DNA of 39,159 nucleotides from an uncultured Saprospiraceae bacterium (GTDB lineage Bacteria > Bacteroidota > Bacteroidia > Chitinophagales > Saprospiraceae), in contig CALLAE010000061.1 in assembly GCA_938002665.1 (NCBI GenBank), positions 1 through 39,159 of the forward strand, written 5' to 3'. The position numbers and the translations under genes are program-made. The first letter of the stretch is position 1; every line of letters begins with the position of its first letter. The notes below the pieces were generated by a model. The model worked only from the letters and a program-made list of their open reading frames with translations. It was not told the DNA's origin and did no database searches. Of the stretch, positions 1 through 39,159 are shown one piece after another.

Positions 1-66
1 CGTAAGAGAGGTCAGAATCTTTGGAAAATGATTCTGGGTGAGTTGAGGTTATGGGGTGGGAAAGCT
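1..66. repeat. Left copy of a ~65-bp direct repeat (two-hairpin REP-like family)
   Basis: Positions 2-66 match 10322-10386 with only two mismatches (about 97%). The core is a two-hairpin unit: an AAGAGAGG arm (its partner arm lies left of the window edge) and AGAATC...GATTCT, then a GGGTGAG tail. Related, more diverged units occur at 4736-4791, 4864-4920, 10009-10058 and 10310-10360. The copy lies just 3' of the 701-residue cargo gene; the other lies beyond the leader of the second cargo operon, so the pair brackets the whole T9SS block. The element may continue left of the window. Confidence 0.75.
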
Positions 67-95
67 GCTTGCTTTTCGCCTAGGTACAATAACAG

Positions 96-2201
96 CTACT
101 GCACCACAACCTTCTTCACCACCGTTCCTTTCTCAGTATAGATACTGACATAGTAAAGGCCTGAGGGATACCCGCTGAGGTCCATTGTAACTTCTGAAGA
201 TGCGGAATGGAAGCTTACATGCTCTACCCCATGGGTATCAAGAAGTTCTATTCTATCAATATTCACTTTTCCAGAAGAAGAAATAGTAAGAGCTCCGCTC
301 GTCGGATTAGGGAGCACTGTTATATCTGAGAGCGATAATCTGTCCAGATCTGAAATTGAACTAGGAATAAGACAGTCCGATACATCAGGATTCATATGAG
401 CCAGCTGATAATGTCTGTAAAAACAAGTCAATTCTTCGTCTCCATAAGCACCCGAACAAAAATCTTTTGGCCATGCTACACCATGATAAGTACCTATATT
501 TTCCATCCAAGTGATGGTCTGCTCAGGATTTTCTGTACAGGCGAGTACCCAGTAGCGCATCTTACTTCTGTCAGTCAGACGCATGGTGTCAGACTCTATC
601 ACCTCTAGTGGCTGATCTATATAGTCAGAGTAGAATAGGTCACCCACCTCTAGAGTAAAATCGTACAACAGCACTTCTTCCTGACTGACATCATAATCCT
701 CTATGTAATAAATTTTTCGGCCTTCATTCTCTAGACTAAGTAACTTAGAGGATCTGGTGGGCCATCCGCCTCCATCTATTGCTAATATTTCTTCTGCTCT
801 ATTTTCTTTATACACATTACCTAATCCTGATACCTTTTTGAAGGCTTGCTTGAATATACCTTGCTCAGTATCATACTTTTGATAATGCCATCTATGGGTA
901 TAATAAGGTAGAGGAACATAAGGGGCTATCCCACCTATTATCTGCTCTAGTCCACCACAGCCAGCCTCTAGACAGCCTTCTGCATCTAGTCGGAGTAACT
1001 GGAGGTCATGATGAGAGATGTAAGTGGTACTATCTAGGTATTTTTTATCACTACGGGTACCAGCTACCAATAGGGTTCCATCTGGGAGTTCCTTAACATT
1101 GTAGAAATTAGTGAGTGCATTCCCAGTTGCTTCATCATCAAAGTCCCTAAATGCTCTGTCCCATATGACCTCGCCATTAGAGACATCCACTTTTCTTATA
1201 TGAGAGCCCTGATGTGGACTATCAGAAAAACCAGCGACCAAGATGTTGTTATCTAATGACTCAGAGATATCTAGAATGCCTAATTGAACTTGAGCAAATC
1301 TTTGTATCCGTCTCCATCTAATTTCCTTTTCGTTATCTACAACAATTAGGTCATGACCAGGGTCAAAATCATTTGAGGTTGGTGTCAGGTATAGAATTAC
1401 TTCATTACTGGAGGAAATTTTATGGTCCAGAAATATATACCTGTCAAAATAAAGTTCTGGTGGATTCCATCTAAAAAGTTGAGCACCTTCAGAATTGTAA
1501 ATGGCATAGGTTCTATAATCAATTTCCTCTCCATTTTCCCATTCGTTATAATCAAACAGAAATGAGAAGTTCTCACTCGTGTCTAGGTCCGCATTCCACA
1601 TTTCCATGTTCCTGTATCTAGGATTGATAAACACCAATGTATCAAAACTCAAGTCTTTATTATAATAAACCAATAAGCCTCTATAGTAGTTATCACTGAT
1701 GCCATCATTTTCTGAAGTATCTCCATAGACGACGATCTTCTCATCATTCGCTATCGTCCCTCTTGGATAATACTTAAGAATGGGATAGTCAGGAGGATCT
1801 GCTAGATCATTGAGATCGTACTTGGAAGTTGCTTGCACCACTCCATCTAGACCCAACTTATACAATCTATATCCATCTCTAGACTCTAAGGTATCTAGCC
1901 GTTGTCTTCCCGCAACATAGATACTGGAATCTCTTAGCCAGCATCGGGTAGTAGGAGCGATGTCAGGATATCTTTTTGTCATCAGCACTTCTCCATCTAC
2001 ATTCAGTACGTAATAGTGCAGGCAAGGACCTGCATCACAACCTCCAGATCCTATTATATACACTAGCTCATCTATCACGAACATATTTCTCGCTGTCTCA
2101 CTCACAGCATCGAAAAAGTCGTAAGTTTTAATAAAGGTCTTTTGGGAAAGTACTGTCCCCAAAGAGCAGATTACAAAAACTAAAAAAAATATTGTTCTCA
2201 T
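96..2201 (-). CDS. T9SS-exported beta-propeller-like protein
   Basis: 701 residues. A signal peptide (residues 1-20, hydrophobic core, ending LSQ) sends it through Sec. The central ~600 residues are a series of short WxxxD/VAG strands with many Asp and Tyr, resembling the beta-propeller or delta-60-like narrative repeats of Saprospiria surface proteins; no catalytic motif is recognisable. A type A sorting domain fills residues ~629-701 (PNPTSG near 631, then an LDTHG strand and a final KKVVVQ). Expected to be exported by T9SS and attached to the surface or released. It is the last gene of a minus-strand operon and follows a hairpin terminator at 2211-2243. The substrate or ligand cannot be told from the sequence. 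Confidence 0.85.
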   Translation of the reverse strand: MRTIFFLVFVICSLGTVLSQKTFIKTYDFFDAVSETARNMFVIDELVYIIGSGGCDAGPCLHYYVLNVDGEVLMTKRYPDIAPTTRCWLRDSSIYVAGRQRLDTLESRDGYRLYKLGLDGVVQATSKYDLNDLADPPDYPILKYYPRGTIANDEKIVVYGDTSENDGISDNYYRGLLVYYNKDLSFDTLVFINPRYRNMEMWNADLDTSENFSFLFDYNEWENGEEIDYRTYAIYNSEGAQLFRWNPPELYFDRYIFLDHKISSSNEVILYLTPTSNDFDPGHDLIVVDNEKEIRWRRIQRFAQVQLGILDISESLDNNILVAGFSDSPHQGSHIRKVDVSNGEVIWDRAFRDFDDEATGNALTNFYNVKELPDGTLLVAGTRSDKKYLDSTTYISHHDLQLLRLDAEGCLEAGCGGLEQIIGGIAPYVPLPYYTHRWHYQKYDTEQGIFKQAFKKVSGLGNVYKENRAEEILAIDGGGWPTRSSKLLSLENEGRKIYYIEDYDVSQEEVLLYDFTLEVGDLFYSDYIDQPLEVIESDTMRLTDRSKMRYWVLACTENPEQTITWMENIGTYHGVAWPKDFCSGAYGDEELTCFYRHYQLAHMNPDVSDCLIPSSISDLDRLSLSDITVLPNPTSGALTISSSGKVNIDRIELLDTHGVEHVSFHSASSEVTMDLSGYPSGLYYVSIYTEKGTVVKKVVVQ

Positions 2202-2210
2202 ATCCTAAAG

Positions 2211-2243
2211 ATAAATAAAAGGAGAGGGAGCTAGTCCCTCTCC
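2211..2243 (-). terminator. Intergenic hairpin terminator
   Basis: A perfect 9-bp stem GGAGAGGGA/TCCCTCTCC (2221-2229 with 2235-2243, 5-nt loop) is followed on the minus strand by TTTTATTTAT. It lies between the frameshifted cargo gene (stop at 2262) and the 701-residue gene (start 2201), so it could lower expression of the distal gene. Confidence 0.6.
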
Positions 2244-2261
2244 CGTATAAATTTCATATCA

Positions 2262-2975
2262 TTATTCTGTGACGACAATCTTGTCTAAATGGATGATATT
2301 TTCTTCTTTGTCAGAAATAGTCAAAATATAAATCCCTGAGGACAATTCTGCGGAATCTATCACCTTTACTTTATTAGATTCTAATTGGCCAATATAAATA
2401 ATGCTTCCAGACATATCACTCAATTTGAAATCGTAACTCGTATTTTCATTTTCCTCAATTACTAGATATATAGAGGACTGCTGCACGGGATTCGGATAAC
2501 AAGATATCGTTCTATTAAGAGCTGCTTTTCTAGATCGCTCTTCTAGAGACGGATCTGCAAAAGGTACTGTTCTTTCTAAGCGTTCGCCAGCTATTAAATA
2601 AAGTATAGTCCGCGGATAGGCATTCAATCTTCCCTCTTGGAATCCTGCATTCCTAAGAAACTGTAGTTGGGAAGGACTGACCTCAGTCCTTCCATTAGAA
2701 AGAAAATCTACATAGATTTTCTGAGCTTCTATATAATTAGACTCTTCCTGGCTGCTAGTCACAATAGCATTCAGTTCTGCTATCGCAACGTCATACTCAC
2801 TATATCTTATACTGATACTAGGCACAAAACTCCTGATATCAAATTCTGGTTGTGCCTTCATCAGATTCTTTAATTCTGTATGACTCATTTCAGTGTTTGC
2901 CTCCGCGGAATGAGCCAAGACCTTATCGCTCAATTGCTTGTACAAATCAACTTTTAATTGTGATACCGCGATCAT
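2262..2975 (-). CDS. T9SS sorting-domain protein body, cut off from its signal peptide by a frameshift
   Basis: 237 residues from the ATG at 2975. Residues ~1-140 are helical and polar with no recognised domain. Residues ~158-237 are a type A sorting domain (CYPNPVQQS, an LSDMSGS strand, final IHLDKIVVTE). A T9SS substrate needs a Sec signal, but this frame has none: upstream it is open only as far as a TAG at 2996-2994. The adjacent frame carries a perfect signal peptide (2983-3123) ending in TGA at 2985-2983. Skipping one base around 2986-2993 joins both into a normal ~285-residue cargo protein. I read this as one gene broken by a one-base indel, or a sequencing error. If real, the body would remain in the cytoplasm. 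Confidence 0.7.
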   Translation of the reverse strand: MIAVSQLKVDLYKQLSDKVLAHSAEANTEMSHTELKNLMKAQPEFDIRSFVPSISIRYSEYDVAIAELNAIVTSSQEESNYIEAQKIYVDFLSNGRTEVSPSQLQFLRNAGFQEGRLNAYPRTILYLIAGERLERTVPFADPSLEERSRKAALNRTISCYPNPVQQSSIYLVIEENENTSYDFKLSDMSGSIIYIGQLESNKVKVIDSAELSSGIYILTISDKEENIIHLDKIVVTE

Positions 2976-2982
2976 TTCTCCA

Positions 2983-3123
2983 TCATAAGATATCTAGATT
3001 ATTAGATCTTGACTCCAAAGAAACGTCACCTTCTAAATAACATCCATCTGGATGATATTGACCAAAACTAATTCCAATTGAAAAAACAGCTAAGACCGTT
3101 AATAAATTTATTCTACATCTCAT
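2983..3123 (-). pseudogene. Detached signal-peptide exon-like fragment of the 2262-2975 gene
   Basis: A short ORF starts at ATG 3123, only 3 nt after the stop of the Cys-rich gene (3127), and encodes 46 residues. The first 22 are a textbook signal peptide (MRCRINLL, VLAVFSIGISFGQ), then YHPDGCYLEG and a polar stretch, ending at TGA 2985-2983. Its frame is offset by one base from the body ORF that starts 8 nt downstream. The close spacing to the upstream gene marks it as the true 5' end of the broken gene. Confidence 0.7.
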
Positions 3124-3126
3124 GAC

Positions 3127-4197
3127 CTATCGATTTAAAAGTTCACATAATAAATTCCACTTTTCTCCTTCGAGCTGGCAAGGATCACAACCTTGGCACT
3201 CGCAACCATCATTATACTTATCGCCAACCGTCGCAGGATCGCCATCATCACAAGGAAGTGCCTCATGAATTATCTCACAGTTATATATATCAAAATAATC
3301 TCTGGTTCCTGAGCAGCCATCATCTACATCTGGAACTTCATTGACAACTATACAATTCTCAGCATCAAAGTAATCATAGGTTAGGTCACAGCCGTCATCA
3401 GGATCTGGAGGAACATTAGTTACAGAACAATCAGCATTGATGAGGTCCACAGTAAGAGGACAGCCATCGTTAGGATTTACATCTCCGCAGGGAATAGGTG
3501 TACCTATACATTCACAGTCTACTGTATATCTATCATTATATGTGTCAGGATCACCATCGTTACAAAAGTCTCCAGGACCGCCAGCTTGACTAGAGTCATC
3601 AGGCCAGCAATCATCTTCATCACAGACGCCATCTCCATCTGAGTCACCCAGACGGCAGCCTTCAGACCAGCCGACACAATTACAGTCTTCATCATAATAA
3701 CTATGATGGGTCAATGGATCACCATCATCACATTCATCTCCTGGGCCATAGCTCTGATTAGGGTCTTCAGGCCAGCAATCGTTCTCATCACAGATACCAT
3801 CACCGTCTGCATCTGGACCATCACAACAGGACTGTGTAACAAGATAGGTACAGTAGCTAGTTTCCTCTGCATTATTCATCGTCCAAGTAAATACTAATCC
3901 ATCTTCACTTTCACAGCAAGGGATAGTTAGACAAGATGAAGCATGGACTCCTGAACTACTGGACATAGCAGTACCATCATCAGCTGAGCAGGTCATACTG
4001 AAACTAGAATAATTCCAAGGCGCTGCACCTTGTCCATCATTACAAAGAGTCATAGAGCCATTACTGGCATTTATAACTCTAAGATTTACTGAACAAGGAT
4101 CAGAACCATCATTGGTAGGATTGAGTTGTGCCATAAAATCTTGACACAGCAATAAGCAGGCACCTGCAATAAGGTACCGAATGAACTTTTGATTCAT
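3127..4197 (-). CDS. Secreted Cys/Asp-rich repeat protein (thrombospondin type 3-like Ca-binding motifs)
   Basis: 356 residues. Signal peptide 1-24 (ends FMAQ). Residues ~25-125 form a Cys-containing domain with a CC pair. From ~128 two DxDGDGxCDExDCWPxD motifs (DADGDGICDENDCW and DSDGDGVCDEDDCW) resemble thrombospondin type 3 Ca-binding loops. They alternate with repeats of the form DDGDPxTxxDxYxxDCxC, which recur to the C-terminus. Such Asp/Cys repeats are common in Saprospiria surface proteins and probably bind calcium between disulfides. Unlike its neighbours it has no T9SS sorting domain and ends in a short Cys-containing tail (CDPCQLEGEKW). First gene of operon B, directly behind a conserved leader. 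Function unknown. Confidence 0.8.
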   Translation of the reverse strand: MNQKFIRYLIAGACLLLCQDFMAQLNPTNDGSDPCSVNLRVINASNGSMTLCNDGQGAAPWNYSSFSMTCSADDGTAMSSSSGVHASSCLTIPCCESEDGLVFTWTMNNAEETSYCTYLVTQSCCDGPDADGDGICDENDCWPEDPNQSYGPGDECDDGDPLTHHSYYDEDCNCVGWSEGCRLGDSDGDGVCDEDDCWPDDSSQAGGPGDFCNDGDPDTYNDRYTVDCECIGTPIPCGDVNPNDGCPLTVDLINADCSVTNVPPDPDDGCDLTYDYFDAENCIVVNEVPDVDDGCSGTRDYFDIYNCEIIHEALPCDDGDPATVGDKYNDGCECQGCDPCQLEGEKWNLLCELLNR

Positions 4198-4205
4198 AAC
4201 TTTTA

Positions 4206-4657
4206 AAGTTTTTAGGTCATCACCTCCTTTATCTCTGCGCCACGAGAGGAGGTTATAAAAATAATTCTGCGCATATGGGTTGAGCAGAAGAGAAGACCTA
4301 TCTTTGCAGCCTCTTTTTGTCGAGAGATCGAGGGTCTGCTACTGATACACCTGTACTGAGCGAACTCAGTGAGTCGAATGTATCAGCTATGTGGGCTCTC
4401 TTTTTTTTACCCAAACTTATATCTTACCCAGTTGCCACATTGACAGCTAGAGTCGCATTCCAGTCTTAAGAATATTAAAGCTATTAGGTTGTCACGTACT
4501 AAGGAAGCAGGTGAGCGGGAGGTTGTATTCTAAATCGTTAGTAATTTCAAAAAAAAAAAACCATTTCACCAAATCTTTCTATGTTTTAACATATAGAAGT
4601 TAGTTGTATTAGTTTTTTCTGATACATAAGATACTGTTAGTACGTTAGTTGAAATGA
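4206..4657 (-). promoter_or_regulatory. Conserved leader/promoter region, copy 1
   Basis: About 450 nt ending just before the ATG at 4197. It is near-identical to 9516-9933 upstream of the beta-helix gene, although the two coding sequences are unrelated. Near the gene, read on the minus strand, it holds AAAGGAGGTGATGACC, then a TTCTGC/GCAGAA hairpin (4264-4287), a C/T-rich stretch, and a stem whose apex carries a REP-like palindrome (4342-4386). A minus-strand -7 box TAAGTTTG lies at 4419-4412, giving a leader transcript of about 205 nt. The distal half contains the near-palindrome TTCTATGTTttAACATATAGAA. Which strand is transcribed is unresolved. Confidence 0.65.
4330..4408 (+). terminator. 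Terminator-like hairpin in leader copy 1, plus-strand polarity
   Basis: GAGGGTCTGC (4330-4339) pairs with GTGGGCTCTC (4391-4400) over ten positions if G-U pairs are allowed. The four wobble positions would be A-C mismatches in minus-strand RNA. Eight T residues follow (4401-4408). The loop is occupied by a palindrome, CTGATACA...TGTATCAG, with an inner ACTGAG/CTCAGT. It suggests a plus-strand transcript ends here, antisense to the cargo leader. In copy 2 the same stem carries a different apical palindrome. Confidence 0.5.
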
Positions 4658-5016
4658 ATGCCCCGCTTTATCCTTTTGTCAGAATTAGGATTAGTAGGAT
4701 TTGGGGATTATAGGATTCGTATCTGAGTATCACCTACCACTTTTGTGAAGAGAGGGTCAAAATCTCTATAGGAGATTTTGGGGTGAGTTTTAATACTAAC
4801 TTTCAACTCATCCCCGGCCCTTCTCTTACGAAGAGAAGGGAGCGCTACCCGCTCTGTCAACACCTACCCTCTTTTTCCAAGAGAGGGTCAAAATCTCCAT
4901 AGGAGATTTGTGGGGTGAGTTAAAGATTTACTTGATTTAACTCACAACGTATCATTAAAAAACTATACGTTATGAATCAGAATAGTATGCAATACGATAC
5001 TATGACTAAAACCAAC
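4658..5016. repeat. Island of REP-like palindromic repeats between the two cargo operons
   Basis: This gene-free stretch contains no convincing ORF. It holds two units of the two-hairpin family (4736-4791 and 4864-4920), each with GAGAGGGTCAAAATCTC..GGAGATTT and a GGGGTGAG tail, and a third hairpin CCCTTCTCTTacgAAGAGAAGGG at 4817-4840. Near 4685-4720 lies an AGGATTAGTAGGATTTGGGGATTATAGGATT degenerate direct repeat. The last 60 nt before the stop at 5017 show nothing distinctive. Confidence 0.6.
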
Positions 5017-6534
5017 CTATTCTACAACCACCACTCGCTTAGTCCATACCACCCTATCAGTACTATCATCAGCTATAAACTCTACAGAGTATATCGCTGA
5101 TGGCAACCCACCTAACGATAACTCTAGCTCTCCTATCAGAATCTCCACATTTTTATGCAGCACCACTTGCCCTTGCATGTCCACGACATACAACTGACCT
5201 CGCTTACTTTCAGGAATCTCAACTGTCACTGGACCTGTAGTCGGACTAGGATAGACTGTGAGCTCTCTGCGCCACCACACAGTCTCTCCTACGATACTGA
5301 CGATACTAGGGTCACACTTCTCTTCCTCATCTACACGGAAACGAGGGAAGTTAGGAAAGGAGCCTGTTGCAGAAATATAGGGTAGTCTTATACCTTGCTG
5401 TACCAGATCACAAGCGATGCCTTTTTCATCGGGCTTATTGATTACATGAAATGAATTACTACCACTCCCTGGTCGAATATAAATACGACAATCAGGGCCG
5501 AGTGCTGACTTAAAAAAACGTGTAGACAATGGATCCAAAACACCATTGTGCGCAGCTATAAATTCTAAACCATCCTCTAGTGGGTCTATATGCGTATCTA
5601 GCTGCCAAATACTATCACTCTTTATAAGGTATAAAAACTGCGAACTAGGACTCCACTCGCAGGTAGCAAACCACCAATTGACAGTATCTATTAGGTCAAT
5701 AGAACCAATGTGATCTAGGACACCTTCTGTTCTATCAAAGTCATACAATTGCAGTCCATCGAATTCATTAAAATAAGCGTACTTAGTTCCATCAGGAGAA
5801 AATCTAGAATCGCCTGAGGCACTAGCATTCCAATGATACGCAGGTCCAACATCTAATTTCTCAACAAAGCTAAAACCTTGCTCATCTATCTGAAATAGAT
5901 CAAAACCCTTTACCTTATCTGCAATAAGCACCCACCAATCTATACCATTAGAATGATTTATAGCAGATTGATAACCTGACAAATATTCATCTATATCGAT
6001 AGACCTGTTCTTGTAGATGACATCACCAAGACCATTATCCTCTGACATACTTATATAACTGTACAGCAAAGTATCAGCTATTATATTTTGTCCATTGGGA
6101 TGAAAGGAAATAATTTCATGAATAAGATAATACCCTTCCCTATTACTAGGATCAGGCAATATAATAACATCTTGTCTGCCAGGATATCCATTGCCGCAAT
6201 CGCCTAGCCATAAGATATCGAAAAATTCACCAGCATTGATACTATCTCCATTCGGCATGATCTGATGCAGCCGGTTAGCCACTGCACAACCATTGGTATA
6301 GAACAATAAATTGCCAGCTTCATCACAGATACTCGCATTATTCTGATCAAACTCCAGCTCTCCCTCTCTTTCCTGGACGGCGAAGGGTCGCACATTGAAA
6401 TCAAAAGCTGAAGCCTGAACGCCTTCCTTATTATCCTGATCTTTTCCAAAAGGCCAGTAATAGTCTCGTTTGTTTTGAGCTTGCATCGTAGACATGAGCA
6501 AACCCAACATAAATAATATGATTATTACTCTCAT
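5017..6534 (-). CDS. T9SS-exported beta-propeller-like protein
   Basis: 505 residues. Signal peptide 1-19 (ends MQAQ). The mature start (YYWPFGKDQ, then FDFNV and DQNNASICDEAGNLLFYTNGC) is characteristic of a large Saprospiria/Lewinella family of secreted proteins predicted to fold as WD40/TolB-like beta-propellers: note FSPDGTKYAYF near residue 250 and WSPSSQFLYLI near 295. A type A sorting domain covers residues ~425-505 (TVYPSPTTG, VVDMQGQ, final KRVVVVE). Second gene of operon A, 61 nt after the beta-helix gene with a strong hairpin between them. No enzymatic motif is visible; a binding or structural surface role is inferred. Confidence 0.85.
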   Translation of the reverse strand: MRVIIILFMLGLLMSTMQAQNKRDYYWPFGKDQDNKEGVQASAFDFNVRPFAVQEREGELEFDQNNASICDEAGNLLFYTNGCAVANRLHQIMPNGDSINAGEFFDILWLGDCGNGYPGRQDVIILPDPSNREGYYLIHEIISFHPNGQNIIADTLLYSYISMSEDNGLGDVIYKNRSIDIDEYLSGYQSAINHSNGIDWWVLIADKVKGFDLFQIDEQGFSFVEKLDVGPAYHWNASASGDSRFSPDGTKYAYFNEFDGLQLYDFDRTEGVLDHIGSIDLIDTVNWWFATCEWSPSSQFLYLIKSDSIWQLDTHIDPLEDGLEFIAAHNGVLDPLSTRFFKSALGPDCRIYIRPGSGSNSFHVINKPDEKGIACDLVQQGIRLPYISATGSFPNFPRFRVDEEEKCDPSIVSIVGETVWWRRELTVYPSPTTGPVTVEIPESKRGQLYVVDMQGQVVLHKNVEILIGELELSLGGLPSAIYSVEFIADDSTDRVVWTKRVVVVE

Positions 6535-6550
6535 ATATCCTCTTAATTAG

Positions 6551-6585
6551 AAAAGTAGATCGACAAATTATATTTGTCGATCTAC
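6551..6585 (-). terminator. Perfect 13-bp palindrome between the two genes of operon A
   Basis: GTAGATCGACAAA (6555-6567) and TTTGTCGATCTAC (6573-6585) form a perfect stem with a 5-nt loop. On the minus strand TTTTCTAATT follows. It can act as an intergenic terminator or an RNA-stabilising hairpin that sets the ratio of the beta-helix protein to the 505-residue protein. Confidence 0.6.
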
Positions 6586-6595
6586 ATGATAAATA

Positions 6596-9511
6596 TTAAT
6601 GTTGTACAGTAAACTTCTTTGTTATGGTCTCTCGGCTATCTACAGTTATAGTCATAAGGTACATACCATTTGCTATACCAACTAATGGTATAGAGATAAC
6701 AGCATCAGAACCATAGTGCTGATGACTTACCTGACGACCTTTCATATCCGTAACAGTTATATCTACCGTGTCGTAGTCCGCATCCCCCATACCTACCTGT
6801 ACTATATCTGACGCAGGCGATGGGAACAAGGTAATATTCCAATCCTTCGGAATTTCTACTATATTTCTTTGATCAATTTCTGAGCTATCGCAGTCATTGT
6901 TTTCATAATCATAGTAGGCTTGCGTATGCAAGAGACCCTTTGCCCATTCTACTACCTCTCCATATTCCTGAGGACAATAATCAGCTACTACCCTAAGTTC
7001 TGATATATCAGTATTAGATAATTTTTCTGTGGCTATATACTTTACTATCTTAGTATAAGTAGATTCATATAGCGGTTCCAGTACTATGTCTCCGCAAGGT
7101 GGAAATGTGCTAATTGTGTTTTCACCTTCACCAGAAAGCTGGTTGTATTGACTCATGGCGATTGACTTTACATTTGTCTCAGTATTAGAAGAAGATAATC
7201 CCTCTGTGCCAGACATAGCTTGCCTGAGTATAGCCTCTTGTGTTGCCAATTCTGTAAGACGGCACTCAGGCACACAATCAGGTCGGCTATTAGGGCCGTG
7301 AGTCGCATAATACCTTCCCAATAGTAGTCTGAGTTGCATCCAGTAATCGTCTGCATCTAAACTCGCTATCGCCTCAGAAAATTCTTCAGGAGTCATTATA
7401 CCATCGTAGCCGACATTGTTACTACATGGTAGCTCATTAAGTGATGGTCCATTCTGAGGATCAAAAAGGCCACCGTCATTATTTGGATCTACAAAAAGCT
7501 GTAGATTACCATTAGCTGGTTGGGTTTGGTCATATTCGAAACGACTAGCTTGAATATCAAAAGCACTAAGTCCTGGAGCTCTAGCTGCAGAACCTGATAC
7601 CCTGAATAAATTTTGATGATGGGGCTGTATTCCTATTACAGATTCTATATTGAGATCAGTCCCCCCATTGAGGAAGTTATTACAAGTAATCCATTGCTCT
7701 CGGCCACTAGCTGGTTCTATAGAGAGGCCTTGATATAAAGCATAGATGTCATTGTCATCATAAGTATTCCCTTCAGATGAATAATTTAGTATTCCATTAA
7801 GTGGATTATTGGATATGAGATTCTGTTCTACTGTGTTTCCAGATCCTCCGCTGATTACAATTCCATTGCCTGTGCTTGTAGCCTGGGTCGTATTATCCAC
7901 TACTTCACATCCATGCAGCGAGCCGACTCTTATAGAAGCTTGATGACCAGAACCGTAGATATAATTGTTCTCCAGCCTATGGTTGGCTGCAAAAAAAGTA
8001 TTGATACCATAAGCATTGGGTTCTGTCGCAACAACTTCTATGCTATTATCCCATATTTCTGAATTTTCATTCAGCACAAAGGAGGTCTGTATACCTATCT
8101 TTTCTGCTCTTATAGTATTGTCTTCAATATCTGCACCATTAGGCAAAGATAAGATGATAGCTCGTTTTCCAAATCTTGGCATATCTCCTGTGCCATTTGG
8201 TGTCATGGAAAGTCCTTGTCCAAACTTATTCCGTGTAATAATCACATCTCCTCCATTAGCGAATAGACCCCAATTAAAATAATCTATTTCATTATTTTCA
8301 ACATGCAATAAGCCCTTGGTAATTCTTGAGGTTATTGGTAACGTTGAAACAAATCGATTATTCTTAATGGTTGCTTCAGAACCTAACATATCTATCCCTT
8401 TAAGAACACCATGTAAAAAATAATTAGAATTATCTAGACTGCTTGCGCTTAAGTCTATGTCTTGACCATTAAGCACCCTTACTCCTACATCACATAAATC
8501 AAATATATTATTATCAAACTTTTCTACAGAGACAGATCCATTTAGTTCGATGGCTGCATATTCAGTAGTTGAGAAAGATTCAAAGAATTTAAAAGTACAG
8601 CTCTCTAAGCTAATAGAAGACCCAGACTCTGCTTTTATACCTTTCATTCCACCGCGGAAAATACAGTTTTCGAGTATTAATGTTGCCCCAGGCTCCAAGA
8701 TCATAGAGTCCCAGAAATTTGATTGCCATAATTGTCCACATGGAATGAAGTTATAATCCTTAAGATGAAGTGTCACACCTGACCTGACAGTAATTTCAGC
8801 TCCAGGTTGCATGTAACAGGTCCTTCTTATTCCAGATGTTACATTGTCTGTCCAGTCAACATCTACTATCATATTCTCGACATTAAAAATGACAGGCTTA
8901 AGATTGTCGATAAAAAAATCTTGTGTTGACAATGGTGTTGTAGCTGAAAAATTAGGTACAGTTAAGTAATTACTATAAGGCACCACTTCTGGTATAACAA
9001 GAATGTCTTTAGTTTGACAAACAGTATTATTGAATTTTAACTCTGCAATTATAAATTCTTCCTCAAGAACAACATATGAAGGATGTGGATCAGGTGCTCT
9101 GCCTGAAATGAAAATAAAAACATCAAAAACATTCCCAGATAAATCTGTTGGGAGTTCTAATTCTATTGTCATTATATTTCTCTCGGGATCATTCATATCT
9201 TGAGTCTCTGTAACATTTGTTACATTAGAACCAGTTACATTAATTCCATCTATATGCTCAAACGCGAGAGTATTATAACTAAAAGTTAAAGTAGCAACTT
9301 CATCTTGCAATAAGGCCCTGTATTCAAAATTGACGGTAAAAAATAGTCTGTAGTCGTTAAAACAGACATTAGATAATACATTATTGTCGCCTTCTCCTTC
9401 ACCAGTTAATTCCAAGGAATTATTAATAATCACAGGATTGCATTGACCATTTAGCTCACTACCAGATAACAATAAGACTACAAAGAGAAATCTAAATATT
9501 AAATTTTCCAT
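6596..9511 (-). CDS. T9SS-exported right-handed beta-helix protein
   Basis: 971 residues. Signal peptide 1-23. Residues ~25-190 look like a beta-sandwich, possibly cohesin-like (alternating strands, no Cys pairing pattern). Residues ~240-640 are a right-handed parallel beta-helix of NosD/pectate-lyase type: repeated turns such as IKNNRFV, VENNEID, IEDNTIRAEKIGIQ, LENNYIYGSG and GIVISGGSGNTVEQNLISNNPLNGI. Residues ~700-880 are helical with paired cysteines. A type A sorting domain ends the protein (FPSPASD, DMKGRQ, final KKFTVQH). Beta-helices of this kind bind or cleave polysaccharides, but no catalytic residues can be assigned. First gene of operon A, right behind leader copy 2. Confidence 0.85.
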   Translation of the reverse strand: MENLIFRFLFVVLLLSGSELNGQCNPVIINNSLELTGEGEGDNNVLSNVCFNDYRLFFTVNFEYRALLQDEVATLTFSYNTLAFEHIDGINVTGSNVTNVTETQDMNDPERNIMTIELELPTDLSGNVFDVFIFISGRAPDPHPSYVVLEEEFIIAELKFNNTVCQTKDILVIPEVVPYSNYLTVPNFSATTPLSTQDFFIDNLKPVIFNVENMIVDVDWTDNVTSGIRRTCYMQPGAEITVRSGVTLHLKDYNFIPCGQLWQSNFWDSMILEPGATLILENCIFRGGMKGIKAESGSSISLESCTFKFFESFSTTEYAAIELNGSVSVEKFDNNIFDLCDVGVRVLNGQDIDLSASSLDNSNYFLHGVLKGIDMLGSEATIKNNRFVSTLPITSRITKGLLHVENNEIDYFNWGLFANGGDVIITRNKFGQGLSMTPNGTGDMPRFGKRAIILSLPNGADIEDNTIRAEKIGIQTSFVLNENSEIWDNSIEVVATEPNAYGINTFFAANHRLENNYIYGSGHQASIRVGSLHGCEVVDNTTQATSTGNGIVISGGSGNTVEQNLISNNPLNGILNYSSEGNTYDDNDIYALYQGLSIEPASGREQWITCNNFLNGGTDLNIESVIGIQPHHQNLFRVSGSAARAPGLSAFDIQASRFEYDQTQPANGNLQLFVDPNNDGGLFDPQNGPSLNELPCSNNVGYDGIMTPEEFSEAIASLDADDYWMQLRLLLGRYYATHGPNSRPDCVPECRLTELATQEAILRQAMSGTEGLSSSNTETNVKSIAMSQYNQLSGEGENTISTFPPCGDIVLEPLYESTYTKIVKYIATEKLSNTDISELRVVADYCPQEYGEVVEWAKGLLHTQAYYDYENNDCDSSEIDQRNIVEIPKDWNITLFPSPASDIVQVGMGDADYDTVDITVTDMKGRQVSHQHYGSDAVISIPLVGIANGMYLMTITVDSRETITKKFTVQH

Positions 9512-9515
9512 AAAA

Positions 9516-9933
9516 AAGTTTTTAGGTCATCACCCCCTTTATCTCTGCGCCACGAGAGGAGGTTATAAAAATAATTCTGCGCTTATGGGTTGAGCAGAAG
9601 AGAAGACCTATCTTTGCAGCCTCTTTTAGCGATGAGATGGAGGGTCTGCTTCCGCCACGGGCGGATACGTGGGCTCTCTTTGTTTTTACCCATACTTATA
9701 TCTTACCCAGTTGCCACATTGACAGCTAGAGTCGCATTCCAGTCTTAAGAATTATTAAAGCTATTAGGTTGTCACGTACTAAGCAAGCAGGTGAGCGGGA
9801 GGTTGTATTCTAAATCGTTAGTAATTTCAAAAAAAACCATTTCACCAAATCATTCTATGTTTTAACATATAGAAGTTAGTTGTATTAGTTTTTTCTGATA
9901 CATAAGGTTCTGGTAGTAAGTTAGTTGGAGTGA
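9516..9933 (-). promoter_or_regulatory. Conserved leader/promoter region, copy 2
   Basis: The sequence matches 4206-4657 almost base for base apart from small indels, an altered segment around 9627-9640, and a swapped apical palindrome. It ends a few bases before the ATG at 9511. Shared elements are the CACCYCCTTTATCTCTGCGCC segment, the TTCTGC/GCAGAA hairpin (9574-9597), a TGGGT/ACCCA long-range pairing (9585-9589 with 9688-9692), the GTTGTCACGTACTAAG block, and the TTCTATGTTttAACATATAGAA near-palindrome. The -7-like box is TAAGTATG (9698-9691), one base off consensus. Confidence 0.65.
9640..9687 (+). terminator. Terminator-like hairpin in leader copy 2, plus-strand polarity
   Basis: GAGGGTCTGC (9640-9649) pairs with GTGGGCTCTC (9669-9678), including four G-U pairs, followed by TTTGTTTTT. 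The apex is the palindrome TCCGCCacgGGCGGA (9651-9665), unrelated to the apical palindrome of copy 1, while the lower stem is unchanged. Confidence 0.5.
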
Positions 9934-10386
9934 AAATAGTATGTCTCCGAAATTTTAAAACTAACTCAAGAAGAGAGTTTGATAAATGTTCTCCTCTATC
10001 CAATTAGAACACCTATCCTCTCTTTCCAAGTGAAGGTCAAAATCTTCAAAGAAGATTTGAGGGTGAGTATCCACAGGTGCTTAGGTATCCACACTTGATA
10101 TCTCACCAAGATTCTGTCTTAAAGCAGTTAGAAAGCTACCCTCCCTACCTCCTTTGTCTGAACTATGATTTTTAAGATTTCCAGATTTACATGATTCCTT
10201 CCTACAAATCCTCTTTCGTCTCAGCTTGTAGCTGAGATGCAATAAGATTGCAACATATAAAATAGCCCTTCGGGTCTGCCCGAATCCCTATAGTTGTGGG
10301 TACCACTAATCACCTCTCTTTGTAAGAGAGGTCAGAATCTTTGGAAAATGATTCTGGGTGAATTGAGGTTATGGGATGGGAAAGCT
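9934..10386. repeat. Palindromic repeat island, including right copy of the flanking direct repeat
   Basis: No gene is visible. Two-hairpin units occur at 10009-10058 (diverged) and 10310-10360; the latter is part of the 10321-10386 copy of the repeat found at 1-66. Other palindromes are CTCAGCttgtaGCTGAG (10217-10233) followed by ATGCAATAAGATTGCA, and CCCTTCGGGtctGCCCGAA near 10266. Similar short palindromes are typical of Bacteroidota intergenic regions; no RAYT-type transposase is present here. Confidence 0.6.
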
Positions 10387-10487
10387 TGGCGCAATAGCCT
10401 TTTAAGCTTAGCCTAGTTCAATCGTCCGCAGCGGCTTCTCAGTAATAATTACGGTTTTAGAGAATTATTTAATCAGATACATAGTTC

Positions 10488-10495
10488 TACCTTTG
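10488..10495 (+). promoter_or_regulatory. Promoter -7 box of the kbp gene
   Basis: TACCTTTG matches the Bacteroidota sigma-A -7 consensus TAnnTTTG exactly. It predicts a transcription start near 10502 and a ~30-nt A-rich 5' leader before the ATG at 10532. A -33 TTTG is not clear. Confidence 0.6.
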
Positions 10496-10531
10496 TAATA
10501 ATTAACTAATCAACAAATTAACAACAACAAT

Positions 10532-11029
10532 ATGGGTTTATTCGATTTTCTAAAGAGCTCTGGCTCAGGTCTTCTAAAGAACAAAGCGAAAGCATATGAG
10601 GCTAAAGAAAAAAATGCTGAGGCTATGAGAGAAAGACAAGAAGGTCTGCTAGAGGGGATTATAGAAGGCGCTGGTATCAATGTCAAAAATGTAGATATAG
10701 AGATAGAAGATGATGTGGTAAAGATCTGGGGAGAAGCAACTACAGAGGCTGACAAAGAAAGAGCGATACTTATCTTAGGCAATATGGACGGGGTATCTTC
10801 TATAGATGATAGAATATCTGTTGTGGGTGGCGCACCAGAAGCTGCACCTGCTGCTGCCTCTACTATGTATCAGGTACAAGCAGGCGATTCTCTTTCTAAA
10901 ATCGCGAAGGCACACTATGGTGATCCTATGAAATACAAAATCATCTTCGAAGCTAACCAACCAATGCTTAAAGATCCTAACCTCATTTATCCAGGACAGA
11001 CTTTGAGGATACCGGCTTTGACAGCCTAA
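10532..11029 (+). CDS. kbp: BON/LysM protein, Kbp (YgaU) family
   Basis: 165 residues, no signal peptide, so cytoplasmic. It starts MGLFDFLKSSG, close to E. coli Kbp, followed by a charged helix, a BON domain (~residues 45-100, VDIEIEDDVVKIWGEA), an Ala/Pro linker, and a C-terminal LysM domain (~110-163: YQVQAGDSLSKIAKAHYGDPMKYKIIFEANQP, LIYPGQTLRIP). In E. coli the same order forms a small protein that binds K+ and is induced in hyperosmotic or stationary conditions. Family assignment is firm; K+ binding is inferred. Single gene with its own promoter and terminator. The start is fixed by the conserved N-terminus. Confidence 0.92.
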   Translation: MGLFDFLKSSGSGLLKNKAKAYEAKEKNAEAMRERQEGLLEGIIEGAGINVKNVDIEIEDDVVKIWGEATTEADKERAILILGNMDGVSSIDDRISVVGGAPEAAPAAASTMYQVQAGDSLSKIAKAHYGDPMKYKIIFEANQPMLKDPNLIYPGQTLRIPALTA

Positions 11030-11057
11030 TAGAAATATAATTTTTAAGAATTTTTGG

Positions 11058-11081
11058 AGAGCCACAGTTGTGGCTCTTTTT
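11058..11081 (+). terminator. Rho-independent terminator of kbp
   Basis: AGAGCCAC (11058-11065) pairs with GTGGCTCT (11070-11077) around a 4-nt loop, followed by TTTTT. It lies 29 nt after the stop codon. Confidence 0.85.
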
Positions 11082-11363
11082 CATTAAGCAAGTTGTTCAT
11101 TATAATACTTGCCTACTGGCAGTTTTCTTTTTCATTGAAAAAACGAAATATCTACCCACCCGGTTACTGATGTATCTATTCCCTGATTCAAGACATACAT
11201 TTTATTCTGTCTCTCGTACTCTATGAATGCGACCTCTCAGTCATCAGGCTCAACTTATTTCTTGACTCTACTCTAGCCTTTGATAGCTAAAATGGCTAAG
11301 GCGAATCCAAAAATCTGCTACAAAATCAGGTTGGGAATTATAAATACTCCTTGTAAAACTCTG
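11082..11363. other. Gene-free spacer between convergent genes
   Basis: About 280 nt between the kbp terminator and the stop of the beta-barrel gene. I see no ORF with coding character, no strong hairpin and no known RNA motif. Confidence 0.5.
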
Positions 11364-12872
11364 CTAAAAATCTTTCAGCAACTGAAGCTGTACTCTGTGC
11401 TCAGAAACACCAGTACTCAAGTCCCCTTGTGCATGTATAGCTTTCAAGCCTTGGTGATATCTGTAAGATAAGCCGATACGACTATGTGGGCAGAAATCCC
11501 TCATCAGATCGAAACCTATGACTGATTTTGGTAGCGACTTTCTGATTGTTTGCTGGTCCGAGGTAATGTTTTTCATTGTAGAACCGAAACCAGTGTTTGA
11601 CGTATTTACCTCGGTGAGGGTATTGCTCAGATCAAATAATCTCTGTACACCTAAGCCTAGATTTAGTGCTAAGTCAAAGTCGCTAAATGAAAGAAGTTCA
11701 TAAGCTAGACCAAGATTTATTCCTGCTGTGCTGTACTTATGCTCATTATGTAGATCTAGTACTAGACCAACTTCTGATTCTGTCACAGTAGCCGTCCTTA
11801 GTAGTAACACTGACCCTTCCATAAAGCCTAGTGGCGTAGCCATAGTGAGGTTAGCTTCTTGGCTGGCATTTTGCTCAGAAGGAAGGTCATAGGTGTAGGC
11901 AGAGTTGTGGCCGCTGGTAAAAGTATTTCTTGTATAGTCCATCTCTACAAATAAACCCAGCTTTTCGCCAAATTGCTTTTTATACCCAGCTGTCACTGCA
12001 TAGCCTGTACCCCATGAATGCTCAAAATCCGCTGGATCGACAGCAGAGCTAAAGTTTTGATTTAATACAAATCGCGTAAAGTTTGCTCCTGCATTAACAT
12101 AGAAGCCATTAGTAATTTTATGGCGATCGTTCTCTTCCGTATGAGCAAGAGATTCGCTATCTAAAGTTTTTTCTATGTAAGCATTTGCTTCACTCAATGA
12201 CAAGCCTTGTTGACCTAAAAGACTATTCTCAAGCACAGGTAGAAACCCAATAAAGGAGATGAGCTTATTAGTCTTAGCTGTTTTTTTTGCACCAGCCTTT
12301 TTATTAACGAAAGAACTAGATGCACCAGAAACAGAGGAACTTAATCCGATTGGTTTTGGTCTCTTTGCTATTTGGTTTTTGTTGAAAGCTTTTTTCGCTT
12401 GAGTAAGTCCAGCTCCAGAACTTTGGAAAGCTGAGCTCGATACTTTAGTTTCTTTTATTCTATCAAGTTTGTTATTAATATTTGGCCTTTGTGCAGGAGC
12501 AAAGTCTTGGCTTGGCTCTGTATCTTTTGTATCCGCAGGACTTTCTAGTGCGGTAGTGATGGCCTCATCAGTGGAGCTTGATTCTAAGTCAGTCTTTGCA
12601 GCTTCGCTGATGATAGAGATACTGGTATCAGAATTAGCTTCTGAAAGAGCATCCTTTTTGCTGTTACTGAAAGTAGAAAAAGTAAGATACCCTATCACAG
12701 AAACTAGCACGAAGCCTAGTAACAACCAAGGCACAAACCTGCGCTCTTTCTTTTCCTCGTAGATTTCTTCTTCAATTGCTGCAAACAATTTATCAGAAGG
12801 TTCTAGCCAATCCTCTTCTCCAAGAGAACTGGTATTGAACTTATTGCGCCATTTGTTATTTTGCTCAAGCAT
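11364..12872 (-). CDS. Membrane-anchored protein with C-terminal outer-membrane-type beta-barrel; probable sigma-factor partner
   Basis: The start is set at ATG 12872 (MLEQNNKWRN, 502 residues), because ATGCTTGA overlaps the sigma-factor stop by 8 nt, a classic coupling junction; the frame also stays open to 12905. Residues ~1-40 are polar and acidic, then an inner-membrane-type helix (~44-65, PWLLLGFVLVSVIGYLTF), a long Ser/Ala/Lys-rich linker (~70-220), and ~250 residues of amphipathic strands ending in LQLLKDF. The terminal Phe is typical of barrels assembled by BAM. The layout suggests an anti-sigma-like sensor whose barrel domain reports envelope state. No zinc-binding anti-sigma motif is seen. 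The barrel could also be a soluble periplasmic beta-fold. Confidence 0.75.
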   Translation of the reverse strand: MLEQNNKWRNKFNTSSLGEEDWLEPSDKLFAAIEEEIYEEKKERRFVPWLLLGFVLVSVIGYLTFSTFSNSKKDALSEANSDTSISIISEAAKTDLESSSTDEAITTALESPADTKDTEPSQDFAPAQRPNINNKLDRIKETKVSSSAFQSSGAGLTQAKKAFNKNQIAKRPKPIGLSSSVSGASSSFVNKKAGAKKTAKTNKLISFIGFLPVLENSLLGQQGLSLSEANAYIEKTLDSESLAHTEENDRHKITNGFYVNAGANFTRFVLNQNFSSAVDPADFEHSWGTGYAVTAGYKKQFGEKLGLFVEMDYTRNTFTSGHNSAYTYDLPSEQNASQEANLTMATPLGFMEGSVLLLRTATVTESEVGLVLDLHNEHKYSTAGINLGLAYELLSFSDFDLALNLGLGVQRLFDLSNTLTEVNTSNTGFGSTMKNITSDQQTIRKSLPKSVIGFDLMRDFCPHSRIGLSYRYHQGLKAIHAQGDLSTGVSEHRVQLQLLKDF

Positions 12873-13431
12873 AAGATCCCCTGGTAATGTAATTATTATT
12901 TTCAATATCTGTCCTAAGCAAATTCTTTGCTTTCATCAGTTGTGTCTTAGAAGTACTGGTAGAGATACCTAGTTTTTCAGAAATCTCCTTATGTGTATAG
13001 CCATCTATGACGTACAAGTTAAAAACCAGTTTCCTTCCTGGAGGCAACTTGTGGATCAACTGTGTCAGGTCTTCCAAACTCATTTTAGACATAACCTCTG
13101 GTGATACACCTAGGTCAAAACTCTTTTCATTCAAATCATCAAAATCATCAAGAACAGTCTTCTTTCTTAATCGCTGTAGACATGTATTTATAACTACTCT
13201 TTTTGCCCAATGCTGAAACTTCCCTTTTTTGACATCAAATTGTTTCAGATCTTTATAAATAGAGACAAAAGCATCTTGTAGCATATCTTCAGCATCTTGC
13301 TTAGTATGAAAATATCTACGACAGATAAGCATAAAGAGCCTGTTGTATCTATTGTACAAGGCCTTAAATGAGGCTCTATCCCCTTCTAAGACTTGTTGTA
13401 TAAGTTGTATGTCGCTTTGCTGATTAGACAC
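12865..13431 (-). CDS. ECF sigma factor (sigma-70 family)
   Basis: 188 residues. Region 2 (~residues 24-95) includes ALYNRYNRLFMLICRRYFHTKQDAEDMLQDAFVSIYKDLKQFD and the promoter-melting WAKRVVINTCLQRLRKK. Region 4 (~120-178) is a helix-turn-helix, LPPGRKLVFNLYVIDGYTHKEISEKLGISTSTSKTQLMKAKNLL. There is no region 3, as expected for group 4 sigma factors. It directs RNA polymerase to an unknown regulon. The stop overlaps the start of the anchored beta-barrel gene by 8 nt, so that protein is the likely regulator. Bacteroidota ECF factors of this form are often paired with a TM protein. Confidence 0.93.
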   Translation of the reverse strand: MSNQQSDIQLIQQVLEGDRASFKALYNRYNRLFMLICRRYFHTKQDAEDMLQDAFVSIYKDLKQFDVKKGKFQHWAKRVVINTCLQRLRKKTVLDDFDDLNEKSFDLGVSPEVMSKMSLEDLTQLIHKLPPGRKLVFNLYVIDGYTHKEISEKLGISTSTSKTQLMKAKNLLRTDIENNNYITRGSYA

Positions 13432-13478
13432 TGAAAAAGTATTTCTTAAAGGCTTAACATTGATTATTAAAAAAAGAT

Positions 13479-13515
13479 CAAAAAAAGTGGAGTCTAAGCA
13501 AAATACTTAGACTCC
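13479..13515 (-). terminator. Terminator of the fasciclin gene
   Basis: A perfect 10-bp stem GGAGTCTAAG/CTTAGACTCC (13489-13498 with 13506-13515, 7-nt loop) is followed on the minus strand by ACTTTTTTTGATC. It sits 10 nt downstream of the fasciclin stop and upstream of the sigma-factor gene. Confidence 0.85.
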
Positions 13516-13525
13516 TAGCTCGAAT

Positions 13526-15469
13526 CTAATTGATCACCAACTTTTTGTAAAACCTGTTTTTTCCACTAGTAACTTCTAGGATATATAGACCGGCATTAAG
13601 GTCTTCAACTCCTACTCGCGATCCAGATTCTAAGCCTCTTATTGATTTAACTAAAACACCATTTCTGTTTATAATTCTCAGTTCGCTATTGTCAGTAGTG
13701 GCGTTTTCCATCGTGACTTCTATATAATCCGTCGCAGGATTAGGGAAAACACCTAGCTGAGCAAAGTCTAGGTTCTCCGTACTAGAGGTTCCTGGCATCA
13801 GTACTGCATCTATCACATGCACCACACCATTATCTGTTTCTATATCAGCTACAGTAACCATTGCTTGATCTATAAAGACACCATCAGCAGTAATAGTTAT
13901 ATCCACACTTTTACCATTTATTGTCGCTACCTTTTGTCCATCAGAGAGATCAGTACTTCTTGCTACTCCTGCTACTGCATGAAATAATAAGATGTCAGTG
14001 AGAGCCCCTTGTGGATCTGCTAGTAAATCGTCTACCGTACCAGCAGGCAATGCTGCAAAGGCTGCATCCGTCGGTGCAAAAACTGTAAATGGACCTACTC
14101 CGCTCAGCACACCAGCCAAGCCTGCAGCTCCTACCGCAGCCTCTAGTGTCGTATGATCATCACTATTAACTACCACGTCTACTACTGTAGTTCTTGATGG
14201 CAATAAGACTGCATCCAATACATGTACTACTCCATTATCCGTTTCTATATCTGCAACTGTTACTTGAGCATTGTCTATGTAGACACCATTATCATTTATG
14301 GTAACTACTATATCTTTTCCATTAATGGTTGTAGCAAACTGTCCATTGCTCAGGTCTGTACTCTTTACTTCACCTGCCACTGCATGGTACAATAATATGT
14401 CTGTAAGTGGACCCTGCGGATCTGCTAGTAAATCATCTACCGTACCATCAGGCAATGCCGCAAAGGCTGCATCCGTCGGTGCAAAAACTGTAAAAGGACC
14501 TACTCCACTCAGCACACCAGCCAAGCCCGCTGCACCCACAGCAGCCTCTAATGTCGTGTGGTCATCACTATTAGCTACTACGTCTACTACTGTTGTTCTT
14601 GAAGGCAATAAAACTGCATCTAATACATGGACTATTCCATTATCCGTTTCTATATCTGCAACTGTTACTTGAGCATTGTCTATGTAGATACCGTTATCAT
14701 TTACGGTGACTACTATATCTTTTCCATTTATGGTTGTGGCAAACTGTCCATTGCTAAGGTCTGTACTCTTTACTTCACCTGCCACTGCATGGTACAATAA
14801 TATCTGAGTCAGTGCACCCTGCGGATCTGCTAGTAAATCATCTATTGTACCATCAGGCAATGCCGCAAAGGCTGCATCCGTCGGTGCAAATACTGTAAAA
14901 GGTCCTACTCCACTCAGCACGCCAGCTAGGCCTGCTGCACCTACTGCTGCTTCTAAAGTCGTGTGGTCGTCACTGTTAACAACCACATCGACTACAGTTG
15001 ATCGGGATGGTAACAGAACAGCGTCTATTACATGTACCACTCCGTTATCAGTTGCTATATCTGCAACTGTTACTTTTGCATTATTGATGTATACACCATC
15101 GTCATTAATCGTTACAGCTATATCTTTACCGTTGACGGTAGTTGCAAGTTGGCCATTACTTAGATCACCACTTCTGACATCTGCGGCTAGGGCATGATAT
15201 AACAATATATCTGTCAATTCACTCTGTGGTCCATCCACTAATTGTTGTAAAGTTCCCGGTGGAAGCGCCTCAAAAGCTGCATCAGTAGGAGCAAACAAGG
15301 TAAAAGGTCCATCACCGCTAAGAGTACCTTCTAACCCGACAGCAAGGACTGCTGTTTCTAGGATGGTATGGTCTGGACTATTTACAACGACATCTACTAC
15401 GGTGGTCTGTCCGTAGAGGAACATTGGGAGAATTATAAATGGTAGTATTTGTTGTAGAAATTTTTTCAT
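13526..15469 (-). CDS. T9SS-exported protein with four fasciclin (FAS1) domains
   Basis: 647 residues. Signal peptide 1-21 (ends MFLYGQ). Four FAS1 domains of ~134 residues each (about 22-156, 157-290, 291-424, 425-560), each with the H1 box GPFTVFAPTDAAFAALP and the C-terminal box VHVIDAVLLPS. A type A sorting domain follows (VFPNPATDY, final KKLVIN). FAS1 proteins mediate adhesion to matrix, cells or polymers; here it would be displayed or released by T9SS. Domains 2-4 are nearly identical in protein and in DNA, including silent sites, which points to recent tandem duplication or gene conversion; domain 1 is more diverged. Monocistronic with its own terminator. Confidence 0.95.
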   Translation of the reverse strand: MKKFLQQILPFIILPMFLYGQTTVVDVVVNSPDHTILETAVLAVGLEGTLSGDGPFTLFAPTDAAFEALPPGTLQQLVDGPQSELTDILLYHALAADVRSGDLSNGQLATTVNGKDIAVTINDDGVYINNAKVTVADIATDNGVVHVIDAVLLPSRSTVVDVVVNSDDHTTLEAAVGAAGLAGVLSGVGPFTVFAPTDAAFAALPDGTIDDLLADPQGALTQILLYHAVAGEVKSTDLSNGQFATTINGKDIVVTVNDNGIYIDNAQVTVADIETDNGIVHVLDAVLLPSRTTVVDVVANSDDHTTLEAAVGAAGLAGVLSGVGPFTVFAPTDAAFAALPDGTVDDLLADPQGPLTDILLYHAVAGEVKSTDLSNGQFATTINGKDIVVTINDNGVYIDNAQVTVADIETDNGVVHVLDAVLLPSRTTVVDVVVNSDDHTTLEAAVGAAGLAGVLSGVGPFTVFAPTDAAFAALPAGTVDDLLADPQGALTDILLFHAVAGVARSTDLSDGQKVATINGKSVDITITADGVFIDQAMVTVADIETDNGVVHVIDAVLMPGTSSTENLDFAQLGVFPNPATDYIEVTMENATTDNSELRIINRNGVLVKSIRGLESGSRVGVEDLNAGLYILEVTSGKNRFYKKLVIN

Positions 15470-15646
15470 GCCTAATGTTATTTAATTGAATTAAAGTCTC
15501 ATTAACCATTGTGCAAGAATCAGAGAAAGGGTTGCTCTGAGAGGCGGAAATTATTCAGAAAAAAGCCAGAATCAGACATAAAAAGTCCATTAGATTCTGA
15601 TTATCAACAACTTATGATTGTAAAATAAAATTATAAAGATCCCTAA

Positions 15647-16801
15647 TTATTCGTTCAGTGACCAATCATAGTCTAAATAGCTGAGCTGAGCGCCCTTATC
15701 TATCGTCGTAGAGCTGTACTTGTTGAGAAAGGAGATCAGGTCACCGAAGTCCTCTGCATACCATTCAAATATTTTAGATACTGAGCAGCTCTTAGCGGCT
15801 AGCTGATTGTGACTGGCATTATTTACAAAGGCTTTGGTCTGCTTTTCGAAATTTGCCTCTAGATTAGCTGCAGTCCATGCTTTGTTGAGGAGAGGGGGGC
15901 AAGACTTAGCTGCACAGTTGACAGCAAAGTGAATTCTGGGCTCATTGAATTGCGGGCGGATAATATCGTTCTCTATATTATTGAGGGAAAGTGTTCTTCC
16001 ATCTAACTTAATCCACTTCGTATCCCAAGGTTTGCCACCATCTAAGTCAGTGATAGAGGCTACTGGGTAGGCATTGAGAATTTTCTTTATCGTGAATGCA
16101 TTGTAGGCATTTATCCAGAATGCTAGTTTCTCCTTTTTTGACATGGTGCTTAGCTCTGCCGACTCTAGGGCAGCGAGATATAGGTCTAATTCTGCGCTCT
16201 GACTTTTGAGGCCTTTATAATTTACTTTTCCACTGGCAGATACGTGGGTGGAGAGTAGCTTGTCGAAGGGCTCGTGAGAAAGCTTTGCGGGAGCAGGTTT
16301 CTTTTCGTTAGTTGACTTAGTAGGTCTTACATCCTCTACAGTTTCTTCTTTCTGAGGCACAGGCTGGAGTGCTGGCTTTGAAGCCGTGGAGGTTACAGCC
16401 GCGGTGGCAGCTTCTGTAATTGCTTTTGTTGCTGTTTCTCTCAGAGGTGCAGGCTTATCTTTTATTACTTCTGACTCTTGAGGTGCAGCAGGTACATTAT
16501 CTTTCTTTTCTATCGGCTGAGAACCTGACCTAGTAGTTACTTTTTCTACGGTTCTCCTAATTTCTTTTTTTGGCTTAAGCGCAGGCTTTTCTTCTATATT
16601 GGTTTGTTCTATTTTGGTTTCTTCTATAGCGACATACTTTTCCTCCACAGCAAGCTGAGTTTCTACTTCCTTCTTTATATCACTGGCTACGACTTTAGCA
16701 GCAGTTGTGGATTTCTCTACTGCCGCTACTTTTGAAGAGTTAGCATTATTACATGAAAAAAGGAAAAGAAAACCGACAAGAAAAAACCCTAAATAATTCA
16801 T
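15647..16801 (-). CDS. DUF547-domain lipoprotein
   Basis: 384 residues. Lipobox LFSC with Cys17 as the predicted lipidated residue. Residues ~18-175 are a low-complexity linker of Lys, Glu, Ala, Pro and Thr, suited to span the periplasm or peptidoglycan. Residues ~180-375 are a DUF547 domain: FWINAYNAFTIKKIL, WDTKWIKLDGRTLSLNNIEN, RIHFAVNCAAKSCPPL and WYAEDFGD. The invariant Cys/His pattern resembles a papain/transglutaminase-like fold, but no activity is established for the family. Single gene, no evident operon partner. Start fixed by the lipoprotein signal. Confidence 0.9.
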   Translation of the reverse strand: MNYLGFFLVGFLFLFSCNNANSSKVAAVEKSTTAAKVVASDIKKEVETQLAVEEKYVAIEETKIEQTNIEEKPALKPKKEIRRTVEKVTTRSGSQPIEKKDNVPAAPQESEVIKDKPAPLRETATKAITEAATAAVTSTASKPALQPVPQKEETVEDVRPTKSTNEKKPAPAKLSHEPFDKLLSTHVSASGKVNYKGLKSQSAELDLYLAALESAELSTMSKKEKLAFWINAYNAFTIKKILNAYPVASITDLDGGKPWDTKWIKLDGRTLSLNNIENDIIRPQFNEPRIHFAVNCAAKSCPPLLNKAWTAANLEANFEKQTKAFVNNASHNQLAAKSCSVSKIFEWYAEDFGDLISFLNKYSSTTIDKGAQLSYLDYDWSLNE

Positions 16802-17182
16802 AGCTACTTTGATTTAAGTAAAAGTACTAACGAAATTGCCAAAAGAAACAACATATTGCAACATCATTTCTCTTAAGAAGATGATAAATTATGGAACGAC
16901 AATGCACCCATAGGCATCAGTGACAAAAAAGTAATAAGTCGTGCAACCATTAAGATTTTATAAAGTGATACTTACTGGATCTAGCCTCAGATCTTATAAT
17001 ACGTAAAGCAGCTATAGTTAGACAGTTATCAGGATGCACATAGAAACTAAAAATATGACTCAGGGGAATATAATGCATCATATGGCTAACTATTCAGTCT
17101 TACAATAGAATTGCTATACTATATTCATTGATTGTCAATCTAAGACATAGTTATACTACTATACTAGTTGCATATAGATAAA
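16802..17182. other. 381-nt spacer, no gene
   Basis: The spacer lies between the DUF547 gene (its upstream region) and the 3' end of the TonB receptor gene. It is AT-rich and stop-rich in all frames, with short direct repeats around ATAGTTAGACAGTTATC and ATACTACTATACTAG. No exact minus-strand TAnnTTTG, riboswitch or convincing terminator was found. Confidence 0.4.
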
Positions 17183-19468
17183 CTAGAAATCTAGTTCCGC
17201 TCTAACAGATAGGTTCCTAGGGGCTTCCAAAATGCCTGGTCTGATTGCATATTCTTCATTAAGAAGATTCTCTGCAAGCACTGAAACTTTTACCACGCCA
17301 AAGTCATAGCCCATTCTCACATCTGTTCTAAAGTAGCCTCCATTAGCCTCTCGATACTGATTTATTTCATTGAGCAAAGAGAGGAACTGGTCTATAGTTA
17401 TCATGGGGCTAGTGTAGTTAGCAGAAATACCTAGAGAAATATTGGATCTCGTCAGTTCTGCATCGAATTTAAAATTATGCTTATTTCTATATTTTAAGGT
17501 GTTTCTATCAGCGGTAGGATCCGTAGGGACACTGATGCTTGCCCTTAAATTATCATTGGTATCAAAATCCTTATAACTGGAATCCAAAAAAGTATAACCC
17601 AATAATAGGTCTAGCTGGAGCTGATCAATCTTAGAACGACCTATCAAGTTTAGTTCTGCACCATTAATTAAAGTGTTGCCTACATTTTGGGACTGAAAAC
17701 CAGACTGGCCCGCAAATTGTCCAAAAGTAAATTCCATCATATTGTTATACTCTGATCGGAACACCGCCACATCCACAAAGCCTTGCCAGCCTCCTAACTT
17801 TATGCCCTGCTTAATACCGAGCTCTGCTGTCCATCCTGTCTCTGATTCTAACTCAGGATTGGGTATGACCAGAAAGCTACCTAGATCCGTAGACACAAAT
17901 TTTTCTGCAAGTGTCGGGAAGCGATATCCCTGCCCCCATGAGCCTCTTAAGTTTGTAAATTCTGCTAACTGATAATTCAATCCTATTCTTGACACCAGCC
18001 TACCCTCTGCATCTTCGGGGTATGGCAAAGTATCTCCTGCTGATACTTCTGGGTGCTGATTATACTCGTACCTAGTTCCTAGAGTTACTGTCAGCTTCTC
18101 TTTGAATGTTTTTTCTAGCTGGCCATAAGCAGCCATGTTGTTTGATCCTAAGTCTAGATTACCATACAACTCAGACTGAGAACTGGCAAAATAACCTGAC
18201 GAACCCAAAGTATACTCTATCCCTAAATTTCTAAGCTTACTGGTAAACTGGTATTCGAGAAAGAAATTTTCAGAACTGGTTGCTTGATTGGTTACACTGG
18301 TATTATTCAGCTCATAGAATCGTGTAATAAGTTTATGCTTGTTATTCTTCTTATCATAGATAGTGAGCTGAGGATCTATATAATAGCGCTTAGTTGTCCC
18401 AGCAGTATAAGTGCCTTCCCAACCTGTATAGGCACCTGATCTAGCATCTGCCCACAGCAGATAATTCCCATCATTCTTATAATTGTACATGGTATTTATC
18501 GCTAAGTTTATTCTATCACTGAATCGGTACTTGAGATTAGCTGATAAGCGATACTTTTCTTTGAACACAGCTCGGTAATAGCTTTTAGTATTCTCATAGA
18601 AGCCTGCTGCCACTACATCTAAGGCTCCAAACTTTTGCTTATGTACAGCTCCTAAGTGATACCTGTGAGGGCTGGTTTCTTCAGCACTACCCCACCACTG
18701 CTTCCTAGAATCTGCTGGACTCAGATAACTGGTGAATGAAGAGCTCACTTTAGTAGAGGGCACAGAGGTTGCATAACCAGTTCTGATATTGATAATACCA
18801 TTGAGTGCAGCGGAGCCGTAGAGGGCTGACGAAGCACCTTTCAGCACTTCTATCTGCGAAATATTTTCTACTGGAATGTCATCCCACAAAGGTCTGCCTG
18901 CATCTGCTTGAAAGGCGGGTACGTCGTCTATAAGCAAAAGAACTCTGCTTCCAGCTCCATAAGAATAGCCAGAGCCACCTCTGATATTTGCTTGCCCATC
19001 TATTATCTGAACACCTGGAATTTTATCTAGTAACTTATCCACCTTCGTAGTGTTAGTGCTCTCTAGTAATTTGGGTTTTATTACATTGATAGAGACGGCT
19101 GACTTGGCCAGACTTTTCTCATAGCGCGATCCTGTAATCGTGGTAGTCTCTAATATAACTTTGCTGAGAGTAAGTGCAATGTCCAAGACCTGATCTCTTC
19201 CCTCATAGTTTATGGCTAAGATGTAATCCTCATATCCTAGATAATCTACGATGATACCAGTATCCTCTTGCTGAAGGTCAATGCTGAAACTACCATCCAC
19301 GTCAGAGATTGTCCCTTGACTATTCTGACCACTGCTTCTTATAGTAGCACCTATAAGAGGATCGCCTGTCACAGCATCCGTTATCTTTCCACTGAGGTTA
19401 TAGGTCTGAGCAGAGAGTATAGCAAAGCAAATAGGTAGAGCGAGGGCAGTAAGAATTAGTCTTTTCAT
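17183..19468 (-). CDS. TonB-dependent outer-membrane receptor with carboxypeptidase-regulatory-like domain
   Basis: 761 residues. Signal peptide 1-20. Carboxypeptidase-regulatory-like beta-sandwich ~22-105 (LSGKITDAVTGDPLIGATI, GTISDVDGSFSI), typical of Bacteroidota receptors. Plug domain ~125-235 (VDKLLDKIPGVQIIDGQANIRGGSGYSYGAGSRVLLLIDDVPA, VEVLKGASSALYGSAALNGIINI). A 22-strand barrel runs to the C-terminal RAELDF. At 761 residues it is smaller than SusC proteins and resembles siderophore or cobalamin-type receptors. No SusD partner lies nearby, so the ligand is unknown. It follows the threonine dehydrogenase gene by 47 nt and probably shares its promoter. Confidence 0.9.
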   Translation of the reverse strand: MKRLILTALALPICFAILSAQTYNLSGKITDAVTGDPLIGATIRSSGQNSQGTISDVDGSFSIDLQQEDTGIIVDYLGYEDYILAINYEGRDQVLDIALTLSKVILETTTITGSRYEKSLAKSAVSINVIKPKLLESTNTTKVDKLLDKIPGVQIIDGQANIRGGSGYSYGAGSRVLLLIDDVPAFQADAGRPLWDDIPVENISQIEVLKGASSALYGSAALNGIINIRTGYATSVPSTKVSSSFTSYLSPADSRKQWWGSAEETSPHRYHLGAVHKQKFGALDVVAAGFYENTKSYYRAVFKEKYRLSANLKYRFSDRINLAINTMYNYKNDGNYLLWADARSGAYTGWEGTYTAGTTKRYYIDPQLTIYDKKNNKHKLITRFYELNNTSVTNQATSSENFFLEYQFTSKLRNLGIEYTLGSSGYFASSQSELYGNLDLGSNNMAAYGQLEKTFKEKLTVTLGTRYEYNQHPEVSAGDTLPYPEDAEGRLVSRIGLNYQLAEFTNLRGSWGQGYRFPTLAEKFVSTDLGSFLVIPNPELESETGWTAELGIKQGIKLGGWQGFVDVAVFRSEYNNMMEFTFGQFAGQSGFQSQNVGNTLINGAELNLIGRSKIDQLQLDLLLGYTFLDSSYKDFDTNDNLRASISVPTDPTADRNTLKYRNKHNFKFDAELTRSNISLGISANYTSPMITIDQFLSLLNEINQYREANGGYFRTDVRMGYDFGVVKVSVLAENLLNEEYAIRPGILEAPRNLSVRAELDF

Positions 19469-19515
19469 AACTTAAGTTAATATAAGTCAAGTTACTAATA
19501 TGTTAGGAAAGACGC

Positions 19516-20448
19516 CTAGACCTGGACATTTTTAAGCATGTCTATCGTCATCTCTGACATGCTAAATTCTGGTTGCCAGCCCCAATCAGAACGGGCCAAG
19601 CTATCATCGGTAGTCTCTGTCCATGAGTCCGCAATTTTTTGTCTGGCATCAGGCTGATAAGCAATGGTCAACTCAGGAAGGTGTTTTTTTATTTCTTCAT
19701 AGACTTCTCTAGGAGACAGAGAGAAACTAGCTAAGTTATATCCCATAGAAGTAGAGATATCTTCTTGCTCAGCGTGCATAAGTTTCAGTGTGGCATTGAT
19801 CACATCAGGCATGTAGATCATAGGTAACCTTGTGTCTTCTTTAAGATAACTGATATAATGTCCCTCGCGCTTGGCTGCAAAAAATATTTCTACAGCAAAA
19901 TCCGTCGTCCCTCCATGTGGGATAACTTCATAACTGATGACACCAGGAAATCTAAGGGATCTTACATCTAGACCATACCTATTTCGGTAATACTCTCCCC
20001 ATAGCTCTCCAGTCATTTTTGATATGCCATACACCGTAGAAGGTATAAAGGAGGCATTTTGTGGTGTCATTATTCTTGGAGTAGTGGGGCCATAGACTCC
20101 GATAGTGCTGGGAAAGAACAATTTAGAAATACCATGCTCTTGGGCAAGAGCCAATATGTTCTGGTAAGAAATAAAATTAATGCGCCAAGTGAGATCAATA
20201 TTAGCTTCTCCTTTAGAAGAGAGGAGTGCTGCTAAATGATAGATCTGAGTGACTTTATATTTTCTGATGACTTCTGCTATTCTCACGCTGGAGGTCACAT
20301 CTATGAGTTCGAAGGGTCCATTGGATTCCATAGGATGCAGATCTGATGCAATCACATTCATATTCCCATGCAATTTTCTCAGGGCAGCTATAAGTACGGT
20401 GCCTATTTGGCCACCAGCTCCAGTAACCAGGACTACGGTTTTTGCCAC
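19516..20448 (-). CDS. tdh: L-threonine 3-dehydrogenase, short-chain (extended SDR) type
   Basis: 310 residues, cytoplasmic. The Rossmann motif GAGGQIG is at residues 10-16, with an acidic D36 after strand 2 indicating NAD preference. Ser114/Thr115 (FPSTIGVYG), Tyr140 and Lys144 (YGISK) form the SDR catalytic set. The sequence GGTTDFAVEIFFAAKREGHY with MIYMPDVINATLKLM is characteristic of SDR-type threonine dehydrogenase, which makes 2-amino-3-ketobutyrate from threonine for glycine formation. Other epimerase-like SDRs are the main alternative, but the length and motifs fit TDH best. Promoter -7 at 20507-20500; TonB receptor gene downstream. Confidence 0.85.
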   Translation of the reverse strand: MAKTVVLVTGAGGQIGTVLIAALRKLHGNMNVIASDLHPMESNGPFELIDVTSSVRIAEVIRKYKVTQIYHLAALLSSKGEANIDLTWRINFISYQNILALAQEHGISKLFFPSTIGVYGPTTPRIMTPQNASFIPSTVYGISKMTGELWGEYYRNRYGLDVRSLRFPGVISYEVIPHGGTTDFAVEIFFAAKREGHYISYLKEDTRLPMIYMPDVINATLKLMHAEQEDISTSMGYNLASFSLSPREVYEEIKKHLPELTIAYQPDARQKIADSWTETTDDSLARSDWGWQPEFSMSEMTIDMLKNVQV

Positions 20449-20499
20449 AGTTTTTATTTATCAGGTTCGCTCCAGCTATTATGCTTAGCTAGGTCAGAC

Positions 20500-20507
20500 C
20501 AAATCTA
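20500..20507 (-). promoter_or_regulatory. Promoter -7 box of tdh
   Basis: Minus-strand TAGATTTG is an exact TAnnTTTG match, 52 nt upstream of the tdh ATG. No clear -33 TTTG at the usual distance. Confidence 0.5.
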
Positions 20508-20545
20508 ATATTTCTTAGCAGAAAAGAAATATCAAAGTCAAATAT

Positions 20546-20986
20546 TTAGAAGCGGAAGTCGGCTATTTCCCTAACTTTTTTATTCTCAAAGTCAATTTCA
20601 TAAAGAAATGAAGACAGGCCATTACTCAAGACCATATATGGAACCCTCAGAGCCATATTGTAATCAGCGGCCTGAAAGGCAGTTTGGTCAGATAATTTAA
20701 TCTTGAAGCTTTTAAATTCAAACAATAAGTGGGGCTTACCCTTTCGATAATATACGAGATCATAACGCTTAGACATTCCACTAGTAATGATTTGCTTTTC
20801 TACTCCTAGAGAGGCGTAGGCAATTCCGTGCACTCTATTAAGATAACATATCCATGTCTGTCTTACCATTTCTTCAGGTAGGAGGACAAATTTTCTTTTC
20901 CTTATAGGATCAAAAATGTATTGCTTGTTATCACTCGTCGTAATATCTAGAAACTGGTGGTATTCAGAAAGATCTATATTCAGCAC
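20546..20986 (-). CDS. HsdR N-terminal-like PD-(D/E)XK protein (HSDR_N_2 family)
   Basis: 146 residues, small and cytoplasmic. The PD-(D/E)XK nuclease core is visible: an acidic residue in the strand KRYDLVYY (D76), then E90-F-K92 in LLFEFKS, and Q105 in FQAADYNMAL. The tail VPYMVLSNGLSSFLYEIDF matches the strand that closes HsdR N-terminal domains. Standalone HSDR_N_2 proteins are widespread in Bacteroidota, often near holA, and are not part of type I restriction systems. Here it begins 22 nt after the stop of the 741-residue helicase-like gene, same strand, with no terminator between, so the two are probably co-transcribed. Substrate unknown. Confidence 0.8.
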   Translation of the reverse strand: MLNIDLSEYHQFLDITTSDNKQYIFDPIRKRKFVLLPEEMVRQTWICYLNRVHGIAYASLGVEKQIITSGMSKRYDLVYYRKGKPHLLFEFKSFKIKLSDQTAFQAADYNMALRVPYMVLSNGLSSFLYEIDFENKKVREIADFRF

Positions 20987-21008
20987 AGATTCCGTATCCT
21001 AGTAGTAT

Positions 21009-23234
21009 TTAAACCATAGCTGCTGCTTGCTGCCCAGCCTCTATCTTGATGCTTCTGAATACCTTGTGAAATGCTTGCTTGCCTTTCAATAATATCTCGT
21101 AATTATCCACCGAGAGAACAGCTATACCAGCCGTCTTTAATTCATCTTTTATTCTGTGCTGTCTGACTATGGAGCTATGACTATTCATAGCAAAAAGATT
21201 ATCCTCTAGTAAGACATAGTTCTGAGTACTAGTATCTGCAAGCACACCTGGCATCAAATTAAATTCTTGAGAGTCACTTACAATTTCTTTGACACTGTAT
21301 GGCTCTAGGTACGAGAGCAAAGTAGCATTCTTTGCATCTGACCAAAACGAGATAATAGAAGCTCCCTTAGTCTGATATATTTTGAAGTCAGGACTGATGG
21401 ACTTCATTTCTTGACCAAGATATCTAGCCGCTCTGTTCAATTCAGAGATGGTTAAACTATCAAAGTGTCTATTTATATTATAGTTTTTCTTTTCTACCTC
21501 GATGATTTCGCAATCCCTCAGACTAGGAATTCTGTTTTTGACTTGCTCCATAAATAGAGCTGTGCTACCAAGAAAGGTATTCTTTAACCAGTCTTCTTGA
21601 TATATCTTCCTTGGAATATCGTTTAGAAAAATAAGATTGTCTGTCGCATTGATCAGCCTTTCTGAATACTTGTCATAGAATTCCGCGTCTATAATTAGCA
21701 AGGGATATCTTTCCATAATCTGTGTACCGCTTTCATCTAAGAAAGCCTCCCATGAGTCTGTATTGATATCCAGATGTTCAGCTTTAGACGTTGCATTCTT
21801 CTTCACTATTCCTATGTGTCTCAGATTAATGTAAGCATGCAAAAGCTTATCTAACTCTGAGTCTTTCTTTTGGACTGAACTTAAATTGAACTTAGAAAAA
21901 TTGACATAATTTTCTAAAAATAACTGCTGATAACCCTCTCCCCAAAACTGCTCTTGCTTACTAAGGTGCTGGATAACTGCTAGATCTTCTGTACTCAATT
22001 GTTGCTCAAATTCTAACCAGTCAATGTACCCCTCATTATCAATCAAGAAAAACTGACCATAGGCAAGTTTATCTTTTAGCTGAAGGAGATTGTTTTTCTG
22101 GTAAGTAAAGGCAACACTTTTGGGACAGGGGTTTTCAGAAAACAACTCGAGTGCTTTTACTTCTTGAAATATGACATTCGTTGCCTTGATCAGTTCTGCT
22201 AGCTGTGGGTAGTCTGTGTTTGCTGCTGTCAGTTTATCGAGGAAGGCCGAGCTGAGTTTTTGCGTCTCTGCCTGTTGAGCTACTATCTTCTCAGCGATTG
22301 CTTCTTCTATCCTCGCCATTCCCATTTTTAGTCCTGCAGCCTCTGTGGGAGGATCAGCGGTTATATCCAATGCTTCGAATAGGGCTTTCTGATGAAACGT
22401 CTGCTTTATCAAGTCTGTTTCGGTAATCTCAGACTGACTATGGTACATTGATCGGAGTTCAGATAACTTTATTTTAATTTGATCCAGTCCATCAGTCTGA
22501 CCTGTCTCATAAGAACTGCAGACTCGCTGCTCTATTTCTTCATAGCCTTTCAAGATTGAATTGATTCTGCTTTCCAACTCTCTGAGCTGAATCTGTATTT
22601 CTTTGCTGCCGAGTGCTAATAGAGTGGATTTGAGAAATGGATTATGGTTATCCAGATAGAAGAACTTCTCTTTGTGTAACTTTTGCGCTTCTATGAGCAT
22701 TTCCTTTTTAGCTCTATAGACTCCATAGTCATAAGGAGGCTTTAGCACTAGACTTGTCTGACTGGAACTAGATTGTGAACCCAAGAACAACTTATCATTT
22801 ATCTGCGCGAGGCTGAGTGATCCTAGCTGGGGTACTCTCAGTTTGCTGGCATCTAAGTTCATCTGCGTAAGTAAGTCTTCTAAGGCCAGACGAGCCCTCT
22901 CGTGGTCCTTGACTTGTTGTAGAGACGCATTTTTTCTTTGATCATCATCTCTGAACTTTTCCTTCCAGTAACTAGATTCTAATAACCTACCATCATTAAG
23001 AATGAGACATAACTGACTGAGAGTATACTTAGAGATGTGATAATTTATCTGTTCTAGATCATCCTTATCATTAACGACTACGACAGTATGTTTTCCCTCC
23101 TCCAGATTATAATAACAGGTCCAAAAGAGAGACATGATGCTGCGTTCCTGATTTTTATAAGTAAGCACTGCGTTTGTCCCCGACTGAGAGACAACTAGGT
23201 CAGAAGCAATTAATTTAGACAATGGTAAAGTCAT
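21009..23234 (-). CDS. Large cytoplasmic protein resembling a degenerate SF1 helicase
   Basis: 741 residues from ATG 23234; the frame is open to a TTG at 23255, but that overlaps the -7 box, so the ATG is preferred. No signal or TM. I see weak SF1 helicase landmarks. VLTYKNQERSIMSL, where a P-loop GPPGTGKS would lie, is followed by a motif Ia-like TVVVVNDKDDLEQI. A coiled-coil middle (~200-340) follows. Then YPLLIIDAEFYDKY stands in place of a DEAx Walker B, and NLIFLNDIPRKI in place of GDxxQL. All catalytic motifs appear lost, so it is probably a scaffold or DNA-binding relic. Its operon partner is a PD-(D/E)XK protein. The helicase relationship is inference from motif order only. Confidence 0.5.
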   Translation of the reverse strand: MTLPLSKLIASDLVVSQSGTNAVLTYKNQERSIMSLFWTCYYNLEEGKHTVVVVNDKDDLEQINYHISKYTLSQLCLILNDGRLLESSYWKEKFRDDDQRKNASLQQVKDHERARLALEDLLTQMNLDASKLRVPQLGSLSLAQINDKLFLGSQSSSSQTSLVLKPPYDYGVYRAKKEMLIEAQKLHKEKFFYLDNHNPFLKSTLLALGSKEIQIQLRELESRINSILKGYEEIEQRVCSSYETGQTDGLDQIKIKLSELRSMYHSQSEITETDLIKQTFHQKALFEALDITADPPTEAAGLKMGMARIEEAIAEKIVAQQAETQKLSSAFLDKLTAANTDYPQLAELIKATNVIFQEVKALELFSENPCPKSVAFTYQKNNLLQLKDKLAYGQFFLIDNEGYIDWLEFEQQLSTEDLAVIQHLSKQEQFWGEGYQQLFLENYVNFSKFNLSSVQKKDSELDKLLHAYINLRHIGIVKKNATSKAEHLDINTDSWEAFLDESGTQIMERYPLLIIDAEFYDKYSERLINATDNLIFLNDIPRKIYQEDWLKNTFLGSTALFMEQVKNRIPSLRDCEIIEVEKKNYNINRHFDSLTISELNRAARYLGQEMKSISPDFKIYQTKGASIISFWSDAKNATLLSYLEPYSVKEIVSDSQEFNLMPGVLADTSTQNYVLLEDNLFAMNSHSSIVRQHRIKDELKTAGIAVLSVDNYEILLKGKQAFHKVFRSIKIEAGQQAAAMV

Positions 23235-23252
23235 AGCTGCGAATTGAAGAAT

Positions 23253-23260
23253 CAAATATA
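23253..23260 (-). promoter_or_regulatory. Promoter -7 box of the helicase-like/nuclease operon
   Basis: Minus-strand TATATTTG matches TAnnTTTG exactly. It lies 19 nt upstream of ATG 23234 and overlaps the alternative TTG start, supporting the ATG. Confidence 0.55.
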
Positions 23261-23333
23261 TATAAATATTTATAATATATAACTTATTAGATTATAAGAG
23301 AATTACTAAAATTGCTCCTATGATAGAATGCAT

Positions 23334-23367
23334 AAAAAAAGAGCTGTGACTCAGTCGTCACAGCTCT
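23334..23367 (-). terminator. Terminator of the MORN lipoprotein gene
   Basis: GAGCTGTGAC (23341-23350) and GTCACAGCTC (23357-23366) form a perfect 10-bp stem with a 6-nt loop, followed on the minus strand by TTTTTTT. It separates the MORN gene from the helicase-like operon. Confidence 0.85.
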
Positions 23368-23400
23368 CTATATTATATTTTTCTTGTCCGAAGCGTACTA

Positions 23401-23997
23401 TTAGCCGCCTTTGACTATTCCTCCACTGACCTTTTCGCCATTCTTGTATTCATATTCCATCGTCATCTCACCTTCTTCATTGTACCATTTCATGCTACCA
23501 TGTTGTTTCCCGTTCTTGAAATTGATTTCTTTCTGCACTACTCCATCAGTGTAGTAATCAGTAGATAGACCATTAAGAACATTGTCCTTGTAGTTCTTTA
23601 CTGATAAGGCACGACCGAACTTATAGGTGACGACTTGGCCATCATACTTATTGTTTTTGTAGTTGGTTTCAGACTCTATTTGTCCTCTATTATTTAATTC
23701 ATAATAGGGTCCATTGAGAATGCCATTTGTGTAAGAAGCTATGGACTTTACTCTTCCTGCATCTTTACCAGTATGATAAGTCATCCATACACCAGATTTC
23801 TGTCCACCGGATAGATATCCTCTTTCAGTAAAGTTTCCGTCAGCATCTTTTTTAAAAGCCACAGTTACACCACCGCCCGCATTGTCTGTAGTATAACCAT
23901 CAAGGTTAGTTGTAGCACCTCCGCTAGCTCCTCCACCAGAATTTCCACCACAAGCAACAAGGAATATTGTTGCCAAGCTAAATAGTATACATTTCAT
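23401..23997 (-). CDS. MORN-repeat lipoprotein (YwqK-type)
   Basis: 198 residues from ATG 23997; the frame extends to 24057 but only this start puts the lipoprotein signal at the N-terminus (MKCILFSLATIFLVACGG, Cys16). A Gly/Ser linker is followed by about six MORN-like units of ~22 residues: GYLSGGQKSGVWMTYH, YTNGILNGPYYEL, YKNNKYDGQVVTYK, YKDNVLNGLSTDYYTDG, FKNGKQHGSMKWYNEEG and YKNGEKVSGG. MORN units form a beta-strand array for lipid or protein contact. Databases often label such proteins YwqK-family antitoxins, but no toxin gene is adjacent, and a surface or periplasmic structural role is likelier. Confidence 0.85.
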   Translation of the reverse strand: MKCILFSLATIFLVACGGNSGGGASGGATTNLDGYTTDNAGGGVTVAFKKDADGNFTERGYLSGGQKSGVWMTYHTGKDAGRVKSIASYTNGILNGPYYELNNRGQIESETNYKNNKYDGQVVTYKFGRALSVKNYKDNVLNGLSTDYYTDGVVQKEINFKNGKQHGSMKWYNEEGEMTMEYEYKNGEKVSGGIVKGG

Positions 23998-24086
23998 ATT
24001 AGTAATTTTTGTAATGCGAAAATAAAGTATCTTACATAATCTTGTAGCCATAATCACTATTTTTCTACAGTTTTGCGGAAAATTGA

Positions 24087-25739
24087 GTGCTTTTGACTAA
24101 CAGAGAAATCGCTGATAAGCTCCACTTTCATGGGAAGCTTCTAGAACTCCATGGAGCGAGTCCCTTTAAGACCCGGTCCTATACGAACGCCTATCTCGCT
24201 ATTAAAAAATGGCCCGAGCCAGTAGCAGAAATGCCAATCACCACCTTCGCAACCATTCCTGGTGTGGGTAAATCTATCCAGACTAAACTCCAAGAACTTC
24301 TGAAAACTGGTGAAATCCAAAGCCTTAATGAACTTTTGGATAAGACACCTATAGGGGTTCAGGAGCTGCTAGGCATTAAGGGTTTTGGTCCTAAGAAAGT
24401 GCGACTGGTCTGGGAAAACTTAGGTATAGAATCTACTGGTGAGCTATTATATGCTATTAGCGAAAACAGATTAGTAGAACTAAAAGGTTTCGGTGCTAAG
24501 ACACAGGAAACGCTAAAAAAACAACTGCAATATCATCTGGAGTCATCTGGAAAATTTCTTTTTGCTCATGCTGAAAAACTCTCTCAAGAACTTCTGGCAG
24601 AATTTAGAGAGAAGTTTCCTGGACAGCTTATAGAACTGGCAGGAGAAGTCGTGATGAAGAGAATAACTATAGAAACCCTCTCATTAGTTATAGCGGATAT
24701 TTCTAATAGAGACTTGAGTAAATTTTCTGGTGAAAGTGAAAGCTTTTCTATTATTGACGAGAAGCAATATTACAAAAACATACAACTAGAGCTGATCACT
24801 TGCAACAACGAAGAGTTCTACCATACACTAGCCAAAAAAAATACTGCTGCAGAATTCTGGGAAGACTTATCCATCAAGGAAGCCCTCTACGATTCTGAAG
24901 AAGCGGTATTCTTAGAAAACAAACTCCCTTGCTACATACCGGAGTACAGAGAAAAGGAGAATATTGAGCTCAGAGACACTTATCCAGGGGCACAAAATAT
25001 CATCAGCATGTCTGACCTAAAGGGCTGTATACACAACCACAGTACCTATAGTGACGGTGTAAATACTCTCGAAGAGATGTTACAAGCTGCTGAATCACGA
25101 GGCTACGAGTATTTTGTAATTACGGATCATTCTAAGTCTGCCTTCTATGCTAATGGCCTTCAGCCCCAGAAACTTATCGAGCAGCTAGATGAAGTCAGGA
25201 AGCTAGACCAAGCCCATCCTGATATCAATTTTTTCTCTGGAATAGAATCAGATATTCTGTCTAATGGAGCACTGGATTATGAAGATGAACTACTGGCAGA
25301 TCTGGATGTAATAGTGGCTTCTATCCATTCCAATCTGAAGATGGATAGTTCTAAAGCCACCCAAAGACTCATCACTGCTATCGAGAACCCCTATACATCT
25401 ATTCTAGGTCATCCTACTGGAAGGCTTTTACTCAGTAGAGAGGGCTACCCTATAGATCATACAAAAGTCATAGATGCCTGCGCTGATAACGGAGTCGCTA
25501 TAGAACTCAATGCTAATCCTAATCGGCTAGATATAGACTGGAAATGGATCAATTATGCACTGAATAAAGAGGTACTCATAGCTATCAATCCTGATGCGCA
25601 TAGTATCTCAGGACTAGATGATATGTACTATGGAGTCTGTGCTGCTAGAAAAGCTGGACTCCCTACTTCATATTGTCTTAATGCTATGGATATAGACGAA
25701 TTTGAGGAATGGCTAGAGGACCAACATTCCAAAAGATAA
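24087..25739 (+). CDS. polX: PolX-family protein: helix-hairpin-helix, inactive polymerase palm, PHP hydrolase
   Basis: 550 residues from a GTG at 24087, directly after an in-frame TGA; TTG 24093 is the alternative and no ATG fits. The N-terminus (TNREIADKL...LELHGASPFKTRSY) is the PolX 8-kDa-like domain. Helix-hairpin-helix motifs are IPGVGKS, IKGFGPKK and LKGFGAKT (~57-140). The palm (~150-310) lacks the GS..RR and GDID motifs: LAGEVVMKR and SLVIADI occupy their places, so nucleotide addition is unlikely. The PHP domain (~312-540) is complete: H316/H318 (HNHSTYSDG), TDHS, GIESDI, SIHSN, GHPTGR and NPDAHS. It probably acts as a Mn-dependent 3'-5' exonuclease or phosphatase in DNA repair. Confidence 0.88.
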   Translation: MLLTNREIADKLHFHGKLLELHGASPFKTRSYTNAYLAIKKWPEPVAEMPITTFATIPGVGKSIQTKLQELLKTGEIQSLNELLDKTPIGVQELLGIKGFGPKKVRLVWENLGIESTGELLYAISENRLVELKGFGAKTQETLKKQLQYHLESSGKFLFAHAEKLSQELLAEFREKFPGQLIELAGEVVMKRITIETLSLVIADISNRDLSKFSGESESFSIIDEKQYYKNIQLELITCNNEEFYHTLAKKNTAAEFWEDLSIKEALYDSEEAVFLENKLPCYIPEYREKENIELRDTYPGAQNIISMSDLKGCIHNHSTYSDGVNTLEEMLQAAESRGYEYFVITDHSKSAFYANGLQPQKLIEQLDEVRKLDQAHPDINFFSGIESDILSNGALDYEDELLADLDVIVASIHSNLKMDSSKATQRLITAIENPYTSILGHPTGRLLLSREGYPIDHTKVIDACADNGVAIELNANPNRLDIDWKWINYALNKEVLIAINPDAHSISGLDDMYYGVCAARKAGLPTSYCLNAMDIDEFEEWLEDQHSKR

Positions 25740-25809
25740 GTTTTCTCAAATTTGCCTATAATTTATTGTTAATCGCTTGTTAACAATGCTGTATACAGAT
25801 ACTCAAGCC

Positions 25810-25839
25810 TTTACATCCAACGCTTTTAAGATATATTTG
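25810..25839 (+). promoter_or_regulatory. Promoter of the DUF1573 gene
   Basis: TATATTTG (25832-25839) is an exact -7 match, with TTTA (25810-25813) as a weak -33 element 18 nt upstream. Predicted start near 25846, about 25 nt before the ATG. Confidence 0.6.
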
Positions 25840-25870
25840 TACCAGATTTTAAAAACACAAAAATTTTCAA

Positions 25871-26416
25871 ATGAATAAAATAGCATTTTTTCTTGCATTC
25901 GGTTTGATGCTTATGGCTAGTTGTAAAAGCGATACTGCTACTAATGCAGCTGCAGAGCCATCAGCACCATCAGTCCCTGCTTCTACTAGCAGTAATGATA
26001 TTTCTCCAGTTTCTACACCAGCAGGTATTACAGAGCCAGCGGTTCCTGTAGGACCTATCACTTCAATAGAATTTGAAGAAACTGAGTATGACTTCGGTAC
26101 TGTTATGGAAGGCGAAAAAGTAGTCCATGTATACAAATTCAAAAACACAGGTTCTGAGCCTCTTATAATTAGTAATGCAAAAGCAACATGTGGATGTACT
26201 GTTCCTTCTTGGCCTAGAGAGCCTATTGCTCCAGGTGAGAGTAATGAGATCAAAGTACAGTTTGATACTAAGAACAAAGGAAAAGTGGGTGGTCAAGTAC
26301 AATCTAAGAGAGTTACGATCACGGCTAATACAGATCCTGTAAACTCTTATGTTACTGTAAAAGGAAAAGTAGACAAAGAAGAAGGTGCAGAGCCTGCAGC
26401 TAAGAACCCTAGCTAA
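25871..26416 (+). CDS. DUF1573 lipoprotein
   Basis: 181 residues. Lipobox LMASC with Cys18. A Ser/Pro/Thr/Ala linker (~20-62) leads to a DUF1573 domain (~68-165): YDFGTVMEGEKVVHVYKFKNTGSEPLIISNAKATCGCTVPSWPREPIAPGESNEIKVQFDTKNK is the family hallmark, an ASH/MSP-like immunoglobulin fold with the invariant TCGCT. Located in the envelope; its molecular role is unknown. The tail (KEEGAEPAAKNPS) is acidic and disordered. Single gene with its own promoter and terminator. Family is certain, function is not. Confidence 0.93.
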   Translation: MNKIAFFLAFGLMLMASCKSDTATNAAAEPSAPSVPASTSSNDISPVSTPAGITEPAVPVGPITSIEFEETEYDFGTVMEGEKVVHVYKFKNTGSEPLIISNAKATCGCTVPSWPREPIAPGESNEIKVQFDTKNKGKVGGQVQSKRVTITANTDPVNSYVTVKGKVDKEEGAEPAAKNPS

Positions 26417-26440
26417 TAGCCTCACTATCAAAGAATTAAT

Positions 26441-26476
26441 AAGCCTTGAGCACAATGTGTTCAGGGCTTGTTTTTT
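26441..26476 (+). terminator. Rho-independent terminator of the DUF1573 gene
   Basis: AAGCCTTGAGCAC (26441-26453) pairs with GTGTTCAGGGCTT (26457-26469), including two G-U pairs that favour the plus strand, followed by a T tract (GTTTTTTTT). Confidence 0.85.
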
Positions 26477-26575
26477 TTAAGGCTAGATAACATATATACA
26501 CCTATGATAATATTTGGCTTAGTATTTGCATGATTGGAAACTGTTATATGTTTCTTTTTACAAAGCACTAAGACA

Positions 26576-26965
26576 ATGGGAAAAACAATAAGTATTTGGG
26601 CGGTATGCCTTACTTTGATATTAGCTGGATTTTCTTACACCGGTTCGCCTGGTACTACAGAGAAAGATGAGTTTACTATCGTAGATAGCAAGTCTCTCTC
26701 TATCAATGTAGAAACAGATGAAGACTTCAGATTCTTCTTAAAAGCAGAATATGATGAACCACAGGAAGAAATTAAGTTTCTTACAAGAGAGTCCACTAAT
26801 CAGATTAGAATCTACAATGGTATAGGAGATATGGTATATCTGCTTCCTGTAGGATCTGATAGAGTAAGCATCGGCAAAAGTCTATTCGAGACAGGAGACT
26901 ACAAGTTTGTCTTCGACATTGAGGGCGATAGAAAAATGTATACTTCTAAATTGAAGGTGCACTAA
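26576..26965 (+). CDS. Small secreted protein, unknown function
   Basis: 129 residues from ATG 26576 (MGKTISIWAVCLTLILAGFSY), the start that gives a proper signal peptide; the frame is open to 26534. The mature ~105 residues are rich in Glu, Asp and beta-strand formers (FTIVDSKSLSINVETDEDFRFFLKAEYDEP, GDYKFVFDIEGDRKMYTSKLKVH) and look like a single beta-sandwich. The end recalls the last strands of a T9SS sorting domain but lacks the PNP motif, so I do not call it T9SS cargo. It ends before a shared bidirectional terminator. Not recognised. Confidence 0.6.
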   Translation: MGKTISIWAVCLTLILAGFSYTGSPGTTEKDEFTIVDSKSLSINVETDEDFRFFLKAEYDEPQEEIKFLTRESTNQIRIYNGIGDMVYLLPVGSDRVSIGKSLFETGDYKFVFDIEGDRKMYTSKLKVH

Positions 26966-27047
26966 AAACCAAAAATCCCGCAATACAAAAATCCCACATT
27001 GAAAAGAATCAGATTTTTGAGTTTCTTATAAAATTTATTTAGACCAG

Positions 27048-27075
27048 CAGATGATCCTCGACCAAGGATCATCTG
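27048..27075. terminator. Bidirectional terminator between convergent genes
   Basis: CAGATGATCCT (27048-27058) and AGGATCATCTG (27065-27075) make a perfect 11-bp stem. TATTTTTATTT follows on the plus strand and a T-rich tract on the minus strand. It sits between the 129-residue gene and rdgB. Confidence 0.8.
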
Positions 27076-27086
27076 TATTTTTATTT

Positions 27087-27680
27087 CTACCCCTTACTCT
27101 CAACTACTTTCTGAAGAAAGCCTTTCAGTCCCTGCATCGCTCTATATCTATGGCTGATGCTGTTCTTTATGCTAGAATCCAACTGTGCAAATGATTCCTC
27201 ATACCCATATGGAATAAAGACAGGATCATAGCCAAAGCCTTGCTTTCCGCTTCTTTCTAGTGCTATCTCTCCATTCACCAGTCCTTCAAAAAAATACTCC
27301 TCCCCTTCCCATATTAAGCATACAATAGTTCTGAACCTAGCAGTTCTATCATTGTGGTTTGCCATTGCATTTAACAGTTTATCCATATTAGCCTCAGCAC
27401 TTCTCTCTGCTCCAGCATAACGAGCTGTATGTACGCCAGGCGCCATCCCTAGGGCCATAACTTCCAGCCCTGTATCCTCCGAAAAAACATTGCCTCCCAT
27501 TTGCTCATAGATGGTCTTGGTTTTAATAAGGGCATTTGCTCTCAAGGTATCACCTGTCTCTTCTATATCCTGATCAAAACCAATTTCCTTTAGCGTTCTT
27601 ATCTGTAGCCATGAGTGGTTAAGGATTTTTGCTACCTCCTCCACCTTGTGTACATTATTTGTCGCAAATATTAGATCCAT
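27087..27680 (-). CDS. rdgB: Non-canonical purine NTP pyrophosphatase (RdgB/HAM1 family)
   Basis: 197 residues, the normal length. It hydrolyses dITP/ITP and XTP to the monophosphate, keeping deaminated purines out of DNA and RNA. Signature segments: FATNNVHKVEEV (residues 5-16), ETGDTLRANALIKT, the metal-binding SEDTGLEVMALGMAPGVHTARYAG, GFGYDPVFIPYGYEESFAQL and SHRYRA. Cytoplasmic. It begins 9 nt after the stop of an unknown gene of the same strand, and a bidirectional terminator follows. Confidence 0.96.
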   Translation of the reverse strand: MDLIFATNNVHKVEEVAKILNHSWLQIRTLKEIGFDQDIEETGDTLRANALIKTKTIYEQMGGNVFSEDTGLEVMALGMAPGVHTARYAGAERSAEANMDKLLNAMANHNDRTARFRTIVCLIWEGEEYFFEGLVNGEIALERSGKQGFGYDPVFIPYGYEESFAQLDSSIKNSISHRYRAMQGLKGFLQKVVESKG

Positions 27681-27689
27681 CGTATAAGC

Positions 27690-28112
27690 TTAAGCAAATT
27701 CTTTTTGGAGTTCCGACCATAAAGCCATCTTATGTTCTTTGCTAGTGCTCAACTTTTGCAGCGAGTGACTGAGGAGTATACTGTAAGACTCTGATCGATA
27801 CGTTCTGTACGCTTTGAAAGCAGCATTAAAGCCCAACTTAGAGGGTGCAATACCAAACGCTACTAAGATAGAAGTCGATACTGTGGTTAATTCATTAGCA
27901 TTAAGCTCCTCCCCTTTTTTCAACAGAACTAGTCCCTTAAAAGAATCTGCCTGAAGACCTATAGCTGCAATTATCTTTCCTAACAACTCCTTTTGGGTCT
28001 CATAATCCTGTTCGTAGACAAAGACTAAGACAGAAGATGTGGAATCCTCACGAGCATTGGTTTCTGAGTGGTCTGCTATTTTATAAAAATCAAAATCAAA
28101 AAAGGCTTCTTT
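27690..28112 (-). CDS. Unknown conserved-looking protein; possible Bacteroidota psi-subunit-like protein
   Basis: About 140 residues if translation starts at TTG 28112 (LKEAFFDFDFYKIAD), or 151 from TTG 28145; the frame has no ATG before its last 20 residues, so a non-ATG start is required. The order is a beta-strand (SSVLVFVYEQDYETQKELLGKIIAAIGL), LVLLKKGEELNANELTTV, LVAFGIAPSKLGFNAAFKAY, SYSILLSHSLQKLSTS, then a closing helix ALWSELQKEF. From memory this pattern resembles small Bacteroidota proteins thought to be distant HolD/uracil-glycosylase-fold relatives, but I cannot confirm it. It is co-oriented with rdgB, 9 nt away. Function not assigned. Confidence 0.5.
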   Translation of the reverse strand, partial: KEAFFDFDFYKIADHSETNAREDSTSSVLVFVYEQDYETQKELLGKIIAAIGLQADSFKGLVLLKKGEELNANELTTVSTSILVAFGIAPSKLGFNAAFKAYRTYRSESYSILLSHSLQKLSTSKEHKMALWSELQKEFA

Positions 28113-28203
28113 CAAAATATATGCTGTGATTATACCAATAACCAAAATTATGTTCTGTTATATGGCTATTAAATATGGCGTCATAGAATATTATAAAAAT
28201 AAC

Positions 28204-28211
28204 TAAATTTG
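28204..28211 (+). promoter_or_regulatory. Promoter -7 box of ilvE
   Basis: TAAATTTG is an exact TAnnTTTG match. It predicts a start near 28218 and a ~90-nt leader before ATG 28310. The leader contains a TCTGAA...TTCAGA hairpin (28241-28262). Confidence 0.5.
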
Positions 28212-28309
28212 TAATACGTTAGAAAGGGTGCACAAGAATGTCTGAAAAAATGGAACTTCAGACTGAGCAGAGAATACAATTCCAATAACACAGTTCAAAA
28301 CCCTGACCT

Positions 28310-29371
28310 ATGGTAGCTACAGGCCTTCAAATCAACAAGACAGAAAATTCCAAACTCAGCACTGTAGATTTTGGAGACATACCTTTCGGGAAGACTTTCT
28401 CAGATCATATGTATGTAGCGGAGTACAAAGATGGCTCGTGGGGAAATATGAGAATAGAGCCTTTCGGACCCTTTACCGTTCATCCAGCCAATATTGCTTG
28501 GCATTATGGACAAGCTATTTTTGAAGGAATGAAAGCAACCAAGCATACAGATGGAACACCTATGCTTTTCAGACCAGAACTACACAGCGACAGAATAAAC
28601 AAATCAGCAGAAAGACTTGCAATGCCGTCTTTCCCGAAAGAGGCCTTTATGGAAGCTGTCTACGAATTAGTGAAACTGGAAAAAGATTGGATTCCAAAAC
28701 AAGAAGGCAGCGCACTATACCTCAGACCGTATATGATCGCTATGGATGAATTCATCGGTGTCCAAGTATCTAAGACATATAAGTTCGTAATATTCTGTTG
28801 TCCAGTCGGTCCATACTATAACAAACCACTAAAGCTGAAAGCAGATGACTCTTACATAAGAGCAGCAGTGGGTGGAACGGGAGAAGCAAAAGCCGCTGGA
28901 AATTATGCAGGTTCTCTACTTCCTACAAAACTAGCCAAGGAAGAAGGTTATGACCAGATCATGTGGTTAGATGCAAAAGAGAATCATTACATCCAGGAAG
29001 TGGGTACGATGAATATCTTTTTTGTTTTTGGCAATAAGGTGGTGACGCCTAGTACAGACGGAGCAATCTTGAAAGGGATAACGAGAAAGAGTCTTATCCA
29101 AATCCTCAAGGATAAAGGCATGAGTATAGAAGAAAGAAAAATATCTATCAATGAAGTTATGATAGCTGCAAAGAGGGGTGAGCTGACAGAAGTGTTTGGC
29201 AGTGGGACTGCAGCTGTGGTCGCTAATGTAGCAGGCATCGGTTACAAAGGAGATATGCAAAAATTTGATATAGACGCTTACAAAGTAGCACCCATGCTCA
29301 AAGATGTCATTAATGGCATCAGAAGCGGAAGAATAGAAGATACACATAACTGGACCACCAGAGTTGTCTAG
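28310..29371 (+). CDS. ilvE: Branched-chain amino acid aminotransferase (fold IV, PLP)
   Basis: 353 residues, the type II BCAT length. Interconverts Leu/Ile/Val and their 2-oxo acids with 2-oxoglutarate, the last step of branched-chain amino acid synthesis and first of catabolism. Seen: HYGQAIFEGMKA (66-76), LYLRPYMIA (137-145), K194 in GGTGEAKAAGNYA as the PLP Schiff-base lysine, the cofactor-binding E230-VGTMN, TPSTDGAILKGITRKS, and FGSGTAAVVANV near the C-terminus. Cytoplasmic. Single gene; no other ilv or leu gene nearby. Own -7 box upstream and a strong terminator downstream. Confidence 0.96.
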   Translation: MVATGLQINKTENSKLSTVDFGDIPFGKTFSDHMYVAEYKDGSWGNMRIEPFGPFTVHPANIAWHYGQAIFEGMKATKHTDGTPMLFRPELHSDRINKSAERLAMPSFPKEAFMEAVYELVKLEKDWIPKQEGSALYLRPYMIAMDEFIGVQVSKTYKFVIFCCPVGPYYNKPLKLKADDSYIRAAVGGTGEAKAAGNYAGSLLPTKLAKEEGYDQIMWLDAKENHYIQEVGTMNIFFVFGNKVVTPSTDGAILKGITRKSLIQILKDKGMSIEERKISINEVMIAAKRGELTEVFGSGTAAVVANVAGIGYKGDMQKFDIDAYKVAPMLKDVINGIRSGRIEDTHNWTTRVV

Positions 29372-29395
29372 GTTTCCTAAGAATAAATTATATGT

Positions 29396-29435
29396 AGAGG
29401 CTGTCTCATAAGCATGAGTTCAGCCTCTTTTTTTT
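29396..29435 (+). terminator. Rho-independent terminator of ilvE
   Basis: AGAGGCTG/CAGCCTCT (29396-29403 with 29421-29428) plus an inner CTCAT/ATGAG stem, followed by eight T residues. It also forms the left end of the MITE-like element 29399-29514. Confidence 0.9.
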
Positions 29436-29514
29436 GAAATTTATCTTGTAATCCTTAAGTGAAAGATTATTAAAAAGAGGATTCTTGAGGCTATGTTTCC
29501 GTTATGGGACAGCC
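29399..29514. mobile_element. 116-bp MITE-like element with terminal inverted repeats
   Basis: GGCTGTCTCATAA (29399-29411) and TTATGGGACAGCC (29502-29514) are inverted repeats matching at 12 of 13 positions. The interior has no ORF. GGCTGTCYCATAA-type ends recall those of some Bacteroidota insertion sequences (family from memory, IS1182-like). No target duplication is evident at the flanks. It lies between convergent ilvE and the GT2 gene, with the ilvE terminator inside it. Confidence 0.45.
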
Positions 29515-29546
29515 ATTTTTTATTGATTCCTTTGAAGGCAAGTTCC

Positions 29547-30425
29547 TCAGCTGCGGCTAAAATAATAATTGAGTTTATAGAGATCCAGATTAGATAACTT
29601 AGGGGAGTCAGAGGCTAGGTTAGCTAGAATGCTATTTTCTTTCCATTTGTAATAGCCTTGCACTATGGGGCGCATCTTGACTAGGTCAATCTTACCTGCA
29701 AAGCTCTGAAGATTAGTGCTGATGTCGACTCCAGACTTCTCTAGAGCTATAAGATTATCTATCGCCTTACAAGTTTTGCTTAAGAATACATCAGCATCTT
29801 CCAGACCTAAATGGAGAACAGCGTTTTCAAGGTGAGTAACAGAGATACCTTTTGTCTCCAAGGTCACTGCCCATGCCAAATCTTCATAGCCATAACCCTT
29901 AATGGATTCGTCAAAGGGAGTCGCTTGTATGATGCTTTTGGAGACGATAAAATTATTGGAGTGAAAATACTTTGCTGGGGCAGCTTGTCTTTCAGCTAAG
30001 GTACGCGATTCCTTTTTATGACCGTATAACCAATGTAAAGTATGGCTAGGATCTGAGGGCTGGTCTTGCGCATAAGAACGGCCTCCCGCTAGCACTCCCT
30101 CAAAAGGCAGAAGGTCCATGTAGGTTTTTAGAAAATCACTTTTCAGAATACCAGAATCACAATCCATAAAAAGCAGATGATCAAAATGTGCTGCGCTAGC
30201 TAGCAGATTTCTGATTTTTGCTCTACCATGATTATTGGCTAATACGGTAAAAGTGACCCTAGAAATAGTGGCAAGGCTCGCATTGGATTTCTGCCACCTT
30301 GACTCAGAAGCATCATCATACACTAAGATCTCATAAGGCTGCCCCATAGTACTAGCCTGTGCGCTCAGCTGCTGGACTAGGTCTGTAACATCATAATTAT
30401 AGATCGGTATGAGGATAGATAACAT
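29547..30425 (-). CDS. Family 2 glycosyltransferase
   Basis: 292 residues, no signal or TM. GT-A fold: N-terminal LSILIPIYNYDVTDL, the nucleotide-binding VYDDAS (D37/D38), NNHGRAKIRNLLASAA, and the metal-binding D88-C-D90 (MDCDSG). In the acceptor half, NNFIVSKSII and the acidic GYGYEDLAWAVTLE (the ED catalytic-base region) are GT2/galactosyltransferase-like. Transfers a sugar from a nucleotide donor to an unknown surface glycan or lipid. Only 11 nt separate it from ribA upstream, so they are probably co-transcribed, although no glycan cluster is nearby. Confidence 0.88.
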   Translation of the reverse strand: MLSILIPIYNYDVTDLVQQLSAQASTMGQPYEILVYDDASESRWQKSNASLATISRVTFTVLANNHGRAKIRNLLASAAHFDHLLFMDCDSGILKSDFLKTYMDLLPFEGVLAGGRSYAQDQPSDPSHTLHWLYGHKKESRTLAERQAAPAKYFHSNNFIVSKSIIQATPFDESIKGYGYEDLAWAVTLETKGISVTHLENAVLHLGLEDADVFLSKTCKAIDNLIALEKSGVDISTNLQSFAGKIDLVKMRPIVQGYYKWKENSILANLASDSPKLSNLDLYKLNYYFSRS

Positions 30426-30436
30426 GTCAGCTTAGA

Positions 30437-31036
30437 TCATTTAAGCTCTAGCAGATGACCCATAGAATCTTTTTTAGTTTGCAGGTAGCCTGCATTAGTG
30501 AGAGTAGCCGCTATTTCTAAAGATAACCTCTGTTCTAATTTTACAGGCCCTTCATCAAAGGCAGCGATTTTTTCTGGATTATTAGTCAATAGATTAATCT
30601 TACTGACCCCTAGATACTGCAGAATCTGAATAACTCTTTCATAAGAGCGGCCATCTACTTCTAAGCCCAAAGCCTCATTGGCCTCAATAGTATCCAGACC
30701 TTCATCTTGTTTGTTATAGGCTTTTAACTTATTGATAATTCCTATGCCCCTGCCTTCTTGTCTCAGGTAGATAAGCATCCCTTTTTCTTTTGCAACTCTC
30801 TTCATTGCCGCATCCAACTGCGCTCCACAATCACAACGCCTAGAATGAAAAAGATCACCGGTGATACATTCTGAATGAATACGCATAGTAACCGTCTCAT
30901 TAGAATTCATTTCTGGGTGCACCATTGCTAACTCAGGGTCATAATCTGATACATCCGACTTAAACGCTATCATTCTAAACTTACCCCAATCTGTAGGCAT
31001 GAGTGCCTCGGCTTCCATTACTAATTCCTGACTCAT
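30437..31036 (-). CDS. ribA: GTP cyclohydrolase II
   Basis: 199 residues, single-domain RibA (no DHBP synthase fusion). Converts GTP to 2,5-diamino-6-ribosylamino-4(3H)-pyrimidinone 5'-phosphate, formate and diphosphate, the first step of riboflavin synthesis. The Zn ligands C57, C68 and C70 are present in RIHSECITGDLFHSRRCDCG, followed by IYLRQEGRGIGIINKLKAY (91-107) and YLGVSKINLLTNNPEKI. Other rib genes are absent here. Start at ATG 31036 gives the full enzyme; the first ~12 residues are a short extension. Upstream of the GT2 gene in the same orientation. Confidence 0.95.
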   Translation of the reverse strand: MSQELVMEAEALMPTDWGKFRMIAFKSDVSDYDPELAMVHPEMNSNETVTMRIHSECITGDLFHSRRCDCGAQLDAAMKRVAKEKGMLIYLRQEGRGIGIINKLKAYNKQDEGLDTIEANEALGLEVDGRSYERVIQILQYLGVSKINLLTNNPEKIAAFDEGPVKLEQRLSLEIAATLTNAGYLQTKKDSMGHLLELK

Positions 31037-31111
31037 AACTCTTTTTGCTAAATTTCTCTGATTATCAGAAACACAACAAGCTTATCGAAATAAAGTTGGG
31101 AAGAACTAAAA

Positions 31112-31825
31112 TCAATTTTCACCAGGTATATAAGACTCACTGTACACTATCTTCTTATAACGGGCTCCAAAGAAAAACATGAGGCCTTTTCCTTCTGGAT
31201 TGTTTAAGTTCATGTATTTACAGCTCAGATAAAAATCAATAAACTTATTATTCATTACCGGTCTGTAGTGAGATTGTCCACTTCCTGTCATTACATCAAA
31301 GACACGTATACCACCTCTTCCATATCTCACGGCACTCCCCTGTATTCTACCTGGTGTGGATTTTATCAGTAAAGCCCAGCCCAGTTCCAGCATCGGAACT
31401 ATTCCTTGCATTTTACTTCCCAGATTCTGATAGTCTAACCAAGAATAACCAAGGGCAACCTGACCATGAAAATGTGACTTGGCTCCATCTCCAAAAATCC
31501 TATTATAGCCTAGCCCCACATTAAATATCTCTGGTCTATCCTTTGCTATCCCCATAGAATCTAAAGTGAAGGGGTCATCAGTAGTATCTGTAAAGTCAAT
31601 ATGGAAATTGAGATTGATAGAGCTATTCTTTGAGATTCCGGCACCTAGACTAGTTCCTGCCGCCACAGTATTTTTAAGGTGGTTTCCTATCTCTCCACCA
31701 AATACACCATACCCTCCACCCAAGGTCGTATGAAAAAACTTATCATAATCGACCTCATCACTTTGAGCCTTAGTCCAATTTACTTGCCCTAGCACAAAAG
31801 CTAGTACTAATAATATTCTATACAT
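31112..31825 (-). CDS. Putative outer-membrane beta-barrel protein
   Basis: 237 residues. Signal peptide 1-20 (ends WTKAQ). The mature chain is a series of amphipathic strands with Gly/Tyr/Phe turns (TLGGGYGVFGGEIGNH, LGAGISKNSSINLNFHIDF, FNVGLGYNRIFGDG, QVALGYSWLDY, LMFFFGARYKKIVYSESY), consistent with an 8- to 10-strand barrel. The ending IPGEN lacks a terminal aromatic residue. No family recognised. It lies 76 nt upstream of ribA in the same orientation and is divergent from the broken 32005 gene. Confidence 0.65.
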   Translation of the reverse strand: MYRILLVLAFVLGQVNWTKAQSDEVDYDKFFHTTLGGGYGVFGGEIGNHLKNTVAAGTSLGAGISKNSSINLNFHIDFTDTTDDPFTLDSMGIAKDRPEIFNVGLGYNRIFGDGAKSHFHGQVALGYSWLDYQNLGSKMQGIVPMLELGWALLIKSTPGRIQGSAVRYGRGGIRVFDVMTGSGQSHYRPVMNNKFIDFYLSCKYMNLNNPEGKGLMFFFGARYKKIVYSESYIPGEN

Positions 31826-32004
31826 AAGCTAATTTGGGGTTGAAAGTAGATGAAATTAGAATAGCATGAAAAATATTAACAGTCTATTTCCATCTCAGGA
31901 TAAAGACATTGTTGTCCATCGAGTCCACAGCTAAATATCCGAAAAGTGCTCGGTGCGACTTGTCTGTATAACTATACGTAAGAATAGCAGATATTCCTTA
32001 TCTT

Positions 32005-32490
32005 ATGATCATGACAAAATACTACTATCGTCTGCTGTATCTCATAAGCCTCTGTATTCTTTTCCATACAATAGTCCATGCTCAAGTAGCTACAAACATT
32101 ACACCTCTCTATAATTCTAAAAAAAGAGCAGGTGTTATCTACGTCCAAATCGCTGGTTATAATACAGATGATTTCTGCTATGAATGGATCGGTCCAGATG
32201 GATATAAATCTAGTCAGTTACCTCCTATTAAAAACTTAGACTTTGGTTACTACTTCGTGAAAATTACCGATTGCAAGCAAGTGATTGCAAATGATATTGG
32301 AAACAGTTGTGTAGAGGGTAAAGATTATGTCCATTATAATAGTGTTGCCATCCAAGGCCAAACGTGCGATGAATTTGGGACAGAACTGAGCTACTTTCCA
32401 AAACGTGTCTGTAGTGCTGATCCAGTGCTAAGTATTTTTGCGCCGCCTATTGTACCAGCTTGCCTAGAAGATGCCCAGTATCAATGGTAA
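32005..32490 (+). pseudogene. 5' half of a secreted SprB-repeat-like gene, ended by a nonsense codon
   Basis: 161 residues; signal peptide (to VHAQ, residue ~27), starting at ATG 32005 or 32011. Residues ~45-95 form one Ig-like SprB/PKD-type repeat (YEWIGPDGYKSSQLPPIKNLDFGYYFVKITD). A second repeat begins with AQYQW and is cut by TAA at 32488. The same frame continues at once with DGMHKKGSGKDHLTGVPASDYYCVHITS, which aligns with repeat 1, so W-TAA-DG replaces a sense codon. One base change (for example GAA to TAA) explains it. If not a sequencing error, the secreted product is truncated. Confidence 0.75.
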
Positions 32491-32496
32491 GATGGG

Positions 32497-33243
32497 ATGC
32501 ACAAGAAAGGTTCAGGAAAAGATCACCTTACAGGAGTCCCTGCTAGTGATTACTACTGTGTCCATATCACAAGTTTTAAGAACAAAAAATGTAAATGTGA
32601 GGCCTATATCTGCACTGAAATTCCTACAATCGATGAAGAATTTGACATTGAGGTACAAGTGCCAGATCTAAAGCTAGAATGGATTCCTGCTTTGAGTAAA
32701 CACAGTGAATTTCTTTTTATGGCCATAAATCCAGCCCTGATAACTATGAAGATAGTAGACTTTGATCCTGATATAACTTACGACCTCCAGGTCTATTATA
32801 GTTCCACAAATAATGAAACATACTCTGCAGAATTAACTACGATACCTGGCCATAGAACTGAAATAGCTAGCGCCCTAGTCGTAACTAATCGAGGATATGG
32901 AAAATTTTCTATTCCTATAAATGAAAAGATTTTAGGTGGAGCACTAGAATTTGATTTGCGAGACAACTGTGGTAACATACTGACAGAAAAAGTAACAATT
33001 CCGATACTGCCTTCTGAAGGAAGACTACAGGAAAGTCAGACAGAGCTCTCTCCTCATACAATTGAGGAATTACAAACCTTAATAGATGCTCAGTGGGATA
33101 ACATAAATAAAGAAAATCCAATCTACCAAGATCCAAGCGGCTGGACTATAAGTAATGAAAATACTCTGAAATCCAAAGACAAAGCGGTGTATCAACTCTA
33201 CAATAAAAGATTAAAGCAATACTACTTGGTCTCAAAAAAATGA
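32497..33243 (+). pseudogene. 3' half of the SprB-repeat-like gene
   Basis: 248 residues from ATG 32497, in the same frame as the upstream half and 6 nt after its stop. It begins in mid-repeat (HKKGSGKDHLTGVPASDYYCVHITSF) and contains a Cys cluster (NKKCKCEAYICTEI), then a beta-rich region without recognised motifs, ending KQYYLVSKK without a T9SS sorting domain. On its own it has no signal peptide, so it could not be exported. Together the halves encode ~413 residues. The role of the intact protein is unknown. Confidence 0.7.
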
Positions 33244-33278
33244 AACATAGCTTATCTAAATCAGACTTTTTTGGAATA

Positions 33279-33542
33279 TTATGAAACCATCCCGCCTATC
33301 TTCTTTGATGCATAATGCACAAAAAGGATATAGAATATAACAGGAATAAAAAGCATGAAAGAGGATATCGTAATCCAGCCAAAATAGAAGCTTGCGTAAG
33401 ACCTGACCAACTGGCTATCCACCACACAGGTTTTTACAGCCATACTTCCTTCGTTAAATCCATCACAATTGAGCATCGCAAGTACAGGCAAAACGAGACC
33501 AATAAAATAGATGAAAATCCTAACTGCAATTTTCAAAATCAA
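33279..33542 (-). CDS. Small membrane protein coupled to the YdeP-like oxidoreductase
   Basis: 87 residues with two predicted TM helices (~7-24, IFIYFIGLVLPVLAML; ~53-75, FGWITISSFMLFIPVIFYILFV) and a loop holding two Cys. The ATG (33542-33540) overlaps the stop of the oxidoreductase gene (33541-33539) in an ATGA junction, which implies translational coupling. It may anchor or serve the molybdoenzyme, but no known family is recognised. Confidence 0.65.
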   Translation of the reverse strand: MILKIAVRIFIYFIGLVLPVLAMLNCDGFNEGSMAVKTCVVDSQLVRSYASFYFGWITISSFMLFIPVIFYILFVHYASKKIGGMVS

Positions 33543-35836
33543 ACGTTTTGTTTCAAAATCTTTATTACCACTGACTTAGAAGTTGGGGTATTACTTTTAT
33601 CAGCTGTACTCTTAATCGGTACTAGCACATTAGCCTCTGGAAAATAAGTAGCCACACAGCCCTTCGGAATATTATAAGGGATAATCAGAAAATTTCTAGC
33701 CACCCGCTCCTTATCATTAGAATAATTATAAAGATCCACTTTAGTCTTAGTCTGAAAGCCTTCTCGTGCCATGTCCTCTTTATTCATCAGCACTACCCTT
33801 CTTTCATTATAGATGCCTCTGTATCTATCATCTAGTCCATAGATGGTCGTATTGAACTGGTCATGGCTACGGATAGTCATCATCAGATATTCATCCTGCC
33901 CTACTTCTACTGCGGTAAATTCTGACACTGTAAAGATGGCTTTACCTGCACTGGTCTTATATTCATTGTCTCTAGCACAATTAGGTAAATAGAAACCTCC
34001 TGGAATCCTTACCCGCTCATTATAGTTATCAAAACCCGTTATGGTTTTCTCTATATCCGCTCTTATTTTATCATAGTTACCAAGGTAGGCTTCCCACAGA
34101 ATCGAGGAATCAGACAAAGTAGCCTGAGCTAAACGGCAGACTATGGCTGGCTCACTCAGCAACTTATCAGAGACGGGTTTCAGACTTCCTCTACTGCTAT
34201 GCACAACTCCCATAGAATTCTCTACCGTTACAAATTGCCTTTCACCTCCAGTCTCATCCTTATCGGTTCTCGCAAGACAAGGCAGTATCAGTGCTTCTTT
34301 GCCATGGACCAGATGACTCCTGTTCAGCTTAGTAGAGACATGTACAGTCAGGTCACATTTTTCTAGTGCTTCTGCTGTATATAGGGTATCTGGAGTAGCA
34401 GAAATAAAATTCCCGCCCATCCCAAAGAACACCTTGGCCTTGCCCGCATGCATCGCTTCTATAGCCTCCACCACATCATAGCCATGCGCACGTGGAGGTT
34501 CAAATCCAAAGACCTTCTCTATACTATCCAGCAACTTAGCGGGTGGTCTCTCATGGATACCCATCGTTCTATCCCCTTGCACATTACTATGTCCTCGCAC
34601 AGGGCAGGTTCCAGCGCCTGGCTTTCCGATACTACCTTTTAGCAGAAGCAGATTGACGACTTCTTTGATAGTGTTGACTGAGTTCTTGTGTTGGGTCAGT
34701 CCCATTGCCCAGCAGATGATAATCTTCTTCTTTTTGGCTAAGAGCTCAGCTACTCCATTTAAGGTCTCCAAGTCAATACCCGAATGCTCAACCAGTTCGC
34801 CTAAATCCAAACTTTCAATATGCTCTAGATAAGCCTCATAGCCATTGGTCTTATCAGCAATAAAATCTAGGTCAAATACAGATCCAGCCTGCTGCTGCTC
34901 TTTCTCTAGTAGTAGTTTGACCAAGGCCTGTAGCAAGGCCATATCACCATTTATCTTTACTTGTAGATAGGTGTCAGTCAGAGCTACTTTCTTACCTAGC
35001 GCAGAACTTAGCTTTTGGGGATTACTAAAACTGACGAGTCCTGTTTCGACTATGGGATTGACCGAAATAATCTTAGCGCCATTTTCTTTAGCTTTCTGTA
35101 GAGCAGATAGCATCCGAGGGTGGTTGGTGCCGGGATTTTGTCCCATGATTATGATCACTTCTGACTCATAGAAATCTTCCAGCTTGACCGACCCCTTTCC
35201 GATACCTAATGTTTCTCCTAGCGCTCTCCCGCTACTTTCATGACACATATTAGAGCAGTCAGGCAGATTATTAGTGCCGTAGGCTCTTACAAACAACTGG
35301 TACAGAAAGGCGGCTTCATTACTGGTTCTACCTGAGGTATAAAATATTGCTTCATTAGGATCGCTTAGCTGATTGAGGTGTTTTCCGATGAGGGCGAAGG
35401 CAGCATCCCACTCTATCTCTTTATAATTATCAGAGCCTTCTTTGAGGTACATAGGTTGTGCTATTCTGCCTTTCTTTCCTATGGTATAATCTGAGCCTTC
35501 TGCTAGTTCAGATACTTTATTTTTTGCGAAGAATTCTGCTGTCAGTCTTTTGCTAGTCGCTTCTTCTGCAATAGCCTTTGCGCCATTTTCGCAGTACTCG
35601 CCTATTCTAGAACGGTCATCATCGGGGTCTGGCCATGCACAGCCAGGGCAGTCTATTCCTCCTTTTTGGTTGAGCTGAAGGAGGGATTGCATTCCTCGAG
35701 CTATCGGCATTTCAGCAAGGACATGCTTAACGGATGAAACAACTGCTGGTATGCCTGCGGCAACAGACTTAGGTTTGCCGATTTTTATTCCAGTTAGTTC
35801 TTCTGGTGTTTCTGCTTTTAGTTTTTTCTTGGACAT
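33539..35836 (-). CDS. FdhF/YdeP-family molybdopterin oxidoreductase
   Basis: 765 residues, the usual YdeP size; no Tat signal, so cytoplasmic. Seen: the YdeP hallmark DCPGCAWPDPDDDRSRIGEYCENGAKAIAEEAT (~62-95), YTSGRTSNEAAFLYQLFVRAYGTNN and DCSNMCHESSG (~165-205) for the bis-MGD site, IIIMGQNPGTNHPRML, GKPGAGTCPVRGHSNVQGDRTMGIHE, and the C-terminal molybdopterin dinucleotide-binding domain (MMTIRSHDQFNTTIYG). The classical 4Cys FeS motif of FdhF is absent. Substrate of this family is unproven (acid resistance was proposed for E. coli YdeP). Operon with fdhD. Confidence 0.9.
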   Translation of the reverse strand: MSKKKLKAETPEELTGIKIGKPKSVAAGIPAVVSSVKHVLAEMPIARGMQSLLQLNQKGGIDCPGCAWPDPDDDRSRIGEYCENGAKAIAEEATSKRLTAEFFAKNKVSELAEGSDYTIGKKGRIAQPMYLKEGSDNYKEIEWDAAFALIGKHLNQLSDPNEAIFYTSGRTSNEAAFLYQLFVRAYGTNNLPDCSNMCHESSGRALGETLGIGKGSVKLEDFYESEVIIIMGQNPGTNHPRMLSALQKAKENGAKIISVNPIVETGLVSFSNPQKLSSALGKKVALTDTYLQVKINGDMALLQALVKLLLEKEQQQAGSVFDLDFIADKTNGYEAYLEHIESLDLGELVEHSGIDLETLNGVAELLAKKKKIIICWAMGLTQHKNSVNTIKEVVNLLLLKGSIGKPGAGTCPVRGHSNVQGDRTMGIHERPPAKLLDSIEKVFGFEPPRAHGYDVVEAIEAMHAGKAKVFFGMGGNFISATPDTLYTAEALEKCDLTVHVSTKLNRSHLVHGKEALILPCLARTDKDETGGERQFVTVENSMGVVHSSRGSLKPVSDKLLSEPAIVCRLAQATLSDSSILWEAYLGNYDKIRADIEKTITGFDNYNERVRIPGGFYLPNCARDNEYKTSAGKAIFTVSEFTAVEVGQDEYLMMTIRSHDQFNTTIYGLDDRYRGIYNERRVVLMNKEDMAREGFQTKTKVDLYNYSNDKERVARNFLIIPYNIPKGCVATYFPEANVLVPIKSTADKSNTPTSKSVVIKILKQNV

Positions 35837-35933
35837 CTGCTTCTTGATAATTCATCTACATTACTTTTCTAAAAGTAGCTATTAGAATTATCTTTTGCAT
35901 GTGTATAGGTTTTTAAATTCTAGAGGGAAGAAT

Positions 35934-36890
35934 CTAATGACCTTTTAAAATTCTGTGAACAATTTTCTCTCCATTAGAGCTTTTAATGAGTTCTAGGAAA
36001 TAAATTCCATCAGACAATTCCCTTGTTTCTATTTGACTTAGATTTTCGCCTTCTAATTTAAGTTGTCCAGCAAGGTCGTATAGCTTGATCTGATATTGAA
36101 AAGAACCATTTGTTTGAATTTGAATTTGGTCTTCAGTAGGATTAGGGAATATTTTAAACGCCTTGCTAATCAGCTCCTTACTAGCTGAGGTTAAGTCCGA
36201 GCCATCACAATCTTCGTCTATCCCATTGTTAGCTATTTCTACTGCAGTAGGATATATCGACGGATCATTATCATCACAATCTACAAGACTATTATACCCA
36301 TCTGCATCCTTATCAAAAACTTGGATCAGATCCATATCATCAATCCAATGTATGCCGTCGAAGAGACAACCATCATTAGCTAAGGCGAAACCTACAGATG
36401 TTATTTCCAGTCTTAAGATAGAATCGGATGGAAACTCTACCAACGAATAATATCTTTGATAGTCGTCGAGATCTGATATAGTCGCATATACAATAGTGTC
36501 TGTTTCTGCAGCAAGGGGGATTTTGTTACCGTTTACTATAATACTGACGCCAGCATCCTGATTAGAACTATAACTCCTTCCAGAATAGAAAAAGCTTAAT
36601 AATAACGAATCACTTACATAATTATGAAGATCGAATTGGCCATTAATCCATGTCTTGCAGTCACCTTCACTCAATCCTCCAGCGCCATCCCTAAAATGAA
36701 GAGAGTAAGCTCCATCGTAAGCAAATGTATCTTGTAAGATAGCTGTCCCTAGAAAATCGGGAGGTGCTAACCAATATTCAGGTTCGTAATCTTGTGAATT
36801 CCATACCCAAGACTCGAAACTACCATTAAGCAATTGAGAATAAAGAGCATTAGTCATCAAAAGAAATATAATAAAGAGAAGATTGCGCAT
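35934..36890 (-). CDS. T9SS-exported protein with MopE-like metal-binding motif
   Basis: 318 residues. Signal peptide 1-19 (ends LYSQ). N-terminal ~20-190 is a beta-sandwich that opens LLNGSFESW and has YDGAYSLHFRDG, resembling a carbohydrate-binding or jelly-roll module. Residues ~193-235 are a MopE-type metal-binding repeat (DKDADGYNSLVDCDDNDPSIYPTAVEI, NNGIDEDCDGSD). A type A sorting domain covers ~243-318 (IFPNPTEDQ, LYDLAGQ, final HRILKGH). It lies between fdhD and the ydeP-like gene in the same direction, spaced 45 and 97 nt, an odd place for a surface protein. Confidence 0.88.
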   Translation of the reverse strand: MRNLLFIIFLLMTNALYSQLLNGSFESWVWNSQDYEPEYWLAPPDFLGTAILQDTFAYDGAYSLHFRDGAGGLSEGDCKTWINGQFDLHNYVSDSLLLSFFYSGRSYSSNQDAGVSIIVNGNKIPLAAETDTIVYATISDLDDYQRYYSLVEFPSDSILRLEITSVGFALANDGCLFDGIHWIDDMDLIQVFDKDADGYNSLVDCDDNDPSIYPTAVEIANNGIDEDCDGSDLTSASKELISKAFKIFPNPTEDQIQIQTNGSFQYQIKLYDLAGQLKLEGENLSQIETRELSDGIYFLELIKSSNGEKIVHRILKGH

Positions 36891-36935
36891 GGAGAAGTTC
36901 TTTGCTCCTTTATGTCTTGACTCCTAGATTAGTCA

Positions 36936-37784
36936 CTAAGGTCTTAGGCTAATTCTTTGCCCACCCGCATAAATGTTATAGCGCTCCTTTTTCAAAAAAC
37001 CGACCAGTGTAATTTCATGTTCTATAGCTAGTTCCACTGCCAGACTCGAAGGCGCTCCTATAGCCATGACAAAGGTAATGCCTGCCATCACTGCCTTCTG
37101 GATAAGTTCGAAACTGGCTCTCCCGCTGAGCAAGAGTAACTGCTCATCCAGCGGAAGCGAAAAGCGATCACTAGTCAGTGCTGCTCCCACTAGTTTATCT
37201 AAGGCATTATGCCTACCCACATCTTCACGAGACAAGAGAAATTGTCCATTAATGTCAAATAAGGCGGCCGCGTGAATACCTCCAGTATCTGCAAAAACAG
37301 CTTGCTTTTCTCGCAGCTTTGAAGGAAGATTATAGAGTAAGTCTTGATTTACTTGCCATTCTTTGGCATCAACTTCTTTTAGTTGACAGACGGTCTTGAT
37401 GGCTTCTAGGCTGGCTTTGCCACAAACACCACAACTGCTACTTGTATAGAAGTGCCTATCCAGCTTGCTGAGATCTACACCTTGGTCAGAATTAAGAAAA
37501 ACCTGAATTCTATTTTCTGCTTTGGTTATTTTCTCTATCTGAGATCCCTTACTTATCATGCCTTCTGTAAATAGAAATCCTATGGCCAGATCCTTATCAG
37601 CACCCGGCGTTCTCATGGTGATAGAAATACTTTTATCGAGAACTGGTGGTTGAGCAGACGGAATACTCAGACTTATCTCCAGGGGTTCTTCTACAGCAAG
37701 ACCATCTAAGATGCTTTCTGCTTCGGTAGGCCTTATCCTTAAGACATCCACTCTTTTTGTAGTCATGTCTTGATTCTTAACCAT
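36936..37784 (-). CDS. fdhD: Formate dehydrogenase accessory sulfurtransferase FdhD
   Basis: 282 residues from ATG 37784 (MVKNQDMTTKRVDVLRI); a GTG at 37802 would add six residues. FdhD receives sulfur from a cysteine desulfurase and passes it to the bis-MGD cofactor of formate dehydrogenase-like enzymes. Seen: VEEPLEISL, TMRTPGADKDLAIGFLFTEGMI, the sulfur-transfer pair in SSCGVCGKAS, FADTGGIHAAALF, SREDVGRHNALDKLVG, SGRASFELIQKA, GAPSSLAVELA. Its client is probably the YdeP-like enzyme encoded downstream. The start overlaps the stop of a truncated nucleotidyltransferase frame, so fdhD has acquired a foreign 5' edge. Confidence 0.95.
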   Translation of the reverse strand: MVKNQDMTTKRVDVLRIRPTEAESILDGLAVEEPLEISLSIPSAQPPVLDKSISITMRTPGADKDLAIGFLFTEGMISKGSQIEKITKAENRIQVFLNSDQGVDLSKLDRHFYTSSSCGVCGKASLEAIKTVCQLKEVDAKEWQVNQDLLYNLPSKLREKQAVFADTGGIHAAALFDINGQFLLSREDVGRHNALDKLVGAALTSDRFSLPLDEQLLLLSGRASFELIQKAVMAGITFVMAIGAPSSLAVELAIEHEITLVGFLKKERYNIYAGGQRISLRP

Positions 37785-37884
37785 GATAATTGACCGCTTC
37801 ACCGCCTACTAAGATTTGCTTAACTTCATAGAATTGGCAAGCTTCTAAATAACTAAATATGAGATCCTCAAAATGCTCGGACAT
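37777..37884 (-). pseudogene. Stump of a GG-motif nucleotidyltransferase (35 codons)
   Basis: ATG 37884 opens a 35-residue frame ending at TAA 37779-37777. The residues LVGGEAVNYHG match the start of the catalytic site of MNT/DUF6036-like nucleotidyltransferases (usual form LVGGxAVNxHGxxRxTxDxD), but the frame ends before the metal-binding DxD, exactly where the fdhD coding sequence begins in another frame. It starts 5 nt after the stop of the 63-residue gene, the normal spacing of such two-gene modules. I read it as a truncated, inactive remnant. Confidence 0.6.
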
Positions 37885-37889
37885 TCTAA

Positions 37890-38081
37890 CTAACTCTTTA
37901 TCTTTTTCTCTACAACAAAATTGCTAGAATTCGCCTCAGAAGTAGTTTGAAATCTTTTCATTACTTCGCATAACTTTAAAAAAGACACAAGCCTTTCAGA
38001 GGGAGAAAGAGCTAGGAATGCTGCTTCGTCTTCAGCTCTTGTTTGCTCCTTAGTCGTATAACTTATGATTGGGTATTCCAT
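37890..38081 (-). CDS. Small partner protein of a nucleotidyltransferase module
   Basis: 63 residues, cytoplasmic, largely helical: MEYPIISYTTKEQTRAEDEAAFLALSPSERLVSFLKLCEVM. The LSPSERLxxxxxL pattern is typical of small Bacteroidota proteins encoded directly upstream of GG-motif nucleotidyltransferases (from memory; often toxin-antitoxin-like). The following frame is such an enzyme, truncated. The gene itself looks intact but is probably orphaned. Confidence 0.6.
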   Translation of the reverse strand: MEYPIISYTTKEQTRAEDEAAFLALSPSERLVSFLKLCEVMKRFQTTSEANSSNFVVEKKIKS

Positions 38082-38109
38082 CTAGAAGGTAAATTAAATA
38101 AAATCTAAA

Positions 38110-38165
38110 GGGTTTGCTATATAAGACCTAAGCTTTCGTAATTTTATAGCAAAGCCCCATTTTTT
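38110..38165 (+). terminator. Hairpin plus T tract in the divergent intergenic region
   Basis: TTTGCTATA (38113-38121) pairs with TATAGCAAA (38145-38153), extended by GGG/CCC with a small bulge, followed by CATTTTTTATAA. No plus-strand gene lies upstream, so it may be a leader attenuator of the 38192 gene or a dispersed palindrome. Confidence 0.4.
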
Positions 38166-38191
38166 ATAATTTACTGGCCTAAATAAATAAA

Positions 38192-39159
38192 ATGAGATCT
38201 TTAGTGCTCTTCCTTTCTCTCTTCATCAGTCTTCCCGCTTTTTCACAAATTACAATAGAATCTAATACCCTTCCAAAAGTAGGTGATGTATTATACTATC
38301 AAGATTTCGCAGCGTATGAAGATACGCTTGCTTATCAGGAAAATGGTGAAGATATCCGCTGGGAGATAGGTAGACTTAATATAGTAGGCAACTCAGAAGA
38401 AGCCTATGAAGACATTTCCATGAGCGAACTCGCCGATTCTTTCCCTGACGCTAACATGCTCGTAGATTTGGGTGGCTTCCAAGCAGCTGCTATCAGAGGA
38501 CCTAACAGCATAGAAATTATTGGTGTCTCTACTGCTAACCAAGGAGGCTTTGGTGGCTTCAGTTTAGATTCCATAGACACGGCTATCAATTTTGATGATA
38601 ACTATACAATTAAGCAAACCCCACTGAGCTATGGGTCTAAGTTTGAGGACGACTTTGAAGTGATTATTACTTTTCCGGCTAGTCTTATACCTGGCTTAGA
38701 TTCTTTAGATACCGGTGGACTTGGAGGTGCTCTAGAATCCATAAGGATTACAACTAATGCTTCTAAAAGTGAAGAAGTTGTGGGATGGGGAACGCTTAGC
38801 GTTTGGGAGACAGAAAAGGAAGTTCTGAAAATAGAGCAGATAGATGTTACAGAAACAATTATTGAAATAGGTATAAATGTTCTAGGATTCACCTTGTGGA
38901 TTAATGCTGCTGACTTTTTGGGTGGCGGAATGGATTTAGGTTTTGGAGGACCGCAGTCTATAACAACATATAAATTTCTCTCCACTGACTTGCAGACTTC
39001 GTTTATAGAGTTTACAGAAAATAGATTCCAAGATACTTTAACCAATAACTTTCTAACTGTCTCTGGAAGAGTAAGTGGAGACATCATGAGTAGCACTGAA
39101 AACTTAAGCTTCGAAGATGGTTCTATTTCAGTATTTCCTAATCCAAGTTCTGACCAGCT
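38192..39159 (+). CDS. T9SS cargo protein, 3' end beyond the window
   Basis: 322 codons are present from ATG 38192; the frame is open at the right edge. Signal peptide 1-19 (MRSLVLFLSLFISLPAFSQ). The mature part is beta-rich with Gly/Phe-rich turns (NQGGFGGFSLDS, ADFLGGGMDLGFGGPQS) and no known catalytic motif. SISVFPNPSSDQ at the very end is the opening of a type A sorting domain, so about 65-75 residues are probably missing. Transcribed away from the fdhD operon. Confidence 0.85.
   Translation, partial: MRSLVLFLSLFISLPAFSQITIESNTLPKVGDVLYYQDFAAYEDTLAYQENGEDIRWEIGRLNIVGNSEEAYEDISMSELADSFPDANMLVDLGGFQAAAIRGPNSIEIIGVSTANQGGFGGFSLDSIDTAINFDDNYTIKQTPLSYGSKFEDDFEVIITFPASLIPGLDSLDTGGLGGALESIRITTNASKSEEVVGWGTLSVWETEKEVLKIEQIDVTETIIEIGINVLGFTLWINAADFLGGGMDLGFGGPQSITTYKFLSTDLQTSFIEFTENRFQDTLTNNFLTVSGRVSGDIMSSTENLSFEDGSISVFPNPSSDQ

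Follow-up and report, generated by a model that had tools for sequence, protein, structure and literature searches.

A candidate two-strand RNA element before exported-protein genes of Saprospiraceae

The window, by which we mean the whole 39,159-nt stretch of DNA from an uncultured Saprospiraceae bacterium, contains two copies, A and B, of a repeated block. On the minus strand the shared sequence stops a few bases short of an ATG in both cases, at 4197 for copy A and at 9511 for copy B. The blocks and the genes behind them are as follows.

4205..4658, minus strand (gene sense): copy A of the repeated block, from sequence comparison
9515..9934, minus strand: copy B of the repeated block, from sequence comparison
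4355..4374, minus strand: palindromic insert in the apical stem, copy A only, from a pattern search of the genome
3127..4197, minus strand: 356-aa exported protein encoded behind copy A, starting like a signal peptide and without a match in Pfam
2262..2975, minus strand: second gene behind copy A, T9SS type A sorting domain
6596..9511, minus strand: T9SS cargo protein behind copy B, 971 aa, beta-helix and sorting domain
5017..6534, minus strand: second gene behind copy B, 505 aa, sorting domain barely over the cut-off

A first-pass annotation of this DNA had described the two blocks as near-identical and as ending close to the ATGs of cargo genes, and this is borne out: 4205-4658 and 9515-9934 align at 87% identity (query bases 23-476, E 9.6e-160), with ungapped stretches at 93-99%. 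The 356-aa and 971-aa proteins are also unrelated, as had been claimed (BLASTP, best E 0.69). The description of both loci as T9SS cargo operons holds for the B gene and for the second gene behind A (2262-2975); it fails for the first gene behind A, since neither Pfam nor NCBIfam detected a T9SS sorting domain in the product of 3127-4197. A replaced loop was confirmed as well: the 20-nt palindromic stretch at 4355-4374 of copy A has no other occurrence in this genome (87.5% complete) when up to two mismatches are allowed, and similar stretches are present in sister genomes. The duplicated leader of about 420-450 nt is a correct description within the genome. The part common across genera is shorter, a core of about 110-140 nt (about 4276-4413 in A and 9584-9694 in B), the rest of the roughly 440 nt being seen by BLASTN in this genome and its genus only.

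The source genome (3.76 Mb, 180 contigs) carries seven copies of the core, two in the window, two on contig C80 and one each on C88, C83 and C172, and a core-less fragment of the repeated block on C159. Core matches were found in 4 of 14 genomes of the window's genus and in none of the other 10. A covariance model of the sense strand, a check that the first-pass annotation had proposed together with a search of the genome and its relatives, matched 38 of 398 sampled Saprospiraceae genomes in 18 of 112 genera (E <=0.01); the single weak matches in two of these (G087 and G360) look like chance, leaving 36 better supported. The opposite-strand model matched 35 of the 398 genomes, in 17 of the 112 genera (E <=0.001). 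Samples of the phylum and of the class, 395 genomes in each, contained just two genomes with a match, both of them from within the family. When a search took in over 40 genomes, only 9-19 first-look candidates were scored per genome; the copy counts are accordingly minimum values, and finding no match beyond the family does not prove absence there. Fifteen named records contained the core pattern. Seven are titled Saprospiraceae, four of them with a core identical to that of G010 and G012 (genomes of the window's genus), and six are titled 'Bacteroidetes bacterium'. The remaining two, L083 (Bacteroidales) and L090 (Ruminococcus), were taken as chance, since sense model R2 left them unmatched at E <=0.1. 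An exact match to one core pattern was not found in viral contigs.

In all, we collected 63 distinct core copies, not mutually independent, in 16 genera. This set leaves out L036 and L058 (both weak), 12 duplicate rows, six weak matches of the sense model, and L056, which is below the cut-off. One recent segmental duplication, which had been named as a possible trivial explanation, does not account for these numbers in the family as a whole.

An exported-protein gene is next in 62 of the 63 copies (53 by an automatic rule, 9 by eye), which disfavors a scatter of copies regardless of gene starts. The automatic rule looks for a signal-peptide-like start, and in four of its 53 positive cases (L063, L059, L043 and L112) this start is more than 250 nt off, L063 and L059 showing closer short exported frames. 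The 10 copies that remained were judged by eye as 9 exported, several of which have a frame that is interrupted within or soon after the signal peptide, and one without a verdict (L060). For comparison, the same signal rule with another way of picking ORFs accepted 40 of 95 neighboring genes. The opposite-strand search gave nine copies beyond the set, three of which also appeared in the sense search, and an exported start lies 48-104 nt away in seven of the eight that could be assessed; of the six weak sense matches beyond the set, four precede such a start.

Among the 19 larger downstream proteins, Pfam placed a T9SS sorting domain over the cut-off in 13, and beta-helix and metallopeptidase domains were recurrent. 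Pfam scans of 29 downstream proteins gave sorting, beta-helix, metallopeptidase and PKD domains, a few weak matches, or nothing, and no SusC. By a crude rule, 19 of the 63 first genes are lipoprotein-like; at least three of these 19 carry T9SS sorting domains, and none was detected in 10 other lipoprotein-like proteins scanned. A leader dedicated to T9SS cargo genes, as first suggested, is therefore too narrow a description, and its placement at the starts of exported-protein genes stands.

Within this genome, some elements before unrelated genes are nearly identical, with values of 1.00 (B and C88), 0.98 (the C80 pair) and 0.92 (A and B). The B gene and its sister-genome homolog share 31% amino-acid identity with elements at 0.77; for the A gene the values are 55% against L035 (elements 0.85) and 62% over 141 aa against L041 (elements 0.91). 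Within each of the sister genomes G010 and G012 the copies are no more alike, at 0.74-0.87. On these comparisons the likeness of A and B is best read as a sign that the leader, and only the leader, was copied or converted recently, apparently a feature of this genome and no general rule. Very recent copying, offered earlier as one explanation of the conserved block, thus fits A and B and does not extend to the family. Near-identical copies, patchy occurrence and a palindrome inserted in copy A would also be expected of a mobile repeat of the MITE or REP type, or of a functionless recent duplication. Such repeats have sequence-conserved terminal inverted repeats; here the flanking arms differ between copies yet remain complementary. 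Since, moreover, the element lies nearly always before exported genes and has divergent copies in 16 genera, we regard a mobile or functionless repeat as highly improbable.

On the gene strand, the predicted fold of the core is a three-way junction, with a long helix, P1, closing it.

4276..4413, minus strand: predicted sense-leader three-way junction of copy A, closed by helix P1, from fold and P1 covariation
9584..9694, minus strand: predicted sense-leader three-way junction of copy B, closed by helix P1, from fold and P1 covariation

We cut each copy into four arms, in gene-sense order L, R1, R3 and R2, and compared the pairing energy of an arm with its own partner to that with partners from other genera. 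With flanks included, the P1 arms pair at -17.3 kcal/mol with their own partners versus -10.2 kcal/mol with partners taken from other genera (z -16.7, with 16 of 16 genera in accord), and three control segment pairs gave z values of +0.7, -0.9 and -2.3. The arms of P1 thus vary in sequence yet remain complementary. Because the RNA predicted on the opposite strand does not include the P1 flanks, their complementarity must be maintained by some longer RNA, for which the simplest candidate is the mRNA leader of the gene. The L:R2 and R1:R3 pairings covary on both strands (z -5.5 to -7.0, versus +1.0 and -1.1 for two control pairs). Strand preference is mildly sense for R1:R3 (z -2.8), with L:R2 at z -1.9 and the whole of P1 at z -2.5; for P1 and R1:R3 this sense bias is small, and it is not seen when the outer part of P1 is taken by itself (z -1.1). 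In the sense model 18 of 22 pairs are changed on both sides among 32 sequences, in an alignment fitted to the model. From a 77-row alignment RNAalifold recovered the apical hairpin alone, and a count of G-U versus A-C cells in the fitted alignment (77 versus 76) did not discriminate between strands.

The strongly covarying P1 agrees with the original suggestion of a structured RNA element under selection. The alternative suggestion of a cassette promoter found no support, as sigma-A-type promoters showed no clear enrichment on the leader strand against 100 dinucleotide shuffles (largest excess 8 vs 4.6, sd 2.0). A sense promoter near the element had been indicated by TAnnTTTG upstream of 10 copies as against 1 in one plain shuffle; this signal was no longer clear against the 100 dinucleotide shuffles.

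The opposite strand had been overlooked in the first-pass reading of the block as an RNA leader. Its features are a -7 promoter box and a terminator-like stem, which together delimit a predicted small RNA.

4299..4306, plus strand: -7 promoter box TATCTTTG of the predicted antisense RNA of copy A, from motif count
9609..9616, plus strand: -7 promoter box TATCTTTG of the predicted antisense RNA of copy B, from motif count
4311..4408, plus strand: predicted antisense small RNA of copy A, 98 nt, with the start set by taking the box as -12 to -5
9621..9686, plus strand: predicted antisense small RNA of copy B, 66 nt, with the start set in the same way
4330..4339, plus strand: terminator 5' arm GAGGGTCTGC of copy A, from arm pairing and fold
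4391..4408, plus strand: terminator 3' arm GTGGGCTCTC and T8 of copy A, from arm pairing, T count and fold
9640..9649, plus strand: terminator 5' arm GAGGGTCTGC of copy B, from arm pairing, alignment and fold
9669..9686, plus strand: terminator 3' arm GTGGGCTCTC and T-rich tail of copy B, from arm pairing, alignment, T count and fold

Read on this strand, the element consists of TAnnTTTG, a short hairpin, GAGGGUCUGC, an apical hairpin with a variable, covarying stem, GUGGGCUCUC and a T-rich tail. The Bacteroidota -7 box TAnnTTTG is exact in 45 of the 63 copies and in 14 of the 16 genera, with the nn positions free. The box is inexact in the other 18; six of these, some of them shifted, fit TAnnTTGY, a related motif reported for F. 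psychrophilum in excerpts of PMC9723704. The same source places the -7 box at -12 to -5, from which we derive starts at 4311 and 9621. A TTG at a spacing of 19-20 upstream of the box occurs in 10 copies from 6 genera, where about 2 are expected; it is absent from the other 53, including A and B, whose only TTG is at a spacing of 16. The -33 motif of Bacteroides is TTTG and was not identifiable in F. johnsoniae, according to the part of PMC7366714 that treats it.

The predicted small RNA extends over about 61-99 nt after the box and ends in a stem and a T-rich tail, with a mean of 7.3 T among the 10 nt after GTGGGCT. The terminator arms, R1 and L, covary on the opposite strand alone (z -6.2, versus -0.9 for sense), and their strand preference is strongly opposite (z 5.7; 14 of 16 genera). 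For 32 of the 63 copies, which we chose from 12 genera, a plain alignment has 96.9% of terminator-stem cells paired, and 6 of the 10 stem pairs are changed on both sides. Among 500 shuffles, assessed over the whole structure, 7 had as many pairs changed on both sides and 22 as many pair types; in the other measures no shuffle came up to the observed value. The 5' hairpin of the small RNA is present in the minimum-energy folds of A and B and missing from the centroid of B; 76.2% of its cells are paired in the 32 copies. A generic terminator scan, limited to loops of <=8 nt, did not report the stem of copy A, giving instead an unrelated one inside the gene, and for copy B it returned a different, shorter, overlapping stem. 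The window contains no tRNA.

These observations bear on a simpler explanation, in which only the sense leader functions, as a riboswitch-like or protein-binding 5' UTR, and the box and terminator on the other strand are by-products of the junction. A riboswitch would combine a conserved junction with alternative folds in the gene's own leader, and of these the sense junction is supported. The long covarying P1, the doubly changed pairs of the sense model and the constant position before exported genes are all in favor of a sense-only leader. Such a leader does not predict that the R1:L stem is stable and covarying on the opposite strand alone and is followed by a T-rich tail, nor that the junction spells TAnnTTTG with its nn positions free. 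Further, the core folds better on the opposite strand in 57 of the 63 copies, a bias that is partly one of composition, the median z against shuffles being closer (-1.7 vs -2.1). As the sole account of the element we rejected the leader, and overall we consider a sense-only function rather unlikely.

Could the opposite strand act alone? Its arms overlap, so that junction and terminator are mutually exclusive there, and all three arm pairings covary; a single attenuator, with the three-way junction as an antiterminator competing with the terminator, would explain both. An attenuator needs a gene to control, and in the 52 copies with enough sequence the nearest upstream ORF is inconsistent (18 are divergent, 28 have the same orientation, and 6 copies have none), for which reason we discarded control of a gene in that direction. 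P1 and R1:R3 also lean to the sense strand, and an attenuator appears very unlikely to us. A stand-alone family of trans-acting small RNAs, resembling FopS and having the exported gene as a co-regulated or hitch-hiking neighbor, would account for the box and terminator of its own and for several paralogs per genome, some nearly identical in this one. Nearly all copies examined have a fixed orientation and a close exported gene, however, and the P1 arms covary beyond the small RNA. The small RNA paired with the start region of its own gene no better than with start regions from other genera (52 loci, z -0.2) in a test that uses duplex energies without accessibility and is blind to a seed common to all. 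We judge a purely trans-acting family to be quite unlikely.

On balance, we incline to the reading that each copy is a two-strand regulatory RNA module, a folded mRNA leader with an antisense small RNA opposite to it. Sequence comparison underpins the copies and their position before these genes, the two sets of covarying helices, the promoter box and the terminator-like stem; synthesis of the two RNAs, their pairing and the direction of control we infer. The mRNA leader of the exported-protein gene would form the three-way junction closed by the long helix. A sigma-A-type promoter on the opposite strand, with its -7 box inside the junction, would start an RNA of about 65 nt (98 nt in A), directed away from the gene and ending at the intrinsic terminator. 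Since this RNA is the complement of half the leader junction, it should pair with the leader. Pairing would probably begin at the conserved hairpin loops and open the junction, which would change, and most likely lower, expression of the exported protein. A structured sense leader, an internal antisense promoter and loop-first pairing are all found in CopA/CopT, RNAI/RNAII and RNA-OUT, which control replication or transposition, not chromosomal exported-protein genes. More doubtful, though possible, is a Saprospiraceae export RNA regulon, in which exported-protein genes of many genera have in common a dual-strand element serving as a switchable leader with the antisense RNA that controls it and, in genomes such as this one with recently copied leaders, one antisense RNA may act on several loci.

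No Rfam family reached its gathering score in an E-value search of the window, nor did any match lie at the element in 10 related loci with E up to 1. A match to Atu_Ti3 at 4294-4343 on the plus strand, which overlaps the predicted RNA of copy A, was dismissed as chance (21.6 bits, gathering 50; E 0.45). No prior description of the element was found in our searches of the open-licence PMC literature or in Rfam, and a narrow search of that literature returned no RNA-level regulator of T9SS cargo; among the papers listed was one about an RNA-binding protein of P. gingivalis (PMC12119571). The element would be a candidate for such a regulator, with specific coordinates, and an instance of overlapping yet separate RNA-structure constraints on both strands of one short stretch.

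Excerpts of PMC9723704 describe Flavo-1 matches that lie sense or antisense; Flavo-1 and other Bacteroidota Rfam motifs are, as the element is, structured RNAs of unknown role. FopS of B. thetaiotaomicron, as outlined in parts of PMC11697453, comprises many paralogs of about 65-70 nt with a canonical sigma-ABfr promoter, a Rho-independent terminator and outer-membrane-protein targets, and has a single-stranded 5' seed that binds the start region of susC mRNA. The predicted RNA resembles it, so far as that outline goes, in size, promoter and multicopy nature; it would differ in its predicted 5' hairpin (weak in B) and in that no specific pairing with start regions was seen. Closest in layout are DonS and the DonS-like RNAs, cis-antisense RNAs of 78-128 nt from Bacteroides PULs (PMC7366714, in the portion describing them). 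There, too, a short antisense RNA is divergent beside an outer-surface protein gene, at several loci per genome, and the predicted layout here has the orientation, distance and length of a short RNA divergent next to the 5' end of its target. The target is a different one: a susC homolog of a PUL, by which DonS is defined, was absent from the 29 downstream proteins scanned with Pfam. We thus predict a DonS-type cis-antisense architecture placed before T9SS cargo and lipoprotein genes, with an RNA of 61-99 nt. Compared with DonS as portrayed in that portion, sequence and structure are here common across genera, and the sense leader is itself a covarying junction.

A sign of recombination between cassettes comes from another contig of the window's genome, C159, where one locus (L007, about 1-1373) retains the upstream portion of the leader block and lacks the core shared among genera. 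Adjoining the leader fragment is a remnant which, on inspection by eye, looks like the 3'-terminal part of the T9SS gene at 96-2201. Palindromic stretches like the intergenic repeats of the window were also seen by eye near this fragment. In the window, two families of such repeats are dispersed over five sites.

Dispersed intergenic repeats in the window, both families together
2-66
4737-4802
4868-4933
10017-10082
10322-10386

The repeated block itself contains a homopolymer tract that could be hypermutable, measuring 12 nt in copy A (4549-4560) and 8 nt in copy B (9829-9836). Of 13 sequences from the genus, about 10 show, as judged by eye, a similar T- or A-run upstream of the core. At four loci (L047, L099, L107 and L031) the frame immediately 3' of the element is interrupted within the signal-peptide region, the break sites being short repeats (TTCTG units or T-runs); these broken frames may reflect phase variation, decay or assembly error.

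Between the element and the start codon, a GGGAG...CTCCC hairpin recurs by eye in several genera (loci L049, L050, L070, L076, L113, L172, L173 and L181), possibly as a second leader domain. Copy A also carries, 5' of the ATG at 4197, a long Shine-Dalgarno-like stretch, AAAGGAGGTGAT (4219-4230, minus strand), with GGGGG in its place in copy B. Long stretches of this kind are atypical of Bacteroidota, and this one is rather distant from the ATG compared with an ordinary Shine-Dalgarno sequence.

Elsewhere in the window, the gene at 13526-15469 encodes a T9SS protein with four fasciclin domains and contains internal repeats of 405 bp.
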